Source: Mollicutes bacterium (GTDB lineage Bacteria; Bacillota_I; Bacilli_A; Izemoplasmatales; Izemoplasmataceae). Taken from it: 39,782 bases of DNA. Location of the stretch: NCBI GenBank assembly GCA_003568315.1, contig PWYL01000049.1, forward strand, positions 1-39,782, written 5' to 3'. Positions 1 through 39,782 of the stretch are shown piece after piece (position 1 is the stretch's first letter; the number at the start of each line of letters is the position of its first letter). A program made the translations under genes and the position numbers. The notes beneath the pieces were generated by a model, which was not told the DNA's origin, did no database searches, and saw only the letters and a program-made list of their open reading frames with translations.

Positions 1-535
1 CGAAACTCGCTCCGCCAGAGAATCCGTGGGCATGTTCATAGACGCCGCCGATGTTCAAGGCTTGGCCCGGCCCCTGTCCGAAGCCCATGGGAAGGAGCAA
101 TCCCGCGCTCGCAAAAAGCGAGGGAAAGAAGGTGTGGGCGAAAAGGAGGGTGAGAGACAGACCGATGAGGCCCTGCAATAGATAGGTGGAAACGATAATC
201 ATCCCGTTGAAGAAACTCTGGCCCTTGCGGGTGCCGACAACGAGTTTCTCATGGACCTTGAGCCCCAAAGCGATGAAACCCAGGGCGATGGCATGATATG
301 TGATCATGCCCAAGAAACGGTTGGTGTCTTGCATTTGCTGGAGATCGACGATACGGGAATAGACGAGCTCTTTGACCAAAAGACCCAAGAAACCGGCGAT
401 GACCGCCGTCGGAAGCAGGGATTTCCGGAGAAACGGGATCTTCCTCCGAAGAACGTTCGCAAACATCAAAAGCAGAGCCAAGAAACCGAAATGCATCATG
501 CCTTCCCAGATGATGAAGTCGCGGAAATCGATCAT
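1..535 (-). CDS. Sodium/glutamate-type symporter, partial (3' end off window)
   Basis: Membrane transporter of the ESS/GltS-like family, which moves glutamate or related anions with sodium in characterised members. About 178 residues are visible, starting MIDFRDFIIWEG. They contain at least four hydrophobic segments and the segment LLPMGFGQGPGQALNIGG, typical of GltS-like proteins in Firmicutes. The ATG at 535 overlaps the stop of the upstream acyltransferase gene by four bases (ATGA), so the two are probably translationally coupled. The C-terminal half lies beyond position 1. The substrate cannot be fixed from this fragment; the family call is fairly secure, glutamate specificity is inference. 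Confidence 0.75.
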   Translation of the reverse strand, partial: MIDFRDFIIWEGMMHFGFLALLLMFANVLRRKIPFLRKSLLPTAVIAGFLGLLVKELVYSRIVDLQQMQDTNRFLGMITYHAIALGFIALGLKVHEKLVVGTRKGQSFFNGMIIVSTYLLQGLIGLSLTLLFAHTFFPSLFASAGLLLPMGFGQGPGQALNIGGVYEHAHGFSGGASF

Positions 536-1725
536 GTTATGACGCTCCCTCTCATGTATTCGATGGCGAGGACGTATTTCAGCGCGTTGCGGCGGGGGTG
601 GTTCAAAAGATACAACGTGCGGTCCTCGTCACGGTTGTGGATGATGAGTTTGTTGCGTTGTTGCACGGCGGCATCCAGATGCTCGACGGACCATTCGATC
701 CGCTCTTTGCCCGGAATCTCCACCACGATGCGGGAGGGGAAAAGCGAAACCTCGCCTTCCCCGAGGAGAGTCTTTTTCGTCGAACGGACGACATCGAGCA
801 CCCGTTCCCCCTCATCCGCGAAGAGCTCCTTGTCAAGGGGGTGGTTGTCGATTCTTTCCCGGAGCGCCCGCTTCTGCTTGTCATGCCATTCGTGGCTCAA
901 GATGTGAGAACCTTCGCTTTCTGCGGGATGGAAGCGGCCCCAACCGTCGATGGCGGCGGTGAATCCGCACGATGTGCAATGCACGGCGTCTTTTTCGCTT
1001 TGGAGGGTATCGAACACCCCACACGCCGGGCAGAAAAAATAGGCGCTTTCGAAATACTCCGCGGGGGCGGAGCCTTTGTAAAGCGTCGAATGTCTCTCGG
1101 CGAACGCCAAATCGTCGACGGCGAGTTCCGTCTCGATCATGGAAAGGATGTCCTCGGGGGAGAGCTCCTTGTATTCCTCGGGCCGGAGGATTCTTTTCAC
1201 ACTACCCTTCATATATCCCTTGCGGACCCCCCTGCCCCAGCGGGGGTTGGAGAGATGGCCGCCTTCGATGCTATAGAGGAGCACGGGCACCTTCAAGAGC
1301 TTCACGAGTTTGCCGATCGCTTTGGGCATCTCCATGAGCCGGCCGTCGAAGGTGGCGTTCCCTTCGGGAAAAATGCCGATGGAGCCGCCGCTTTTCACGA
1401 CGGATTTGATGTCGCGGATGGTGGCGAGGTCCGAACGGTATTTCGTCTTCGGGATCGGCATGACGAGCTTCTTCATGAAGAAGGCCCAGAACCTCACGGA
1501 AAAGATCATGTCGGAGGCCACATAGAAAATGGGCTCACGGAAAGAGAGGCCGACGGTGAATGGGTCGATGTCCATCACATGGTTGGAAAGGACGAGGTAG
1601 GGTCCTTTCAAGTCCTTCGGCGGGCGGAAGCGGACGGCGGTATGGTTGTAGCGGAGTTTCATGAAAAGACGGAAAAAAGGGCGCAGAACGGCGAAAGTCA
1701 CGGTGTGGCGGATTCTTTTGCGCAA
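532..1725 (-). CDS. PlsC-like acyltransferase with C-terminal zinc ribbon and extra domain
   Basis: Predicted 1-acyl-glycerol-3-phosphate acyltransferase-like enzyme acting at the inner membrane face in phospholipid synthesis or remodelling. The HX4D motif is at H49-D54 (NHVMDID) and the glycerophosphate-binding motif FPEGNATF at 119-126. A domain of about 170 residues follows, beginning with a four-cysteine zinc-ribbon pattern (CPAC at 232-235, CTSC at 250-253) and ending in a beta-rich stretch that could be PH/GRAM-like. At 397 residues it is much longer than a plain PlsC (about 240). The start is TTG, chosen because AAAGGTGG lies seven bases upstream; a nearby ATG is out of frame. It follows lepA by 33 bp, probably in one operon. 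Acyl acceptor unknown. Confidence 0.8.
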   Translation of the reverse strand: MRKRIRHTVTFAVLRPFFRLFMKLRYNHTAVRFRPPKDLKGPYLVLSNHVMDIDPFTVGLSFREPIFYVASDMIFSVRFWAFFMKKLVMPIPKTKYRSDLATIRDIKSVVKSGGSIGIFPEGNATFDGRLMEMPKAIGKLVKLLKVPVLLYSIEGGHLSNPRWGRGVRKGYMKGSVKRILRPEEYKELSPEDILSMIETELAVDDLAFAERHSTLYKGSAPAEYFESAYFFCPACGVFDTLQSEKDAVHCTSCGFTAAIDGWGRFHPAESEGSHILSHEWHDKQKRALRERIDNHPLDKELFADEGERVLDVVRSTKKTLLGEGEVSLFPSRIVVEIPGKERIEWSVEHLDAAVQQRNKLIIHNRDEDRTLYLLNHPRRNALKYVLAIEYMRGSVIT

Positions 1726-1758
1726 GGTGGACCCACCTTTCCATAGGGGATGGATGGC

Positions 1759-3591
1759 TCAGTCTTCTTCGAGGGAGAGCACGGAGAGGAAGGCTTCCTG
1801 GGGCACATCGACCTTGCCGACGCTTTTCATGCGGCGCTTGCCCTCCTTCTGTCTTTCGAGGAGTTTTTTCTTCCGGCTCACATCCCCGCCGTAACATTTC
1901 GAAAGCACGTTCTTGCGGAGCGCCCGGATGGTCGAACGAGCGACAATCCGGTTGCCGAGGGACGCTTGCACGGGCACTTCGAACATCTGGCGCGGGATGA
2001 GTTCCTTGAGTCTTTCGGTGATGGCCTTCCCCCGCTTGTGGGCGAAATCGCGATGGACGATGACGGAAAGCGCGTCCACGCTCTCGTGGTTGATGAGGAT
2101 GTCCATTCGGACGAGGTCGCTCTCCTTGTAGCCTTTGAATTCGTAGTCGAGAGAGGCATAGCCCTTGGAGGATGATTTCAACTTGTCGAAGAAATCATAG
2201 ACGATCTCGAGGAGGGGGAGATCGTAGGCGAGTTCGACGCGATGATCGCCCAAGTAGCGCGTGTCTTTGTAGATGCCGCGCTTGTTCTGGCAGAGTTCCA
2301 TGATGTTGCCGACATATTCGCGCGGACACATGATGGTCGCATCCACATAGGGCTCCTCGATGGATTCGACCTCGGCCGGGTCGGGAAGGAGGCAGGGGTT
2401 GTCGACGGTGATCGTCTCGCCGTCTTTTCGTTTCACGTTGTAGACGACGCTCGGGGCCGTGGCGATGAGGCCGATGTCGAACTCGCGGCGGATCCGCTCT
2501 TGGATGATTTCAAGATGGAGGGTGCCCAAAAATCCACAGCGGAAACCGAAACCGAGGGCTTTCGAGTTCTCCGGCTCGAACATCAGACTCGCATCGTTCA
2601 GTTTCAGTTTTTCCAAGGCCTCACGGAGGTCGTTGTACTCGTTCGTGTCAATCGGGAAAAGGCCGCAATAGACCATCGACTTCATGGTCCTGTATCCCGG
2701 GAGCGGCTTTTTCGCGGCTTTTTCGGCGTGGGTCACGGTGTCGCCGACCCGGACGTTCTCCACCGACTTGATGGAGGCGACGAGATAGCCGACATCACCC
2801 GGCGCCAAATACTCCTTGGGTTCCCGCTTGGGGGTGTTGACCCCGACCTCGCTCACTTCGTAGACCTTCTTGCTCGCCACCATGCGGATCATGTCGCCCT
2901 TCCGCAAGACCCCCTCGACCATGCGGATGGAGGGGATGACACCGCGGTAGGGATCATAGAGCGAATCGAATATGAGCGCCCGGAGCGGTTTTTCGGCTTC
3001 GCCCGCCGGAGCGGGGATCCTCTCGACCACGGCCGCGAGGACTTCGTCGATGCCCTGCCCCTCCTTGGCGCTTGTGAGAATCGCATCGCTCGCGTCGAGT
3101 CCGATGACATCTTCGATGTCCTTCTTGACTTTCTCGACATCCGCGTTCGGGAGGTCGATCTTGTTGATGACGGGGATGATATCGAGGTCGTTGTCGAGCG
3201 CCAGATAGACGTTGGCGAGTGTCTGTGCCTCGATGCCTTGTGCCGCATCGACAACAAGAAGCGCACCCTCGCAGGCGGCGAGGCTCCGGGAGACCTCGTA
3301 GGTGAAATCGACATGCCCGGGCGTGTCGATGAGATGGAAAATGTAGTCTTCACCGTCTTTATGGCGATAGAGAAGCTGCACGGCGTTCAACTTGATGGTG
3401 ATGCCGCGTTCGCGTTCGAGATCCATCGAATCGAGGAGCTGTTCGCGCATCTCCCGCGCCGAGACGGAACGCGTCTTCTCGAGGATCCTGTCGGCCAGAG
3501 TGCTCTTGCCGTGGTCGATGTGGGCGATGATGGAAAAGTTGCGGATCCGTTTCTGCCGTTTCTCTATCTTGTCAAAATCGTTTCTGTCCAT
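1759..3591 (-). CDS. lepA: Elongation factor 4 (LepA)
   Basis: Ribosome-bound translational GTPase that back-translocates or remodels stalled ribosomes. The GTPase motifs are complete: G1 AHIDHGKST at 23-31, G3 DTPGH at 89-93, G4 NKID at 143-146. The C-terminal domain carries the LepA-specific region rich in basic residues. Length, 610 residues, is normal for the family (about 600). ATG start with AAGGAAG upstream. It sits between a GNAT gene (33 bp upstream) and the acyltransferase gene (33 bp downstream) with no terminator visible at either junction, so these are probably cotranscribed. Confidence 0.97.
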
Positions 3592-3624
3592 GTCGATCTT
3601 CCTTTCGTTGAGAGCCTCTTGCTC

Positions 3625-4188
3625 TCAATCGGCTGTCTTCGCGGGAACGCGGTCGGGATGGAGGCGTTCGAAAGCCTCTTTTTTCATACGGTATTCGACG
3701 CTTGTCCGTTTTCTTCCCAGCTGGTCGGTCCAGACGTCTTTTTGGACGGCCGTCTTTTCAAAACCGAGCGATGCGTAGACATGCCGGGCACGGGTGTTCT
3801 CCACCATGGTGTCGAGCTCGATCAGGGCGGCGGAAAGGTCGAAGAACACATGGGCCATGAGTGTTTTCAACGCGTCGCGGCCGAGCCCCCTGCCTTGCTT
3901 GGCGGCTTCACATATCTTGATGCCGATGACGGCGGTGGCATCGTCTTTGAACACGGAACTCATCTCGCCGATGGGCAAACCTTCTTCATCTTCCAAAATG
4001 TATACACGATGGCTCTTTTCATCGTGCTCTTGACGTTTCAGTTTCTTCTTGAGCTTCTCTTGGTCGGTCGGGATCCCTTTCGGGAAGCCCGCGTGTTCCA
4101 TGATGGCGCCATCCGCCCACCAGTCGGCAAGCAGCTCGGCATCGCGCTCTTCGGCGCGACGGACGCGCACCTTTTCTCCTGTCAACAT
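3625..4188 (-). CDS. GNAT family N-acetyltransferase
   Basis: Probable acetyl-CoA-dependent acetyltransferase of the RimJ/RimL-like branch, 187 residues. The acetyl-CoA-binding signature is in the segment AAKQGRGLGRDALKTL, followed by VENTRARHVYASLGFEKTA, a typical C-terminal GNAT element. The frame is open further upstream, but that stretch runs into the 3' end of rnpB. The ATG at 4188 is preferred because AAGGAAGG lies about ten bases upstream. First gene of the probable GNAT-lepA-acyltransferase-symporter unit. Substrate unknown. Confidence 0.8.
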   Translation of the reverse strand: MLTGEKVRVRRAEERDAELLADWWADGAIMEHAGFPKGIPTDQEKLKKKLKRQEHDEKSHRVYILEDEEGLPIGEMSSVFKDDATAVIGIKICEAAKQGRGLGRDALKTLMAHVFFDLSAALIELDTMVENTRARHVYASLGFEKTAVQKDVWTDQLGRKRTSVEYRMKKEAFERLHPDRVPAKTAD

Positions 4189-4226
4189 CAAAAACGCCTT
4201 CCTTTCGTGTTTCGCGACACATACCC

Positions 4227-4235
4227 ATTTTATCA
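4227..4235 (-). promoter_or_regulatory. Extended -10 promoter candidate for the GNAT-lepA operon
   Basis: Reads TGATAAAAT on the minus strand, a TGn-TAAAAT extended -10, about 38 bases before the GNAT start codon. No good -35 box is visible. Lies just downstream of the rnpB terminator. Confidence 0.4.
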
Positions 4236-4273
4236 CAACGGGCCTTTGGGAAAAAGTGGAAAGTTGACGAAAG

Positions 4274-4307
4274 AAAAAGACACCGGAGCGGACTCCGGCG
4301 TCTTTTT
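4274..4307 (-). terminator. Intrinsic terminator of rnpB
   Basis: GC-rich hairpin (GACGCCGGAG / CTCCGGTGTC) followed by TTTTTC on the minus strand, immediately after the 3' strand of RNase P helix P1. Confidence 0.85.
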
Positions 4308-4309
4308 GA

Positions 4310-4663
4310 CATCGCGCGTTTGTAAGCCATGTTCTGTACCCTTCCGGGCGGCAACCATTTATCTGTGCGCCTTCGCGCACCCCTTCACCGGTTCATTTCC
4401 CGTTGAAGGGCGCCCCTACCATAATTTGGGTTTCTAGCTCGCGGGGTTTACCCGTTCCAACCCGGGTGTTTCCACCCGGACTCGTCTCTGTGGCACTTTT
4501 ACAGGTACTCACGCCCCGAAGGTACGCTTTCCCGGCCGTCGCCCCCCAAGGGGCGCATGGCGTTATGGTTTCCGCCATCACGAACACTACAGGCGTCGCA
4601 GCCTGTGCTAGCATGGACTTTCCTAACGTCCCTTGCGGACGCTCGGGTGCCCAACGCGCAATG
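4310..4663 (-). ncRNA. rnpB: RNase P RNA (rnpB), Bacillus-like type
   Basis: Catalytic RNA of RNase P, which removes 5' leaders of pre-tRNAs. Conserved blocks on the minus strand: GGAAAGTCCATGCT near the 5' end, AAAAGTGCCACAGAGACGA, GGAACGGGTAAACCCC, GAGCTAGAAACCCAAATT, and ACAGAACATGGCTTACA at the 3' end. Helix P1 closes the molecule: CATTGCGCGTT at the 5' end pairs with AACGCGCGATG at the 3' end. The blocks resemble the Bacillus subtilis RNA more than the E. coli one, which suggests type B. Ends are set by P1 and may be off by a few bases. Confidence 0.95.
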
Positions 4664-4678
4664 TTTCCTGCTACTTCC

Positions 4679-4687
4679 ATTATAACA
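4679..4687 (-). promoter_or_regulatory. rnpB promoter, extended -10
   Basis: TGTTATAAT on the minus strand is a perfect extended -10 (TGn-TATAAT), about 16 bases before helix P1. It lies in the 35-bp gap between the pnp stop codon and rnpB, so rnpB has its own promoter. The -35 region is poor, as allowed for extended -10 promoters. Confidence 0.75.
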
Positions 4688-4698
4688 TATATGCCGTG

Positions 4699-6951
4699 TT
4701 ATTGTTTCTTGTCGTTGTTCTTGTTGGGCGGTCTTTGTCCGCGGTTACGCGGAGGACGGTTCTTGTCGCGCGGCGGTCTTTTGTCCTTGTCCTGACTACC
4801 GCGTTCCGGCTTTCCCGACGATTGACCCTCACCGGGCTTCGGTTTCGGCAGTGTGGCCTTGAGGGAAAGGTCGATGCGGCCGCGGTCGTCGATGCCGATG
4901 ACTTTCACGTCGACCTCGTCGCCGAGCTTGACGACATCCTCGACGCGCCCCACGCGTTCATGGGCGAGTTTCGAGATGTGACAGAGTCCGTCGGTGCCGC
5001 GCCAGAGTTCGATGAAGGCGCCGAATTTCTCGATCCGGACGACCTTGCCGCGGTAGACCTCGCCGACCTTGGCGACGCGGACGATGTCCTCGATTTCCTT
5101 CATGGCCTTGTTGATGGGTTCCATTTCGGTGTGCATGATCGTGACGCGCCCGTCCTGTTCGATGTCAATGCTGACATCGTCGTTGCGGTCGATGATGTCG
5201 TTGATCATCTTACCGCCCGGGCCGATGACGTCTCTGATCTTCTCGGGGTCGATGACCATGATCTTGACCTTGGGTGCGTATTTCGAGACTTCCTCGCGGG
5301 GCTCGGGGATGGCATCGAGCATGTTGTCGAGCACTTTCATGCGTGCTCCATGCGCTTGTTTGAGGGCTTTTTTGAGTATGTCCTTGGAGAGGCCCTTGAC
5401 CTTGATGTCCATCTGCAGGGCGGTGATGCCGTCCTTGGTGCCGGCGACCTTGAAGTCCATGTCACCGATATGGTCCTCGAGACCCTGGATGTCGGTGAGA
5501 ACACGGTGGGTGTCACCTTCGAGGACGAGTCCCATGGCGATGCCCGCGACCGGCGCTTCGATGGGTACACCGGCGGCCATGAGGCTCATGCAGCCGGCAC
5601 AGATCGAGGCCTGCGAGGTCGAACCGTTGCTCTCGAGGATCTCGCTGACGATGCGGATCGTGTAGGGGAAATCCTCCTCATCAGGTATGACTTGCAAGAG
5701 GGCTTTCTCCCCGAGAGCGCCATGACCGATCTCGCGCCGTTTCGGAGGGCCGTAGCGGCCGGTCTCACCCACACTGTAGGGCGGGAAGTTGTAATGGAGC
5801 ATGAATCGCTTGTTCTCGGTGTCGGCGATGCCGTCGATGATCTGGTGTTCCCTGAGAGCGCCGAGCGTCGTGATGGAGACGGCTTGCGTCTGTCCGCGGG
5901 TGAACATCGCGCTCCCGTGGGTGCGTTCGAAGACGTCGATTTCCGAATAAAGTTCGCGGAGTTCGTTCAACTCGCGGCCGTCGGGACGCTTGCCCTCTTC
6001 GACGATGAGGCGTCGCACTTCATCGGCGACGATGCCGTCGATGTGGCGTTGGGCGTCACGGACTTTCTGCTGCCGTTCTTTTTCATCGAGTGACTCGAAG
6101 GCGGTCTCGAGGGTCTCCTCGGTTTTTTCCTTGACGGCGGAGACGATGTCGCTCCGGGTCTCCCTGTCGAAAGTTTTCACGGCCTTCAAGAGTCTTTCTT
6201 TGAAGGAATCGTCGACGAGATTCACGGCGTCTTCATCAAGGGGTTCCGGTGTGTAGTCCATCTTTTCTTTACCGAGTTCGGCGACAATGTCCTTTTGGAA
6301 GCGACAGAGTTTCTTGATCCATTCATGGGCGAACATCATCGCTTCGGCCATGTCGTCCTCGGGTACCTGTTTGGCGGCGGCTTCGACCATGTTGATGGCT
6401 TCCTCCGTCCCGGCGACGGTCAAATCGATGTCGGAGTGTTCGAAGTCGTCTTCGGTCGGGTTCAGGATGAACTCGCCGTCCACACGTCCGACGACGACAC
6501 CGGCGACGGGCCCCTCGAAAGGAAGATGGCTCAAAGCCAGTGTCAGGCTGCTTCCGAGCATCGCCGCCATAGGGGGCGAATAGTCGTAGTTGCCGCTCAT
6601 GACCGTGTTGATGATCTGGATCTCGTGGCGGAAGCCCTCGGGGAAGAGCGGTCGGAGCGGTCTGTCGATCATTCTCGAGACGAGGGTCTCGAGTTCCGAG
6701 GGTTTCCCTTCGCGCTTGAAGAAGCCTCCGGGAATCTTCCCGGCCGCGTAGAGCTTCTCGGTGTAGTTCACCATCAGCGGGAAGAAGGGCAGATTCGACT
6801 GTTCCTTCGACGCCTGCATGGCAGTGAGGACGGCTGTGTCGTTGTAGCGGATCATCGCAGCGGATGTCGCTTGTCTCGCCACGCCGCCGAGTTCGACCTT
6901 GAGGGTCCTCCCGTCAAGGTCCATTTCGTAAACTTTCGTTTCTGGCAACAT
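4699..6951 (-). CDS. pnp: Polyribonucleotide nucleotidyltransferase (PNPase)
   Basis: Phosphorolytic 3'-5' exoribonuclease in RNA turnover. Two RNase PH-like domains are visible: the first begins near residue 10 (KVELGGVARQA), the second includes SEILESNGSTSQASICAG. They are followed by a KH domain with GPGGKMI (IDPEKIRDVIGPGGK) and an S1 domain (GEVYRGKVVRIEKFGAFIEL). Total 750 residues. The last ~50 residues form a low-complexity basic tail rich in K, R, P, N and Q, a possible RNA- or partner-binding extension. ATG start with AAAGA-rich leader. In many Bacillota pnp follows rpsO; here it is about 4 kb from rpsO with other genes between. Confidence 0.97.
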   Translation of the reverse strand: MLPETKVYEMDLDGRTLKVELGGVARQATSAAMIRYNDTAVLTAMQASKEQSNLPFFPLMVNYTEKLYAAGKIPGGFFKREGKPSELETLVSRMIDRPLRPLFPEGFRHEIQIINTVMSGNYDYSPPMAAMLGSSLTLALSHLPFEGPVAGVVVGRVDGEFILNPTEDDFEHSDIDLTVAGTEEAINMVEAAAKQVPEDDMAEAMMFAHEWIKKLCRFQKDIVAELGKEKMDYTPEPLDEDAVNLVDDSFKERLLKAVKTFDRETRSDIVSAVKEKTEETLETAFESLDEKERQQKVRDAQRHIDGIVADEVRRLIVEEGKRPDGRELNELRELYSEIDVFERTHGSAMFTRGQTQAVSITTLGALREHQIIDGIADTENKRFMLHYNFPPYSVGETGRYGPPKRREIGHGALGEKALLQVIPDEEDFPYTIRIVSEILESNGSTSQASICAGCMSLMAAGVPIEAPVAGIAMGLVLEGDTHRVLTDIQGLEDHIGDMDFKVAGTKDGITALQMDIKVKGLSKDILKKALKQAHGARMKVLDNMLDAIPEPREEVSKYAPKVKIMVIDPEKIRDVIGPGGKMINDIIDRNDDVSIDIEQDGRVTIMHTEMEPINKAMKEIEDIVRVAKVGEVYRGKVVRIEKFGAFIELWRGTDGLCHISKLAHERVGRVEDVVKLGDEVDVKVIGIDDRGRIDLSLKATLPKPKPGEGQSSGKPERGSQDKDKRPPRDKNRPPRNRGQRPPNKNNDKKQ

Positions 6952-6990
6952 GTCTTTCTTTCCTCTTTTCTTCTCTTCTTATTCTATTAT

Positions 6991-7019
6991 TCTTTATCTA
7001 ATCATATATGATATCACAA
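6991..7019 (-). promoter_or_regulatory. Candidate pnp promoter
   Basis: TTGTGA (7014-7019), 17-bp spacer, TAAAGA (6991-6996) on the minus strand. The spacer contains a perfect 12-bp palindrome ATCATATATGAT (7001-7012), which could be an operator or simply AT-rich spacer. Confidence 0.4.
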
Positions 7020-7066
7020 ACTGCCTGTTTCGTACAGTATCGGAAAGCATACCGGCAACACCCCGT

Positions 7067-7095
7067 GAAAAACCGTCCCGGTCGGGACGGTTTGG
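7067..7095 (-). terminator. Intrinsic terminator
   Basis: Perfect stem AAACCGTCCCG/CGGGACGGTTT followed by TTC, just downstream of the 196-residue membrane-anchored protein gene. Confidence 0.85.
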
Positions 7096-7113
7096 TCGTG
7101 ATGGCAAAGGTTC

Positions 7114-7704
7114 TCAGGAAGCTTCCTCCAGATAGATCGGCAATTGTTCCTCGGGGAATGTGCCGCGATTCGCGTCAAAGAGGAGTCTGACATCGAACCC
7201 CATTCCTTCGATGAACTCCTTGTTATCCTCATAGATGGCCTCGAGTTGCTGCCGTTCCTGATGCATTTCGGCTTCGAGTTCGTTCAAGTCCTCCTCGAAT
7301 TCCTTTACCGCCTCCTGGTATTTCTGCCGGTTCGCATAGAGGATGATGTCGTATTCGGGATCCTCTTTCTTGTCATAATAGTAGGAGGCGATGGCATACG
7401 CGGTTTCGTCGTCGTGTTCATAGACGAAGAAATACATAACGGCCTCGGCATAGATGCTCTCCCCGGCCTCTTCACCGGGAAGGCCAAGATGGAGGTCCGC
7501 TTTCAATGCGACCCACTCCAGACTATGCAGGCTGATTTCGCCACCCTTCTCGTCCTTCAGGAGTCCGACAACTGTCGGAGCATGCTTATGGGCGATTTCT
7601 TCGGATTCCGTATCGGGGGAATACGGGGGCTCACGCGTCAAGGCGAGAAAGAGCACGGTGGCTATAAACACGCCGAGCGTGATGAACAAAAGCAGTTTTT
7701 TCAA
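7114..7704 (-). CDS. Membrane-anchored hypothetical protein, acidic extracytoplasmic domain
   Basis: I do not recognise a family. 196 residues begin MKKLLLFITLGVFIATVLFLAL, a signal anchor or signal peptide without a lipobox cysteine. A strongly acidic domain follows with a coiled-coil-like stretch (YQEAVKEFEEDLNELEAEM) near residues 130-160. The start codon is TTG, chosen because AAGGAGGG lies seven bases upstream. It has its own promoter and its own terminator, so it is a single-gene transcript. Probably faces outside the cell; function unknown. Confidence 0.75.
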   Translation of the reverse strand: MKKLLLFITLGVFIATVLFLALTREPPYSPDTESEEIAHKHAPTVVGLLKDEKGGEISLHSLEWVALKADLHLGLPGEEAGESIYAEAVMYFFVYEHDDETAYAIASYYYDKKEDPEYDIILYANRQKYQEAVKEFEEDLNELEAEMHQERQQLEAIYEDNKEFIEGMGFDVRLLFDANRGTFPEEQLPIYLEEAS

Positions 7705-7754
7705 GTCGGTGCCCTCCTTGTTGTAGGGGGATGAAAAGTCGGTCCTATTTGCGC

Positions 7755-7783
7755 ATTATACGTCAAGACGGGTGAAATTGCAA
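7755..7783 (-). promoter_or_regulatory. Promoter of the 196-residue protein gene
   Basis: TTGCAA (7778-7783), 17-bp spacer, TATAAT (7755-7760) on the minus strand, about 50 bases before the TTG start. Confidence 0.75.
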
Positions 7784-7833
7784 TGCCATGCATCGCGAGA
7801 TGCGAGAAATCATCGGCCAACCCAAACTCCGTT

Positions 7834-8277
7834 TCATCCCGTGATACGGAAGAGGACATGGAAGAGGGCGATCATAAGGATGAGAATGACAGTGAAGACA
7901 GCGACAACCCGAGATAGACGAGAAAACATTCTGGCCGTCTCGTCTCGCAATCCTCTGTTCCAGAGGCGTTGGACGTCCGCTTTGACGACAAGGCTTGCCG
8001 CTAACGCCAAAGCCGCACAAAAGGCCAAGGGGGCCAGAATCCACGCGGGAAGACGTTCCAGTATGACAGGCAATGCCAACACGAAAGCAGAAAGCGCAAG
8101 CATACCGGAAAAGGAGAAAATCACCGCGGCTCGGATTCTCTGCGGCTTGAGCCGCACGGGGATAGGGTCGTCTCCGTTTTTCCCGGTGTCAGGGTTTTCG
8201 TCCCTTTTTCCTCTTTGCCAACCGAGGAACGGCCCCTCGGGGCCCGCAAAGCCGAAAAGCGTCTTTTGCTTTCGCAT
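7834..8277 (-). CDS. Small integral membrane protein, unknown
   Basis: 147 residues, not recognised. About 45 charged N-terminal residues are followed by three predicted membrane segments (around 48-70, 76-97 and 122-143). ATG start with GGAGGGG eight bases upstream. It follows the DUF5698/DUF2179 gene by 33 bp and is the last gene of the operon that starts with the AI-2E family transporter. No clear terminator is seen downstream. Confidence 0.65.
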   Translation of the reverse strand: MRKQKTLFGFAGPEGPFLGWQRGKRDENPDTGKNGDDPIPVRLKPQRIRAAVIFSFSGMLALSAFVLALPVILERLPAWILAPLAFCAALALAASLVVKADVQRLWNRGLRDETARMFSRLSRVVAVFTVILILMIALFHVLFRITG

Positions 8278-8310
8278 GGAAAAGACCCCTCCCTCAACAT
8301 GGATCCTTTG

Positions 8311-8853
8311 CTATTTTCTCAGGATTCCGTAGCCGCCGTAGACGGGCCGGATGTCGTTGATGGTGATCATCATCTGCTCGTCGTAGGATTTCAAGAGATC
8401 CAACGTCGGACGCATCTCCTTGCGGGGGATGTGGACGATGAGGATTTCCTTTCTGTCCTCTTTGCCGTAGGCGTCCGTCGCGGTGACACCGAAACCCCGT
8501 TCCCTTAGTTCCAAAGAAATCTTCTTGCCGAGATCCTTGCGGACGATCGCTTCGACGCGAATGGTGCCCACGGCGATCTTGTCCTCGATCATGGTGCCGA
8601 AGAAATTGCCTAAAGCGAACGCGAGGGCATAGACGACCACCTTGAAGGGATCGCTCATGATGTCGGTGAGGATCGTCACGGCGAGAATCACCCAAAGCAG
8701 CACCTCGAAGAAGGCGATGAACGAGCCGATGAGCTTTTCACCTTTCGTTATGAGGACGATGCGCACCGTCGAGATGGAGACCTCGAGGATCTTTCCGAAA
8801 AAGATGAACGAATAGAGGAAGAGGGGATGGACGGTGTCGAGAAGCTCGCTCAT
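8311..8853 (-). CDS. DUF5698/DUF2179 (UPF0316) membrane protein
   Basis: 180-residue protein with about three N-terminal membrane segments (LFLYSFIFFGKILEVSISTV, then IAFFEVLLWVILAVTI and VVVYALAFALGNFFG), followed by a cytoplasmic DUF2179 domain. Architecture and length match UPF0316 proteins of Bacillota, whose function is unknown. The ATG at 8853 is preferred over an upstream in-frame start because GGAAAGGGG precedes it and it leaves a 4-bp gap to the amidohydrolase stop. Probably translationally linked to that gene. Confidence 0.85.
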   Translation of the reverse strand: MSELLDTVHPLFLYSFIFFGKILEVSISTVRIVLITKGEKLIGSFIAFFEVLLWVILAVTILTDIMSDPFKVVVYALAFALGNFFGTMIEDKIAVGTIRVEAIVRKDLGKKISLELRERGFGVTATDAYGKEDRKEILIVHIPRKEMRPTLDLLKSYDEQMMITINDIRPVYGGYGILRK

Positions 8854-8857
8854 CGTT

Positions 8858-10030
8858 TCAATCCCCTTTCCTGTGGACGCTTCTTCCTTCGATGTAGACC
8901 GCTTCCGGCGAAGACATGATGTCGAAGGGATCGCCATCCCAGATGACGATATCGGCGTCTTTTCCCTTTTTCAAAGAGCCGACCCTGTCATCGATTCCGT
9001 TCAGTTCCGCCGCGTTCTTCGTCACGGCTTTGAGAGCTTCTTCGCGCGAAAGCCCCGCTTTCACATAGAGCGCGGCCTGCACCATGGTGAAGGTTGTGGC
9101 CACGACGGGGTGGTCGGTCATGATCGCGAAAGGGACACCCTTGTCGGTGAGGATTCTTCCGCTTTCGAAGGAGAGTTGCGCGGTCTCGAATTTCCCGGGG
9201 AAGCCCATCGTCGGTCCGAGAATCACCGAAAGGCCGCTCTCCTTTATGGTATCAACGATGAGATAGGCTTCGGTGGCGTGGTCGATGGTCGCTTGGAGAC
9301 CGAACTCCTTGACGATGCGGATCGCCGTCATGATGTCGTCCGCCCGGTGGGCGTGGATTTTCACGGGCATGCCTTCGAAAACCCGTTTCAGACTGTCGAG
9401 TTTCATGTCGAAGGAAGGTTTCTTGGCATCACTCACTCCCGCTTCATAAGCATCGAGGGCGTCTTTGTACTCTTTCGCCCGGATCAGCCATTCGCGCATG
9501 ATGGCGGCACTCGCCATTCTGGTGGAGGGGGTCTTCTTCTTCTCCGCATAGACGCGTTTGGGATTCTCCCCGAGCGCCATCTTCATGCAGACCTCGTCTT
9601 TGAAGACCATCCGTTCGGCGGTCTCGCCGTGGGTCTTCATCGCACAGAAGGTGCCGCCGATGACGTTGGCGCTGCCGGGGCCGGTGACGACGGTGGTCAC
9701 CCCGGACTCGAGCGTCCTCCGGACGGACCGGTCTCGCGGATTGACGGCATCGAGACCCCGGAGTTCGGGATAGACGGGATCGGTCATCTCGTTGACATCG
9801 TCGCCCTCGAAACGGATGCCCTCCTCGATGAGCCCCACATGACAATGCGCATCGACAAGGCCGGGTGTCACGACTCTGTCTTTCGCATCGACAATCTCGA
9901 ACCCGTCGAAACGGCTCGCATCGAATGCGGTGCCGGTCTCGAGGATCTTGCCGTCCTTGACGGCGACATAGCCTTTTTCGAGAGTTTCGCCCTCCGAGGT
10001 GTGCAGGCGGGCGTTCTTGATCACGAACAT
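8858..10030 (-). CDS. Amidohydrolase (imidazolonepropionase-like)
   Basis: 390-residue metal-dependent hydrolase of the amidohydrolase superfamily. The N-terminal beta-sandwich leads to the metal site DAHCHVG, with further likely ligands in VKIHAHRADD, ATIDHATEAY and AIMTDHPV. The C-terminus contains the usual GSLKKGKDADIVIWDGDPF return into the sandwich domain. Such proteins hydrolyse cyclic amides or peptide-like substrates; the substrate here cannot be told. ATG start abuts the stop of the AI-2E transporter gene (TAGATG) with GGAAAGGAAG upstream, so the two are coupled. Confidence 0.88.
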   Translation of the reverse strand: MFVIKNARLHTSEGETLEKGYVAVKDGKILETGTAFDASRFDGFEIVDAKDRVVTPGLVDAHCHVGLIEEGIRFEGDDVNEMTDPVYPELRGLDAVNPRDRSVRRTLESGVTTVVTGPGSANVIGGTFCAMKTHGETAERMVFKDEVCMKMALGENPKRVYAEKKKTPSTRMASAAIMREWLIRAKEYKDALDAYEAGVSDAKKPSFDMKLDSLKRVFEGMPVKIHAHRADDIMTAIRIVKEFGLQATIDHATEAYLIVDTIKESGLSVILGPTMGFPGKFETAQLSFESGRILTDKGVPFAIMTDHPVVATTFTMVQAALYVKAGLSREEALKAVTKNAAELNGIDDRVGSLKKGKDADIVIWDGDPFDIMSSPEAVYIEGRSVHRKGD

Positions 10031-11191
10031 CTAATCTTCCTTTCCTTTGTCATCTTTTGGTGACGTATGGTCGTAGGTCGCTTGGATCCTCGCTTTTTCC
10101 TCTTCGTCCAGCTGGATCTTGTCTTCATGCAATTCCTTGAGGTAGCGGACGGTCTCTCTGATCATGCCCGTGATGGGGATGGCGAGGATGATGCCCACAA
10201 CCCCGAAGAGATAGCCGAAAAAGACAAAGGCGGAGAGCACGAGGAGCGGATGGAGTTTCGTCTCCTTGCCCATAATCAAAGGTTGGGCGACGTTGTTTTG
10301 GATGATTTGGCCGACGACGACCGTCACGGCGATGGCCAAAGGCGCGAAATCGCCGAAAAGCAGTGTCTCGTCGGTGAGCGAATAAAGCACCGGCAGAAGC
10401 ATCGCGATGAAAGGCCCGACATAGGGGACGATGTCGAAAAACCCGAGCATGAAGCCGAAAAGAAAGCTCCGCTCTCGGAAACCGAAGATGAAGAAGACGA
10501 TCGTGAAGACGATGGCCATCACGAACATGGTGAGAAAACGGCCGTTGAAATATTCCTCGATGACGCGGTTCGCCCGGCCGGAAAGCTCGATGACATGTTT
10601 GCGGGCGCGTTTGGGAAAGACCACCACGATGGCCTCATAGATGCGCTTTCTGTCGTTCAGGATGAAAAAGAGGAAGACCGGGACCAACACGATGGTGATG
10701 ACGATGAGGGTGAGGCTTTGGAAGAGGGCGAGGAAATCGATCTCGATGTCACCGATGGTCTCCCAGGTGACGAGTCCCTGGATGTATTCATAGACGCGGC
10801 GGATGAACGTGTTCTCGCCCAAGAACGCATCAATGGCGGCAACGACCCGCGGCCAGTCGTTCTCGATGAACGCGACCGCCTGATTGTAGATGAGGCTGCC
10901 GGCGTAACGGAAAAAGAAGAAAAGGAGCACACCGACACCGCCGAAGACGATGGCCGTGTTCAAGAGTCTGTTTCTCTGTTTGATTTTTCTCTCGAGAAGC
11001 CGGAACAAGGGCGCGAGGAGATAACTCAGGAAAAGGGCGATGGAAAAGGGGAGTATTATCGACATCGCTGCCTGGACGAACCGTTCCACGAATCCGGGGA
11101 ACAGTGTCCGGAAAAGCAAGAGCACAAGGAGCGTGAGGGCGACGACCGCAAGATTCAAAAGCAATCTCTTTCTCCGTTCGGACATCTTCAA
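10031..11191 (-). CDS. AI-2E family transporter (PF01594-like permease)
   Basis: 386-residue polytopic membrane protein with about seven or eight hydrophobic segments. The family signature region FFDIVPYVGPFIAMLLP and the C-terminal FGVVGIILAIPITGMIRE are present. Members export diverse small molecules or act in ion homeostasis; the name comes from E. coli TqsA. The reading begins at TTG (11191), six bases after GGAGG; an ATG two codons later (11185) is an alternative but its spacing of 12 is long. First gene of the four-gene operon. Confidence 0.9.
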   Translation of the reverse strand: MKMSERRKRLLLNLAVVALTLLVLLLFRTLFPGFVERFVQAAMSIILPFSIALFLSYLLAPLFRLLERKIKQRNRLLNTAIVFGGVGVLLFFFFRYAGSLIYNQAVAFIENDWPRVVAAIDAFLGENTFIRRVYEYIQGLVTWETIGDIEIDFLALFQSLTLIVITIVLVPVFLFFILNDRKRIYEAIVVVFPKRARKHVIELSGRANRVIEEYFNGRFLTMFVMAIVFTIVFFIFGFRERSFLFGFMLGFFDIVPYVGPFIAMLLPVLYSLTDETLLFGDFAPLAIAVTVVVGQIIQNNVAQPLIMGKETKLHPLLVLSAFVFFGYLFGVVGIILAIPITGMIRETVRYLKELHEDKIQLDEEEKARIQATYDHTSPKDDKGKED

Positions 11192-11233
11192 TGGGTCCCT
11201 CCTTCTTGGTGGAACGTGGCTTGCACATAATCC

Positions 11234-11242
11234 ATTATATCA
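11234..11242 (-). promoter_or_regulatory. Promoter of the AI-2E transporter operon
   Basis: TGATATAAT on the minus strand, an extended -10 (TGn-TATAAT), about 43 bases before the TTG start. No strong -35 box. Confidence 0.6.
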
Positions 11243-11272
11243 AACTTCCTCTGTAAACGGCACCATACGGAT

Positions 11273-11300
11273 AAAAAAATAAGCGCCAAAGCGCTTATTT
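11273..11300 (-). terminator. Intrinsic terminator of rpsO
   Basis: Stem AAATAAGCGC/GCGCTTATTT followed by TTTT on the minus strand, directly after the rpsO stop codon. Confidence 0.9.
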
Positions 11301-11306
11301 CTTCGT

Positions 11307-11576
11307 TCAACGTCTGAGACCGAGTTTCTTGATGAGGTCGCGATAGCGTTCGACATCCTTTTTCGCAAGATAACGCAGAAGGCGGCGACGCTGGCCGACT
11401 TTCACCAAAAGTCCGCGGCGTGAATGGTGGTCGTGCTTGTGTTCTTTGAGATGCTCGTTCAACGTCTGGATCTCCTTGGTGAGGACGGCGATCTGCACTT
11501 CGGGTGAGCCGGTGTCGCCTTCCTTGATGCGGAACTCTTCGACGATCCTTTTCTTCTCTTCTTTCGAAAGAGCCAT
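11307..11576 (-). CDS. rpsO: 30S ribosomal protein S15
   Basis: Small-subunit protein that binds 16S rRNA early in assembly. 89 residues, the usual length. Recognisable features are [11 protein letters not shown] near residue 20, [15 protein letters not shown] near 42-56 and the basic end [12 protein letters not shown] with AGGAGGAA upstream. It has its own promoter and terminator. The ~75-base leader contains a GC-rich hairpin potential that could host S15 autoregulation, as known in other bacteria, but I cannot demonstrate it. Confidence 0.98.
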
Positions 11577-11659
11577 GAAAATTCCTCCTTTTTCCTTGTC
11601 TCACCCGGAACCTAGCGCGGCGCTGAGGGACGCCGGGCCACGTAACGGGCGCAACGATG

Positions 11660-11687
11660 ATTATAGCACATTCTTGCCAGAATGCAA
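11660..11687 (-). promoter_or_regulatory. rpsO promoter
   Basis: TTGCAT (11682-11687), 16-bp spacer, TATAAT (11660-11665) preceded by TGC, an extended -10. Confidence 0.8.
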
Positions 11688-11713
11688 GTGTTTGGGGACG
11701 TGTTGGCCGCAAA

Positions 11714-12619
11714 TCAACCTTCGACATCCAGAATGCGCCGCGCCCGGGCGACATCGGCATCGACCCGCGCCTTCAGCTCGGCGGGCGTGGCGAAGGTCTT
11801 CTCGTCACGGATGCGCTCGAGGAAAGCGACTTCGAGGGTTTCACCATAGAGGCTTTCTTGGAAATCGAGGATGTGCGTCTCGAGCCGGATGTCCTCATGA
11901 TAGTTCAAAGTCGGACTCTTGCCGACGACCGATACCGAGGGACGCCACTCGCCCTTGACGAAGGTCCTTGTCACATAGACTCCCCGTCTCGGGAGGAGAT
12001 ACTCCCCCGTGGAGAGGTTCGCTGTCGGATAGCGGATTGTACGTCCCTTCTTCGCCCCGGAGGCGACTTCTCCCTTCACACTGTAGTGCCGGCCGAGGAG
12101 GGCGGCCGCCGCCCGGACTCTCCCCGAGGCGATGAGTTCCCTGATGTTGGTGCTCGCGACCTTCTTTCCCTCCAGACGGAACGCCTCGCAGACGACGACG
12201 GGAAAGGGGGCATTCTCAGTGAGCGTCGCGGCGGTGCCGCGGGCGTTCTTGCCGAAGGTGAAATCGAAGCCGCAGACGAGGGTCTTCAACCCCGAAAGAC
12301 GCGTCTCGAGGAACTCCTCCGGCGAAAGCGAAGCTTTCTTTTTGTCGAAATGGATGACATAGGTCTTCGCAAAGCCCATGGAAGCGAAAATCTCGAGTCT
12401 TTTCTCCAGGGGTGTCATGTAAAAATACGCTTCGCCCGTGAGAATGGCCCGGGGGTGTTTGTCGAAGGTGATGACGGCGGCAAAGCCGCCTTCGGCGCGG
12501 GCGATCCGTAGCGTCTCTTCGAGCAGTGTGCGGTGTCCCAGATGGATGCCGTCGAAAAAGCCGATAGCGGCGATGGTGTCTTTGGGAAAGGGTTGTTTGT
12601 CGAGTTCTTTGACTTCCAT
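11714..12619 (-). CDS. ribF: Bifunctional riboflavin kinase / FAD synthetase
   Basis: Makes FMN and then FAD from riboflavin. The N-terminal FAD synthetase (nucleotidyltransferase) domain has AAIGFFDGIHLGHR near residues 16-30 and ends with STNIRELIASGRV. The C-terminal riboflavin kinase domain begins around KGEVASGAKKGRTIRYPTAN, with the PTAN motif. 301 residues is normal (about 310). The ATG at 12619 is chosen because AAGGAG lies seven bases upstream, inside the end of truB; the ATG two codons earlier is too close to it. The truB stop is two bases upstream. The order truB-ribF is common in bacteria. Confidence 0.95.
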   Translation of the reverse strand: MEVKELDKQPFPKDTIAAIGFFDGIHLGHRTLLEETLRIARAEGGFAAVITFDKHPRAILTGEAYFYMTPLEKRLEIFASMGFAKTYVIHFDKKKASLSPEEFLETRLSGLKTLVCGFDFTFGKNARGTAATLTENAPFPVVVCEAFRLEGKKVASTNIRELIASGRVRAAAALLGRHYSVKGEVASGAKKGRTIRYPTANLSTGEYLLPRRGVYVTRTFVKGEWRPSVSVVGKSPTLNYHEDIRLETHILDFQESLYGETLEVAFLERIRDEKTFATPAELKARVDADVARARRILDVEG

Positions 12620-12621
12620 GG

Positions 12622-13488
12622 TCATTCTCCTTGCATGAGGACGGTCTCGGGTCGGATTCCGTCCGGAATCTTTTTGTATATGGCGAGGAGGACGCCTTCC
12701 GCATCGACGAGGCGGACCCGGGGTGCCTCCACCTCTACAGGCAGGAATTGGCCGTTTTGGATGCGGTCCTTGTAGGGTTCGCCCTCGATCTTCGGCATGT
12801 GCGCAAGGGCGTCGGCGAGTCCCACGAGAGTGAAGTCGCCTTTCTCGAGCATCTCCAGGCTGTGACATTCTTCGATGGGGAAACGGCCGGCACGCTCGCG
12901 GCGGATATAGTGGGTGTGGGCCACAGTGCCGATCTTCCGGGCGAGGTCGGCGGCAAGTTTGCGCACGAAGAGGCCTTTCGAGCCCTCGACAAAAAAATCG
13001 CCGCGATAGAGGCCGTTGTCGGTTTCGAGCGCGCCCACCTGCGAAAACGTACCCACCCGGATTTTTCTGGCAGGCACATCGGGAACCGCCTCCCCTTTCC
13101 GGGCGTATTCATAGAGTTTCTTCCCTTTCACCTTGACGGCCGAATAGGCGGGCGGAGTCTGGAGGTATTCCCCTTCGAAACTTCTCATCATTTCGTGGAG
13201 GGACGAGAAATCGTCGCATTCTTTCCGTTCCGTCGTTTCGCCCGTGTGATCGAGCGTGTCCGTCGTCAGATTGAAGGTGATGCCGAAACGGTAGGCCTTC
13301 GTATCGGCGGTGAGATATCTGAGGATTCTCGTTCCTTTGCCGATACCGAGGACGAGCACGCCCGAAGCCTCGACATCGAGGGTCCCGGCGTGGCCGACCT
13401 TTTTCGTTTTCAGTCTTTTCCGGCAGAAGGCGACGCAGTCGTGGCTGCTCATGCCGGTCGGTTTGTCGAGGAGGAGGAGGCCGTCCAT
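12622..13488 (-). CDS. truB: tRNA pseudouridine(55) synthase TruB
   Basis: Converts U55 of the T-loop of tRNAs to pseudouridine. Catalytic motif GHAGTLDVEASGVLVLGIG includes the essential Asp in GTLD; the usual Pro after it is Val here. Also visible are the TPPAYSAVKVKGKKLYEYAR segment and a C-terminal PUA-like region. 288 residues. The ATG at 13488 has AAAGGGGTGAT upstream and lies four bases after the lgt-like stop; an in-frame ATG six codons earlier overlaps that gene. Middle gene of the lgt-like/truB/ribF operon. Confidence 0.95.
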   Translation of the reverse strand: MDGLLLLDKPTGMSSHDCVAFCRKRLKTKKVGHAGTLDVEASGVLVLGIGKGTRILRYLTADTKAYRFGITFNLTTDTLDHTGETTERKECDDFSSLHEMMRSFEGEYLQTPPAYSAVKVKGKKLYEYARKGEAVPDVPARKIRVGTFSQVGALETDNGLYRGDFFVEGSKGLFVRKLAADLARKIGTVAHTHYIRRERAGRFPIEECHSLEMLEKGDFTLVGLADALAHMPKIEGEPYKDRIQNGQFLPVEVEAPRVRLVDAEGVLLAIYKKIPDGIRPETVLMQGE

Positions 13489-13492
13489 GGAA

Positions 13493-14272
13493 TCACCCCT
13501 TTGCATGATGGTCCTCTCGGCGGTGCGGATGAGAAAAGAAGAGATAGAGACCCGCGAGAAAGAGGGGGAGGGAAATCCATTGGGAAGTGGAAAGGAAATT
13601 CACACCCCGGATTGCATCGGCGCGGAAAAATTCGATGAGGAAGCGAAAGGTCGCATAGAAGACGAGATAGAGGGCCGGGAGGCGATAGGTCCCGGCATGT
13701 CTTCCTTTCCGGAACCATGCGAGAAGGAAGAAAAAGAGCGCCAAGTTGAAGACGGCTTCGAAAAGTTGCACGGGGAGTACGCTTTCGGGATGACTCGGAT
13801 GGTGTGCGGGGAAGACGATGCCGAAGACAGTCTCCGTCGCGACGCCGTAACAACACCCCGCGAGAAAGCAACCCACCCTCCCGAGGGCGTGACCCAGCGG
13901 GAGGCTCGTGACGGCAAGGTCGACAAGGCGGGCGAAGGGAAGGCCGTAGAGGCGGCTCGCGAGGAATCCGGCGCCAAGCCCGGCGAGGAGGCCTCCGAAA
14001 AAGACGCTCCCGGCGGAAGTGAGAATGACACTCCCCGCAAGGGGATCCGTTCCCAAAAGAGAAAACGAGACGAGGAGAAAGAAGAGTCTCGCACCGAGGA
14101 AACCTCCGGTCAGGACGAAAACGGCGAAAATCGCCAGCGCCCTCCCCGGAAGTTCGTAAGCTTTGTTCCGGTTGAGGGAGAAGAACACGACGCCGGCGAT
14201 GATGACGCCGAGAACCGAAAAGAGGCCGTAAGCCGACACCTCGACGAAAGGCGTGGGAAACCAAGGTCGCAT
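13493..14272 (-). CDS. Lgt-superfamily membrane protein, non-canonical active site
   Basis: 259-residue polytopic membrane protein related to prolipoprotein diacylglyceryl transferase. Similarity shows in overall length, membrane pattern, PVQLFEA (165-173 region) and FRFLIEFFRAD near the C-terminus. The core motif, GRVGCFLAGCCYG at 131-143, replaces the canonical GRIGNFINGExxG, and the segment SVFFGGLLAG lacks the conserved His of FHGGLIG. Cysteines at 135, 140 and 141 are typical of a divergent subgroup often auto-annotated as Lgt. Whether it transfers diacylglyceryl to lipoproteins is therefore uncertain. ATG start with GGAGGG five bases upstream; first gene of its operon. Confidence 0.8.
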   Translation of the reverse strand: MRPWFPTPFVEVSAYGLFSVLGVIIAGVVFFSLNRNKAYELPGRALAIFAVFVLTGGFLGARLFFLLVSFSLLGTDPLAGSVILTSAGSVFFGGLLAGLGAGFLASRLYGLPFARLVDLAVTSLPLGHALGRVGCFLAGCCYGVATETVFGIVFPAHHPSHPESVLPVQLFEAVFNLALFFFLLAWFRKGRHAGTYRLPALYLVFYATFRFLIEFFRADAIRGVNFLSTSQWISLPLFLAGLYLFFSHPHRREDHHAKG

Positions 14273-14341
14273 AAAGACCCTCCGTTTTGGTCAACCACCC
14301 CGCTAAAAGGGCGCAGAGAGGCCGGTATCATTCACGGAACT

Positions 14342-14370
14342 ATCATAGCACGAAGGCGGGGGCCCGTCAA
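14342..14370 (-). promoter_or_regulatory. Promoter of the lgt-like/truB/ribF operon
   Basis: TTGACG (14365-14370), 17-bp spacer, TATGAT (14342-14347) with TGC just before it. About 70 bases before the ATG. Confidence 0.8.
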
Positions 14371-14386
14371 CGCACGGAAAAACAAA

Positions 14387-14420
14387 GAAAAACGCCCGCA
14401 AGCGATAGGCTCGCGGACGC
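14387..14420 (-). terminator. Intrinsic terminator of trxA
   Basis: Stem CGTCCGCGAGC/GCTTGCGGGCG (with wobble pairs) followed by TTTTTC on the minus strand, 14 bases after the trxA stop. Confidence 0.8.
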
Positions 14421-14434
14421 GGTCTTCCTGCGCG

Positions 14435-14743
14435 TCAAACGCTTCGTACCCATTCGACGAGGGCGTCTTTGGGCATGAAGCCCGCTTTCTGGGCGACGAC
14501 CTCCCCTTCTTTCAACACGAAGAGCGAGGGAATCCCCTGCACACCGTATTGTTGGGCGAGACTGATGTTTTCGTCGACGTTCACTTTAACGACCTTGATG
14601 TCCTCGTTCTCTTCGGCCACTTGTTCGAGCACGGGCCCGATCATCTTGCAGGGACCGCACCAGTCGGCGTAGAAATCGAGGAGCACGAGGCCTTCTTTGA
14701 CCATTTCGTCGATGTTTTTGCTGTCTGCGTGTTCGAGCGGCAT
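14435..14743 (-). CDS. trxA: Thioredoxin
   Basis: Cytoplasmic disulfide reductase, 102 residues, the normal length. Active site WCGPC with cysteines at 29 and 32, followed by the fold signatures VKVNVDEN and the cis-proline loop GIPSLFVLKEGE. The ATG at 14743 is preferred because AAGGAGGT lies seven bases upstream; the frame is open for 20 codons before it without a ribosome site. Single-gene transcript with its own promoter and terminator. Confidence 0.97.
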   Translation of the reverse strand: MPLEHADSKNIDEMVKEGLVLLDFYADWCGPCKMIGPVLEQVAEENEDIKVVKVNVDENISLAQQYGVQGIPSLFVLKEGEVVAQKAGFMPKDALVEWVRSV

Positions 14744-14774
14744 ATCCACTACCTCCTTCAACATTTTCAAACCC

Positions 14775-14803
14775 ATTATACAAGGAAGCCGCGCATGACA
14801 CAA
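14775..14803 (-). promoter_or_regulatory. trxA promoter
   Basis: TTGTGT (14798-14803), 17-bp spacer, TATAAT (14775-14780), located between the mutS2 stop and trxA. Confidence 0.8.
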
Positions 14804-14817
14804 CCGTTATGCTTGAC

Positions 14818-17136
14818 TCACTCGAAATGGACGACGGTCGCTCCCTGACCGCCTTCGCCGGTCTCGCCGTCCCGGTGGCGCTTCACGACGGGGTGTTCTT
14901 CCACGACCTCCTTGACCATCTTGCGGAGGGCGAGCGTCCCGTAGCCGTGGATGATGGTGGCATAGGGCTGTTTGGCGAAGGCGCAATCATCGAGGAATTT
15001 CTCGAGACGCTCCCGCGCCTCGGCCACCCGCTCACCGCGGAGGTCGAGTTTGCTCGCGACCCGTTTCTGCGGCATCCCGGGAGCCTTCCGCTTGTCGGTA
15101 TCTTGTATGGGGGTCTGCTCTTCGGCGTATTCGAGCTCGTCTTCGGAAAAGACGCTTTTGAGGTTGCCCATCTTGACGAGCCAGGTGTCTTCCTTCTGCT
15201 TTTTCAAGAGTTCGCCGGGCCGGTTGTATTTCAGGATGATGACCCTGTCGCCTTGGCGGAAGTCATGTCCCGTTTTTGCTTTCGGTGCTTCCTTCTCGGC
15301 GAGGAGGCGGGCTTCATGTTTCTTTTCGGCGAGTTCGTGCTCTTTGAAGGATTTCGTCTTCAGCCCTTCCAATTCCTCGATCAACCGCTCGGCTTCACGG
15401 CGTTTTTCGCGCATTTCACGGTCTTTTTCTTCCGCGAGTTTCTCGCGCAAGTTCTGTCGTTCTTCCTGCAAGGTCTTTTTCAAAGAGCGCGACGCTTTCC
15501 TTTCTTCTTCGAGTTCGCGGTTCAATTCTTCGTGGCGCTTGATCTCGGAATCGAGCTTCTTCGCCTCTTTTTTGAGTTTGTCGATGAGGTGGCTCACTTC
15601 GTTTTTCGCGGTGACGGCTTCTTGTTTGGCCCTCTCGACGATTTCCGCTTTCAGCCCGAGTCTTTCGCCGATGAGGAAAGCGTGACTCTCCCCCGGCGTC
15701 CGCAGCAACAACCTGTAAGTCGGTTGGAGCGTCTCTTCGTCGAACTCGACGCTCGCGTTCATGATATGATCCTTCGTGTAGGCGTAGGCCTTGAGTTCCG
15801 GATAATGCGTCGTGGCGACGACGATGCTTTCTTTTCGGGAGAGAAAATCGAGGATGCTCATGGCGAGAGACGATCCCTCTTTGGGGTCGGTGCCGGTGCC
15901 GAGCTCGTCAAGCAGCACGAGCTGGTTGTCGTCATAGTTGTCGATGATGTCGACGATCCGCTTCATGTGCGAAGAGAAGGTCGAAAGGGACTGTTCGAGG
16001 GACTGTTCATCGCCGATGTCGGCGCGGATGGCCGAAAACACGCGAATCCGGCTTCCTTCCATGGCGGGGATCATGAGACCGCTCTGGGCCATGAGATGGA
16101 GGAGGCCGATGGTCTTCAGCGTCACGGTCTTTCCGCCCGTGTTCGACCCCGTGATGACCATCATCAATGTGTCGGCATCGAAGGTGATGTTGTTGGCGAC
16201 GACCTCGTCTGCCTCTATCAAGGGGTGACGGGCCTTCAGGAGGCTGATCCTTTCGGCGATGATCGGGACGGAGGCATCCGTTTCATGGCCGTAGCGGGTC
16301 TTGGCGAAAAGGAAGTCCAGATGCGCGAGGATGTTGTCATTCTCCCGCAATTCGTCGTCGTTTTCCGCCACTTGTCTTGAGAGTTCGCGGAGGATTTTCT
16401 CGATCTCGCGGGCCTCTTCGGTCTGCAAACGGAGTTTTTCGGCCGAAGGCGCCCGCACACTCTCGGGCTCGATATAGACGGTCTCGCCGCTTGCCGAGTA
16501 GTCGAGTATGGTGCCTTTGACGCTGTTCTTGTCGGAGGCCTTCACGGGGATGACGTAGCGGTCGTGGCGGATGGTGACGAGTTCCTCGGTGAGTTTCTTC
16601 TTCTCCTTTTTCAGCGTGGCCTCGATATTCTCCCGGATGCGTCTTTCCGTCACCCAAAGGCGTTTGCGGATGCTTTTCAGCTCTTTGGAAGCGTCATCGC
16701 GGATTTCTGCCTTCTCGTCGAAGACGGAAGAAAGCGCGGTTCGGAGTTCTTTCAAACCATGCAACGCGGAAGCAAACTCGGAGATTCGGAAATCCTCCTC
16801 GAGCGTGTCGGGCAGTTTCCGCATGGTGCGGCGCACCTCTTGGGCGATGTCGATATGGTTCCGGATGCGTAGAAAGGCTTCCGTTTCGAGGAGGCCGCCG
16901 ATGGCGGCGTGTTTGCGATCCTTCGCGATGGCCGAAAGCCCGCTGAAAGAGGGCTCCGCACCCTCTTTCACGTAAACGAGGGCTTCCCGGATCTCGCCGT
17001 GAGCCTTTTCGAGTTCTTCTTTGTTCTCGGTGGGAGAAAGGTCGTCAGCCAATCGTTTCCCGCCCTCCGATTGGGCGAGGTGACGGATCCTCTCTTTGAT
17101 CTTGTCGAATTCGAGGATGGTGGTATCATACCGCAT
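14818..17136 (-). CDS. mutS2: Endonuclease MutS2
   Basis: MutS-family ATPase with a C-terminal Smr nuclease domain; family members limit homologous recombination and, in Bacillus, rescue collided ribosomes. The Walker A motif VITGSNTGGKTVTLKT lies around 328-342, followed by the Walker B region LVLLDELGTGTDPKEGSSLA. A long charged coiled coil comes next, and the Smr domain (SKLDLRGERVAEARERL, then IIHGYGTLALRKMV) ends the protein. 772 residues. The frame stays open far upstream, antisense to rnhC. The ATG at 17136 is chosen because the predicted transcription start lies downstream of the next ATG (17160) and the MRYDTTILEFDKI opening is typical. Confidence 0.95.
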   Translation of the reverse strand: MRYDTTILEFDKIKERIRHLAQSEGGKRLADDLSPTENKEELEKAHGEIREALVYVKEGAEPSFSGLSAIAKDRKHAAIGGLLETEAFLRIRNHIDIAQEVRRTMRKLPDTLEEDFRISEFASALHGLKELRTALSSVFDEKAEIRDDASKELKSIRKRLWVTERRIRENIEATLKKEKKKLTEELVTIRHDRYVIPVKASDKNSVKGTILDYSASGETVYIEPESVRAPSAEKLRLQTEEAREIEKILRELSRQVAENDDELRENDNILAHLDFLFAKTRYGHETDASVPIIAERISLLKARHPLIEADEVVANNITFDADTLMMVITGSNTGGKTVTLKTIGLLHLMAQSGLMIPAMEGSRIRVFSAIRADIGDEQSLEQSLSTFSSHMKRIVDIIDNYDDNQLVLLDELGTGTDPKEGSSLAMSILDFLSRKESIVVATTHYPELKAYAYTKDHIMNASVEFDEETLQPTYRLLLRTPGESHAFLIGERLGLKAEIVERAKQEAVTAKNEVSHLIDKLKKEAKKLDSEIKRHEELNRELEEERKASRSLKKTLQEERQNLREKLAEEKDREMREKRREAERLIEELEGLKTKSFKEHELAEKKHEARLLAEKEAPKAKTGHDFRQGDRVIILKYNRPGELLKKQKEDTWLVKMGNLKSVFSEDELEYAEEQTPIQDTDKRKAPGMPQKRVASKLDLRGERVAEARERLEKFLDDCAFAKQPYATIIHGYGTLALRKMVKEVVEEHPVVKRHRDGETGEGGQGATVVHFE

Positions 17137-17154
17137 ACTATCACTTCCCGCACC

Positions 17155-17183
17155 TGTCATTTTACCAAAATACGTGCTAAAAT
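17155..17183 (+). promoter_or_regulatory. rnhC promoter
   Basis: TGTCAT (17155-17160), 17-bp spacer, TAAAAT (17178-17183) preceded by TGC (extended -10). It interleaves with the oppositely oriented mutS2 promoter. Confidence 0.65.
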
Positions 17184-17187
17184 ACAT
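17159..17187 (-). promoter_or_regulatory. mutS2 promoter
   Basis: Extended -10 TGGTAAAAT (TAAAAT at 17159-17164) on the minus strand with a weak -35 near 17181-17187. It overlaps the divergent rnhC promoter almost completely, so the two polymerases should compete. Confidence 0.6.
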
Positions 17188-17205
17188 CTTGGGAAGTGAA
17201 AAAAG

Positions 17206-18114
17206 ATGAACTATGTGTTGGAACTCTCGCCGGAAAAGACGAATTTCCTCATCGACTATTACGCATCCGCCCGCGACAAGACGCACGAAGAACACATCCG
17301 GGCGCGTTTCCGCCTGGAAGGATTGATCGTCACCGTGTATGCCTCGGGGAAGGTGATGTTCCAGGGGAAGCGGGCCGAAGAGACCTACTTCTTCTGGTGC
17401 GAAGTCTTCGCCATCGTCCCCATAGACAAAAAAGCCCCGAAGAAAACGGACTTTTTCACCCCCTCGATCGGCAGCGACGAATCGGGCGTCGGCGACTATT
17501 TCGGGCCCCTCACCGTCTGCGCCGTCTATGTGGACGAGAAAACGGCGAAACGGATCGAACCGCTCGGGGTGCGCGATTCGAAGACCATCGCCGACAAAGA
17601 GGTCAAAAGACTCGCGAAAAAATTGCTCACGATCCTTCCCGCAAGCCTCATGGTCTTGGACAACGAGAGATACAACTCTCTCGTGGAAGAAGGCTACAAC
17701 GCCCACCGTCTGAAAGCCTGGCTCCATGCGCAAAGCCACAAGAAACTCATCCAGAGAATCAAAAAGCGTCCTTTGGTCATTGTCGACAAATTCTGCGAAA
17801 AAAAAACCTATATGGCGTATCTCAAGGACTTCGAGAATCCCGAAAAGCCCGACCGTTTCCTCTTTAGGGCCGAAGAGGCCTATGCGAGTGTCGCCGCCGC
17901 GAGCATCATCGCCCGCCACGCCTTCCTCGAGGAACTCGCGAAGATGAGTTACGCTTACGGCGTGGATTTCCCCAAAGGCGCCTCTTCCGCCGTCGAAGAG
18001 GCGGGAAGGGCCTTCATAGGCCGCCATGGCGAAGAAACGCTCAAAAAGGTCGCGAAAATCCATTTCCGCACCACGGAAAAGATGCGAACCACTCGGGGGA
18101 AACACCATGGCTGA
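17206..18114 (+). CDS. rnhC: Ribonuclease HIII
   Basis: Degrades RNA in RNA-DNA hybrids. The N-terminal TBP-like substrate-binding domain (about residues 1-85) is followed by the catalytic domain with IGSDESGVGDYFGPL (catalytic D91, E92), GVRDSKTIAD (D124) and VIVDKFCEKKTY. 302 residues matches the family (about 300-310). ATG with GGGAAGTGAAAA upstream. Divergent from mutS2 across a 69-bp gap, a pairing often seen near each other in Bacillota. The stop overlaps the start of the next gene by 8 bp. Confidence 0.96.
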   Translation: MNYVLELSPEKTNFLIDYYASARDKTHEEHIRARFRLEGLIVTVYASGKVMFQGKRAEETYFFWCEVFAIVPIDKKAPKKTDFFTPSIGSDESGVGDYFGPLTVCAVYVDEKTAKRIEPLGVRDSKTIADKEVKRLAKKLLTILPASLMVLDNERYNSLVEEGYNAHRLKAWLHAQSHKKLIQRIKKRPLVIVDKFCEKKTYMAYLKDFENPEKPDRFLFRAEEAYASVAAASIIARHAFLEELAKMSYAYGVDFPKGASSAVEEAGRAFIGRHGEETLKKVAKIHFRTTEKMRTTRGKHHG

Positions 18115-18886
18115 CTTCCTTGGGCCGACAATCCTCGTCATGGGCGCATACGTTCTCGTCGCCCTTTTCGCGGTGAAGTTGACGAAGGAACTGCGGACGG
18201 CCGATTTGTTCTACGGTGCGCCCGCGGTGGTCCTGGGCCTCTATTTCTACTATTTCGTCGTCGCGAAGCCCACACCGCTATATTTCGTGTTGAGCCTCTT
18301 TTATATTTTGTGGGGCGGAAGGCTCGTCCTCCTCTTGCAGGGGCGTTTGAAAAAGGAACGCCAAGGCTTCAAGCGTTCCCCCGTCAAGAACGCATCGCTC
18401 ACGAGTGAACTCGTCTTCCGTACTGGCTGCCTTTTGCTCCTTTCGACACCGCTTGTCTCCGGCTACCTCTTCCGCGCAAGCGCGGCACACATCCGAAACC
18501 TCGAGCCTTTCCATCTTGTGGGGCTCATCGCGGGCAGCGTCCTCTTCATCACGGGATTCGTTTGGGAAGCCGTCGCCGACGGACAGATGGCCGTCTTCCA
18601 AAGACGCCCCGAGAATCACCGCCGCATCCTGAAGACGGGACTCTGGCGCTACAGCCGGCATCCGAACTATTTCGGCGAGTTCCTCCTCTGGTGGGGGATC
18701 GCGCTCATCGCCCTCACAAACAGCCTCCCCTACGGCATCATCTCCCTTGCGGCGCCCTTTGCGACAACCTTCTTCATCCGAACACTCTTGGCGAATCCTC
18801 CCTCCGCGAGGATGGAAAGAAACACCTACAACCAATATGCGTCCCGAACGTCGTTTTTTGTTCCGCGACCGCCGAAAAAAGAGTGA
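18107..18886 (+). CDS. DUF1295 (steroid 5-alpha-reductase-like) membrane protein
   Basis: 259-residue polytopic membrane protein. The diagnostic DUF1295 motif GLWRYSRHPNYFGEFLLWWG lies near residue 185, with C-terminal membrane segments and TFFIRTLLANPPSARME after it. Members resemble steroid reductases and isoprenylcysteine methyltransferases, but bacterial substrates are unknown. The ATG at 18107 is preferred over an upstream in-frame start inside rnhC because GGGGG lies seven bases before it. The 8-bp overlap with rnhC implies coupling. Confidence 0.85.
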   Translation: MADFLGPTILVMGAYVLVALFAVKLTKELRTADLFYGAPAVVLGLYFYYFVVAKPTPLYFVLSLFYILWGGRLVLLLQGRLKKERQGFKRSPVKNASLTSELVFRTGCLLLLSTPLVSGYLFRASAAHIRNLEPFHLVGLIAGSVLFITGFVWEAVADGQMAVFQRRPENHRRILKTGLWRYSRHPNYFGEFLLWWGIALIALTNSLPYGIISLAAPFATTFFIRTLLANPPSARMERNTYNQYASRTSFFVPRPPKKE

Positions 18887-18894
18887 CGCCCACG

Positions 18895-18926
18895 AAAAAA
18901 GAGCCTTCGTCGAAGGCTCTTTTTTT
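18895..18926. terminator. Bidirectional intrinsic terminator
   Basis: Stem AGAGCCTTCG/CGAAGGCTCT flanked by A6 on one side and T6 on the other. Serves the DUF1295 gene on the plus strand and the feoAB-methyltransferase operon on the minus strand. Confidence 0.92.
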
Positions 18927-18934
18927 GGGGAGTA

Positions 18935-19474
18935 TCATTCCTCGATGTAGACGGAGCGGTCGAAAGCCTTGGCCGGATGGGCGACGGACCTCTTGATGTC
19001 GAGACCTTCCGGCAGGGAATCGTAGAATCCCGCAAAGCGTTTCGCCGCAAGACGGGCCACGACACGCAAGGGGTCCATCCGTTCCCGGAGGGCCTTGATG
19101 ATCTCCGCCTTCGGTTCGGCCTGCAAAGAGAGGAAAGCGAGGGTAAATTCGCGTTTGAAGGGGGAAACCCCGTTCCAGTGGAAGACTTGGATTTGCGAAG
19201 AGAGTTTGCGTTTTCTCACGACCCGCTGGGCGGAGCGGACCGCCTTCACGTCGGAGTCGATGGCGACGACCCTCGCCCCCGTGAGACGGGCGATGTGAAG
19301 GCTCGTGTAAGGGATGGAGCCGCAACCGATATGGAGCACGATGTCCTTCTTGGTGATGTTCGCGACGACGATCTCCCTTTTCACGATTTGTTTGTAGAGG
19401 GAAGCATAGATTCCCGTGAGAAACCGCGAGCGGCTGAAAATCTTCTCCAGCCTGGCGATGAACCGTTTGATCAT
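18935..19474 (-). CDS. SAM-dependent methyltransferase-like protein
   Basis: 179 residues. A Rossmann glycine motif VLHIGCGSIPYTSLHIARL (residues ~46-64) is followed by ARVVAIDSD, the acidic end of strand 2 that binds SAM ribose. The layout resembles nicotianamine-synthase-like or small class I methyltransferases. It is shorter than most and the C-terminal half is not recognised. It lies 15 bp after feoB, so it is the third gene of the feo operon and probably iron- or peroxide-regulated with it. A link to iron chelation is only inference. Confidence 0.7.
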   Translation of the reverse strand: MIKRFIARLEKIFSRSRFLTGIYASLYKQIVKREIVVANITKKDIVLHIGCGSIPYTSLHIARLTGARVVAIDSDVKAVRSAQRVVRKRKLSSQIQVFHWNGVSPFKREFTLAFLSLQAEPKAEIIKALRERMDPLRVVARLAAKRFAGFYDSLPEGLDIKRSVAHPAKAFDRSVYIEE

Positions 19475-19489
19475 GATGATCCTCCTTGT

Positions 19490-21256
19490 CTAAGCGGTGA
19501 TGAGCGCCGCCATCTGGGCGAAGAGTCCGCCCAGAAAGAGCGCGGTCACTGTCGTGAGGACGAGTATGACGACGGCGGTGCGGATGCTGAACTCTTTGGC
19601 CAGCGTGGCGATCATGGCGATGCAGGGCACATAGAAGAGTGCGACGAGCGAAGCCGTGAAGAATTGCACGGTCGAAAGCCCCATGGGCTCCAACACGACA
19701 AGCGTCAGTTCCCGGCGGACGATGCCCAAGACGAGGGAGGTCGCCGCCTCCTCGGGAAGATGCAGCCAGCCCGAAACGAGCGGGGCGGCCGCACGGCCGA
19801 GAGCCTGCAAGGCTCCCAGTTCGTAGAACACGGCGACGAAAGCGACGGCGATGACCATCGGCACCGCGCCGTCCTTTAGGTAGTGGCGGATGCGGAAGGA
19901 GATTTTCTTCCAAAGGAGTTTCGGCTTGGGCCAGAGAAGTTCAGGCAGTTCGAAGAGGGTCGGCGGCGCCTGCTGTTTGTTCACTTTGTCGAGGATGACG
20001 CCGATGATGACAAGCGCGAGGATGCTGATGGCGAAGATCACCAAGAAGGCGGGAATGGACTGGGCGGCGACGAGAGCGATGAAGACGCCTGTCTGTGCGA
20101 CGCAAGGCACCGCGAAACAGACCATCGTCGCGACGGAGAGTCTTTGTTTCTTCGAGGGGAGCGAACGGGTGGCCATGATCGCGGGAATACCGCAACCGTA
20201 TCCCAAAAGCAGAGGGATGATGCTCGAGCCGTTCAACCCGACCTTTTTGAAAAGACCGTCCAGGAGCACGGCGAGACGCGGCAGATAGCCGACATCTTCC
20301 AAGAGGCTCATCGCGGCGTAGAATGAGATGACATAGGGGAGGACGAGGGCGAACGGCCACTCGATCCCCTTGATCAGAAAACCGTAGTCCTCGCCGATGA
20401 GGATGTTTTTCAAGACTTCGGAAGTGAAGAGTGCTTCCACGGCGTTTTCGATGTGCACGAAGAGGAAGCCCCGGAAAAAGGGCAACAGGACAAATTGTCT
20501 GAGCCCCATGCCGAAACCGATCACGAAGGAGAAAACGAGCGCGAGCACCGCGAGGGCGATCGGTATCCCGGGCCAGGGTTTCACGAGAAAGCCGTGTTTG
20601 TCGCTTCGTTCTTTTTTCGGTTCGCGACGGAAAGCGTCGGATGTGAGTTGTTCGACCAGGTTCCAGCGCTTGTTCGGTCCGGGAACATCATATTCCGTTT
20701 TCGTGCCGATCGCGTTCTCGAGGGCGTATTTCACGACATCGAGACTGTTTCCGCGGAGTGCGACGGTCGGCAGCACGTTCACTCCGAGACGTCGCTGCAA
20801 CAAACCGTGGTCGATGGCGATGCCCCGCGGACGCATCAGGTCGGAGCGGTTCAAGGCGACGACCGTGGGGATGTTCTTTTCGAGCACCTGCAAGAGGAGA
20901 TGCAGACTGCTTTCAAAATTCAATGCGTCCAGCACGAAGACGACGGCATCAGGTTCTTCATCCAGCATTTTTGCGGCCACGCGCTCGGCGTCGTCGGAGG
21001 GTTCCTCGAGGTTGTAGATCCCGGGAGCATCCTTCAAGAGATAGTTCTTCTCACCGAGACGCATGGGGCCCTCATAAAACTCGACGGTGGTGCCAAAATA
21101 GTTCGAGACCATCACGTCGAGTCCGGTGAAACGGGAAAAAATGGCGCTTTTGCCGACATTCGGCAAGCCCATGAGCAGCACGGTTCCATGAATGCCGCCG
21201 CGGAATTTCTTGCCGCGGCGGTAGCGTCTTTTTCTCGTTCCGCAATGTGAAGACAT
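19490..21256 (-). CDS. feoB: Ferrous iron transporter FeoB
   Basis: Inner-membrane Fe(II) uptake protein with an N-terminal GTPase domain. G1 GLPNVGKS is at 30-37, G3 DAPG at 76-79 and G4 NRSD at 136-139. The polytopic Gate regions include LLLGYGCGIPAIMATRSLPSK and the matching second repeat LVLGIVRRELTLVVL. 588 residues is at the short end (E. coli FeoB 773). A basic stretch of about 20 residues precedes the G domain. ATG start with AGGAGA upstream, six bases after the feoA stop. Confidence 0.93.
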   Translation of the reverse strand: MSSHCGTRKRRYRRGKKFRGGIHGTVLLMGLPNVGKSAIFSRFTGLDVMVSNYFGTTVEFYEGPMRLGEKNYLLKDAPGIYNLEEPSDDAERVAAKMLDEEPDAVVFVLDALNFESSLHLLLQVLEKNIPTVVALNRSDLMRPRGIAIDHGLLQRRLGVNVLPTVALRGNSLDVVKYALENAIGTKTEYDVPGPNKRWNLVEQLTSDAFRREPKKERSDKHGFLVKPWPGIPIALAVLALVFSFVIGFGMGLRQFVLLPFFRGFLFVHIENAVEALFTSEVLKNILIGEDYGFLIKGIEWPFALVLPYVISFYAAMSLLEDVGYLPRLAVLLDGLFKKVGLNGSSIIPLLLGYGCGIPAIMATRSLPSKKQRLSVATMVCFAVPCVAQTGVFIALVAAQSIPAFLVIFAISILALVIIGVILDKVNKQQAPPTLFELPELLWPKPKLLWKKISFRIRHYLKDGAVPMVIAVAFVAVFYELGALQALGRAAAPLVSGWLHLPEEAATSLVLGIVRRELTLVVLEPMGLSTVQFFTASLVALFYVPCIAMIATLAKEFSIRTAVVILVLTTVTALFLGGLFAQMAALITA

Positions 21257-21262
21257 GAGCGG

Positions 21263-21520
21263 TTATCTCCTGACTATGATTCTTTCGGCGAGGGTCCTAT
21301 CGATTGCCACGGAACGCTCGTCGACGGATAGGACGAGCGGGCCATGGGCCGGGGTCTTGGAGACGAGCCGTACCTTTTTGCCCCGACGCAAGCCCAAAGA
21401 GGCCAGAAGCCCCATTTCGGGAACGGCGTGGATGATGCCCTCTTCTCCTTTCAGAAGCGTTCCGAGGGAATCTGTGGTATTGGATTCGTGCTTGGTTTCA
21501 CGATTTGCGATTGTGGTCAT
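21263..21520 (-). CDS. feoA: Ferrous iron transport protein A
   Basis: Small SH3-like cytoplasmic partner of FeoB, 85 residues. The FeoA fold shows in MGLLASLGLRRGKKVRLVSK and VLSVDERSVAIDRTLAERIIV. ATG start with GAGGTGG four bases upstream. First gene of the feoA-feoB-methyltransferase operon, behind a strong promoter and a PerR/Fur-type operator. Confidence 0.9.
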   Translation of the reverse strand: MTTIANRETKHESNTTDSLGTLLKGEEGIIHAVPEMGLLASLGLRRGKKVRLVSKTPAHGPLVLSVDERSVAIDRTLAERIIVRR

Positions 21521-21561
21521 TGAACCACCTCGATCCAGTCATAGGTGCGGTTTGGCGTTGT

Positions 21562-21576
21562 TTATAATCATTATAA
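21562..21576. promoter_or_regulatory. PerR/Fur-type operator upstream of feoA
   Basis: Perfect 7-1-7 inverted repeat TTATAATCATTATAA. It matches the Bacillus PerR box consensus TTATAATnATTATAA at every position and differs from the Fur 7-1-7 (TGATAATnATTATCA) at the second and penultimate bases. It lies roughly 16-30 bases downstream of the predicted start, where repressor binding would block elongation or initiation. Confidence 0.8.
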
Positions 21577-21598
21577 TTTAACGGAAAACCTCAACCTT

Positions 21599-21627
21599 AG
21601 TATAACGTGCCCCCCTGTCCATGTCAA
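21599..21627 (-). promoter_or_regulatory. feoAB promoter
   Basis: TTGACA (21622-21627), 17-bp spacer, TATACT (21599-21604) on the minus strand; near consensus. Confidence 0.85.
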
Positions 21628-21706
21628 CATTATGCGGAATTATTACAAACAACCATACAAAGTGGCCGGGAAGCCCGGGGAGGGCGGCAAGAGTTTATGG
21701 TTTCGC

Positions 21707-21735
21707 TTGTGATTTTCTTTCTGGCTCTATATAAT
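21707..21735 (+). promoter_or_regulatory. Promoter of the flippase-like/pssA operon
   Basis: TTGTGA (21707-21712), 17-bp spacer, TATAAT (21730-21735), about 43 bases before the chosen TTG start. Confidence 0.8.
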
Positions 21736-21777
21736 CGGAAGCGACGAGAGTTTGACGGAAAGAAGGGAGGAAACGCA

Positions 21778-22800
21778 TTGGCGAAAGATGCACGGGACCG
21801 CTCGGAAAAGAGCCTCCGCGTAACTGTCGGCACCTTTTTGAAGGTTCACCGCAAGAAGTTCTTCCTTTTCGCCGGCGTCTTTCTTCTCTTGCTTCTCATC
21901 TGGAGAAGCGGCCCCGCCGAGCTCCAACAGGCCTTCTTCCGTCTTCGACCCCTCGATATCGCGATCCTTTTTCTTCTGCAACTCGCGACAGTCCTTCTGG
22001 TGAACGGCCAGTGGTATCTCGTCTTCGGCGCCCTGAAAGAGAGACGGGGATTCAAAGATATCGTGAAGATGAACTTCCTCGGCACCTTTTTCGAAAGCGT
22101 GACACCTGTCGTCAAGACGGGCGGCGAAGTCTACAAGGTCGCCTATCTCAAGGACAAGGGTGTCTCCCTCTCGCGCTCGGCGGCGCTCGTCGTCACACAG
22201 AAAGTCTTGAGTTTCGCGGCCTTTTGCGGGTTGTTCTTCGCTTCGTTCCTGGCGGGGATCGCCCACGGCGTTTTCGAAGCGGGGCTCTTCTACCTTCCCT
22301 TGGCGTTCTTCTTCGTTTTCGGCCTCCTCTGGCTCCTATTACTCCTTCTTGTCCGAAAACACGAGAGCCGGCCCGAAACAAGGAAAAAGCAAGACGAAAG
22401 AGGGAGACGTTCGCTCGTTAGGTTCGCACACGCCGTCCGTCCGCTTGTGCGAGAGCCCGCCCGCTTTTTGACGCCCTTCTTTCTGGGAGTGGTCTTTTGG
22501 CTCCTTTACGCCTTCAAGACCTACTACCTCTTTTCGGCCTTCGCGGTGGAACTCGGCTATTTCGAAGCCATGGTCACCACCTACAGCGGCTATGTGGCGG
22601 GGCTTCTCCCCTTCGCTCCCGGCGGTCTCGGGACCTTCGAAGGAGCGGCGGTCGGTGTGCTCTTGCTCTACGGCGTCCATGCGGCGACGGCGACGGCTGT
22701 CATCTTTTCGCTCCGTCTTGCGACATTTTGGCTCATGCTCACGCTCGCGAGCGTCTATACCGGCGCAAGCCTTCTTGCGTCCCGTTTGAGGAGGTACTGA
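21778..22800 (+). CDS. Lysylphosphatidylglycerol synthase TM-like flippase-family protein
   Basis: 340-residue polytopic membrane protein of the LPG-synthase transmembrane / YbhN-like (UPF0104) family. Visible signatures are NFLGTFFESVTPVVKTGGEVYKVAYL and the C-terminal GLLPFAPGGLGTFEGAAVGVLLLYG. There is no C-terminal aminoacyl-transferase domain, so it is not a full MprF. The frame is open upstream, but the promoter -10 lies inside that stretch. TTG at 21778 follows GGGAGG by seven bases and is the likely start. It overlaps no other gene and is followed by pssA after one base. A role in lipid or glycan handling at the membrane is inferred from the family and pssA. Confidence 0.85.
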   Translation: MAKDARDRSEKSLRVTVGTFLKVHRKKFFLFAGVFLLLLLIWRSGPAELQQAFFRLRPLDIAILFLLQLATVLLVNGQWYLVFGALKERRGFKDIVKMNFLGTFFESVTPVVKTGGEVYKVAYLKDKGVSLSRSAALVVTQKVLSFAAFCGLFFASFLAGIAHGVFEAGLFYLPLAFFFVFGLLWLLLLLLVRKHESRPETRKKQDERGRRSLVRFAHAVRPLVREPARFLTPFFLGVVFWLLYAFKTYYLFSAFAVELGYFEAMVTTYSGYVAGLLPFAPGGLGTFEGAAVGVLLLYGVHAATATAVIFSLRLATFWLMLTLASVYTGASLLASRLRRY

Positions 22801-22801
22801 C

Positions 22802-23323
22802 ATGTCCAGACATCTGGCGAACCTGTTGACGGTTGCGGGAATCCTCGCAGGATTGTCTTCCGTGATTCTTTCCCTCTTCACGGAACAATTTCTCGCCGCG
22901 GGCGTCTTGATTCTCGTAAGCGCCGTCATCGACCGCTACGACGGGAAACTAGCGCGGCATCTCGGCATAGAGACACGACCGGGGAGATGGCTCGACTCGG
23001 CGAACGACTTCCTCTCGTTCGGTATTGCCCCCATCATCCTTCTCGGCCGCTTCATCCCCTTCGCGAATACGAGCACGTTCTTCATCCTCGCCGCGATCTT
23101 CCTTTTTTCCAATCTCTTCCGCCTCGTCCGTTTCAATACCCGAAGGACCGCCGACATGTTCACGGGATTGCCGACGACCGTCGCCGGCGTCGTCTTGACG
23201 ATAACGGCTTTCATCGCGGAAACGGCGTTCACGGGCGAACGTCCGGGAGACCCCTTGGTGTTTCCGCTCATGGCGATGCTCTCGGTCCTCATGATCGCCA
23301 CATTCCGTTGGAAGAAGATATGA
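22802..23323 (+). CDS. pssA: CDP-diacylglycerol-serine O-phosphatidyltransferase (probable)
   Basis: CDP-alcohol phosphatidyltransferase, 173 residues, with about five or six membrane segments. The active-site pattern DRYDGKLAR, then GRWLDSAND, fits DxxDGxxAR...GxxxDxxxD. The continuation FLSFGIAPIILL after the last Asp is characteristic of the PssA branch rather than PgsA. Product would be phosphatidylserine, precursor of phosphatidylethanolamine. ATG with GAGGAGGT upstream, one base after the preceding stop, so tightly coupled. The specific alcohol is inferred from the motif. Confidence 0.85.
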   Translation: MSRHLANLLTVAGILAGLSSVILSLFTEQFLAAGVLILVSAVIDRYDGKLARHLGIETRPGRWLDSANDFLSFGIAPIILLGRFIPFANTSTFFILAAIFLFSNLFRLVRFNTRRTADMFTGLPTTVAGVVLTITAFIAETAFTGERPGDPLVFPLMAMLSVLMIATFRWKKI

Positions 23324-23324
23324 A

Positions 23325-23353
23325 AACGCACCGTCGGATTTCGACGGTGCGTT
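23325..23353. terminator. Hairpin terminator between convergent genes
   Basis: Stem AACGCACCGTCG/CGACGGTGCGTT with five-base loop. The T-tract is short on both strands, so efficiency is uncertain, but the position between pssA and the GGDEF-EAL gene fits. Confidence 0.7.
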
Positions 23354-23379
23354 CGTTATTTGGGGATTGTGGCGAACAT

Positions 23380-25674
23380 TCAAGTGAAAGGGTCTTCGGG
23401 GAGATGGAAGAGGAACCCCTGTTGGAGGTTACAGGAGAGTCTTTGGAGGATGGCTTTCTGGTTCGCTGTCTCGACACCCTCGGCGATGATCTCCTTGTGC
23501 GAGAGATGGGTGATCTTGCGGATCATCCTGACAATCTCCTGGTTGCTCGGACTGCTGATTTTCTCGGTGAAGACGGCATCGATCTTGATGATGTCGAACG
23601 CGACATTCTCGAGGATGGAAAGCGACGAGTATTCCTTGCCGAAATCGTCGAGAGCGATGAGGAAGCCTGCGCGTTTGAACCGGCGGATCCTTTCAAGACA
23701 GAGTTCGAGGTTGTGCACGAAGGTCTTCTCGGAGACCTCGAGGCAGACATCGCCGGTGTCGATTCCGTGTTTTGCCAAAGCGTTTGTGAGATGCTCGGGT
23801 GTCTTCGGGTTGAGTACCGCTTCGGGGGTGAGATTCAAAGACAGTTTGGCATCGGCATATCCTTTCATCTGACAAAGCTTTGTGTAGCGAGAGAGCGTCG
23901 TGTCGATGAGATAGCGCTCCAGAGGATCCAAGAGGTTGGCGTCGCGGGCGATGTTGAGGAAATCCTCGGGGAGTACGTTTCCAAGGTCTTCATCATGCCA
24001 ACGCGCGAGTTGTTCGACAAAGGGGACATTTCCGGTGGAGACATCGCAGACCTTCTGGAAATGCACATCGATCGTTCCTTCGTCGATGGCTTTCCCGAGT
24101 CTTGCCGCGACAAGGATGTTCTGTTCGAGTTCCTCACTCATCCGTTTCTTGTAGCGGACGATGCGGTTGCCCATGGTTTTCGCGCTCTCCTGCATGGCGA
24201 GACTGGCGAGGGGGATGAGTTCGGTGGGATTGTCGGTGTCCTCGGGGAAACGGGCGAGGCCGATGCTCGTCTTGATCTCGAGATCGATGCCTTTGGCCTC
24301 GTGCGTCGAGAAGGCGATGTCGGCGAAACGTTCGACGAAATCGGAAAGATTCTCCTCCTTCGCCTCTTCGTTCACCGCGAACACGACGAACTCGTCACCC
24401 GAGTATCTGCAGACGAAACAGTCGTCTCTGGCGATCTCGACAAGACTCTGGGCGAGGCTTATGAGAATCTCGTCTCCGGTCTTGTGGCCGTAGTAGTCGT
24501 TGATGCGAGAAAACCCCCGGACATCGAGGAAAAAGGCGAAGGCGCGCTCGATGCCGTTCAAGGAGGCGATTTTGCCATAGAGTCCCTGCTGGTTCAAGAG
24601 ATTGGTCAAGGGGTCGTGGTCGCGGTCATGGGCCATGCGGCGGTTGTTCTCGATGAAATGGGTGATCTCGTGGCCGATGGCGAGGACGTGGTCGATGGCG
24701 CCGCTATCGTCGGGGATGGCTTCATAGCTCCAACGGATCCATTTGCGTCTTTCTTCGACATTGATGACGGAGGTCCCGGAGGCGCTTTTCTTCTCGAGCA
24801 CCTTGTCGAACCAGTATCGGTCTTTTCGACCCACGGACTTGTTGATTGTAAAGACGTCTTTTCCGATGACCTCTTCGCGTTTTTTCTCATAGACCCTGAG
24901 CGCTTCGTCGGAAGCATAGACCACAGTGCCGTCGGTCGCGAGTTTCACAATCAGGTCGCGGCTCTTCTCGAGCACTTTCCGGCTTTCTTCCTCGAGGAGG
25001 CGGAAGGCCCGTTCCTTCTCTTCGAGCTGTTCGCTGATGAACTCGATCCGGGTGGCGTCATAGGCGGTATAGCCATAGCCCTGAGGAAGCTCGAAAACGC
25101 CTTGACGAAACATCGTCGTGTAACTGTCGTGCTTCGGAAGACGCAAGCGGAAATGCACGGTATGTGAAGAATGCCACCCGGTCCTCCTTGTGGGAAAATA
25201 GGCTTTGTGGATATCGTCGGGATGGATGAGACCCTTGAATTCAAAAATCCGCAAAAGGAGGAAATGGTTGTCCAGGTCGTAACGCTCCACCAGCGTGTCG
25301 CTGAAATAGAGGACGACCTGGTCTTCGTGGTCCAAAAAGACCACCTGGATGGAGCTGTCCTTGATGTGGTCGTCGAAGCGCAGTCGGGAACGTTTCCGGT
25401 TGCCGGGGCTTGCTCCGGTGTAGTCGGACCCCGTACTGAAAAGAGAGAATACGGTGGATGTCGCGGGAGAGAGGGCGGCGATGAGACCGTGTTGGCCATT
25501 CAAGTGGAAGGCGGCAAAAAGGATGCATGCACAAACAAGCGCGAACACATGGATGTCCGGCGCTGTGGTCCTTTCGAGAAATGCGGTTCTCATGATGTGG
25601 ATCATAGAAGCGGCGAGTAGAAACGCGGTAACGGGGCGGATCCATGCTCGGCCGATGATGCATCTTCTGCTCAT
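23380..25674 (-). CDS. Membrane PAS-GGDEF-EAL cyclic-di-GMP protein
   Basis: 764-residue bifunctional-type cyclic-di-GMP enzyme. Two N-terminal hydrophobic segments (about 15-30 and 41-58) anchor it. A middle region holds a coiled coil (about 212-240) and a PAS-like domain (about 240-340). The GGDEF domain has SGDEF at 425-429. The EAL domain begins near 515 with EQLARW (EAL to EQL at 554-556), then N614, EVSE (646-649), DDFGKEYSSL (676-685, usually DDFGTGYSSL), K697 and AEGVE (731-735). Most catalytic and metal ligands of both domains are present, so either or both activities are possible; loop 6 of the EAL domain is altered. Its promoter carries the 29-bp element shared with the secreted peptide gene. 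Confidence 0.93.
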   Translation of the reverse strand: MSRRCIIGRAWIRPVTAFLLAASMIHIMRTAFLERTTAPDIHVFALVCACILFAAFHLNGQHGLIAALSPATSTVFSLFSTGSDYTGASPGNRKRSRLRFDDHIKDSSIQVVFLDHEDQVVLYFSDTLVERYDLDNHFLLLRIFEFKGLIHPDDIHKAYFPTRRTGWHSSHTVHFRLRLPKHDSYTTMFRQGVFELPQGYGYTAYDATRIEFISEQLEEKERAFRLLEEESRKVLEKSRDLIVKLATDGTVVYASDEALRVYEKKREEVIGKDVFTINKSVGRKDRYWFDKVLEKKSASGTSVINVEERRKWIRWSYEAIPDDSGAIDHVLAIGHEITHFIENNRRMAHDRDHDPLTNLLNQQGLYGKIASLNGIERAFAFFLDVRGFSRINDYYGHKTGDEILISLAQSLVEIARDDCFVCRYSGDEFVVFAVNEEAKEENLSDFVERFADIAFSTHEAKGIDLEIKTSIGLARFPEDTDNPTELIPLASLAMQESAKTMGNRIVRYKKRMSEELEQNILVAARLGKAIDEGTIDVHFQKVCDVSTGNVPFVEQLARWHDEDLGNVLPEDFLNIARDANLLDPLERYLIDTTLSRYTKLCQMKGYADAKLSLNLTPEAVLNPKTPEHLTNALAKHGIDTGDVCLEVSEKTFVHNLELCLERIRRFKRAGFLIALDDFGKEYSSLSILENVAFDIIKIDAVFTEKISSPSNQEIVRMIRKITHLSHKEIIAEGVETANQKAILQRLSCNLQQGFLFHLPEDPFT

Positions 25675-25775
25675 CTTACCCCACCTACCTTGATGTGTGC
25701 TCCATAGCTGTATACGGGAGTCCGAAGTTGATTGAAAGCATGCATAAAGAGCATGATTCTGGTTATGTATATCTC

Positions 25776-25781
25776 ATTGTA
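25776..25781 (-). promoter_or_regulatory. -10 box of the GGDEF-EAL gene
   Basis: TACAAT on the minus strand, 17 bp from TGTTCG, which overlaps the end of the shared 29-bp element. The poor -35 suggests activator dependence. Predicted leader is about 95 bases. Confidence 0.6.
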
Positions 25782-25799
25782 GTCTAGTACATAGAAATC

Positions 25800-25828
25800 G
25801 AACAGCGCGGATATGTCGTAGTTTTGAA
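25800..25828 (-). repeat. 29-bp shared promoter element, copy A
   Basis: Identical over 29 bases to the sequence at 26813-26841, in inverted orientation. Read on the minus strand it starts TTCAAAACTACG and ends CGCGCTGTTC. It ends 18 bp before the -10 of the GGDEF-EAL gene, overlapping the -35 position. Candidate binding site of the adjacent HTH regulator. Confidence 0.9.
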
Positions 25829-25835
25829 AAAAAGC

Positions 25836-25868
25836 ATAAAAAAAGGATCCGGATTTCTTCCGGATCCT
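25836..25868 (-). terminator. Intrinsic terminator of the regulator gene
   Basis: Stem AGGATCCGGA/TCCGGATCCT followed by T7 on the minus strand, right at the regulator stop codon. It separates the regulator transcript from the GGDEF-EAL promoter. Confidence 0.92.
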
Positions 25869-25869
25869 G

Positions 25870-26793
25870 TCAGACAACATGTTTTTTGAGGTAATTCAGG
25901 ACGAAATTGTGGAAGTTGATGTTGAAGTCTTTCTCGATGTAGCCCGTGAAAAGTTCGATCTTCTTCTTGTTGCCTTCCATATGGAGGACGTTGTAGCAAC
26001 GGAACAGGGAATCCTCGTAATTCACATAATCTTCCAACCGAAAATACGCAAGGGCTTTATAATAGTAGAAATATTCCCAGAGGTGATATGTTTTTCTCTC
26101 CATACCCTTACTTATGCCCAAATCACAAAAACGTATAACTTCGGAAAAATTCTTCACTATCCCGTGACTTTTACTCAATCGCATTAGTATTAGTGCATGC
26201 ATCACATCATCATAGCCACCACTCATAATACTACTTTCGTTGTCGAAAAGGTCTGTCAGTCTTTGAAGTAGCGTATTGCGGCGGGGCAATTTTAGATAAT
26301 TGAGCAGTGAACTGAGAATCAGAACTTCTATATCAGTAAAATAGTCTTGTTTCAGTATCTCTGGATAATCGATGAGGTTCATGGTTTTTTCAAATGCCTC
26401 ATCTTCTGATATCCGTTTTTGAATGAAGTCATCCAAGATTAGTGCATGATTGAAATAAGTCTTCTTTTCTTCATCAATTATAACATCCTTAGCAATCTCG
26501 TTTTTCAAGTCTTGAATGTTTTCATAATCACGATTTGCCACTGCGTTGTAAAATTGATTGAGCAATTTGGCCTGTATATTTTTTGCTTGTTCAAACTGAT
26601 TGATCAGCTTTCTACTCGGAATACCCAATTTATTGGCAAAAGCCTCAATTTTTTCATAAGGAATCTCACACTCACCGCTTCGATATCTTTGATACTGACG
26701 CAAAGAAACAACGCCATCGACAAAGTCTTCCTGCGTCAACTTTCTACCATATCTGATTTTTTCCAAGTAATTGCTGAGTTCCATAGAGTTCAT
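25870..26793 (-). CDS. HTH-TPR regulator resembling peptide-responsive RNPP/Rgg proteins
   Basis: 307 residues. An N-terminal XRE-type helix-turn-helix covers about residues 1-57 (LEKIRYGRKLTQEDF, VSLRQYQRYRSGECEIPYEKI). A long all-helical region without other motifs follows (about 65-307), as in the TPR-like peptide-binding domains of PlcR, Rgg and related regulators. The ATG at 26793 is chosen because AGGTGA lies five bases upstream; the frame is open to a TTG eight codons earlier. It is clearly more AT-rich than its neighbours. It is divergent from the secreted repeat-peptide gene across about 96 bp. Class by fold and context; exact family not proven. Confidence 0.8.
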   Translation of the reverse strand: MNSMELSNYLEKIRYGRKLTQEDFVDGVVSLRQYQRYRSGECEIPYEKIEAFANKLGIPSRKLINQFEQAKNIQAKLLNQFYNAVANRDYENIQDLKNEIAKDVIIDEEKKTYFNHALILDDFIQKRISEDEAFEKTMNLIDYPEILKQDYFTDIEVLILSSLLNYLKLPRRNTLLQRLTDLFDNESSIMSGGYDDVMHALILMRLSKSHGIVKNFSEVIRFCDLGISKGMERKTYHLWEYFYYYKALAYFRLEDYVNYEDSLFRCYNVLHMEGNKKKIELFTGYIEKDFNINFHNFVLNYLKKHVV

Positions 26794-26812
26794 GGAATTC
26801 ACCTGCTCAATC

Positions 26813-26841
26813 TTCAAAACTACGACATATCCGCGCTGTTC
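26813..26841 (+). repeat. 29-bp shared promoter element, copy B
   Basis: Identical to 25800-25828 in inverted orientation; here on the plus strand. It ends 18 bp before the -10 of the secreted peptide gene and starts 20 bp upstream of the regulator's start codon, so binding could also affect the regulator's own expression. Confidence 0.9.
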
Positions 26842-26859
26842 AAAACTCTATGACTTGGT

Positions 26860-26865
26860 TATGCT
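26860..26865 (+). promoter_or_regulatory. -10 box of the repeat-peptide gene
   Basis: TATGCT, 17 bp after TGTTCA, with the same geometry to the 29-bp element as at the GGDEF-EAL gene. Leader to the ATG is short (about 18 bases) and contains AAGGAGGAG. Confidence 0.55.
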
Positions 26866-26889
26866 ATAGACAGAAGGAGGAGATTTTTG

Positions 26890-27186
26890 ATGAAAAAAAT
26901 ACTGAGTTTTATAGTTTTGACTCTGGCAGCTGTTACTGTATTAGCCACAGAAAATAACAATGAAATGTATCTTGACTTTGACGACCATCACATCCCTGAA
27001 CATGTCACCGTGAGTGTCGTTCCTCAGCCTAATTTCAGGGCCATAGAAAGGTCACCCAGATTTAATGAAGACATTCAACCGATGGACTTCGACGACCATC
27101 ACATCCCCGAACATGTCACCGTGAACGCGCAGCCGATCTTCCTCGACTTCGACGACCATCACATCCCCGAACATGTCACCGTCTAA
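26890..27186 (+). CDS. Secreted multi-copy peptide precursor (candidate pheromone)
   Basis: 98 residues. The N-terminal signal peptide (KKILSFIVLTLAAVTVLA) has a plausible cleavage after VLA. The rest carries three perfect copies of the 13-residue unit DFDDHHIPEHVTV; the last copy ends exactly at the stop codon. The residue before each copy is L, M or L. The spacer between copies 1 and 2 contains SVVPQPNFRAIERSPRF. ATG at 26890 with AAGGAGGAG seven bases upstream. It is divergent from the HTH-TPR regulator and shares a promoter element with the GGDEF-EAL gene. Best guess is a precursor cut to release identical signalling peptides; a metal-binding or structural secreted peptide is the alternative, given the His and Asp content. 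Confidence 0.85.
   Translation: MKKILSFIVLTLAAVTVLATENNNEMYLDFDDHHIPEHVTVSVVPQPNFRAIERSPRFNEDIQPMDFDDHHIPEHVTVNAQPIFLDFDDHHIPEHVTV
26974..27183 (+). repeat. Three tandemly arranged 39-bp coding repeats
   Basis: Copies at 26974-27012, 27085-27123 and 27145-27183 each encode DFDDHHIPEHVTV. Copies 2 and 3 are identical over 38 bases; copy 1 differs only at synonymous third positions. Spacing is 111 and 60 bp, in frame. Confidence 0.97.
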
Positions 27187-27200
27187 TAATCCAGCATTAA

Positions 27201-27229
27201 TTGATTGATTCTTCAATAGTACCTATTAT
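27201..27229 (+). promoter_or_regulatory. Promoter of the 91-residue protein gene
   Basis: TTGATT (27201-27206), 17-bp spacer, TATTAT (27224-27229). It starts 15 bp after the peptide gene stop, so the downstream gene can be expressed independently. Confidence 0.6.
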
Positions 27230-27256
27230 CATATAATTCAGAAAGGAAGATTCCTT

Positions 27257-27532
27257 ATGAAAAAACAAGAATTCATGGTTGAACTCGATGGTGTGATCGG
27301 AACCATCCACACCTATACGCGCAACCCCTTCATGATGGGCTACACCCGTGAACTGAAACGGGCTGTCAAGCATGACGACCTCGAGAAAGTCAGAATCATC
27401 CTCGACAAGGTCATCACCTGGTACAACGAGGAGATCGAGAAAATCAAGAACGACGAGTTCGTCTTCAACAAGTCCATGCATGAGAAGGCCTACTACATTC
27501 TCCGGCAATACCGCGAAGCGCTGCAACACTAG
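27257..27532 (+). CDS. Small cytoplasmic protein, unknown
   Basis: 91 residues, not recognised. Highly charged and probably all helical, with no signal peptide or membrane segment. It reads MKKQEFMVELDGVIGT at the start and VFNKSMHEKAYYILRQYRE near the end. ATG with AAAGGAAG upstream. It lies 70 bp downstream of the repeat-peptide gene with its own candidate promoter; no terminator is seen between them, so readthrough is possible. Codon use is GC-rich like the chromosome, unlike the regulator. A role in the peptide system is possible but unsupported. Confidence 0.7.
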   Translation: MKKQEFMVELDGVIGTIHTYTRNPFMMGYTRELKRAVKHDDLEKVRIILDKVITWYNEEIEKIKNDEFVFNKSMHEKAYYILRQYREALQH

Positions 27533-27722
27533 TCGGAGCGGCGATGATGCAGTCGCGTGACAGTATGTCATGCAGCCTCACAGTAATATCATAACATTGT
27601 CGCTGCGTCATGTCATGGCTTTTCTCAGGATACTCTCCGGTTGCGGGGCCGGATTAACATCCTTCTCACATCACTTTCCCCCATCTCCATCACCATTACC
27701 TTATCATATGCATCCCCCATCG

Positions 27723-27768
27723 ACAAACAGGGACCCAACCCGCGAGGTCCCTGTTTGTCTTCTTTTTG
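27723..27768. terminator. Strong bidirectional terminator
   Basis: Thirteen-base stem ACAAACAGGGACC/GGTCCCTGTTTGT, then CTTCTTTTTG on the plus strand. It lies between the 91-residue protein gene and the convergent M20 gene. Nothing else is recognised in 27533-27722. Confidence 0.88.
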
Positions 27769-27770
27769 TC

Positions 27771-28904
27771 TTATTGTGCGGAAAGAGCCCCCATGATGCG
27801 CAAGATGCGCACATAGAACTCGATTCCCTTCAAGAGAACTTCGTCCGTATAATCGAAAAGACTGCTGTGTAAGGGGTGGGTGAAGCCCCGGCGGGCATTC
27901 CTTGTGCCGAGGAGGAAGAAATGTCCGGGGGTCGCGCTTTGATAGTGGGAGAAATCCTCGGCCATGAGCATGGGTTCCATCTCGGTGTGTTCCTCTTCGG
28001 CGAGCATGGTCTTCATGATGGAAAAGAGGTCGGGATCGTTCTTCACGGGCGGATGGAGGAGCCGGAAGGTCGCAAAGACACGCACGTCATGCAAAGCCTC
28101 CGTCCCCCGGCAGGCTTTCTCGATGGCTTCGAGAAGCCGGTTGTGGATCGAGGACTCGAAAGCGCGGATGGTCCCGGATATGCGCGCTCGTGCGGGGACG
28201 ATGTTCTTTCCGTTTCCCGCCTCCAGGCGGCTGATATGCAGAAGGGCCGGCTCGCGGGGGTCGGTCGAGTTCTTGACGATCGTGTTCAGGCGTTCGGCAA
28301 GAGAAAGTGCTCCAAGAAGAGCATCGGAGCCTTCTTGCGGCGCCGCGCCGTGGGCGGATGCGCCCACGATTTCCAAATCGAACTCGCCGTCCTGTGCGGT
28401 CATCACACCCTCCACGAGCCCGATTTTCCCTTCGTCGAGACCGGGGAAAAGATGAAGGCCGAAGACAGCGCGGATGTCCTCTTTTGCGAAAAGACCCGAA
28501 TCGACGATCGCCTTCGCCCCGCCGTTCGTCTCTTCGGCGGGCTGGAAGATGAAAACGACGCTCTTTTCCGGCTTCTTTTTTGAAAGGTGTTCGGCAAGGC
28601 CGAGAAGGATCGCCATGTGACCGTCATGGCCGCATATGTGGGCGTTCCCATGGTGTCCCCCCGCGTTCGCCGCAGGAAGAGGCAGGGCGTCCATGTCCGC
28701 CCGGAAAGCGATGGCCTCTTTCCTCCGGCCTCGTTTTATAGCGAAAAGACCGCTCTTGGCGATGGTCTTCGGCGCATAGCCAAGCTTCTCGAGCTCTTCC
28801 TTGACGTAACGGTGTGTCTTCGGAAGACCGAAGCCGAGTTCCGCACGGTCTTGCAGATTCTGCCTGTGATGGCGCAAGGTTTCAAAAAATGTCTGTGTCC
28901 GCAT
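27771..28904 (-). CDS. M20 family amidohydrolase, probable N-acetyldiaminopimelate deacetylase type
   Basis: 377-residue metallohydrolase of the M20 (DapE/hippurate hydrolase) superfamily. The metal-site motifs are present: AFRADMDALPL, ICGHDGHMA, FQPAEETNGGAKA and the C-terminal LHSSLF. The dimerisation domain sits between. It lies directly behind a lysine riboswitch, which points to lysine/diaminopimelate biosynthesis, namely removal of the N-acetyl group from N-acetyl-LL-diaminopimelate, as with Bacillus YkuR. The ATG at 28904 follows GGGAG by ten bases; a GTG three codons earlier is too close to it. The family is sure; the substrate is inferred from regulation. Confidence 0.88.
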   Translation of the reverse strand: MRTQTFFETLRHHRQNLQDRAELGFGLPKTHRYVKEELEKLGYAPKTIAKSGLFAIKRGRRKEAIAFRADMDALPLPAANAGGHHGNAHICGHDGHMAILLGLAEHLSKKKPEKSVVFIFQPAEETNGGAKAIVDSGLFAKEDIRAVFGLHLFPGLDEGKIGLVEGVMTAQDGEFDLEIVGASAHGAAPQEGSDALLGALSLAERLNTIVKNSTDPREPALLHISRLEAGNGKNIVPARARISGTIRAFESSIHNRLLEAIEKACRGTEALHDVRVFATFRLLHPPVKNDPDLFSIMKTMLAEEEHTEMEPMLMAEDFSHYQSATPGHFFLLGTRNARRGFTHPLHSSLFDYTDEVLLKGIEFYVRILRIMGALSAQ

Positions 28905-28921
28905 GATGTACACGCTCCCAT

Positions 28922-28958
28922 AAAAAAAGAGTCCGCGAGCTTTTCAAGGCTCGCGGAC
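28922..28958 (-). terminator. Riboswitch expression-platform terminator
   Basis: Stem GTCCGCGAGC/GCTCGCGGAC followed by T7 on the minus strand, 18 bases before the M20 start codon. It directly follows the 3' strand of aptamer helix P1, the classic arrangement for lysine-induced termination. Confidence 0.9.
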
Positions 28959-29136
28959 GCATAGACAAGTCGCATACGACCGGAATATGCCCCGCTTCAT
29001 AAAAGCGCACTCCCTTCCCTTTGGGCAAGGTGGGGAACAGTCCCGCACTTGTTCAGCACGGTACCAGCTTTCGCTTCGGCGCCGGCCCCTTTCCCCTGAT
29101 AGGTACTCTTGACGTGGCGCAGCCTCTTCTATAAAG
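28959..29136 (-). promoter_or_regulatory. Lysine riboswitch (L box)
   Basis: Conserved L-box blocks on the minus strand: AGAGGCTGCG, CACGTCAAGAGTACC, GGGGCCGGCGCCGAAGC, GCTGGTACCGTGCTGAACAA and GGGACTGTTCCC. TATAGA at the 5' end pairs with TCTATG at the 3' end as P1. The aptamer sits between a promoter and a terminator that precede an M20 amidohydrolase gene, so high lysine should switch the gene off. Confidence 0.93.
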
Positions 29137-29148
29137 CTCGTTAGGGGC

Positions 29149-29177
29149 ATCCTAACACGAGGGGGGCAAACTGTCAA
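29149..29177 (-). promoter_or_regulatory. Promoter of the lysine riboswitch transcript
   Basis: TTGACA (29172-29177), 17-bp spacer, TAGGAT (29149-29154) with TGT before it. The predicted start, about 29142, lies just before aptamer P1. Confidence 0.85.
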
Positions 29178-29218
29178 CGAATGTAGTGAGAACTTTTCAT
29201 GAAAGCGTTAGCGGCGAT

Positions 29219-29452
29219 TCATTCGGAGAGGATCTTTTGCAGTCTCTTTGCCGAGGGGACCCGTCCTTTGACCTTGACTTCGCCGTCGACGACGAGAGCG
29301 GGGGTCTGCATCACGTTGTAATCGGCAAAGACGGCCGGGTCTTCGACCTTTTCCACCGTCGCCTCGATACCGAGTGCTTCGACGGCCTTTTTCGCGTGTT
29401 CCTCCAAAAGTTTGCATTTCTTGCAGCCCATGCCCAAAATCTTGATTTCCAT
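29219..29452 (-). CDS. Small thioredoxin-fold CxxC protein
   Basis: 77 residues of the redox-active disulfide protein 2 / MTH895-like thioredoxin family. The motif GMGCKKCKLLEEH has CKKC near residues 10-13, and MQTPALVVDG holds the cis-proline. Such proteins are commonly encoded next to DUF318/ArsP-type permeases, as here (27 bp downstream). Probably the redox partner of that permease or its substrate. ATG with AGAGGTG upstream; last gene of the ArsR-permease-thioredoxin operon. Confidence 0.88.
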   Translation of the reverse strand: MEIKILGMGCKKCKLLEEHAKKAVEALGIEATVEKVEDPAVFADYNVMQTPALVVDGEVKVKGRVPSAKRLQKILSE

Positions 29453-29479
29453 ATTTTTTCACCTCTCTTGAGATTTTTA

Positions 29480-30550
29480 TCAACCATAGATCCAGATTCC
29501 CGCCGAAAGTCCCACGACAGCGGAAAGAAGAATCACGAGCAGGAAATAGGTGAACGAACGCCGGATACCCAACACTTTCGCGATGACGATCATGTTCGGA
29601 AGACTCAGAGACGGGCCCGCCAAAAGCAAAGCGGTCGCCGGACCAAGATGCATGCCGCTTTCCAAGAAGGCCTGCACGATGGGAATCTCCGTCAGGGTCG
29701 CGAAATACATGAAAGCGCCGAATGTGCCGGCAAGCAGATTCCTCGCATACGTGTTCGTCCCGGCCAAAGGCACCATGATGTCCTCGGTGAGGAAGAAGCC
29801 CACGATGCCGGCGATGAAGATGCCGACGATGAAAAGCGGGATGATGCGTTTGGCGAGGTCGCCCGTGGCGCGCGCCCATTCCTTGAGCTCTTCAAGCTCG
29901 AACCAGAAAATGATCATGGCGACAAGCGCGATGGAAAGCGCCAGCGTGACATAAAGACTCACATACTGGCCGATGAGCATGCCGAGAAGGACGAGGAAGA
30001 AGAGCGCACTCTGCCACACTTTCCGCCGCCGCTCTTCCTCTTCTTGCGTGAAGAGTCCTTGATCGGCGGTGACTTTTTCTTTCTTTTGCCAGATAAGATA
30101 CATGAGGATGCCGATGACAAGCGACACGGCCACCGCGCCGACGATGCGCACGAAACCGACGGCGAGCCCGAAGAAGGAAAACGTCAACACGACGGCGAGC
30201 ACGTTCACGGCCGGTCCACTGAAAAGGAAAGTGACCGCCGGGCCGATACCGGCGCCCTTTTTCCTTATGGATGCGAACATCGGCAACACCGAGCACGAAC
30301 AGACGGCGAGGATCGCACCGCTCACGGACGCGACCAGATAGGAAATCCGCTTGTCGGTTTCGGGACCGAAATATTGTAACACCGCCCCGGGCGACATGAG
30401 CGCGACGATGGCGCCCGAAAGCGCGAAAGCTATGGTGAGGGAGATGACCCGTCTGAAGAGGAAGAAAACCTCCCGCTCTTCTCCCGTGAAATAGTCCGAA
30501 AGGGCGCGGACACCTTCCAAGAGCACTTCTGCCAAGTTGTCGAGAAACAT
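29480..30550 (-). CDS. ArsP/DUF318-family permease
   Basis: 356-residue polytopic membrane protein with about eight segments in two blocks separated by a charged loop (QKKEKVTADQGLFTQEEEERRRK). The family core AVCSCSVLPMFASIRKKGAGIGPA resembles the CSCS motif of ArsP-type permeases, and the second half has ATLTEIPIVQAFLESGMHLGPA. Characterised ArsP proteins export organoarsenicals; many DUF318 members are untested. The ATG at 30550 follows AAGGAG by nine bases; the frame is open upstream into arsR. Preceded by an ArsR-family gene (16 bp), supporting metalloid or metal-induced efflux. Confidence 0.87.
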   Translation of the reverse strand: MFLDNLAEVLLEGVRALSDYFTGEEREVFFLFRRVISLTIAFALSGAIVALMSPGAVLQYFGPETDKRISYLVASVSGAILAVCSCSVLPMFASIRKKGAGIGPAVTFLFSGPAVNVLAVVLTFSFFGLAVGFVRIVGAVAVSLVIGILMYLIWQKKEKVTADQGLFTQEEEERRRKVWQSALFFLVLLGMLIGQYVSLYVTLALSIALVAMIIFWFELEELKEWARATGDLAKRIIPLFIVGIFIAGIVGFFLTEDIMVPLAGTNTYARNLLAGTFGAFMYFATLTEIPIVQAFLESGMHLGPATALLLAGPSLSLPNMIVIAKVLGIRRSFTYFLLVILLSAVVGLSAGIWIYG

Positions 30551-30566
30551 GGATGCAAACTCCTTC

Positions 30567-30917
30567 CTAAGCGGTCGTTCTTTTTCTGTAGGTTTCGCGG
30601 AGGATGTCTTTTTCCGCCATCCTTGATCGGTCTTTGCGGATGGTCGGATCGTCGGAAAGCCTTTCGGCCAACAATCCCACGATTTTTTGGCCGAAGGCGT
30701 CGGCTGTGAGGGAATAGGTGACGAACCTTTCATCGCGGTTCGTCTTGACGAGACCGGATTGTTTCAGCCGGGAAAGGTGTTTCGAGATCTTCGGCTGGGA
30801 GAGGTCCAACACGACGACGAGGTCGCACACGCAAAAATCCCTCTCCCGTAAAGCCAGAAGGATGCGCAGTCTGGTCTCATCGGCGAGCGCCTTGTGGATT
30901 CCGACTGTTTCTTCCAT
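30567..30917 (-). CDS. ArsR-family metal(loid)-responsive repressor
   Basis: 116-residue winged-helix repressor. ALADETRLRILLALRERDFCVCDLV carries the classic CVCDL metal-binding box in helix alpha-3, used by ArsR for arsenite or antimonite. The recognition helix is LSQPKISKHLSRLKQSGLV. A basic C-terminal tail follows. ATG with GAGGAGG seven bases upstream. It heads the operon with the permease and the CxxC protein and should repress it through the palindrome over the transcription start. Confidence 0.93.
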   Translation of the reverse strand: MEETVGIHKALADETRLRILLALRERDFCVCDLVVVLDLSQPKISKHLSRLKQSGLVKTNRDERFVTYSLTADAFGQKIVGLLAERLSDDPTIRKDRSRMAEKDILRETYRKRTTA

Positions 30918-30938
30918 GTGCGGACCTCCTCATATACT

Positions 30939-30952
30939 CATATACGTATATG
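30939..30952. promoter_or_regulatory. Probable ArsR operator
   Basis: Perfect 14-bp palindrome CATATACGTATATG, followed on the minus strand by a second similar half (AGTATATGAGG). It covers the predicted transcription start, where ArsR binding would block initiation. Confidence 0.65.
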
Positions 30953-30957
30953 TGGAT

Positions 30958-30986
30958 ATTATAACGCGAAGAGAAAGCGGAGTCAA
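30958..30986 (-). promoter_or_regulatory. Promoter of the arsR operon
   Basis: TTGACT (30981-30986), 17-bp spacer, TATAAT (30958-30963) on the minus strand. Confidence 0.88.
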
Positions 30987-30999
30987 CACCCCGCCCGGA

Positions 31000-31641
31000 T
31001 TATTCGATATCTTTCTTGTAGAGATAGACGTCGAACGTCTCCTCCTTCTCTTCTTCACTGCGAAAAGACAGGGTGTGGGATGACAGTCTCTCGAAACCCA
31101 AGGCGTCATAGAAGCCGTAGTTGCATGAGGTGTCGGTGAAAAGGTGTATGGCGCGTTTTCCGTTTTCACGCGCTTTGTTTACAAGTTCGCCCATGAGTTT
31201 CTTTCCGAGGCCTCTGCCACGCAAGTCGCTTTTGACGATGAAGAGGGTGCACTCGGCCGTTTTCTTCAAATCCTTCCCCCGCTTGAGTTTCCGCATCGCC
31301 CGAGAGTAATCCCATTCTTCGGCCAAAGCCCTCCGCGAAGCCCTTGAGCGGAACAACAACTTCAAAACTGTCCAAAACAACGGGAAACAGCGGGGAAAAT
31401 TCCCGAAAAATGCCCTCCTGCGCGAGAATCTGCCGTAGATGACGCCTTTGACCTCGCCTTCCGTCTCCGCGACGAGGCACCAATCGCTCGCGAAAAGGGC
31501 ATACATCGCCTCAAGGTTGATGATGTCTTTTCTCAGCGCTTGATCGGAAAAAGAGTCTTTTGGATACCAGGCATCGCCGATGAGCCTTCTCGAGCCTTCT
31601 GCGTCTTCTTTTCGGAAAGACCGGAAAAGAATCTCCTCCAT
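31000..31641 (-). CDS. GNAT family N-acetyltransferase
   Basis: 213 residues. The acetyl-CoA-binding motif VKSDLRGRGLGKKLMGELVNKA is followed by NYGFYDALGFERL, a typical GNAT end. An unusual basic insert (FSRRRAFFGNFPRCFPLFWTVLKLLFRSRASRR) lies between strand beta-2 and the core. The ATG at 31641 has AAAGGAG eight bases upstream. Single gene, divergent from the serine hydrolase; substrate unknown. Confidence 0.8.
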   Translation of the reverse strand: MEEILFRSFRKEDAEGSRRLIGDAWYPKDSFSDQALRKDIINLEAMYALFASDWCLVAETEGEVKGVIYGRFSRRRAFFGNFPRCFPLFWTVLKLLFRSRASRRALAEEWDYSRAMRKLKRGKDLKKTAECTLFIVKSDLRGRGLGKKLMGELVNKARENGKRAIHLFTDTSCNYGFYDALGFERLSSHTLSFRSEEEKEETFDVYLYKKDIE

Positions 31642-31668
31642 ACGGTCCGCTCCTTTCTTCCGTGAAGA

Positions 31669-31697
31669 TGGACACACGTGTGCTCATCCCTTATAAT
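31669..31697 (+). promoter_or_regulatory. Promoter of the serine hydrolase gene
   Basis: TGGACA (31669-31674), 17-bp spacer, TATAAT (31692-31697). The -35 sits beside an ACACGTGT palindrome. Confidence 0.65.
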
Positions 31698-31751
31698 TAT
31701 AATAACGTCAATGAGAGAAATATTCCACAATAAACGAAGGAGGGTGGCTCC

Positions 31752-32825
31752 ATGAGCAATTCCCTGACCCGAAAAATCGAGAACGGTTTCTATGAATACG
31801 TGCAGAAAAGCCGCAAGGTGAGGAATGCGCACCTTCTTGTCCATGCGGAAAGACAAGGCGTCTCTTTGAAACTGGCCGCAGGTGAAGACGAGTCGGGAGA
31901 GGCTTCGCCCGACCAGCCCTTGTATATGGCCAGCGTGGGCAAACTCTTCACCGCGACCGTCGTGGGCATCCTGAAAGAGCAAGGCAGATTGGCCTATGGG
32001 GACTCCCTAATCCGCTTCTTCGGCGACGATGTCTCCACGCTCCACATGTACAAGGGCTGGGAATACACCGAGGACATCACCGTGCGGATGCTTCTCAATC
32101 ACACTTCGGGACTTTACGATGTCTTCCCGCCCATGTTGAAGCGGTTGCAAAAGGATTCCTCGGCCTCTTTCAGTCCGGAAGAAGCCATCGATTTTGGGCG
32201 GAAAAATCTGAAGACTGTCGCTGTGCCCGGCAAGAAGTTCCACTATGCCGACACAAACTACCATCTGCTCGGTCTCATCGCGGAGAAGGTCACGGGGCTT
32301 CCCTTCCACGATGTGCTGCGCCGGCACATCTTCAATCCGTTAGGCATGGATCATTCCTATTTTTTGCATCGCTCAAAGCCGAACGATAAGCCGAAGGATA
32401 GACTCGCCGACTTCTATCTCGGGAACGAGCCCTACACGGAAGTCGAAGGCCTGGCCGGCATCGATTACGCCGGGGGCGGCGTGGTGGCGACACTCGACGA
32501 TCTGCTCACATTCATGAAGGCCTTGACGGGAGGAAGACTCGTGAAGGAAGAGACCCTCGACATCATGCTTACCGATACCGCGCGCTTCGGATTGGGCATC
32601 GATTACGGGCACGGACTCATGAAGATCAAAGGCGCTCCGCTTATCATCCCGAAAACATTCGCCATGTGGGGCGGAATCGGCTCCACCGGTGCCTTCATGT
32701 TCTATCATCCCTCTCTCGAGGCCTATATCATCGGCAATCTGAACCGCCATCCGCTCGGGCCCCGGGGTGTCCGTTTCGCTATGTTCCGTGTGGTGAGACA
32801 TCTCCTGAAGGCATCCCGCCGTTAA
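31752..32825 (+). CDS. Beta-lactamase-family serine hydrolase
   Basis: 357-residue class C beta-lactamase-like / DD-peptidase-like protein. The catalytic SxxK appears as SVGK near residue 61, the second motif as YADTNYHLLG near 165, and a C-terminal GSTGAF takes the place of KTG. No signal peptide is visible, so it is probably cytoplasmic and more likely an esterase or peptidase than a resistance enzyme. ATG with AAGGAGGG upstream. Own promoter and terminator. Confidence 0.87.
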   Translation: MSNSLTRKIENGFYEYVQKSRKVRNAHLLVHAERQGVSLKLAAGEDESGEASPDQPLYMASVGKLFTATVVGILKEQGRLAYGDSLIRFFGDDVSTLHMYKGWEYTEDITVRMLLNHTSGLYDVFPPMLKRLQKDSSASFSPEEAIDFGRKNLKTVAVPGKKFHYADTNYHLLGLIAEKVTGLPFHDVLRRHIFNPLGMDHSYFLHRSKPNDKPKDRLADFYLGNEPYTEVEGLAGIDYAGGGVVATLDDLLTFMKALTGGRLVKEETLDIMLTDTARFGLGIDYGHGLMKIKGAPLIIPKTFAMWGGIGSTGAFMFYHPSLEAYIIGNLNRHPLGPRGVRFAMFRVVRHLLKASRR

Positions 32826-32840
32826 CCCCTGTCAGACGAC

Positions 32841-32865
32841 AAAAACCGGCCGCGGCCGGTTTTTT
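32841..32865. terminator. Bidirectional intrinsic terminator
   Basis: Palindromic stem AACCGGCCGCGGCCGGTT flanked by A and T runs; serves the serine hydrolase (plus) and the tRNA pair (minus). Confidence 0.88.
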
Positions 32866-32883
32866 CATGGGAAGATTGCAGTG

Positions 32884-32972
32884 TGGCGGAGGAGAGGGGA
32901 TTCGAACCCCTGCACCGTTTCCGGCCTGCTCGCTTTCGAGGCGAGTCCCTTAAGCCACTTGGGTACTCCTCC
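32884..32972 (-). tRNA. tRNA-Ser (anticodon CGA)
   Basis: Class II tRNA of 89 bases including encoded CCA. Acceptor GGAGGAG pairs with CTCCTCC; anticodon stem CTCGC/GCGAG encloses loop CTCGAAA; long variable arm; T-loop GGTTCGAATCC. Confidence 0.95.
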
Positions 32973-33016
32973 GCGAGACAAAAAACAAGACAAAGCGCCT
33001 TGTCTCGTATGCAAAA

Positions 33017-33102
33017 TGGTGCGAACGGGGGGACTCGAACCCCCACGGGCTGGGCCCACATGAACCTGAATCATGCGCGTCTACCAATTCCGCCACGCTC
33101 GC
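33017..33102 (-). tRNA. tRNA-Leu (anticodon CAG)
   Basis: 86 bases including encoded CCA. Acceptor GCGAGCG pairs with CGTTCGC; anticodon loop TTCAGGT; long variable arm GGGCCCAGCCC; T-loop GGTTCGAGTCC. First gene of the Leu-Ser pair. Confidence 0.95.
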
Positions 33103-33136
33103 AGAGTGAAGGTTGGCCTTCGTGTTTCCCTGCATT

Positions 33137-33165
33137 ATCATAGCACTAGATGCCGTTTTCGGCAA
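33137..33165 (-). promoter_or_regulatory. Promoter of the tRNA-Leu/tRNA-Ser pair
   Basis: TTGCCG (33160-33165), 17-bp spacer, TATGAT (33137-33142) with TGC before it. Confidence 0.75.
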
Positions 33166-33203
33166 GACGGAAGGAGTGAAATCCCCCTTGCAGGGAAGGG
33201 AGG

Positions 33204-33226
33204 AGGGCGGCCGAAGCCGCCCTTCC
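33204..33226 (-). terminator. Hairpin after the glycerophosphodiesterase gene
   Basis: Stem AGGGCGGC/GCCGCCCT with TTCG-type tetraloop, three bases after the stop. No T-tract follows, so it may be a 3' stabiliser or weak terminator. Confidence 0.5.
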
Positions 33227-33229
33227 GGC

Positions 33230-34300
33230 TCAGTCGAAATGGTCGGGGAAATAGTCCTCGATGACTTCTCTGAGCAGGGTCGGCCGGTCGGTGAGGATGC
33301 CGTCGGCGCCGACCTCGACGAGTTCCCGCATCTTCTCTTCCTCGTTTATCGTCCAATAGTGCACCGCGATATTGTGGCGGTTGGCGGCGTTCACGAACGC
33401 GCGCGTCGCCAGGTTGAGGTTGATGTTGAAGACCGCTTCCGACATCGGCACCTGGAAGGAACTCACGGGATCGTCATAGAACACGGTCAGACGCGGCCAA
33501 TGCAATATGTAGAAATTGGTGATGCTGGCATCTTGGGGACTGAAGAGCAACTCGGGATGGGTGGTCTCCTTCAATTCCATGTAATACTCGAAAATCTCTT
33601 TGTGGAAGCTCGCGAGGGTTACGCGACCATACATGTCGAACCCTTCGTCCTCGAGGTCGTCCATGAGCTCCAATATGGTGTCGATGGTCTCTATCCCGCG
33701 TTCGCCCGCGGGTTTCACCTCGACGATTTTCTCATTGTCGGGAAAGGCGCGGAAGAACTCTTCGAGGGTCGTGGCGCGAAAAACCTCCTCATGACGGGGC
33801 ACGACACCTTCGGGATAGTCGACATCGAGCGGGGTGACCTCTTCGCCGCGATAGTTTGTGTAGGGAATGTCGTCGCCGACTTGGAAACCGTCGTCGTCTA
33901 TCTCGTTTTCGAAGGCGAAATTCACCTCTTCGCCCTCTTTCATTAGCACCTCGTGATAACTCGTCTCTTCCACGGGGGCGTTCCGGAGGTTCGTCTTCCT
34001 GTCGAAGGTGAGGTCGTGGGTGAGCACGACGACGCCGTCGGCCGTCATCGCGACATCCGTCTCCAAGATGACGTTCGGATCGATGCTGTAGGCGTTGTAG
34101 TGGGCTTCGAGCGTGTTGTCGGGGAACTCCATGTTGCCGCCGGCGTGGGCGATGATGTGTGGCGGTCCGCCCTCGGGGGCGCGGAAGGGGTTCTCCCCTT
34201 CATAACTTTGCGGCTTCGGCAAGACAGCCAGCACGACCCAGACGAGCACGATGGCGCTCACGATGAAAAGGGTCAACCGCAGTTTCGGTCGGTTTTTCAT
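33230..34300 (-). CDS. Membrane-anchored glycerophosphodiester phosphodiesterase
   Basis: Hydrolyses glycerophosphodiesters to glycerol-3-phosphate and an alcohol. 356 residues with an N-terminal membrane anchor (LRLTLFIVSAIVLVWVVLAVL), so the catalytic domain is probably outside. GDPD motifs: HIIAHAGGNMEFPDNTLEA (HR of the usual HRG replaced by HA), ILETDVAMTADGVVVLTHD, IVEVKP and the C-terminal VHYWTINEEEKMRELVEVGADGILTDRP. An acidic insert (GEEVNFAFENEIDDDGF) and a PYTNYRGEEVTPL segment interrupt the core. ATG start; own promoter. Confidence 0.9.
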   Translation of the reverse strand: MKNRPKLRLTLFIVSAIVLVWVVLAVLPKPQSYEGENPFRAPEGGPPHIIAHAGGNMEFPDNTLEAHYNAYSIDPNVILETDVAMTADGVVVLTHDLTFDRKTNLRNAPVEETSYHEVLMKEGEEVNFAFENEIDDDGFQVGDDIPYTNYRGEEVTPLDVDYPEGVVPRHEEVFRATTLEEFFRAFPDNEKIVEVKPAGERGIETIDTILELMDDLEDEGFDMYGRVTLASFHKEIFEYYMELKETTHPELLFSPQDASITNFYILHWPRLTVFYDDPVSSFQVPMSEAVFNINLNLATRAFVNAANRHNIAVHYWTINEEEKMRELVEVGADGILTDRPTLLREVIEDYFPDHFD

Positions 34301-34338
34301 GACTGTTCCTCGCTTTCTCGTTATTTCGTTATATTCTG

Positions 34339-34367
34339 ATTATACAACAACGGCGAAAGAATGTGAA
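34339..34367 (-). promoter_or_regulatory. Promoter of the glycerophosphodiesterase gene
   Basis: TTCACA (34362-34367), 17-bp spacer, TATAAT (34339-34344) on the minus strand. Confidence 0.7.
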
Positions 34368-34381
34368 AGGGGTCGCATGAG

Positions 34382-34408
34382 AACGGGAAGCCTTCAAGAC
34401 TTCCCGTT
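34382..34408 (-). terminator. Hairpin overlapping the end of the small membrane protein gene
   Basis: Stem AACGGGAAG/CTTCCCGTT spans the stop codon of the 75-residue protein. There is no clear T-tract; possible weak terminator of the flavodoxin operon. Confidence 0.45.
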
Positions 34409-34621
34409 GTTCTTCGCATGAACCAAAAAGACCCTGTAGACGATGTATCCCCAGGTGAGGACGAAGATGGCGACGAACACCAAGACAAAGTCGCGAAGAT
34501 GGTCGGCCAGATAGACACCGATGATGACACCCAGTGCAACCAGGCAGGCTTTCAAAGCGCCCACATCGAGGATGGTGAACCGCGAGAGACTCTCGCGGAC
34601 AAAACGGTAATGCTCCTTCAT
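34394..34621 (-). CDS. Small two-helix membrane protein (permease-like)
   Basis: 75 residues. The N-terminal SRFTILDVGALKACLVALGVIIGVYLADHL and a second segment FVLVFVAIFVLTWGYIVYRVF match a small Bacillota membrane protein family often labelled permease; its function is unknown. ATG with AAAGGGG upstream. It is the third gene after flavodoxin and the FMN-binding protein (18 bp gap). Confidence 0.75.
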   Translation of the reverse strand: MKEHYRFVRESLSRFTILDVGALKACLVALGVIIGVYLADHLRDFVLVFVAIFVLTWGYIVYRVFLVHAKNNGKS

Positions 34622-34639
34622 GACAACCGCCCCTTTTTG

Positions 34640-35020
34640 TTATTCCAAAGCGTCGGCAATGGCGAGAAGGATGGCCTTGCTGCTGTAGGTGGCGCCGCTC
34701 ACGGCATCGACCTCAAGCGATTGCGAAGCGATGACATCGTCCGTGATCGTTTCGGCCGCTTCCCCCTGCCCGTGGCGGTGCCGCACGATCTCTATGGCCA
34801 CAATCTCCTCTTCTTCCACAAAGACCAACACTTCGACAGCGATGACGCGATTGGACCAGTATCCTTCATATGTGCCGTCGAAAACACCTGCCAAAGAAAG
34901 GACGGGGATTTCCGTGTCGGCGAGGGAACGCATCTCGCGTTCGAGAAAGATGAATGCGGCGGTGCCGACAAGGAAGAGGGTCCCGACAATGACGAGCGCG
35001 CCGATGAGGAGTTTCTTCAA
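34640..35020 (-). CDS. Extracytoplasmic FMN-binding domain protein
   Basis: 126 residues. An N-terminal anchor (KKLLIGALVIVGTLFLVGTAAFIFL) leads to one FMN-binding domain with VDAVSGATYSS, the motif in which ApbE attaches FMN to Thr. The start is taken as TTG at 35020, overlapping the flavodoxin stop (TTGA) with AAAGG upstream; the frame is open 19 codons further into flavodoxin with a poor, arginine-rich sequence. Probably an electron carrier on the outer membrane face fed from the cytoplasm. No ApbE gene is in the window. Confidence 0.82.
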   Translation of the reverse strand: MKKLLIGALVIVGTLFLVGTAAFIFLEREMRSLADTEIPVLSLAGVFDGTYEGYWSNRVIAVEVLVFVEEEEIVAIEIVRHRHGQGEAAETITDDVIASQSLEVDAVSGATYSSKAILLAIADALE

Positions 35021-35460
35021 GGGACGAGCCTTTCGACGACGGTTTCTTGTTGTTTCTCGCGTTCTTTCGCGCTCCAATGCACAATGCCGCCGAGAACGAC
35101 CTGCGCCTTCGATTTCTCGAGGTTCTTTTGCAGGAAGCGAAGCGCGCGGTTTCCTCCGAAGAAGGGACGTTTCAACTGCTGCGTGACAAAGATGCCTACC
35201 CGTCTGTCTTTGAGTGACGGGAAAGTCTTCAGATAGAGTTTCATCGGCCGGGCCAACGTGAAAGCGTGGACCGGCGAGGCGAGCACAAGTGCCTCATAAC
35301 CTTCAACGGAAGGGGCCTCTTCGAGTTTCATCCTGCGTTTGTCGGCGCGGATGCGGACGATTTCCGCGTAATGTCCCGCGGCGATCATTTTCTCCTGCAA
35401 GCGGTCGGCGACCTCCAAAGTGTGGCCGGTCTCCGAATAGACGACGATACCGATCTTCAT
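35017..35460 (-). CDS. Flavodoxin-family protein
   Basis: 147 residues. The FMN phosphate loop YSETGHTLEVADRL is close to the canonical SxTGxT, and ALVLASPVHAFTLARPMKLYL forms the second loop. ATG at 35460 with GGAGGAG five bases upstream; the open frame extends further but lacks a ribosome site. It overlaps the FMN-binding gene by four bases. Together they suggest a small flavin electron-transfer unit. Confidence 0.87.
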   Translation of the reverse strand: MKIGIVVYSETGHTLEVADRLQEKMIAAGHYAEIVRIRADKRRMKLEEAPSVEGYEALVLASPVHAFTLARPMKLYLKTFPSLKDRRVGIFVTQQLKRPFFGGNRALRFLQKNLEKSKAQVVLGGIVHWSAKEREKQQETVVERLVP

Positions 35461-35513
35461 TCTTCTCCTCCCGCGATGAGCGTGATTTGGATATGTTTCC
35501 ATCATATACCCGA

Positions 35514-35542
35514 ATAATACCGACCGCACGGCAAATTGTCAA
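35514..35542 (-). promoter_or_regulatory. Promoter of the flavodoxin operon
   Basis: TTGACA (35537-35542), 17-bp spacer, TATTAT (35514-35519), near consensus. Confidence 0.85.
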
Positions 35543-35803
35543 TTTTCGCTCGCGTCGGCGAGCGGACATGCACAGATATTCGCACACTTTGTCTTTTCAT
35601 CCGCAAGAAATCCCTCATGGGTTTCTATTTCGGATTTGGGCAATGATGGTGCGTTGATACTGCCGCTGGAAATGGTCAGTCTTCATCCGTTGTCATTGAA
35701 AAACAAAGATGGACGATGAGTACTACCGGACAACAAGCATTGAGATCATCTGGGAGACGAAAGATTTGGATGAGACTCACGCGAGTCCGACAGTCTCCCT
35801 ATA
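35543..35803. other. Intergenic stretch, nothing recognised
   Basis: No convincing gene, RNA or repeat. A 31-codon plus-strand frame beginning MDDEYYRTTSIEI (from about 35709) has no clear ribosome site and may be a gene remnant or chance. Confidence 0.5.
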
Positions 35804-35832
35804 AAAAAAACACATGTCGCCATGTGTTTTTG
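35804..35832. terminator. Terminator of the tRNA-Val/tRNA-Leu pair
   Basis: Stem AAACACATG/CATGTGTTT followed by T8 on the minus strand, just after tRNA-Leu(GAG). Confidence 0.85.
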
Positions 35833-35840
35833 TCCAATCA

Positions 35841-35928
35841 TGGTGCGAATGGGGGGACTTGAACCCCCACGGCTTAAGAAGCCACATGGCCCTCAACCAT
35901 GCGCGTCTACCAATTCCGCCACACTCGC
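35841..35928 (-). tRNA. tRNA-Leu (anticodon GAG)
   Basis: 88 bases including encoded CCA. Acceptor GCGAGTG pairs with CATTCGC; anticodon loop TTGAGGG; long variable arm GGCTTCTTAAGCC; T-loop GGTTCAAGTCC. Confidence 0.95.
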
Positions 35929-35931
35929 ACT

Positions 35932-36006
35932 TGGTGGAGACTGGAGGACTCGAACCTCCGACCCCTTGCACGTCAAGCAAGTGCTCTCCCGCTGAGCTAA
36001 GCCTCC
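35932..36006 (-). tRNA. tRNA-Val (anticodon GAC)
   Basis: 75 bases including encoded CCA. Acceptor GGAGGCT pairs with AGTCTCC with one imperfect pair; D arm GCTCAGCGGGAGAGC; anticodon stem CTTGC/GCAAG with loop TTGACGT; T-loop GGTTCGAGTCC. Three bases upstream of tRNA-Leu. Confidence 0.93.
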
Positions 36007-36022
36007 TCCTGGGTCGCATTAG

Positions 36023-36052
36023 ATTATACCACCACCGCTCTTGTCAAGTCAA
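36023..36052 (-). promoter_or_regulatory. Promoter of the tRNA-Val/tRNA-Leu pair
   Basis: TTGACT (36047-36052), 18-bp spacer, TATAAT (36023-36028) preceded by TGG, an extended -10. A TTGACA at 13 bp is too close to serve. Confidence 0.75.
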
Positions 36053-36120
36053 GGCGGAAGGGGGGAGAAATTCCCCTGTTGGAAAAAGTGTCCGACGTGT
36101 ATCCGCTTTCTCTTGATATT

Positions 36121-36150
36121 TTGTCGGAACGGCCGAAAAAATGGTAAAAT
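36121..36150 (+). promoter_or_regulatory. Promoter of the tldD-tldE operon
   Basis: TTGTCG (36121-36126), 18-bp spacer, TAAAAT (36145-36150) preceded by TGG (extended -10). Confidence 0.65.
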
Positions 36151-36186
36151 GGTGTTAACAGTACGCACTCTAAAAGGAGGACAGAC

Positions 36187-37521
36187 ATGATTAGTTTTCC
36201 GAAACACCTTTATACCGATGTGCGTATCGAAGAGATTGTCGATACGCGCATACGTTTCAAACGGAAGAAACTCCGGGAACAGAAAACCCGCCGCAACAAG
36301 GGCGCCTTCATCCGTGTCTTCGACGGCGAGCGGTGGTATTACGGCGCCGTGACCGACCTCGGAAAGCTCCAAAGCCATGTCGACGAACTGGCCGCGATGG
36401 CCACGCCCGTCGAAGGTATCGAAGAACATCCTGTCGTCAAGGCGCTAGAAGCGAACGAACGCAAAGAAATCCGTTTCGAGAAAGACTCGGTCACGAAGAT
36501 TCCGCTTGAGAAGAAACGGGGACTGCTCGAGGAAGTCCTCGCCTTCGCTGACGACGAGGCGATCGTGAACACCGACGCCTTCTATGTCGACAACCGCACG
36601 ATGAAGAAGTTCTTCTCCTCGAAAGGAGCGGACCTCACCTTTGACAAGGAGACGACCGGCATCGGCATCACGCTCGATATCGCCCACGGGGAGAACAAGG
36701 ACAGGATGAGCACTTCGAAGGCGAAATCCCGTTTCAAGGATCTTAAGGATGCCAAAGGCTACTTCGCAGAAGAGATCGAAAAAGACGTCGATTTCGTCAA
36801 ACGGGCGATGCCGGTAGAAGGTGGTGAACACCCGGTCCTTTTCAGTCCTCTGGCCACCGGAGTCTTCACCCATGAGAGTTTCGGGCACAAGAGCGAAGCC
36901 GATTTCATGATCGGTGACGAGACCATGAAACGCGAATGGAGCATCGGCAAGGAAATCGGGCCCGAAATCCTCTCCATCGTCGACGACGGCGGTGTCGAGG
37001 GAAGCGGATTGACACCTTTCGACGAGGAAGGCACGGCCGCGAAGAAGACCCATCTCATCAAGGAGGGGAGATTGGCGGGAAGACTCCACAGCGCTTTGAC
37101 GAGCGCCTCGCTCCAAGAAGAGCCGACGGGGAACGCCCGGGCAGTCGATTTCACGTTCGAGCCCATCGTGCGCATGACGACGACCTATATCGAAAAAGGC
37201 GAAACCCCCTTGCAAGAAATCATACAAAGCATGGACAAAGGCTATCTCGTCGACACCATCAAGCACGGTTCCGGCATGAGCACCTTCACCATCGCGCCCG
37301 CGAGGGCATACCGGATTGAAAACGGCGAGATCAAAGAGCCCGTGAAGATAAGCGTCGTCACCGGAAGCGTCTTCGAGACGCTCGCCCATGTGGAGAAATT
37401 GAGTTCGGAGTTCGAACTCCTCTCCTTCGTGGGCGGCGGTTGCGGCAAGATGGAACAATTCCCCCTGCCGGTCGGCTTCGGGGGACCCTATACGCTCGTA
37501 AGCAAGCTCAAGGTCCAATAG
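36187..37521 (+). CDS. tldD: TldD-type metalloprotease
   Basis: Catalytic half of the TldD/TldE zinc protease, which trims unfolded peptides and, in some systems, matures modified peptides. 444 residues, close to the family norm (about 460-480). The zinc motif HESFGH (HExxxH) is at 229-234, followed by KSEADFMIG. The C-terminal region has GGGCGKMEQFPLPVGFGGPY, with the Cys that supplies a further zinc ligand in characterised TldD. ATG with AAAGGAGG upstream. tldE begins 12 bp later, so they form an operon. Confidence 0.92.
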   Translation: MISFPKHLYTDVRIEEIVDTRIRFKRKKLREQKTRRNKGAFIRVFDGERWYYGAVTDLGKLQSHVDELAAMATPVEGIEEHPVVKALEANERKEIRFEKDSVTKIPLEKKRGLLEEVLAFADDEAIVNTDAFYVDNRTMKKFFSSKGADLTFDKETTGIGITLDIAHGENKDRMSTSKAKSRFKDLKDAKGYFAEEIEKDVDFVKRAMPVEGGEHPVLFSPLATGVFTHESFGHKSEADFMIGDETMKREWSIGKEIGPEILSIVDDGGVEGSGLTPFDEEGTAAKKTHLIKEGRLAGRLHSALTSASLQEEPTGNARAVDFTFEPIVRMTTTYIEKGETPLQEIIQSMDKGYLVDTIKHGSGMSTFTIAPARAYRIENGEIKEPVKISVVTGSVFETLAHVEKLSSEFELLSFVGGGCGKMEQFPLPVGFGGPYTLVSKLKVQ

Positions 37522-37533
37522 GAGGGAAAACAC

Positions 37534-38763
37534 ATGAAAAAAGAAACTGTCCTGATACAAGACACGGAAACCGCCGTGAAGGTGCAGAATTCGAGAATCG
37601 CCGCCGTGCGCAAGAAAGACATCGCCAAGAAGGCGGTGCGCGTCTATGACAAAGACTTGATCGGCATCGGCGGCGCCATGGGCGATATCGGCTGGAACAC
37701 GCTCGAGAAAAGCGCCGTCGAGGATCTTGAAAGCGGCATCCCCTACCCCCATGGCATTGAAGGGGGTCTGAGGGACCATCGCGATTACAGGCGCAAGAGT
37801 TTCACCGATGAGGGTCTGCAAATGGCGATGGAAAAGATTCTCGGCACCTTGAATGAGAAATTCCCCGCGCTCCGTTTCAGTGAGGGCTTGAAGCAGAAGG
37901 AGACCCTGCACAGGATGGAAAACACCGACGGGCTCGACCTCGAATACCGGGACGCCCACACGGAACTTTTCCTCCTCGTCAAGGAGAAAGAGGGCGCGAA
38001 CCTCTTCGACAACATGATCGTCTATTACGGTAGGGATTTCGATGTCGACGGGTTCCTCGACCATGCCGACAGGTTCTTGACCGCCCATCTCGAGAAGGCC
38101 TCTCTTCCCGAAGGGGAGAAAGTCCCCGTCTTCTTTCTCATGAACGATAGTCTGCTCGGTTTTTTGAACCGCGCGTTGAACGGCGAGGCCTACGCGACAG
38201 GAAGCTCGCTTCTTTCCGGGAAACTTGACGCGAAGATTTTCAACGAGAGGATCACCATCGAACAAAACCGTGATCCCGAAATCGCTTTCACCCCTTTCTT
38301 CGACACCGAGGGCGTCGTGAAACCTTGCGACAAAGTGGAACTCGTGAAAGACGGCAAGCTCATGAACGTCTTCACCGATAAACAGACGGCATCAGAATAC
38401 GATCTTGCGCACACCGGTGCCGCAAGCGGCGGCCATGACGATGTGCCCTCCCTTTCCGGGGCGCCTTTGCGATTCGTGCCGGATGCCAAAAACATCGCGA
38501 ATTCTCTCAATGGAGAACCCGCGATTCTCGTGAGCGTCACCTCGGGCGGGGAATTCACCGCCGACGGCAATTATGGCGCGCCCGTGCAATGTGCATACCT
38601 TTTCGACGGAAAGCGACTTCTGGGACGGCTTCCCGAGTTCTCCATCAAGAGTTCGCTTTTCGACATGCTCGGAAAGGACTACATCGGCACCTTCGAGACC
38701 GATATTCTCCCCTACACCGACAAACCGCTTTTGCAGGGTTTCCGGATGGAGATTATCCGTTGA
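37534..38763 (+). CDS. tldE: TldE/PmbA-type partner protein
   Basis: Non-catalytic partner of TldD; the heterodimer encloses the protease site. 409 residues, somewhat shorter than E. coli PmbA (about 450). It lacks the HExxxH motif. The conserved second half is seen in EIAFTPFFDTEGVVKPCDKVELVKDGKL, TGAASGGHDD and LVSVTSGGEFTADGNYGAPVQCAYLF. ATG with AGGAGGG upstream. The pair is terminated by the hairpin at 38768. Confidence 0.9.
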   Translation: MKKETVLIQDTETAVKVQNSRIAAVRKKDIAKKAVRVYDKDLIGIGGAMGDIGWNTLEKSAVEDLESGIPYPHGIEGGLRDHRDYRRKSFTDEGLQMAMEKILGTLNEKFPALRFSEGLKQKETLHRMENTDGLDLEYRDAHTELFLLVKEKEGANLFDNMIVYYGRDFDVDGFLDHADRFLTAHLEKASLPEGEKVPVFFLMNDSLLGFLNRALNGEAYATGSSLLSGKLDAKIFNERITIEQNRDPEIAFTPFFDTEGVVKPCDKVELVKDGKLMNVFTDKQTASEYDLAHTGAASGGHDDVPSLSGAPLRFVPDAKNIANSLNGEPAILVSVTSGGEFTADGNYGAPVQCAYLFDGKRLLGRLPEFSIKSSLFDMLGKDYIGTFETDILPYTDKPLLQGFRMEIIR

Positions 38764-38767
38764 ATCT

Positions 38768-38795
38768 AAGACCCCGGTCTACGCCGGGGTCTTTT
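38768..38795 (+). terminator. Intrinsic terminator of tldD-tldE
   Basis: Stem AAGACCCCGG/CCGGGGTCTT followed by TTCTTTC on the plus strand. Confidence 0.9.
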
Positions 38796-38798
38796 CTT

Positions 38799-39782
38799 TC
38801 ACAAGGGATATTCGGTATGGTGAACGATGTGGACGCCTTCTTCGAGACGTCTTGTCTTTTGGACCATGAAGAAGCGTATGCCTTCTTCCTGTCTGGTCTT
38901 CACGGGGAGTCCTCCGACTTCTGTCCGGTAGCGCAGCGGCAACTTCGACGACTTCACGAAATCCTCGTGTCTCGCGATTCTTCCTTCAATGGAATCGCGC
39001 GAAGTCGCCGGAAGGCTCGCCAGTGTATCCGAGAGGTCCGTTACGAGACTGGCATCGATCTCAAATCCGATAGAGTTCCTACCAAGCATCGCGGCCGCAA
39101 ACTGCGTCGTGCCCGTGCCGAGGAAGGGGTCGAGGACGGTGTCTTCTTGCACGGAAAACATCCGGATGAGACGCAAGGGGATCTCGAGCGGGAAGGCGGC
39201 GCTCCGCTCGCGGTTCTTGCCGGAAAGGAGCTGCTTTTTCCCGCCGACCTCCCAAAAGCTCGAGAAGAGCCGGTTTCTCTCTTCGTAGAAGAGGGCGCTC
39301 TCGGCGCGCCGTCTTCGTTCTTCACTTGTTTCGAAGATGCGGGGGGCGCCCTTTCGGAAGATGAGGATCTGTTCGTGTTCCAAGGTGACATAGGCGTTCA
39401 CGGGAAGCATGCCGGAGCCCAAGAACTTGTTCGGGGCGTTGGTGGGCTTTTTCCAGATGACGGAAGGAAGAGCGGAAAAGCCCAAGGAGAGCATCTTCTC
39501 CGTGATGCGGGCGGCGTTCGGATGCAGTTCGAACCGTCCGTTCATGCTTCTTGTGGCATCACCGATGTTCACACAGACGATGCCGCCCTCTTTGACCAGC
39601 CGGGGGAGCTCTTCCCAGACGGCATCGAGTTTTTCGTGCATGAGCAAGAAAGCTTTACGGGCGTCCCCTACTTCGAGGGCGCGGGCGATGGCCGGAGAGA
39701 GCTCGGCGAAGGTCGCATCCCACATCCCGATCATGGGATAGGGCGGGGAGGTGACGACGAGGTCGACAGAATTTTCGGGAAG
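38799..39782 (-). CDS. DNA methyltransferase (TSPPY type), partial (5' end off window)
   Basis: About 327 residues are visible; the reading frame runs off the window, so the N-terminus is missing. Catalytic motif DLVVTSPPYPM is encoded at the extreme edge, upstream of an internal ATG at 39734, so that ATG is not the true start. The SAM-binding motif DPFLGTGTTQFAAAMLGRNSIGFEID comes C-terminal to it, the order of beta-class amino-methyltransferases (N4-cytosine or N6-adenine); TSPPY favours N4-cytosine. It converges on tldE. Whether a restriction enzyme accompanies it lies outside the window. Confidence 0.88.
   Translation of the reverse strand, partial: LPENSVDLVVTSPPYPMIGMWDATFAELSPAIARALEVGDARKAFLLMHEKLDAVWEELPRLVKEGGIVCVNIGDATRSMNGRFELHPNAARITEKMLSLGFSALPSVIWKKPTNAPNKFLGSGMLPVNAYVTLEHEQILIFRKGAPRIFETSEERRRRAESALFYEERNRLFSSFWEVGGKKQLLSGKNRERSAAFPLEIPLRLIRMFSVQEDTVLDPFLGTGTTQFAAAMLGRNSIGFEIDASLVTDLSDTLASLPATSRDSIEGRIARHEDFVKSSKLPLRYRTEVGGLPVKTRQEEGIRFFMVQKTRRLEEGVHIVHHTEYPL

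Follow-up and report, generated by a model that had tools for sequence, protein, structure and literature searches.

The window analysed here (a 39,782-nt stretch of DNA, contig 9 of a 1.41-Mb draft genome) carries a gene for a multi-copy peptide precursor of 98 aa on the plus strand (26890..27186) and, divergent from it, a gene for an HTH-TPR regulator of 307 aa on the minus strand (25870..26793). Beyond the regulator lies a minus-strand gene for a PAS-GGDEF-EAL protein of 764 aa (23380..25674), and downstream of the precursor a conserved 91-aa four-helix protein is encoded (27257..27532, plus strand). The original prediction, made from the letters of this DNA, described a 98-residue protein with a signal peptide and three perfect units, the last ending at the stop codon, divergent from an HTH-TPR regulator gene; all of this holds exactly. 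It did not include the 29-nt repeat described below, the EAL gene behind the second repeat copy or the 91-aa gene, and it did not foresee c-di-GMP hydrolysis as the output. Elsewhere in the window an apparent operon (29219-30917) of ORFs resembling an ArsR-type regulator, a multi-helix permease and a small thioredoxin-like protein is unrelated to the finding.

The precursor ORF starts with ATG behind a good ribosome binding site (AAGGAGGAG) and consists of a signal peptide followed by three DFDDHHIPEHVTV units. The signal peptide MKKILSFIVLTLAAVTVLA (26890..26946, plus strand; read by eye from the sequence) has no lipobox Cys, and signal peptidase I would likely cut after VLA. Exact matches to the unit are located at 26974..27012, 27085..27123 and 27145..27183 (all on the plus strand), the stop codon following directly on the last Val, so that the layout reads MKKILSFIVLTLAAVTVLATENNNEMYL-DFDDHHIPEHVTV-...-DFDDHHIPEHVTV-NAQPIFL-DFDDHHIPEHVTV. 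The three 13-residue units have the same protein sequence, and their DNA varies at 3 positions (codon 2 TTT/TTC, codon 8 CCT/CCC, codon 13 GTG/GTC), all synonymous, as had been noted originally. Given three identical 13-mers within 98 residues chance is excluded, and the same design was found again in relatives.

For the regulator we place the start at an ATG (MNSMELS...) that is kept in relatives; an upstream TTG at 26817 is less likely because it would overlap the operator. The AlphaFold2 model (pLDDT 90.7) finds its best PDB folds in PlcR, ComR, PrgX and Rgg2, and, apart from one uncharacterised Listeria regulator, every annotated fold match at E<=0.001 is to PlcR, ComR, PrgX or Rgg. PDB profile matches to Rgg and ComR chains cover the N-terminal HTH (E 1e-5), HTH_3/HTH_19 match about half of the members, below threshold, and all Pfam and NCBIfam matches of both regulator and precursor fall under the cut-off, leaving no curated family name. 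Based on the fold and profile matches the regulator is a five-TPR RRNPP-type protein of a separate subfamily, and it shows three features of an RRNPP(A) receptor: an N-terminal HTH, a C-terminal TPR-like domain and an adjacent secreted-propeptide gene. The predicted RNPP/Rgg-like identity thus stands as to the RRNPP-type fold, but not as to Rgg proper, given the acidic Sec-type precursors and the operator of its own.

A 29-nt sequence occurs in exactly two copies in the 1.41-Mb genome, as a perfect inverted repeat (25800-25828 / 26813-26841). Copy A of this predicted operator (26813..26841, plus strand; core TACGACATATCCGCGCTGTT at 26821-26840) lies in the promoter of the precursor, and the identical copy B (25800..25828, minus strand), past the far end of the regulator gene, in that of the GGDEF-EAL gene; both have the same orientation relative to their own gene. 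At 19 nt past the operator core we find the -10 boxes TATGCT (26860..26865, plus strand; precursor) and TACAAT (25776..25781, minus strand; GGDEF-EAL gene), and in both promoters the -35 hexamer is a poor match. Over 57 promoters the -10 box at offset 19 averages 4.65/6 matches, against about 2 elsewhere, which indicates that the 3' half-site of the operator occupies the -35 position.

From this promoter architecture we read the operator as an activator site, with repression as the main rival. The regulator might instead repress both promoters, the peptide relieving repression or acting as co-repressor (PrgX-/Rgg3-like), and the overlap between operator and -35 position would fit such occlusion. 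Both Rgg3 and PrgX act as repressors in known systems, which provides precedent. Nonetheless, a half-site in place of the -35 box, with a poor hexamer in both window promoters, is typical of activator-dependent promoters, and the constant spacing from operator to -10 box is as expected for contact with RNA polymerase. We therefore regard the same module with opposite sign as a minority option, carrying perhaps one chance in a handful, and proceed with activation.

The regulon was searched by sequence pattern. A matching operator is present in nearly every precursor promoter of the relatives, and loci of the Izemoplasma type have a second copy just behind the regulator. The degenerate pattern matched 27 of the 150 relatives, mostly as such pairs (essentially zero for a reversed-pattern control), and the variants agree within a locus, L042 for example having TATGACATATCCGCCGTGTT in both copies. 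The operator of Acholeplasmataceae (AGGGCGTATACGCCCT) is palindromic almost throughout; a second copy near the regulator was not found in these loci, and the c-di-GMP output is thus not shared by all. The Acholeplasma-type pattern matched a single genome, as the set of relatives has few members of that clade. Acholeplasmataceae precursor promoters (L049-L067, L072) additionally have another inverted repeat, CCTAATTGATAATACAATTAGG, which is highly conserved and covers the -10 region between operator and ribosome binding site. Two genomes also have orphan operator copies that are not next to the regulator (L087, L088); the genes behind them encode related proteins of 156-182 aa, each predicted to have two hydrophobic stretches.

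In 18 full-length cases the second operator is followed by a gene for an EAL protein, usually PAS-GGDEF-EAL as in the window and twice EAL only. The set of EAL motifs (E(A/Q)L, N, ExxE, DD, K, EGVE, Q) is complete in 18/18 of these proteins, including the one in the window. The GGDEF motif, by comparison, reads SGDEF in only 3/18 (again including the window) and is degenerate or absent in the rest. In another clade (six loci) the output slot is taken by an HD-GYP protein, unrelated to EAL. Two unrelated families of c-di-GMP phosphodiesterases in one regulatory slot argue that its purpose is c-di-GMP hydrolysis, and the sequences point to control of a c-di-GMP-degrading enzyme by the second shared operator in most relatives that have such a site. 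Exceptions are three Izemoplasmatales-type loci in which the second operator precedes a gene for a MACPF protein (L068), a small secreted protein (L075) or a small membrane protein (L148). The MACPF-domain protein is encoded at L068 4569-6041, and an operator at L093 1501 (ZiA1) lies upstream of a secreted protein whose family is unassigned; these two sites show that outputs besides c-di-GMP exist.

Regulator homologues are present in 61 of the 150 relatives, and in 62 of 395 genomes in a class-wide scan. Matches with a name come from Mollicutes, for the most part from Candidatus Izemoplasmatales/Izimaplasma genomes of sediments and from Acholeplasmataceae, and they include the complete genomes of strains zrk7 and zrk2 as well as the ZiA1 genome. 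Plasmid and phage collections gave no regulator match at the E-value used, and among viral contigs a single one carries a relative. Consequently, the system looks chromosomal, and a mobile-element origin was dropped. The contig classed as viral (L147 2772-3909, IMGVR_UViG_3300040801_003036) encodes a regulator together with a one-copy precursor, DFGDSGDPDFVKT.

A search for similar repeats beside HTH-TPR genes, as originally suggested, was productive: a divergent precursor with DF[DE]DxGxPExV-like units (1-10 copies) was found beside 59 of 111 distinct regulator segments, both counts being approximate, as one gene may be represented by several fragmentary segments and the motif filter was loose. 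At the fetched loci the recurrent design is a signal peptide followed by units of the form [DG][FY][DE]DxxxPExV, in precursors of 41-182 aa with a Sec-type signal and acidic repeated units. The units are tandems of 13-14 residues, usually perfect and with a period of 13, and in most arrays the final one stops two residues past the Val, at or near the stop codon. Examples are GFDDDHFPEYVTV (4 copies), GFEELEDPEYVRI (7 copies), DFDDRDEPEFINI (9 copies), DFDDSGFPEFVRI (6 copies) and DFDDEDFPEFINL (10 copies), and single-copy precursors of 41-59 aa finish with the same motif (DFEDSGDPEFVTS, DFENSGEPEWVTR, DYNDSGLPEEVKS). One genome (L148) has three short precursor genes in tandem. About half of the fetched regulators had no recognised adjoining precursor; these are mostly distant paralogues or lie at contig ends.

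An independent search with the consensus array found none away from a regulator except at contig ends (L189, L199, L200, L202), where arrays stop because repeats break assemblies. Homologues without a neighbouring regulator, which had been named beforehand as evidence against a pheromone, were accordingly not encountered: arrays either adjoin a regulator or are cut off where their contig ends. Two leftover weak matches inside long unrelated frames (595-638 aa) look like chance. Arrays often coincide with contig ends (also L003, L007, L009, L012, L019 and L020), so that counts of copies and of gene pairs come out too low for metagenome-derived genomes. In isolate T1Sed10_81 (L059/L005) two stop codons break the regulator frame, due to either mutation or assembly error, and its seven-copy precursor array is intact.

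The units are identical inside an array and differ from array to array. In 27 arrays we counted 119 codon columns with synonymous-only variation against 10 with non-synonymous variation, which indicates selection on the peptide together with homogenisation; non-synonymous drift between copies, the other outcome named in advance as unfavourable, was thus not borne out. It might be argued that the precursor is a structural or ion-binding surface protein with repeats arisen via slippage and an incidental regulator, as slippage and homogenisation typically leave tandem arrays of identical units that vary in copy number, but one-copy versions occur, the pairing with a peptide-receptor fold and a shared operator is conserved over two orders, and non-synonymous changes are strongly depleted even at arrays with diverged synonymous sites, which makes this the least credible reading of all.

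Differences between peptides follow differences between receptors. The distance between peptides correlates with that between TPR domains (r 0.45), and with HTH distance held constant a partial r of 0.29 is left (permutation p 0.0005, in a test that is not phylogenetic). Given the TPR distance, the correlation between peptide and HTH is -0.04, i.e. the HTH adds nothing; at equal column numbers the partial correlations are 0.23 (TPR) and 0.05 (HTH). The anticipated covariation between repeat and TPR domain is therefore seen at the level of distances, and it is the pattern that the sequences of a peptide-receptor pair should be expected to show.

The 91-aa gene follows the precursor at a spacing of 13-98 nt (loci measured) and is also present beside distant regulator paralogues. 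A fold search with the protein returned generic helix bundles only. Its sequence, however, matches the N-terminal four-helix domain of SpbK (PADLOC E 5e-18; PDB 9phb E 2e-15), and on these matches we regard the two as homologous. SpbK is an anti-phage TIR protein of Bacillus subtilis whose N-terminal domain recognises a phage portal (PMC12847820). The likeness is confined to that domain: the 91-aa protein lacks the TIR NADase domain, its sequence ending after the four helices, and thus has the domain alone, in a signalling locus.

A conserved small gene after the precursor could also be that of an immunity protein, the precursor then being a multi-copy antimicrobial or toxin peptide whose production is controlled by the regulator; some regulators indeed control genes resembling secreted pore-formers (the MACPF protein of L068, and L093). 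The units, on the other hand, are short, acidic and non-amphipathic, the single-copy forms of 41-59 aa resemble ordinary RRNPP propeptides, peptide divergence tracks the TPR domain, and the gene across the regulator is a c-di-GMP enzyme, neither a transporter nor a modification gene. We consider such a function improbable.

Overall, we think it probable that the locus is an RRNPP quorum-sensing module: once back in the cell, the peptide would turn the regulator into an activator of the precursor gene and of the c-di-GMP phosphodiesterase gene. Its components and DNA sites are present as described; the binding, the sign of regulation, the ends of the peptide and every molecular step we infer from what is known of RRNPP systems. 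Sec would export the precursor and signal peptidase I, for which the genome has a gene, would cut the signal, after which extracellular or surface proteases may free peptides of about 10-13 residues. An Opp-type importer would bring these back into the cell (two OppA-like binding-protein genes, SBP_bac_5, are present in the genome), where they would dock onto the TPR domain of the regulator. The dimeric regulator on the palindrome, substituting for a good -35 box, would then recruit RNA polymerase, giving positive feedback on peptide production. High density would thus switch on c-di-GMP hydrolysis and favour a low-c-di-GMP state such as dispersal, and more unit copies may raise the peptide yield per transcript.

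With the five-TPR RRNPP(A) systems PlcR-PapR, PrgX, ComR-ComS and Rgg-SHP the module shares an HTH plus TPR-like domain of about 300 aa, an adjacent small secreted peptide gene and a palindromic operator overlapping the -35 region. The regulator, however, is only about 13-17% identical to solved members, and the divergent Sec-signal precursor with acidic DF[DE]DxGxPExV units, the operator of its own, the Mollicutes host and a c-di-GMP phosphodiesterase as directly neighbouring putative target set it apart. Propeptides of Rgg-SHP and ComR are very short, hydrophobic, exported by PptAB and without duplicated copies (PMC9765709), unlike the longer, acidic, Sec-type repeated precursors found here. 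In PlcR, NprR, Rap and AimR systems the propeptide gene lies immediately downstream of the receptor on the same strand (PMC9765709), whereas here it is upstream and divergent. A precursor releasing several identical signals had been taken for an uncommon design, but it is already known: RRNPP propeptides with up to six copies are described for NprR, PlcR, AimR and Rap, with none in Rgg/ComR (PMC9765709), and the two-copy pheromones Phr105 and Phr3T have been tested experimentally (PMC11343458). These likewise hold several, often identical, copies in one Sec-exported precursor; the difference lies in the 1-10 copies, in the usually perfect tandems of 13-14 residues and in the receptors, which form a family that does not belong to Bacillales or Lactobacillales. 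DSF quorum sensing also lowers c-di-GMP with density via an HD-GYP or EAL enzyme, but in that case the target of the signal is the enzyme or a kinase (RpfC/RpfG HD-GYP or RpfR GGDEF-EAL; PMC13220807), whereas here a peptide-receptor transcription factor would act at the promoter of the enzyme.

The RRNPP surveys consulted do not mention Mollicutes, Tenericutes or Acholeplasma, and the consulted passages of a recent review contain no link between RRNPP and c-di-GMP. In the open library covered here we found no report of peptide quorum sensing in Mollicutes, of this peptide family or of its c-di-GMP wiring. The novelty is best called one of subfamily, lineage and output, within the known RRNPP kind.

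Mollicutes are thought of as minimally regulated. If true, the module ties density sensing directly to c-di-GMP turnover in Gram-positive relatives. We lean, by a modest degree, towards the wider picture of a widespread, undescribed family of peptide pheromones in wall-less bacteria. In this view an RRNPP receptor has direct control over the breakdown of c-di-GMP, EAL and HD-GYP enzymes came under the same operator in separate events, and evolution can tune the gain of the system through the number of pheromone copies per precursor. Natural precursors with 1-10 identical copies, together with their matched receptors and operators, would open questions of pheromone dosage, processing and receptor specificity to testing, and relatives are available as complete genomes of the named strains zrk2 and zrk7.

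Follow-up and report, generated by a model that had tools for sequence, protein, structure and literature searches.

In the solved lysine riboswitch, as the accessible part of PMC3764141 describes it, L2 and L3 form a kissing loop of six pairs, which is essential for function and poorly conserved in sequence. The accessible text of PMC5584792 places lysine riboswitches before the oligoendopeptidase F gene of Mycoplasma, in an operon which its authors take as a transporter, and before the kal/kce catabolic genes in other bacteria. The same text considers the 'amino hydrolase' found in the dap operon of Macrococcus functionally unrelated; we infer that this gene is dapL. The mentions of M20 seen in the available parts of PMC5584792 and PMC3766115 sit in reference lists. 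Our literature search, of incomplete coverage, did not retrieve any account of a DapL-type gene standing alone behind a lysine riboswitch, and nothing on N-acetyldiaminopimelate deacetylase combined with lysine auxotrophs, or on lysine riboswitches combined with mycoplasma and peptidase.

The locus compared here lies in the window, that is, the whole stretch of 39,782 nt analyzed, from a genome (G000) of 1.41 Mb in 83 contigs with a completeness of 96.55%. A promoter of sigma-70-like type, a lysine riboswitch and an intrinsic terminator precede the gene of an M20 amidohydrolase (table 1). The promoter, the full aptamer, the M20 hydrolase as downstream target and the position of the gene alone, without dap neighbors, had all been read in the earlier note and hold. 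Its interval, 28922-29177, corresponds to the stretch from the -35 box through the T-tract.

Table 1. Features of the riboswitch-M20 locus (positions in the window)
Feature	Position	Strand	Basis
Promoter TTGACA-17-TAGGAT, TG before the second hexamer	29149..29177	(-)	Motif scan
Lysine riboswitch aptamer, compact, 142 nt	28995..29136	(-)	RF00168 match, full model
Intrinsic terminator, 10-bp stem GTCCGCGAGC/GCTCGCGGAC and T-tract	28921..28958	(-)	Motif scan, covariation
M20 amidohydrolase ORF, 377 aa, ATG start, putative solo DapL paralogue	27771..28904	(-)	TIGR01891, PF01546, tree

The 10 pairs of the terminator stem proper occupy 28958-28931 (-), with the T-tract after them, and an alternative GTG start of the M20 ORF is open at 28913. 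Shuffles of the leader region lead to an expectation of 0.4 promoters and 1.1 terminators; two of each were observed, the second promoter match and the second terminator match both lying inside the M20 gene. TTGACA is also found upstream of each of the seven other riboswitch-M20 leaders compared. The terminator had been described as overlapping the aptamer. Its presence was verified, but the two are separated by 36 nt. Any switching must use alternative pairing.

The covariance search of the window matched RF00168 over the full length of the model with 62.1 bits (E 5e-14), against a gathering score of 30 bits. This confirms the element as a real lysine riboswitch, with lysine binding as the prediction, and it is the sole lysine riboswitch found in the search of the G000 genome. 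It shares with the family the P1 helix, the conserved core (44 invariant columns, including GCCGAAG and CTGG) and the terminator platform. Across 12 related leaders, nine of solo and three of operon M20 genes, 97.2% of the cells in P1 and the terminator are paired, and 8 of the 15 pairs are changed on both sides. The slid-partner controls showed at most two such pairs, in a comparison where the structure is favored over its slid versions by having been drawn from the same 12 sequences.

The window element differs from RF00168 in its target, a lone hydrolase, and in its length, which is 142 nt against 182 in the model. Stretches of 30 and 25 model positions (P2b/L2 and P3/L3) are replaced by 4 nt each. 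Similarly, the related aptamers have 0-4 nt in place of 17-34 model positions of the P2 and P3 arms (10 alignments printed of 12 matches). Among the 45 riboswitches of the order, those before M20 genes (n = 8) measure 137-143 nt and the other 37 measure 164-182 nt. The shortening of both arms leaves no room for the usual L2-L3 kissing loop; the window aptamer lacks this loop, which was not treated as defining because its sequence is poorly conserved. The compact aptamer would either work without it or regulate more weakly, and offers a natural case in which to ask if the kissing loop can be dispensed with. In the truncated leaders of G001, G006 and G019, the GAGCC of the terminator pairs with a GAGGC of the aptamer. 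This pairing was not seen in the truncated leaders of G000, G003, G004, G014 and G017. With three leaders for it, five against it and pairs that hardly vary, such an antiterminator is unproven.

The M20 protein matches TIGR01891 (253.8 bits) and PF01546, and its AlphaFold model is a confident M20 fold (mean pLDDT 91.4). In the structure search, general M20 neighbors came first; the nearest solved structures were a Staphylococcus aureus aminohydrolase, Nalpha-acylglutamine aminoacylase, IAA-amino-acid hydrolase and YxeP. The beta-alanyl-lysine dipeptidase PM20D2 (7yh4, 8zel) was placed lower among the matches. It has the M20 fold in common with the window model and its activity releases lysine from an N-acylated form, but it is a human enzyme with only 18% identity to the model.

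The closest comparison by sequence is DapL, the N-acetyl-LL-diaminopimelate deacetylase of YkuR type. The search for M20 proteins covered 41 of the 49 genomes of the family, and G176 and G177 were added through the riboswitch search. From a scan of genome contigs, the best 80 of 584 rows were kept; contig C175 of G017 proved identical, in reverse orientation, to L164, and the M20 protein of L199 identical to that of G024. A first tree included 81 of 115 rows and a second 64 of 91 (the 81 plus 10 new ones), with 27 outgroup, distant or duplicate rows left out. In the maximum-likelihood tree of these 64 M20 proteins, the window protein belongs to a clade of 14 members lying outside dap operons, the solo clade (support 100/98; G000, G018, G022, G007, G177, G019, the solo copy of G176, G006, G004, G003, G001, G017, G023 and G008). 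The operon DapL of the family (G175, G174, the operon copy of G176, and G014) are located beside it with a support of 99/98. Both are joined by the dapH-adjacent proteins of G082 and G064, from other families of the class, in a group of 20 rows (94/93). The window protein is thus placed with dapH-linked M20 enzymes and not with general M20 proteins, and to this extent the DapL annotation of the earlier note stands. On the other hand, its sub-clade is separate from the operon DapL of its own family, which counts against the pathway named from the control element; a gene's pathway should not be named from the riboswitch alone. Adjacency is an imperfect label, since the M20 protein adjacent to lysA in G195 groups with the general M20 clade, and dapH-adjacent refers to dapH within about 4 kb (of the 10 named loci, six have it at 12-179 nt and four at 3.3-4.0 kb). 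Loci L160 and L162 are found near the general clade with weak support.

The gene layouts in the relatives that bear the pathway suggest the origin of the window gene. In G175, the order is riboswitch-M20-riboswitch-lysA-dapF-dapA-dapB-dapH-patA. G174 shows M20-lysA-dapF-dapA-dapB-dapH-patA with no riboswitch match, and G014 shows riboswitch-M20-lysA. In G110 and G188, M20-patA is divergent from riboswitch-lysA-dapF-dapA-dapB-dapH, G021 follows the same plan, and in G189 and G190 M20-patA is divergent from riboswitch-lysA. The names dapF, dapA and patA were given by inspection of the G021/G014 query proteins and not by family models. Judging by context, the M20 gene of the lysA-bearing genomes is DapL, and its operon copies in G175, G176 and G014 are placed behind a lysine riboswitch, as is the window gene. 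Both M20 types are present in G176, where they occupy two loci with a riboswitch of their own each: an operon locus (riboswitch-M20-riboswitch-lysA) and, apart from it, a solo riboswitch-M20. The two kinds in G176, the position of the clade outside the operons and the riboswitch retained before 9 of the 14 solo genes mark the solo gene, at the level of sequence, as a DapL paralogue which would still be lysine-controlled where the pathway is gone.

Twelve positions (D72, C91, H93, D94, H96, E124, E125, H151, H185, N234, D317 and H346) are unchanged in all 14 solo proteins, and in the M20 group they presumably have a metal-binding or catalytic role. The solo clade therefore agrees with DapL in its active-site positions, besides sequence grouping and fold. 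Its best marker is D at position 172, present in 11 of the 14 solo proteins and in none of the 25 operon-type DapL. T at position 126 is less clean (13 of 14, but also 6 of 25). Y284 is invariant in the 25 operon-type proteins and is replaced by H in seven of the solo ones, the window protein included. Most of the DapL-type columns persist in the solo clade, so that the sequences do not establish a shift in specificity. A long branch (1.07) leads to the window copy, which deviates at eight columns common to 91-97% of the DapL-group rows, plus one at 86%.

These substitutions and the long branch, together with the mostly kept DapL-specific columns, could be expected of an unadapted DapL which outlived its pathway and was kept by chance or through a promiscuous side activity. 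Such a relic is quite unlikely, because the solo proteins form a clade apart from operon DapL, all 14 of them have the twelve active-site-type positions intact, and G176 keeps both types, each behind its own lysine riboswitch.

The nine solo genes preceded by a lysine riboswitch belong to four genera. In four others the upstream DNA is visible and contains no lysine riboswitch, and in G023 the contig starts just before the gene, so that the upstream region is cut off. Six genomes (G000, G001, G003, G004, G006 and G019) yielded no lysine riboswitch other than that of the M20 gene, and this is the strongest argument that the product of the enzyme is still tied to lysine. By inspection, the orphans without riboswitch of G007 and G022 are near gamma-glutamyltransferase-like ORFs, and the DapL-type orphans of G010 (L251), G015 (L252) and G011 (L253) come after metal-ABC-transporter-like genes, with no lysine riboswitch nearby. 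A search for other RNA elements before the riboswitch-less orphans (12 loci, E up to 0.1) returned only the known riboswitch of G021.

Neighborhoods of this kind would suit a broad-specificity enzyme, either a general aminoacylase or a carboxypeptidase, with lysine acting as a proxy for amino-acid hunger and a riboswitch inherited from the dap operon. The NCBIfam match also agrees with it, as it is to the general TIGR01891 subfamily, and the neighboring carboxypeptidase CpsA and DoeB2 models remain below their cut-offs. The retention of the riboswitch across four genera, the covariation of P1 and terminator and the six genomes with this gene as the only target found are evidence to the contrary, and make a general enzyme rather unlikely.

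The pathway genes were searched in the own genome and in the order. In G000, the best dapH candidate scores 43.5 bits where the cut-off is 231.75, dapB has no match and lysA no candidate. The same three genes are not over cut-off in G004 (96% complete), G019 (93%) and G003 (91%), and each passes in only 2 of the 41 genomes of the order, G014 and G021. Among the 14 genomes of the solo clade, one (G176) has lysA over cut-off, and dapH and dapB pass in none of the 12 searched for them (all but G176 and G177). The solo genes are thus found in a different setting from operon DapL, the exception being the lysA of G176. The assemblies of G001 (64%) and G006 (72%) are incomplete. In the family as a whole, lysA passes its cut-off in 9 of 49 genomes. 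Within genus g15 it is present in G174, G175 and G176 and was not found in G177 (82% complete), G178 (80%) and G019. murE is over cut-off in none of the 41 genomes of the order, with weak matches in four; the order therefore appears wall-less, and in a wall-less cell diaminopimelate (DAP) would be needed only for making lysine.

The acetylase branch of lysine synthesis, to which the gene had been assigned, and the dapH expected elsewhere in the genome do not survive this search, and an acting N-acetyl-LL-DAP deacetylase is rejected for G000. A genome lacking dapH is the very result that the earlier note had set as refuting. A true deacetylase with a complete pathway, whose other genes were lost in assembly gaps, would agree with the grouping with DapL, with the split of the assembly over 83 contigs and with relatives (G175, G174, G110, G188 and G021) which have lysA, dapB and dapH and dapF-, dapA- and patA-like genes. 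However, it is highly improbable, given that dapH, dapB and lysA are missing at cut-off from all four of the assemblies that are 91-96.55% complete and that the tree sets the gene apart from the operon DapL of its family.

As key genes of the pathway were not found, scavenged compounds are the more probable source from which the enzyme releases lysine. We consider it moderately probable, from the sequence data, that the solo gene encodes a DapL-derived, lysine-repressed deacylase or peptidase of lysine salvage, acting on N-acyl-lysine or lysyl peptides. The host cells would be unable to make lysine. At low lysine, the leader would be read through and the M20 amidohydrolase made, whereas lysine bound to the compact L-box aptamer would close P1, let the terminator form and stop transcription. 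The enzyme would have arisen from DapL by duplication, probably within the wall-less family, and would split imported N-acyl-lysine (Nalpha- or Nepsilon-acetyl-lysine) or short lysyl peptides to set lysine free. N-acetyl-lysine is N-acetyl-DAP minus one carboxylate, and the substrate shift would therefore be small. The OFF logic, the substrate and the salvage role are what we infer from the arrangement.

The Mycoplasma oligoendopeptidase F is similar in that a lysine riboswitch precedes a hydrolase that could free lysine in a wall-less host, but its peptidase family is unrelated to M20. The proposed salvage role would mean that a biosynthetic enzyme and its riboswitch were kept and apparently redirected after the loss of the pathway, with both states found within genus g15. 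A more specific version, in which a DapL paralogue of wall-less bacteria has become a dedicated N-acyl-lysine deacylase under a minimal riboswitch that works without the P2-P3 kissing loop, is offered tentatively; it would add a compact aptamer form and a target class new to lysine riboswitches.

A link of the solo gene to beta-lysine or lysine fermentation was also considered. kamA-type genes are found in G000, G001 and G003 and not in G004, G006 and G019; this patchy distribution does not track the solo gene. The copy of G000 (L246:6084-7349, G000:C34) is a single lysine-2,3-aminomutase-type gene with 308 bits to TIGR00238, scoring below the copies which adjoin riboswitch operons.

Of the 45 lysine riboswitches in the order, 16 (L073, L063, L068, L066 and others) are followed at 4.0-6.1 kb by a kamA-type gene on the same strand, behind CoA-transferase-like genes by inspection. 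These loci look like lysine fermentation, for which lysine would need to act as an ON signal.

Upstream of the locus, the window carries a small CxxC-bearing ORF (no Pfam match), an ArsP-type permease and an ArsR-type regulator (29220-30917 (-)), and similar-looking permease and ArsR-type ORFs were seen by inspection upstream of the M20 gene of G001. Downstream of the M20 gene, a small ORF beginning MKKQEFM (27257-27532 (+)) gave no match in the Pfam search; a similar one is present in G019 (L054:36-311 (+)).

Further on, a 99-aa ORF (26887-27186 (+)) has a secretion-signal-like start and three exact copies of DFDDHHIPEHVTV, the DNA of which differs at synonymous sites only. A 315-aa ORF (25870-26817 (-)), divergent from it, has by inspection the look of an XRE-type regulator. 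The Pfam search gave no match for either, and the two could possibly be a multi-copy peptide-pheromone precursor and its receptor. The window also contains a bacterial RNase P RNA of class B at 4318-4658 (-), with 284.7 bits.
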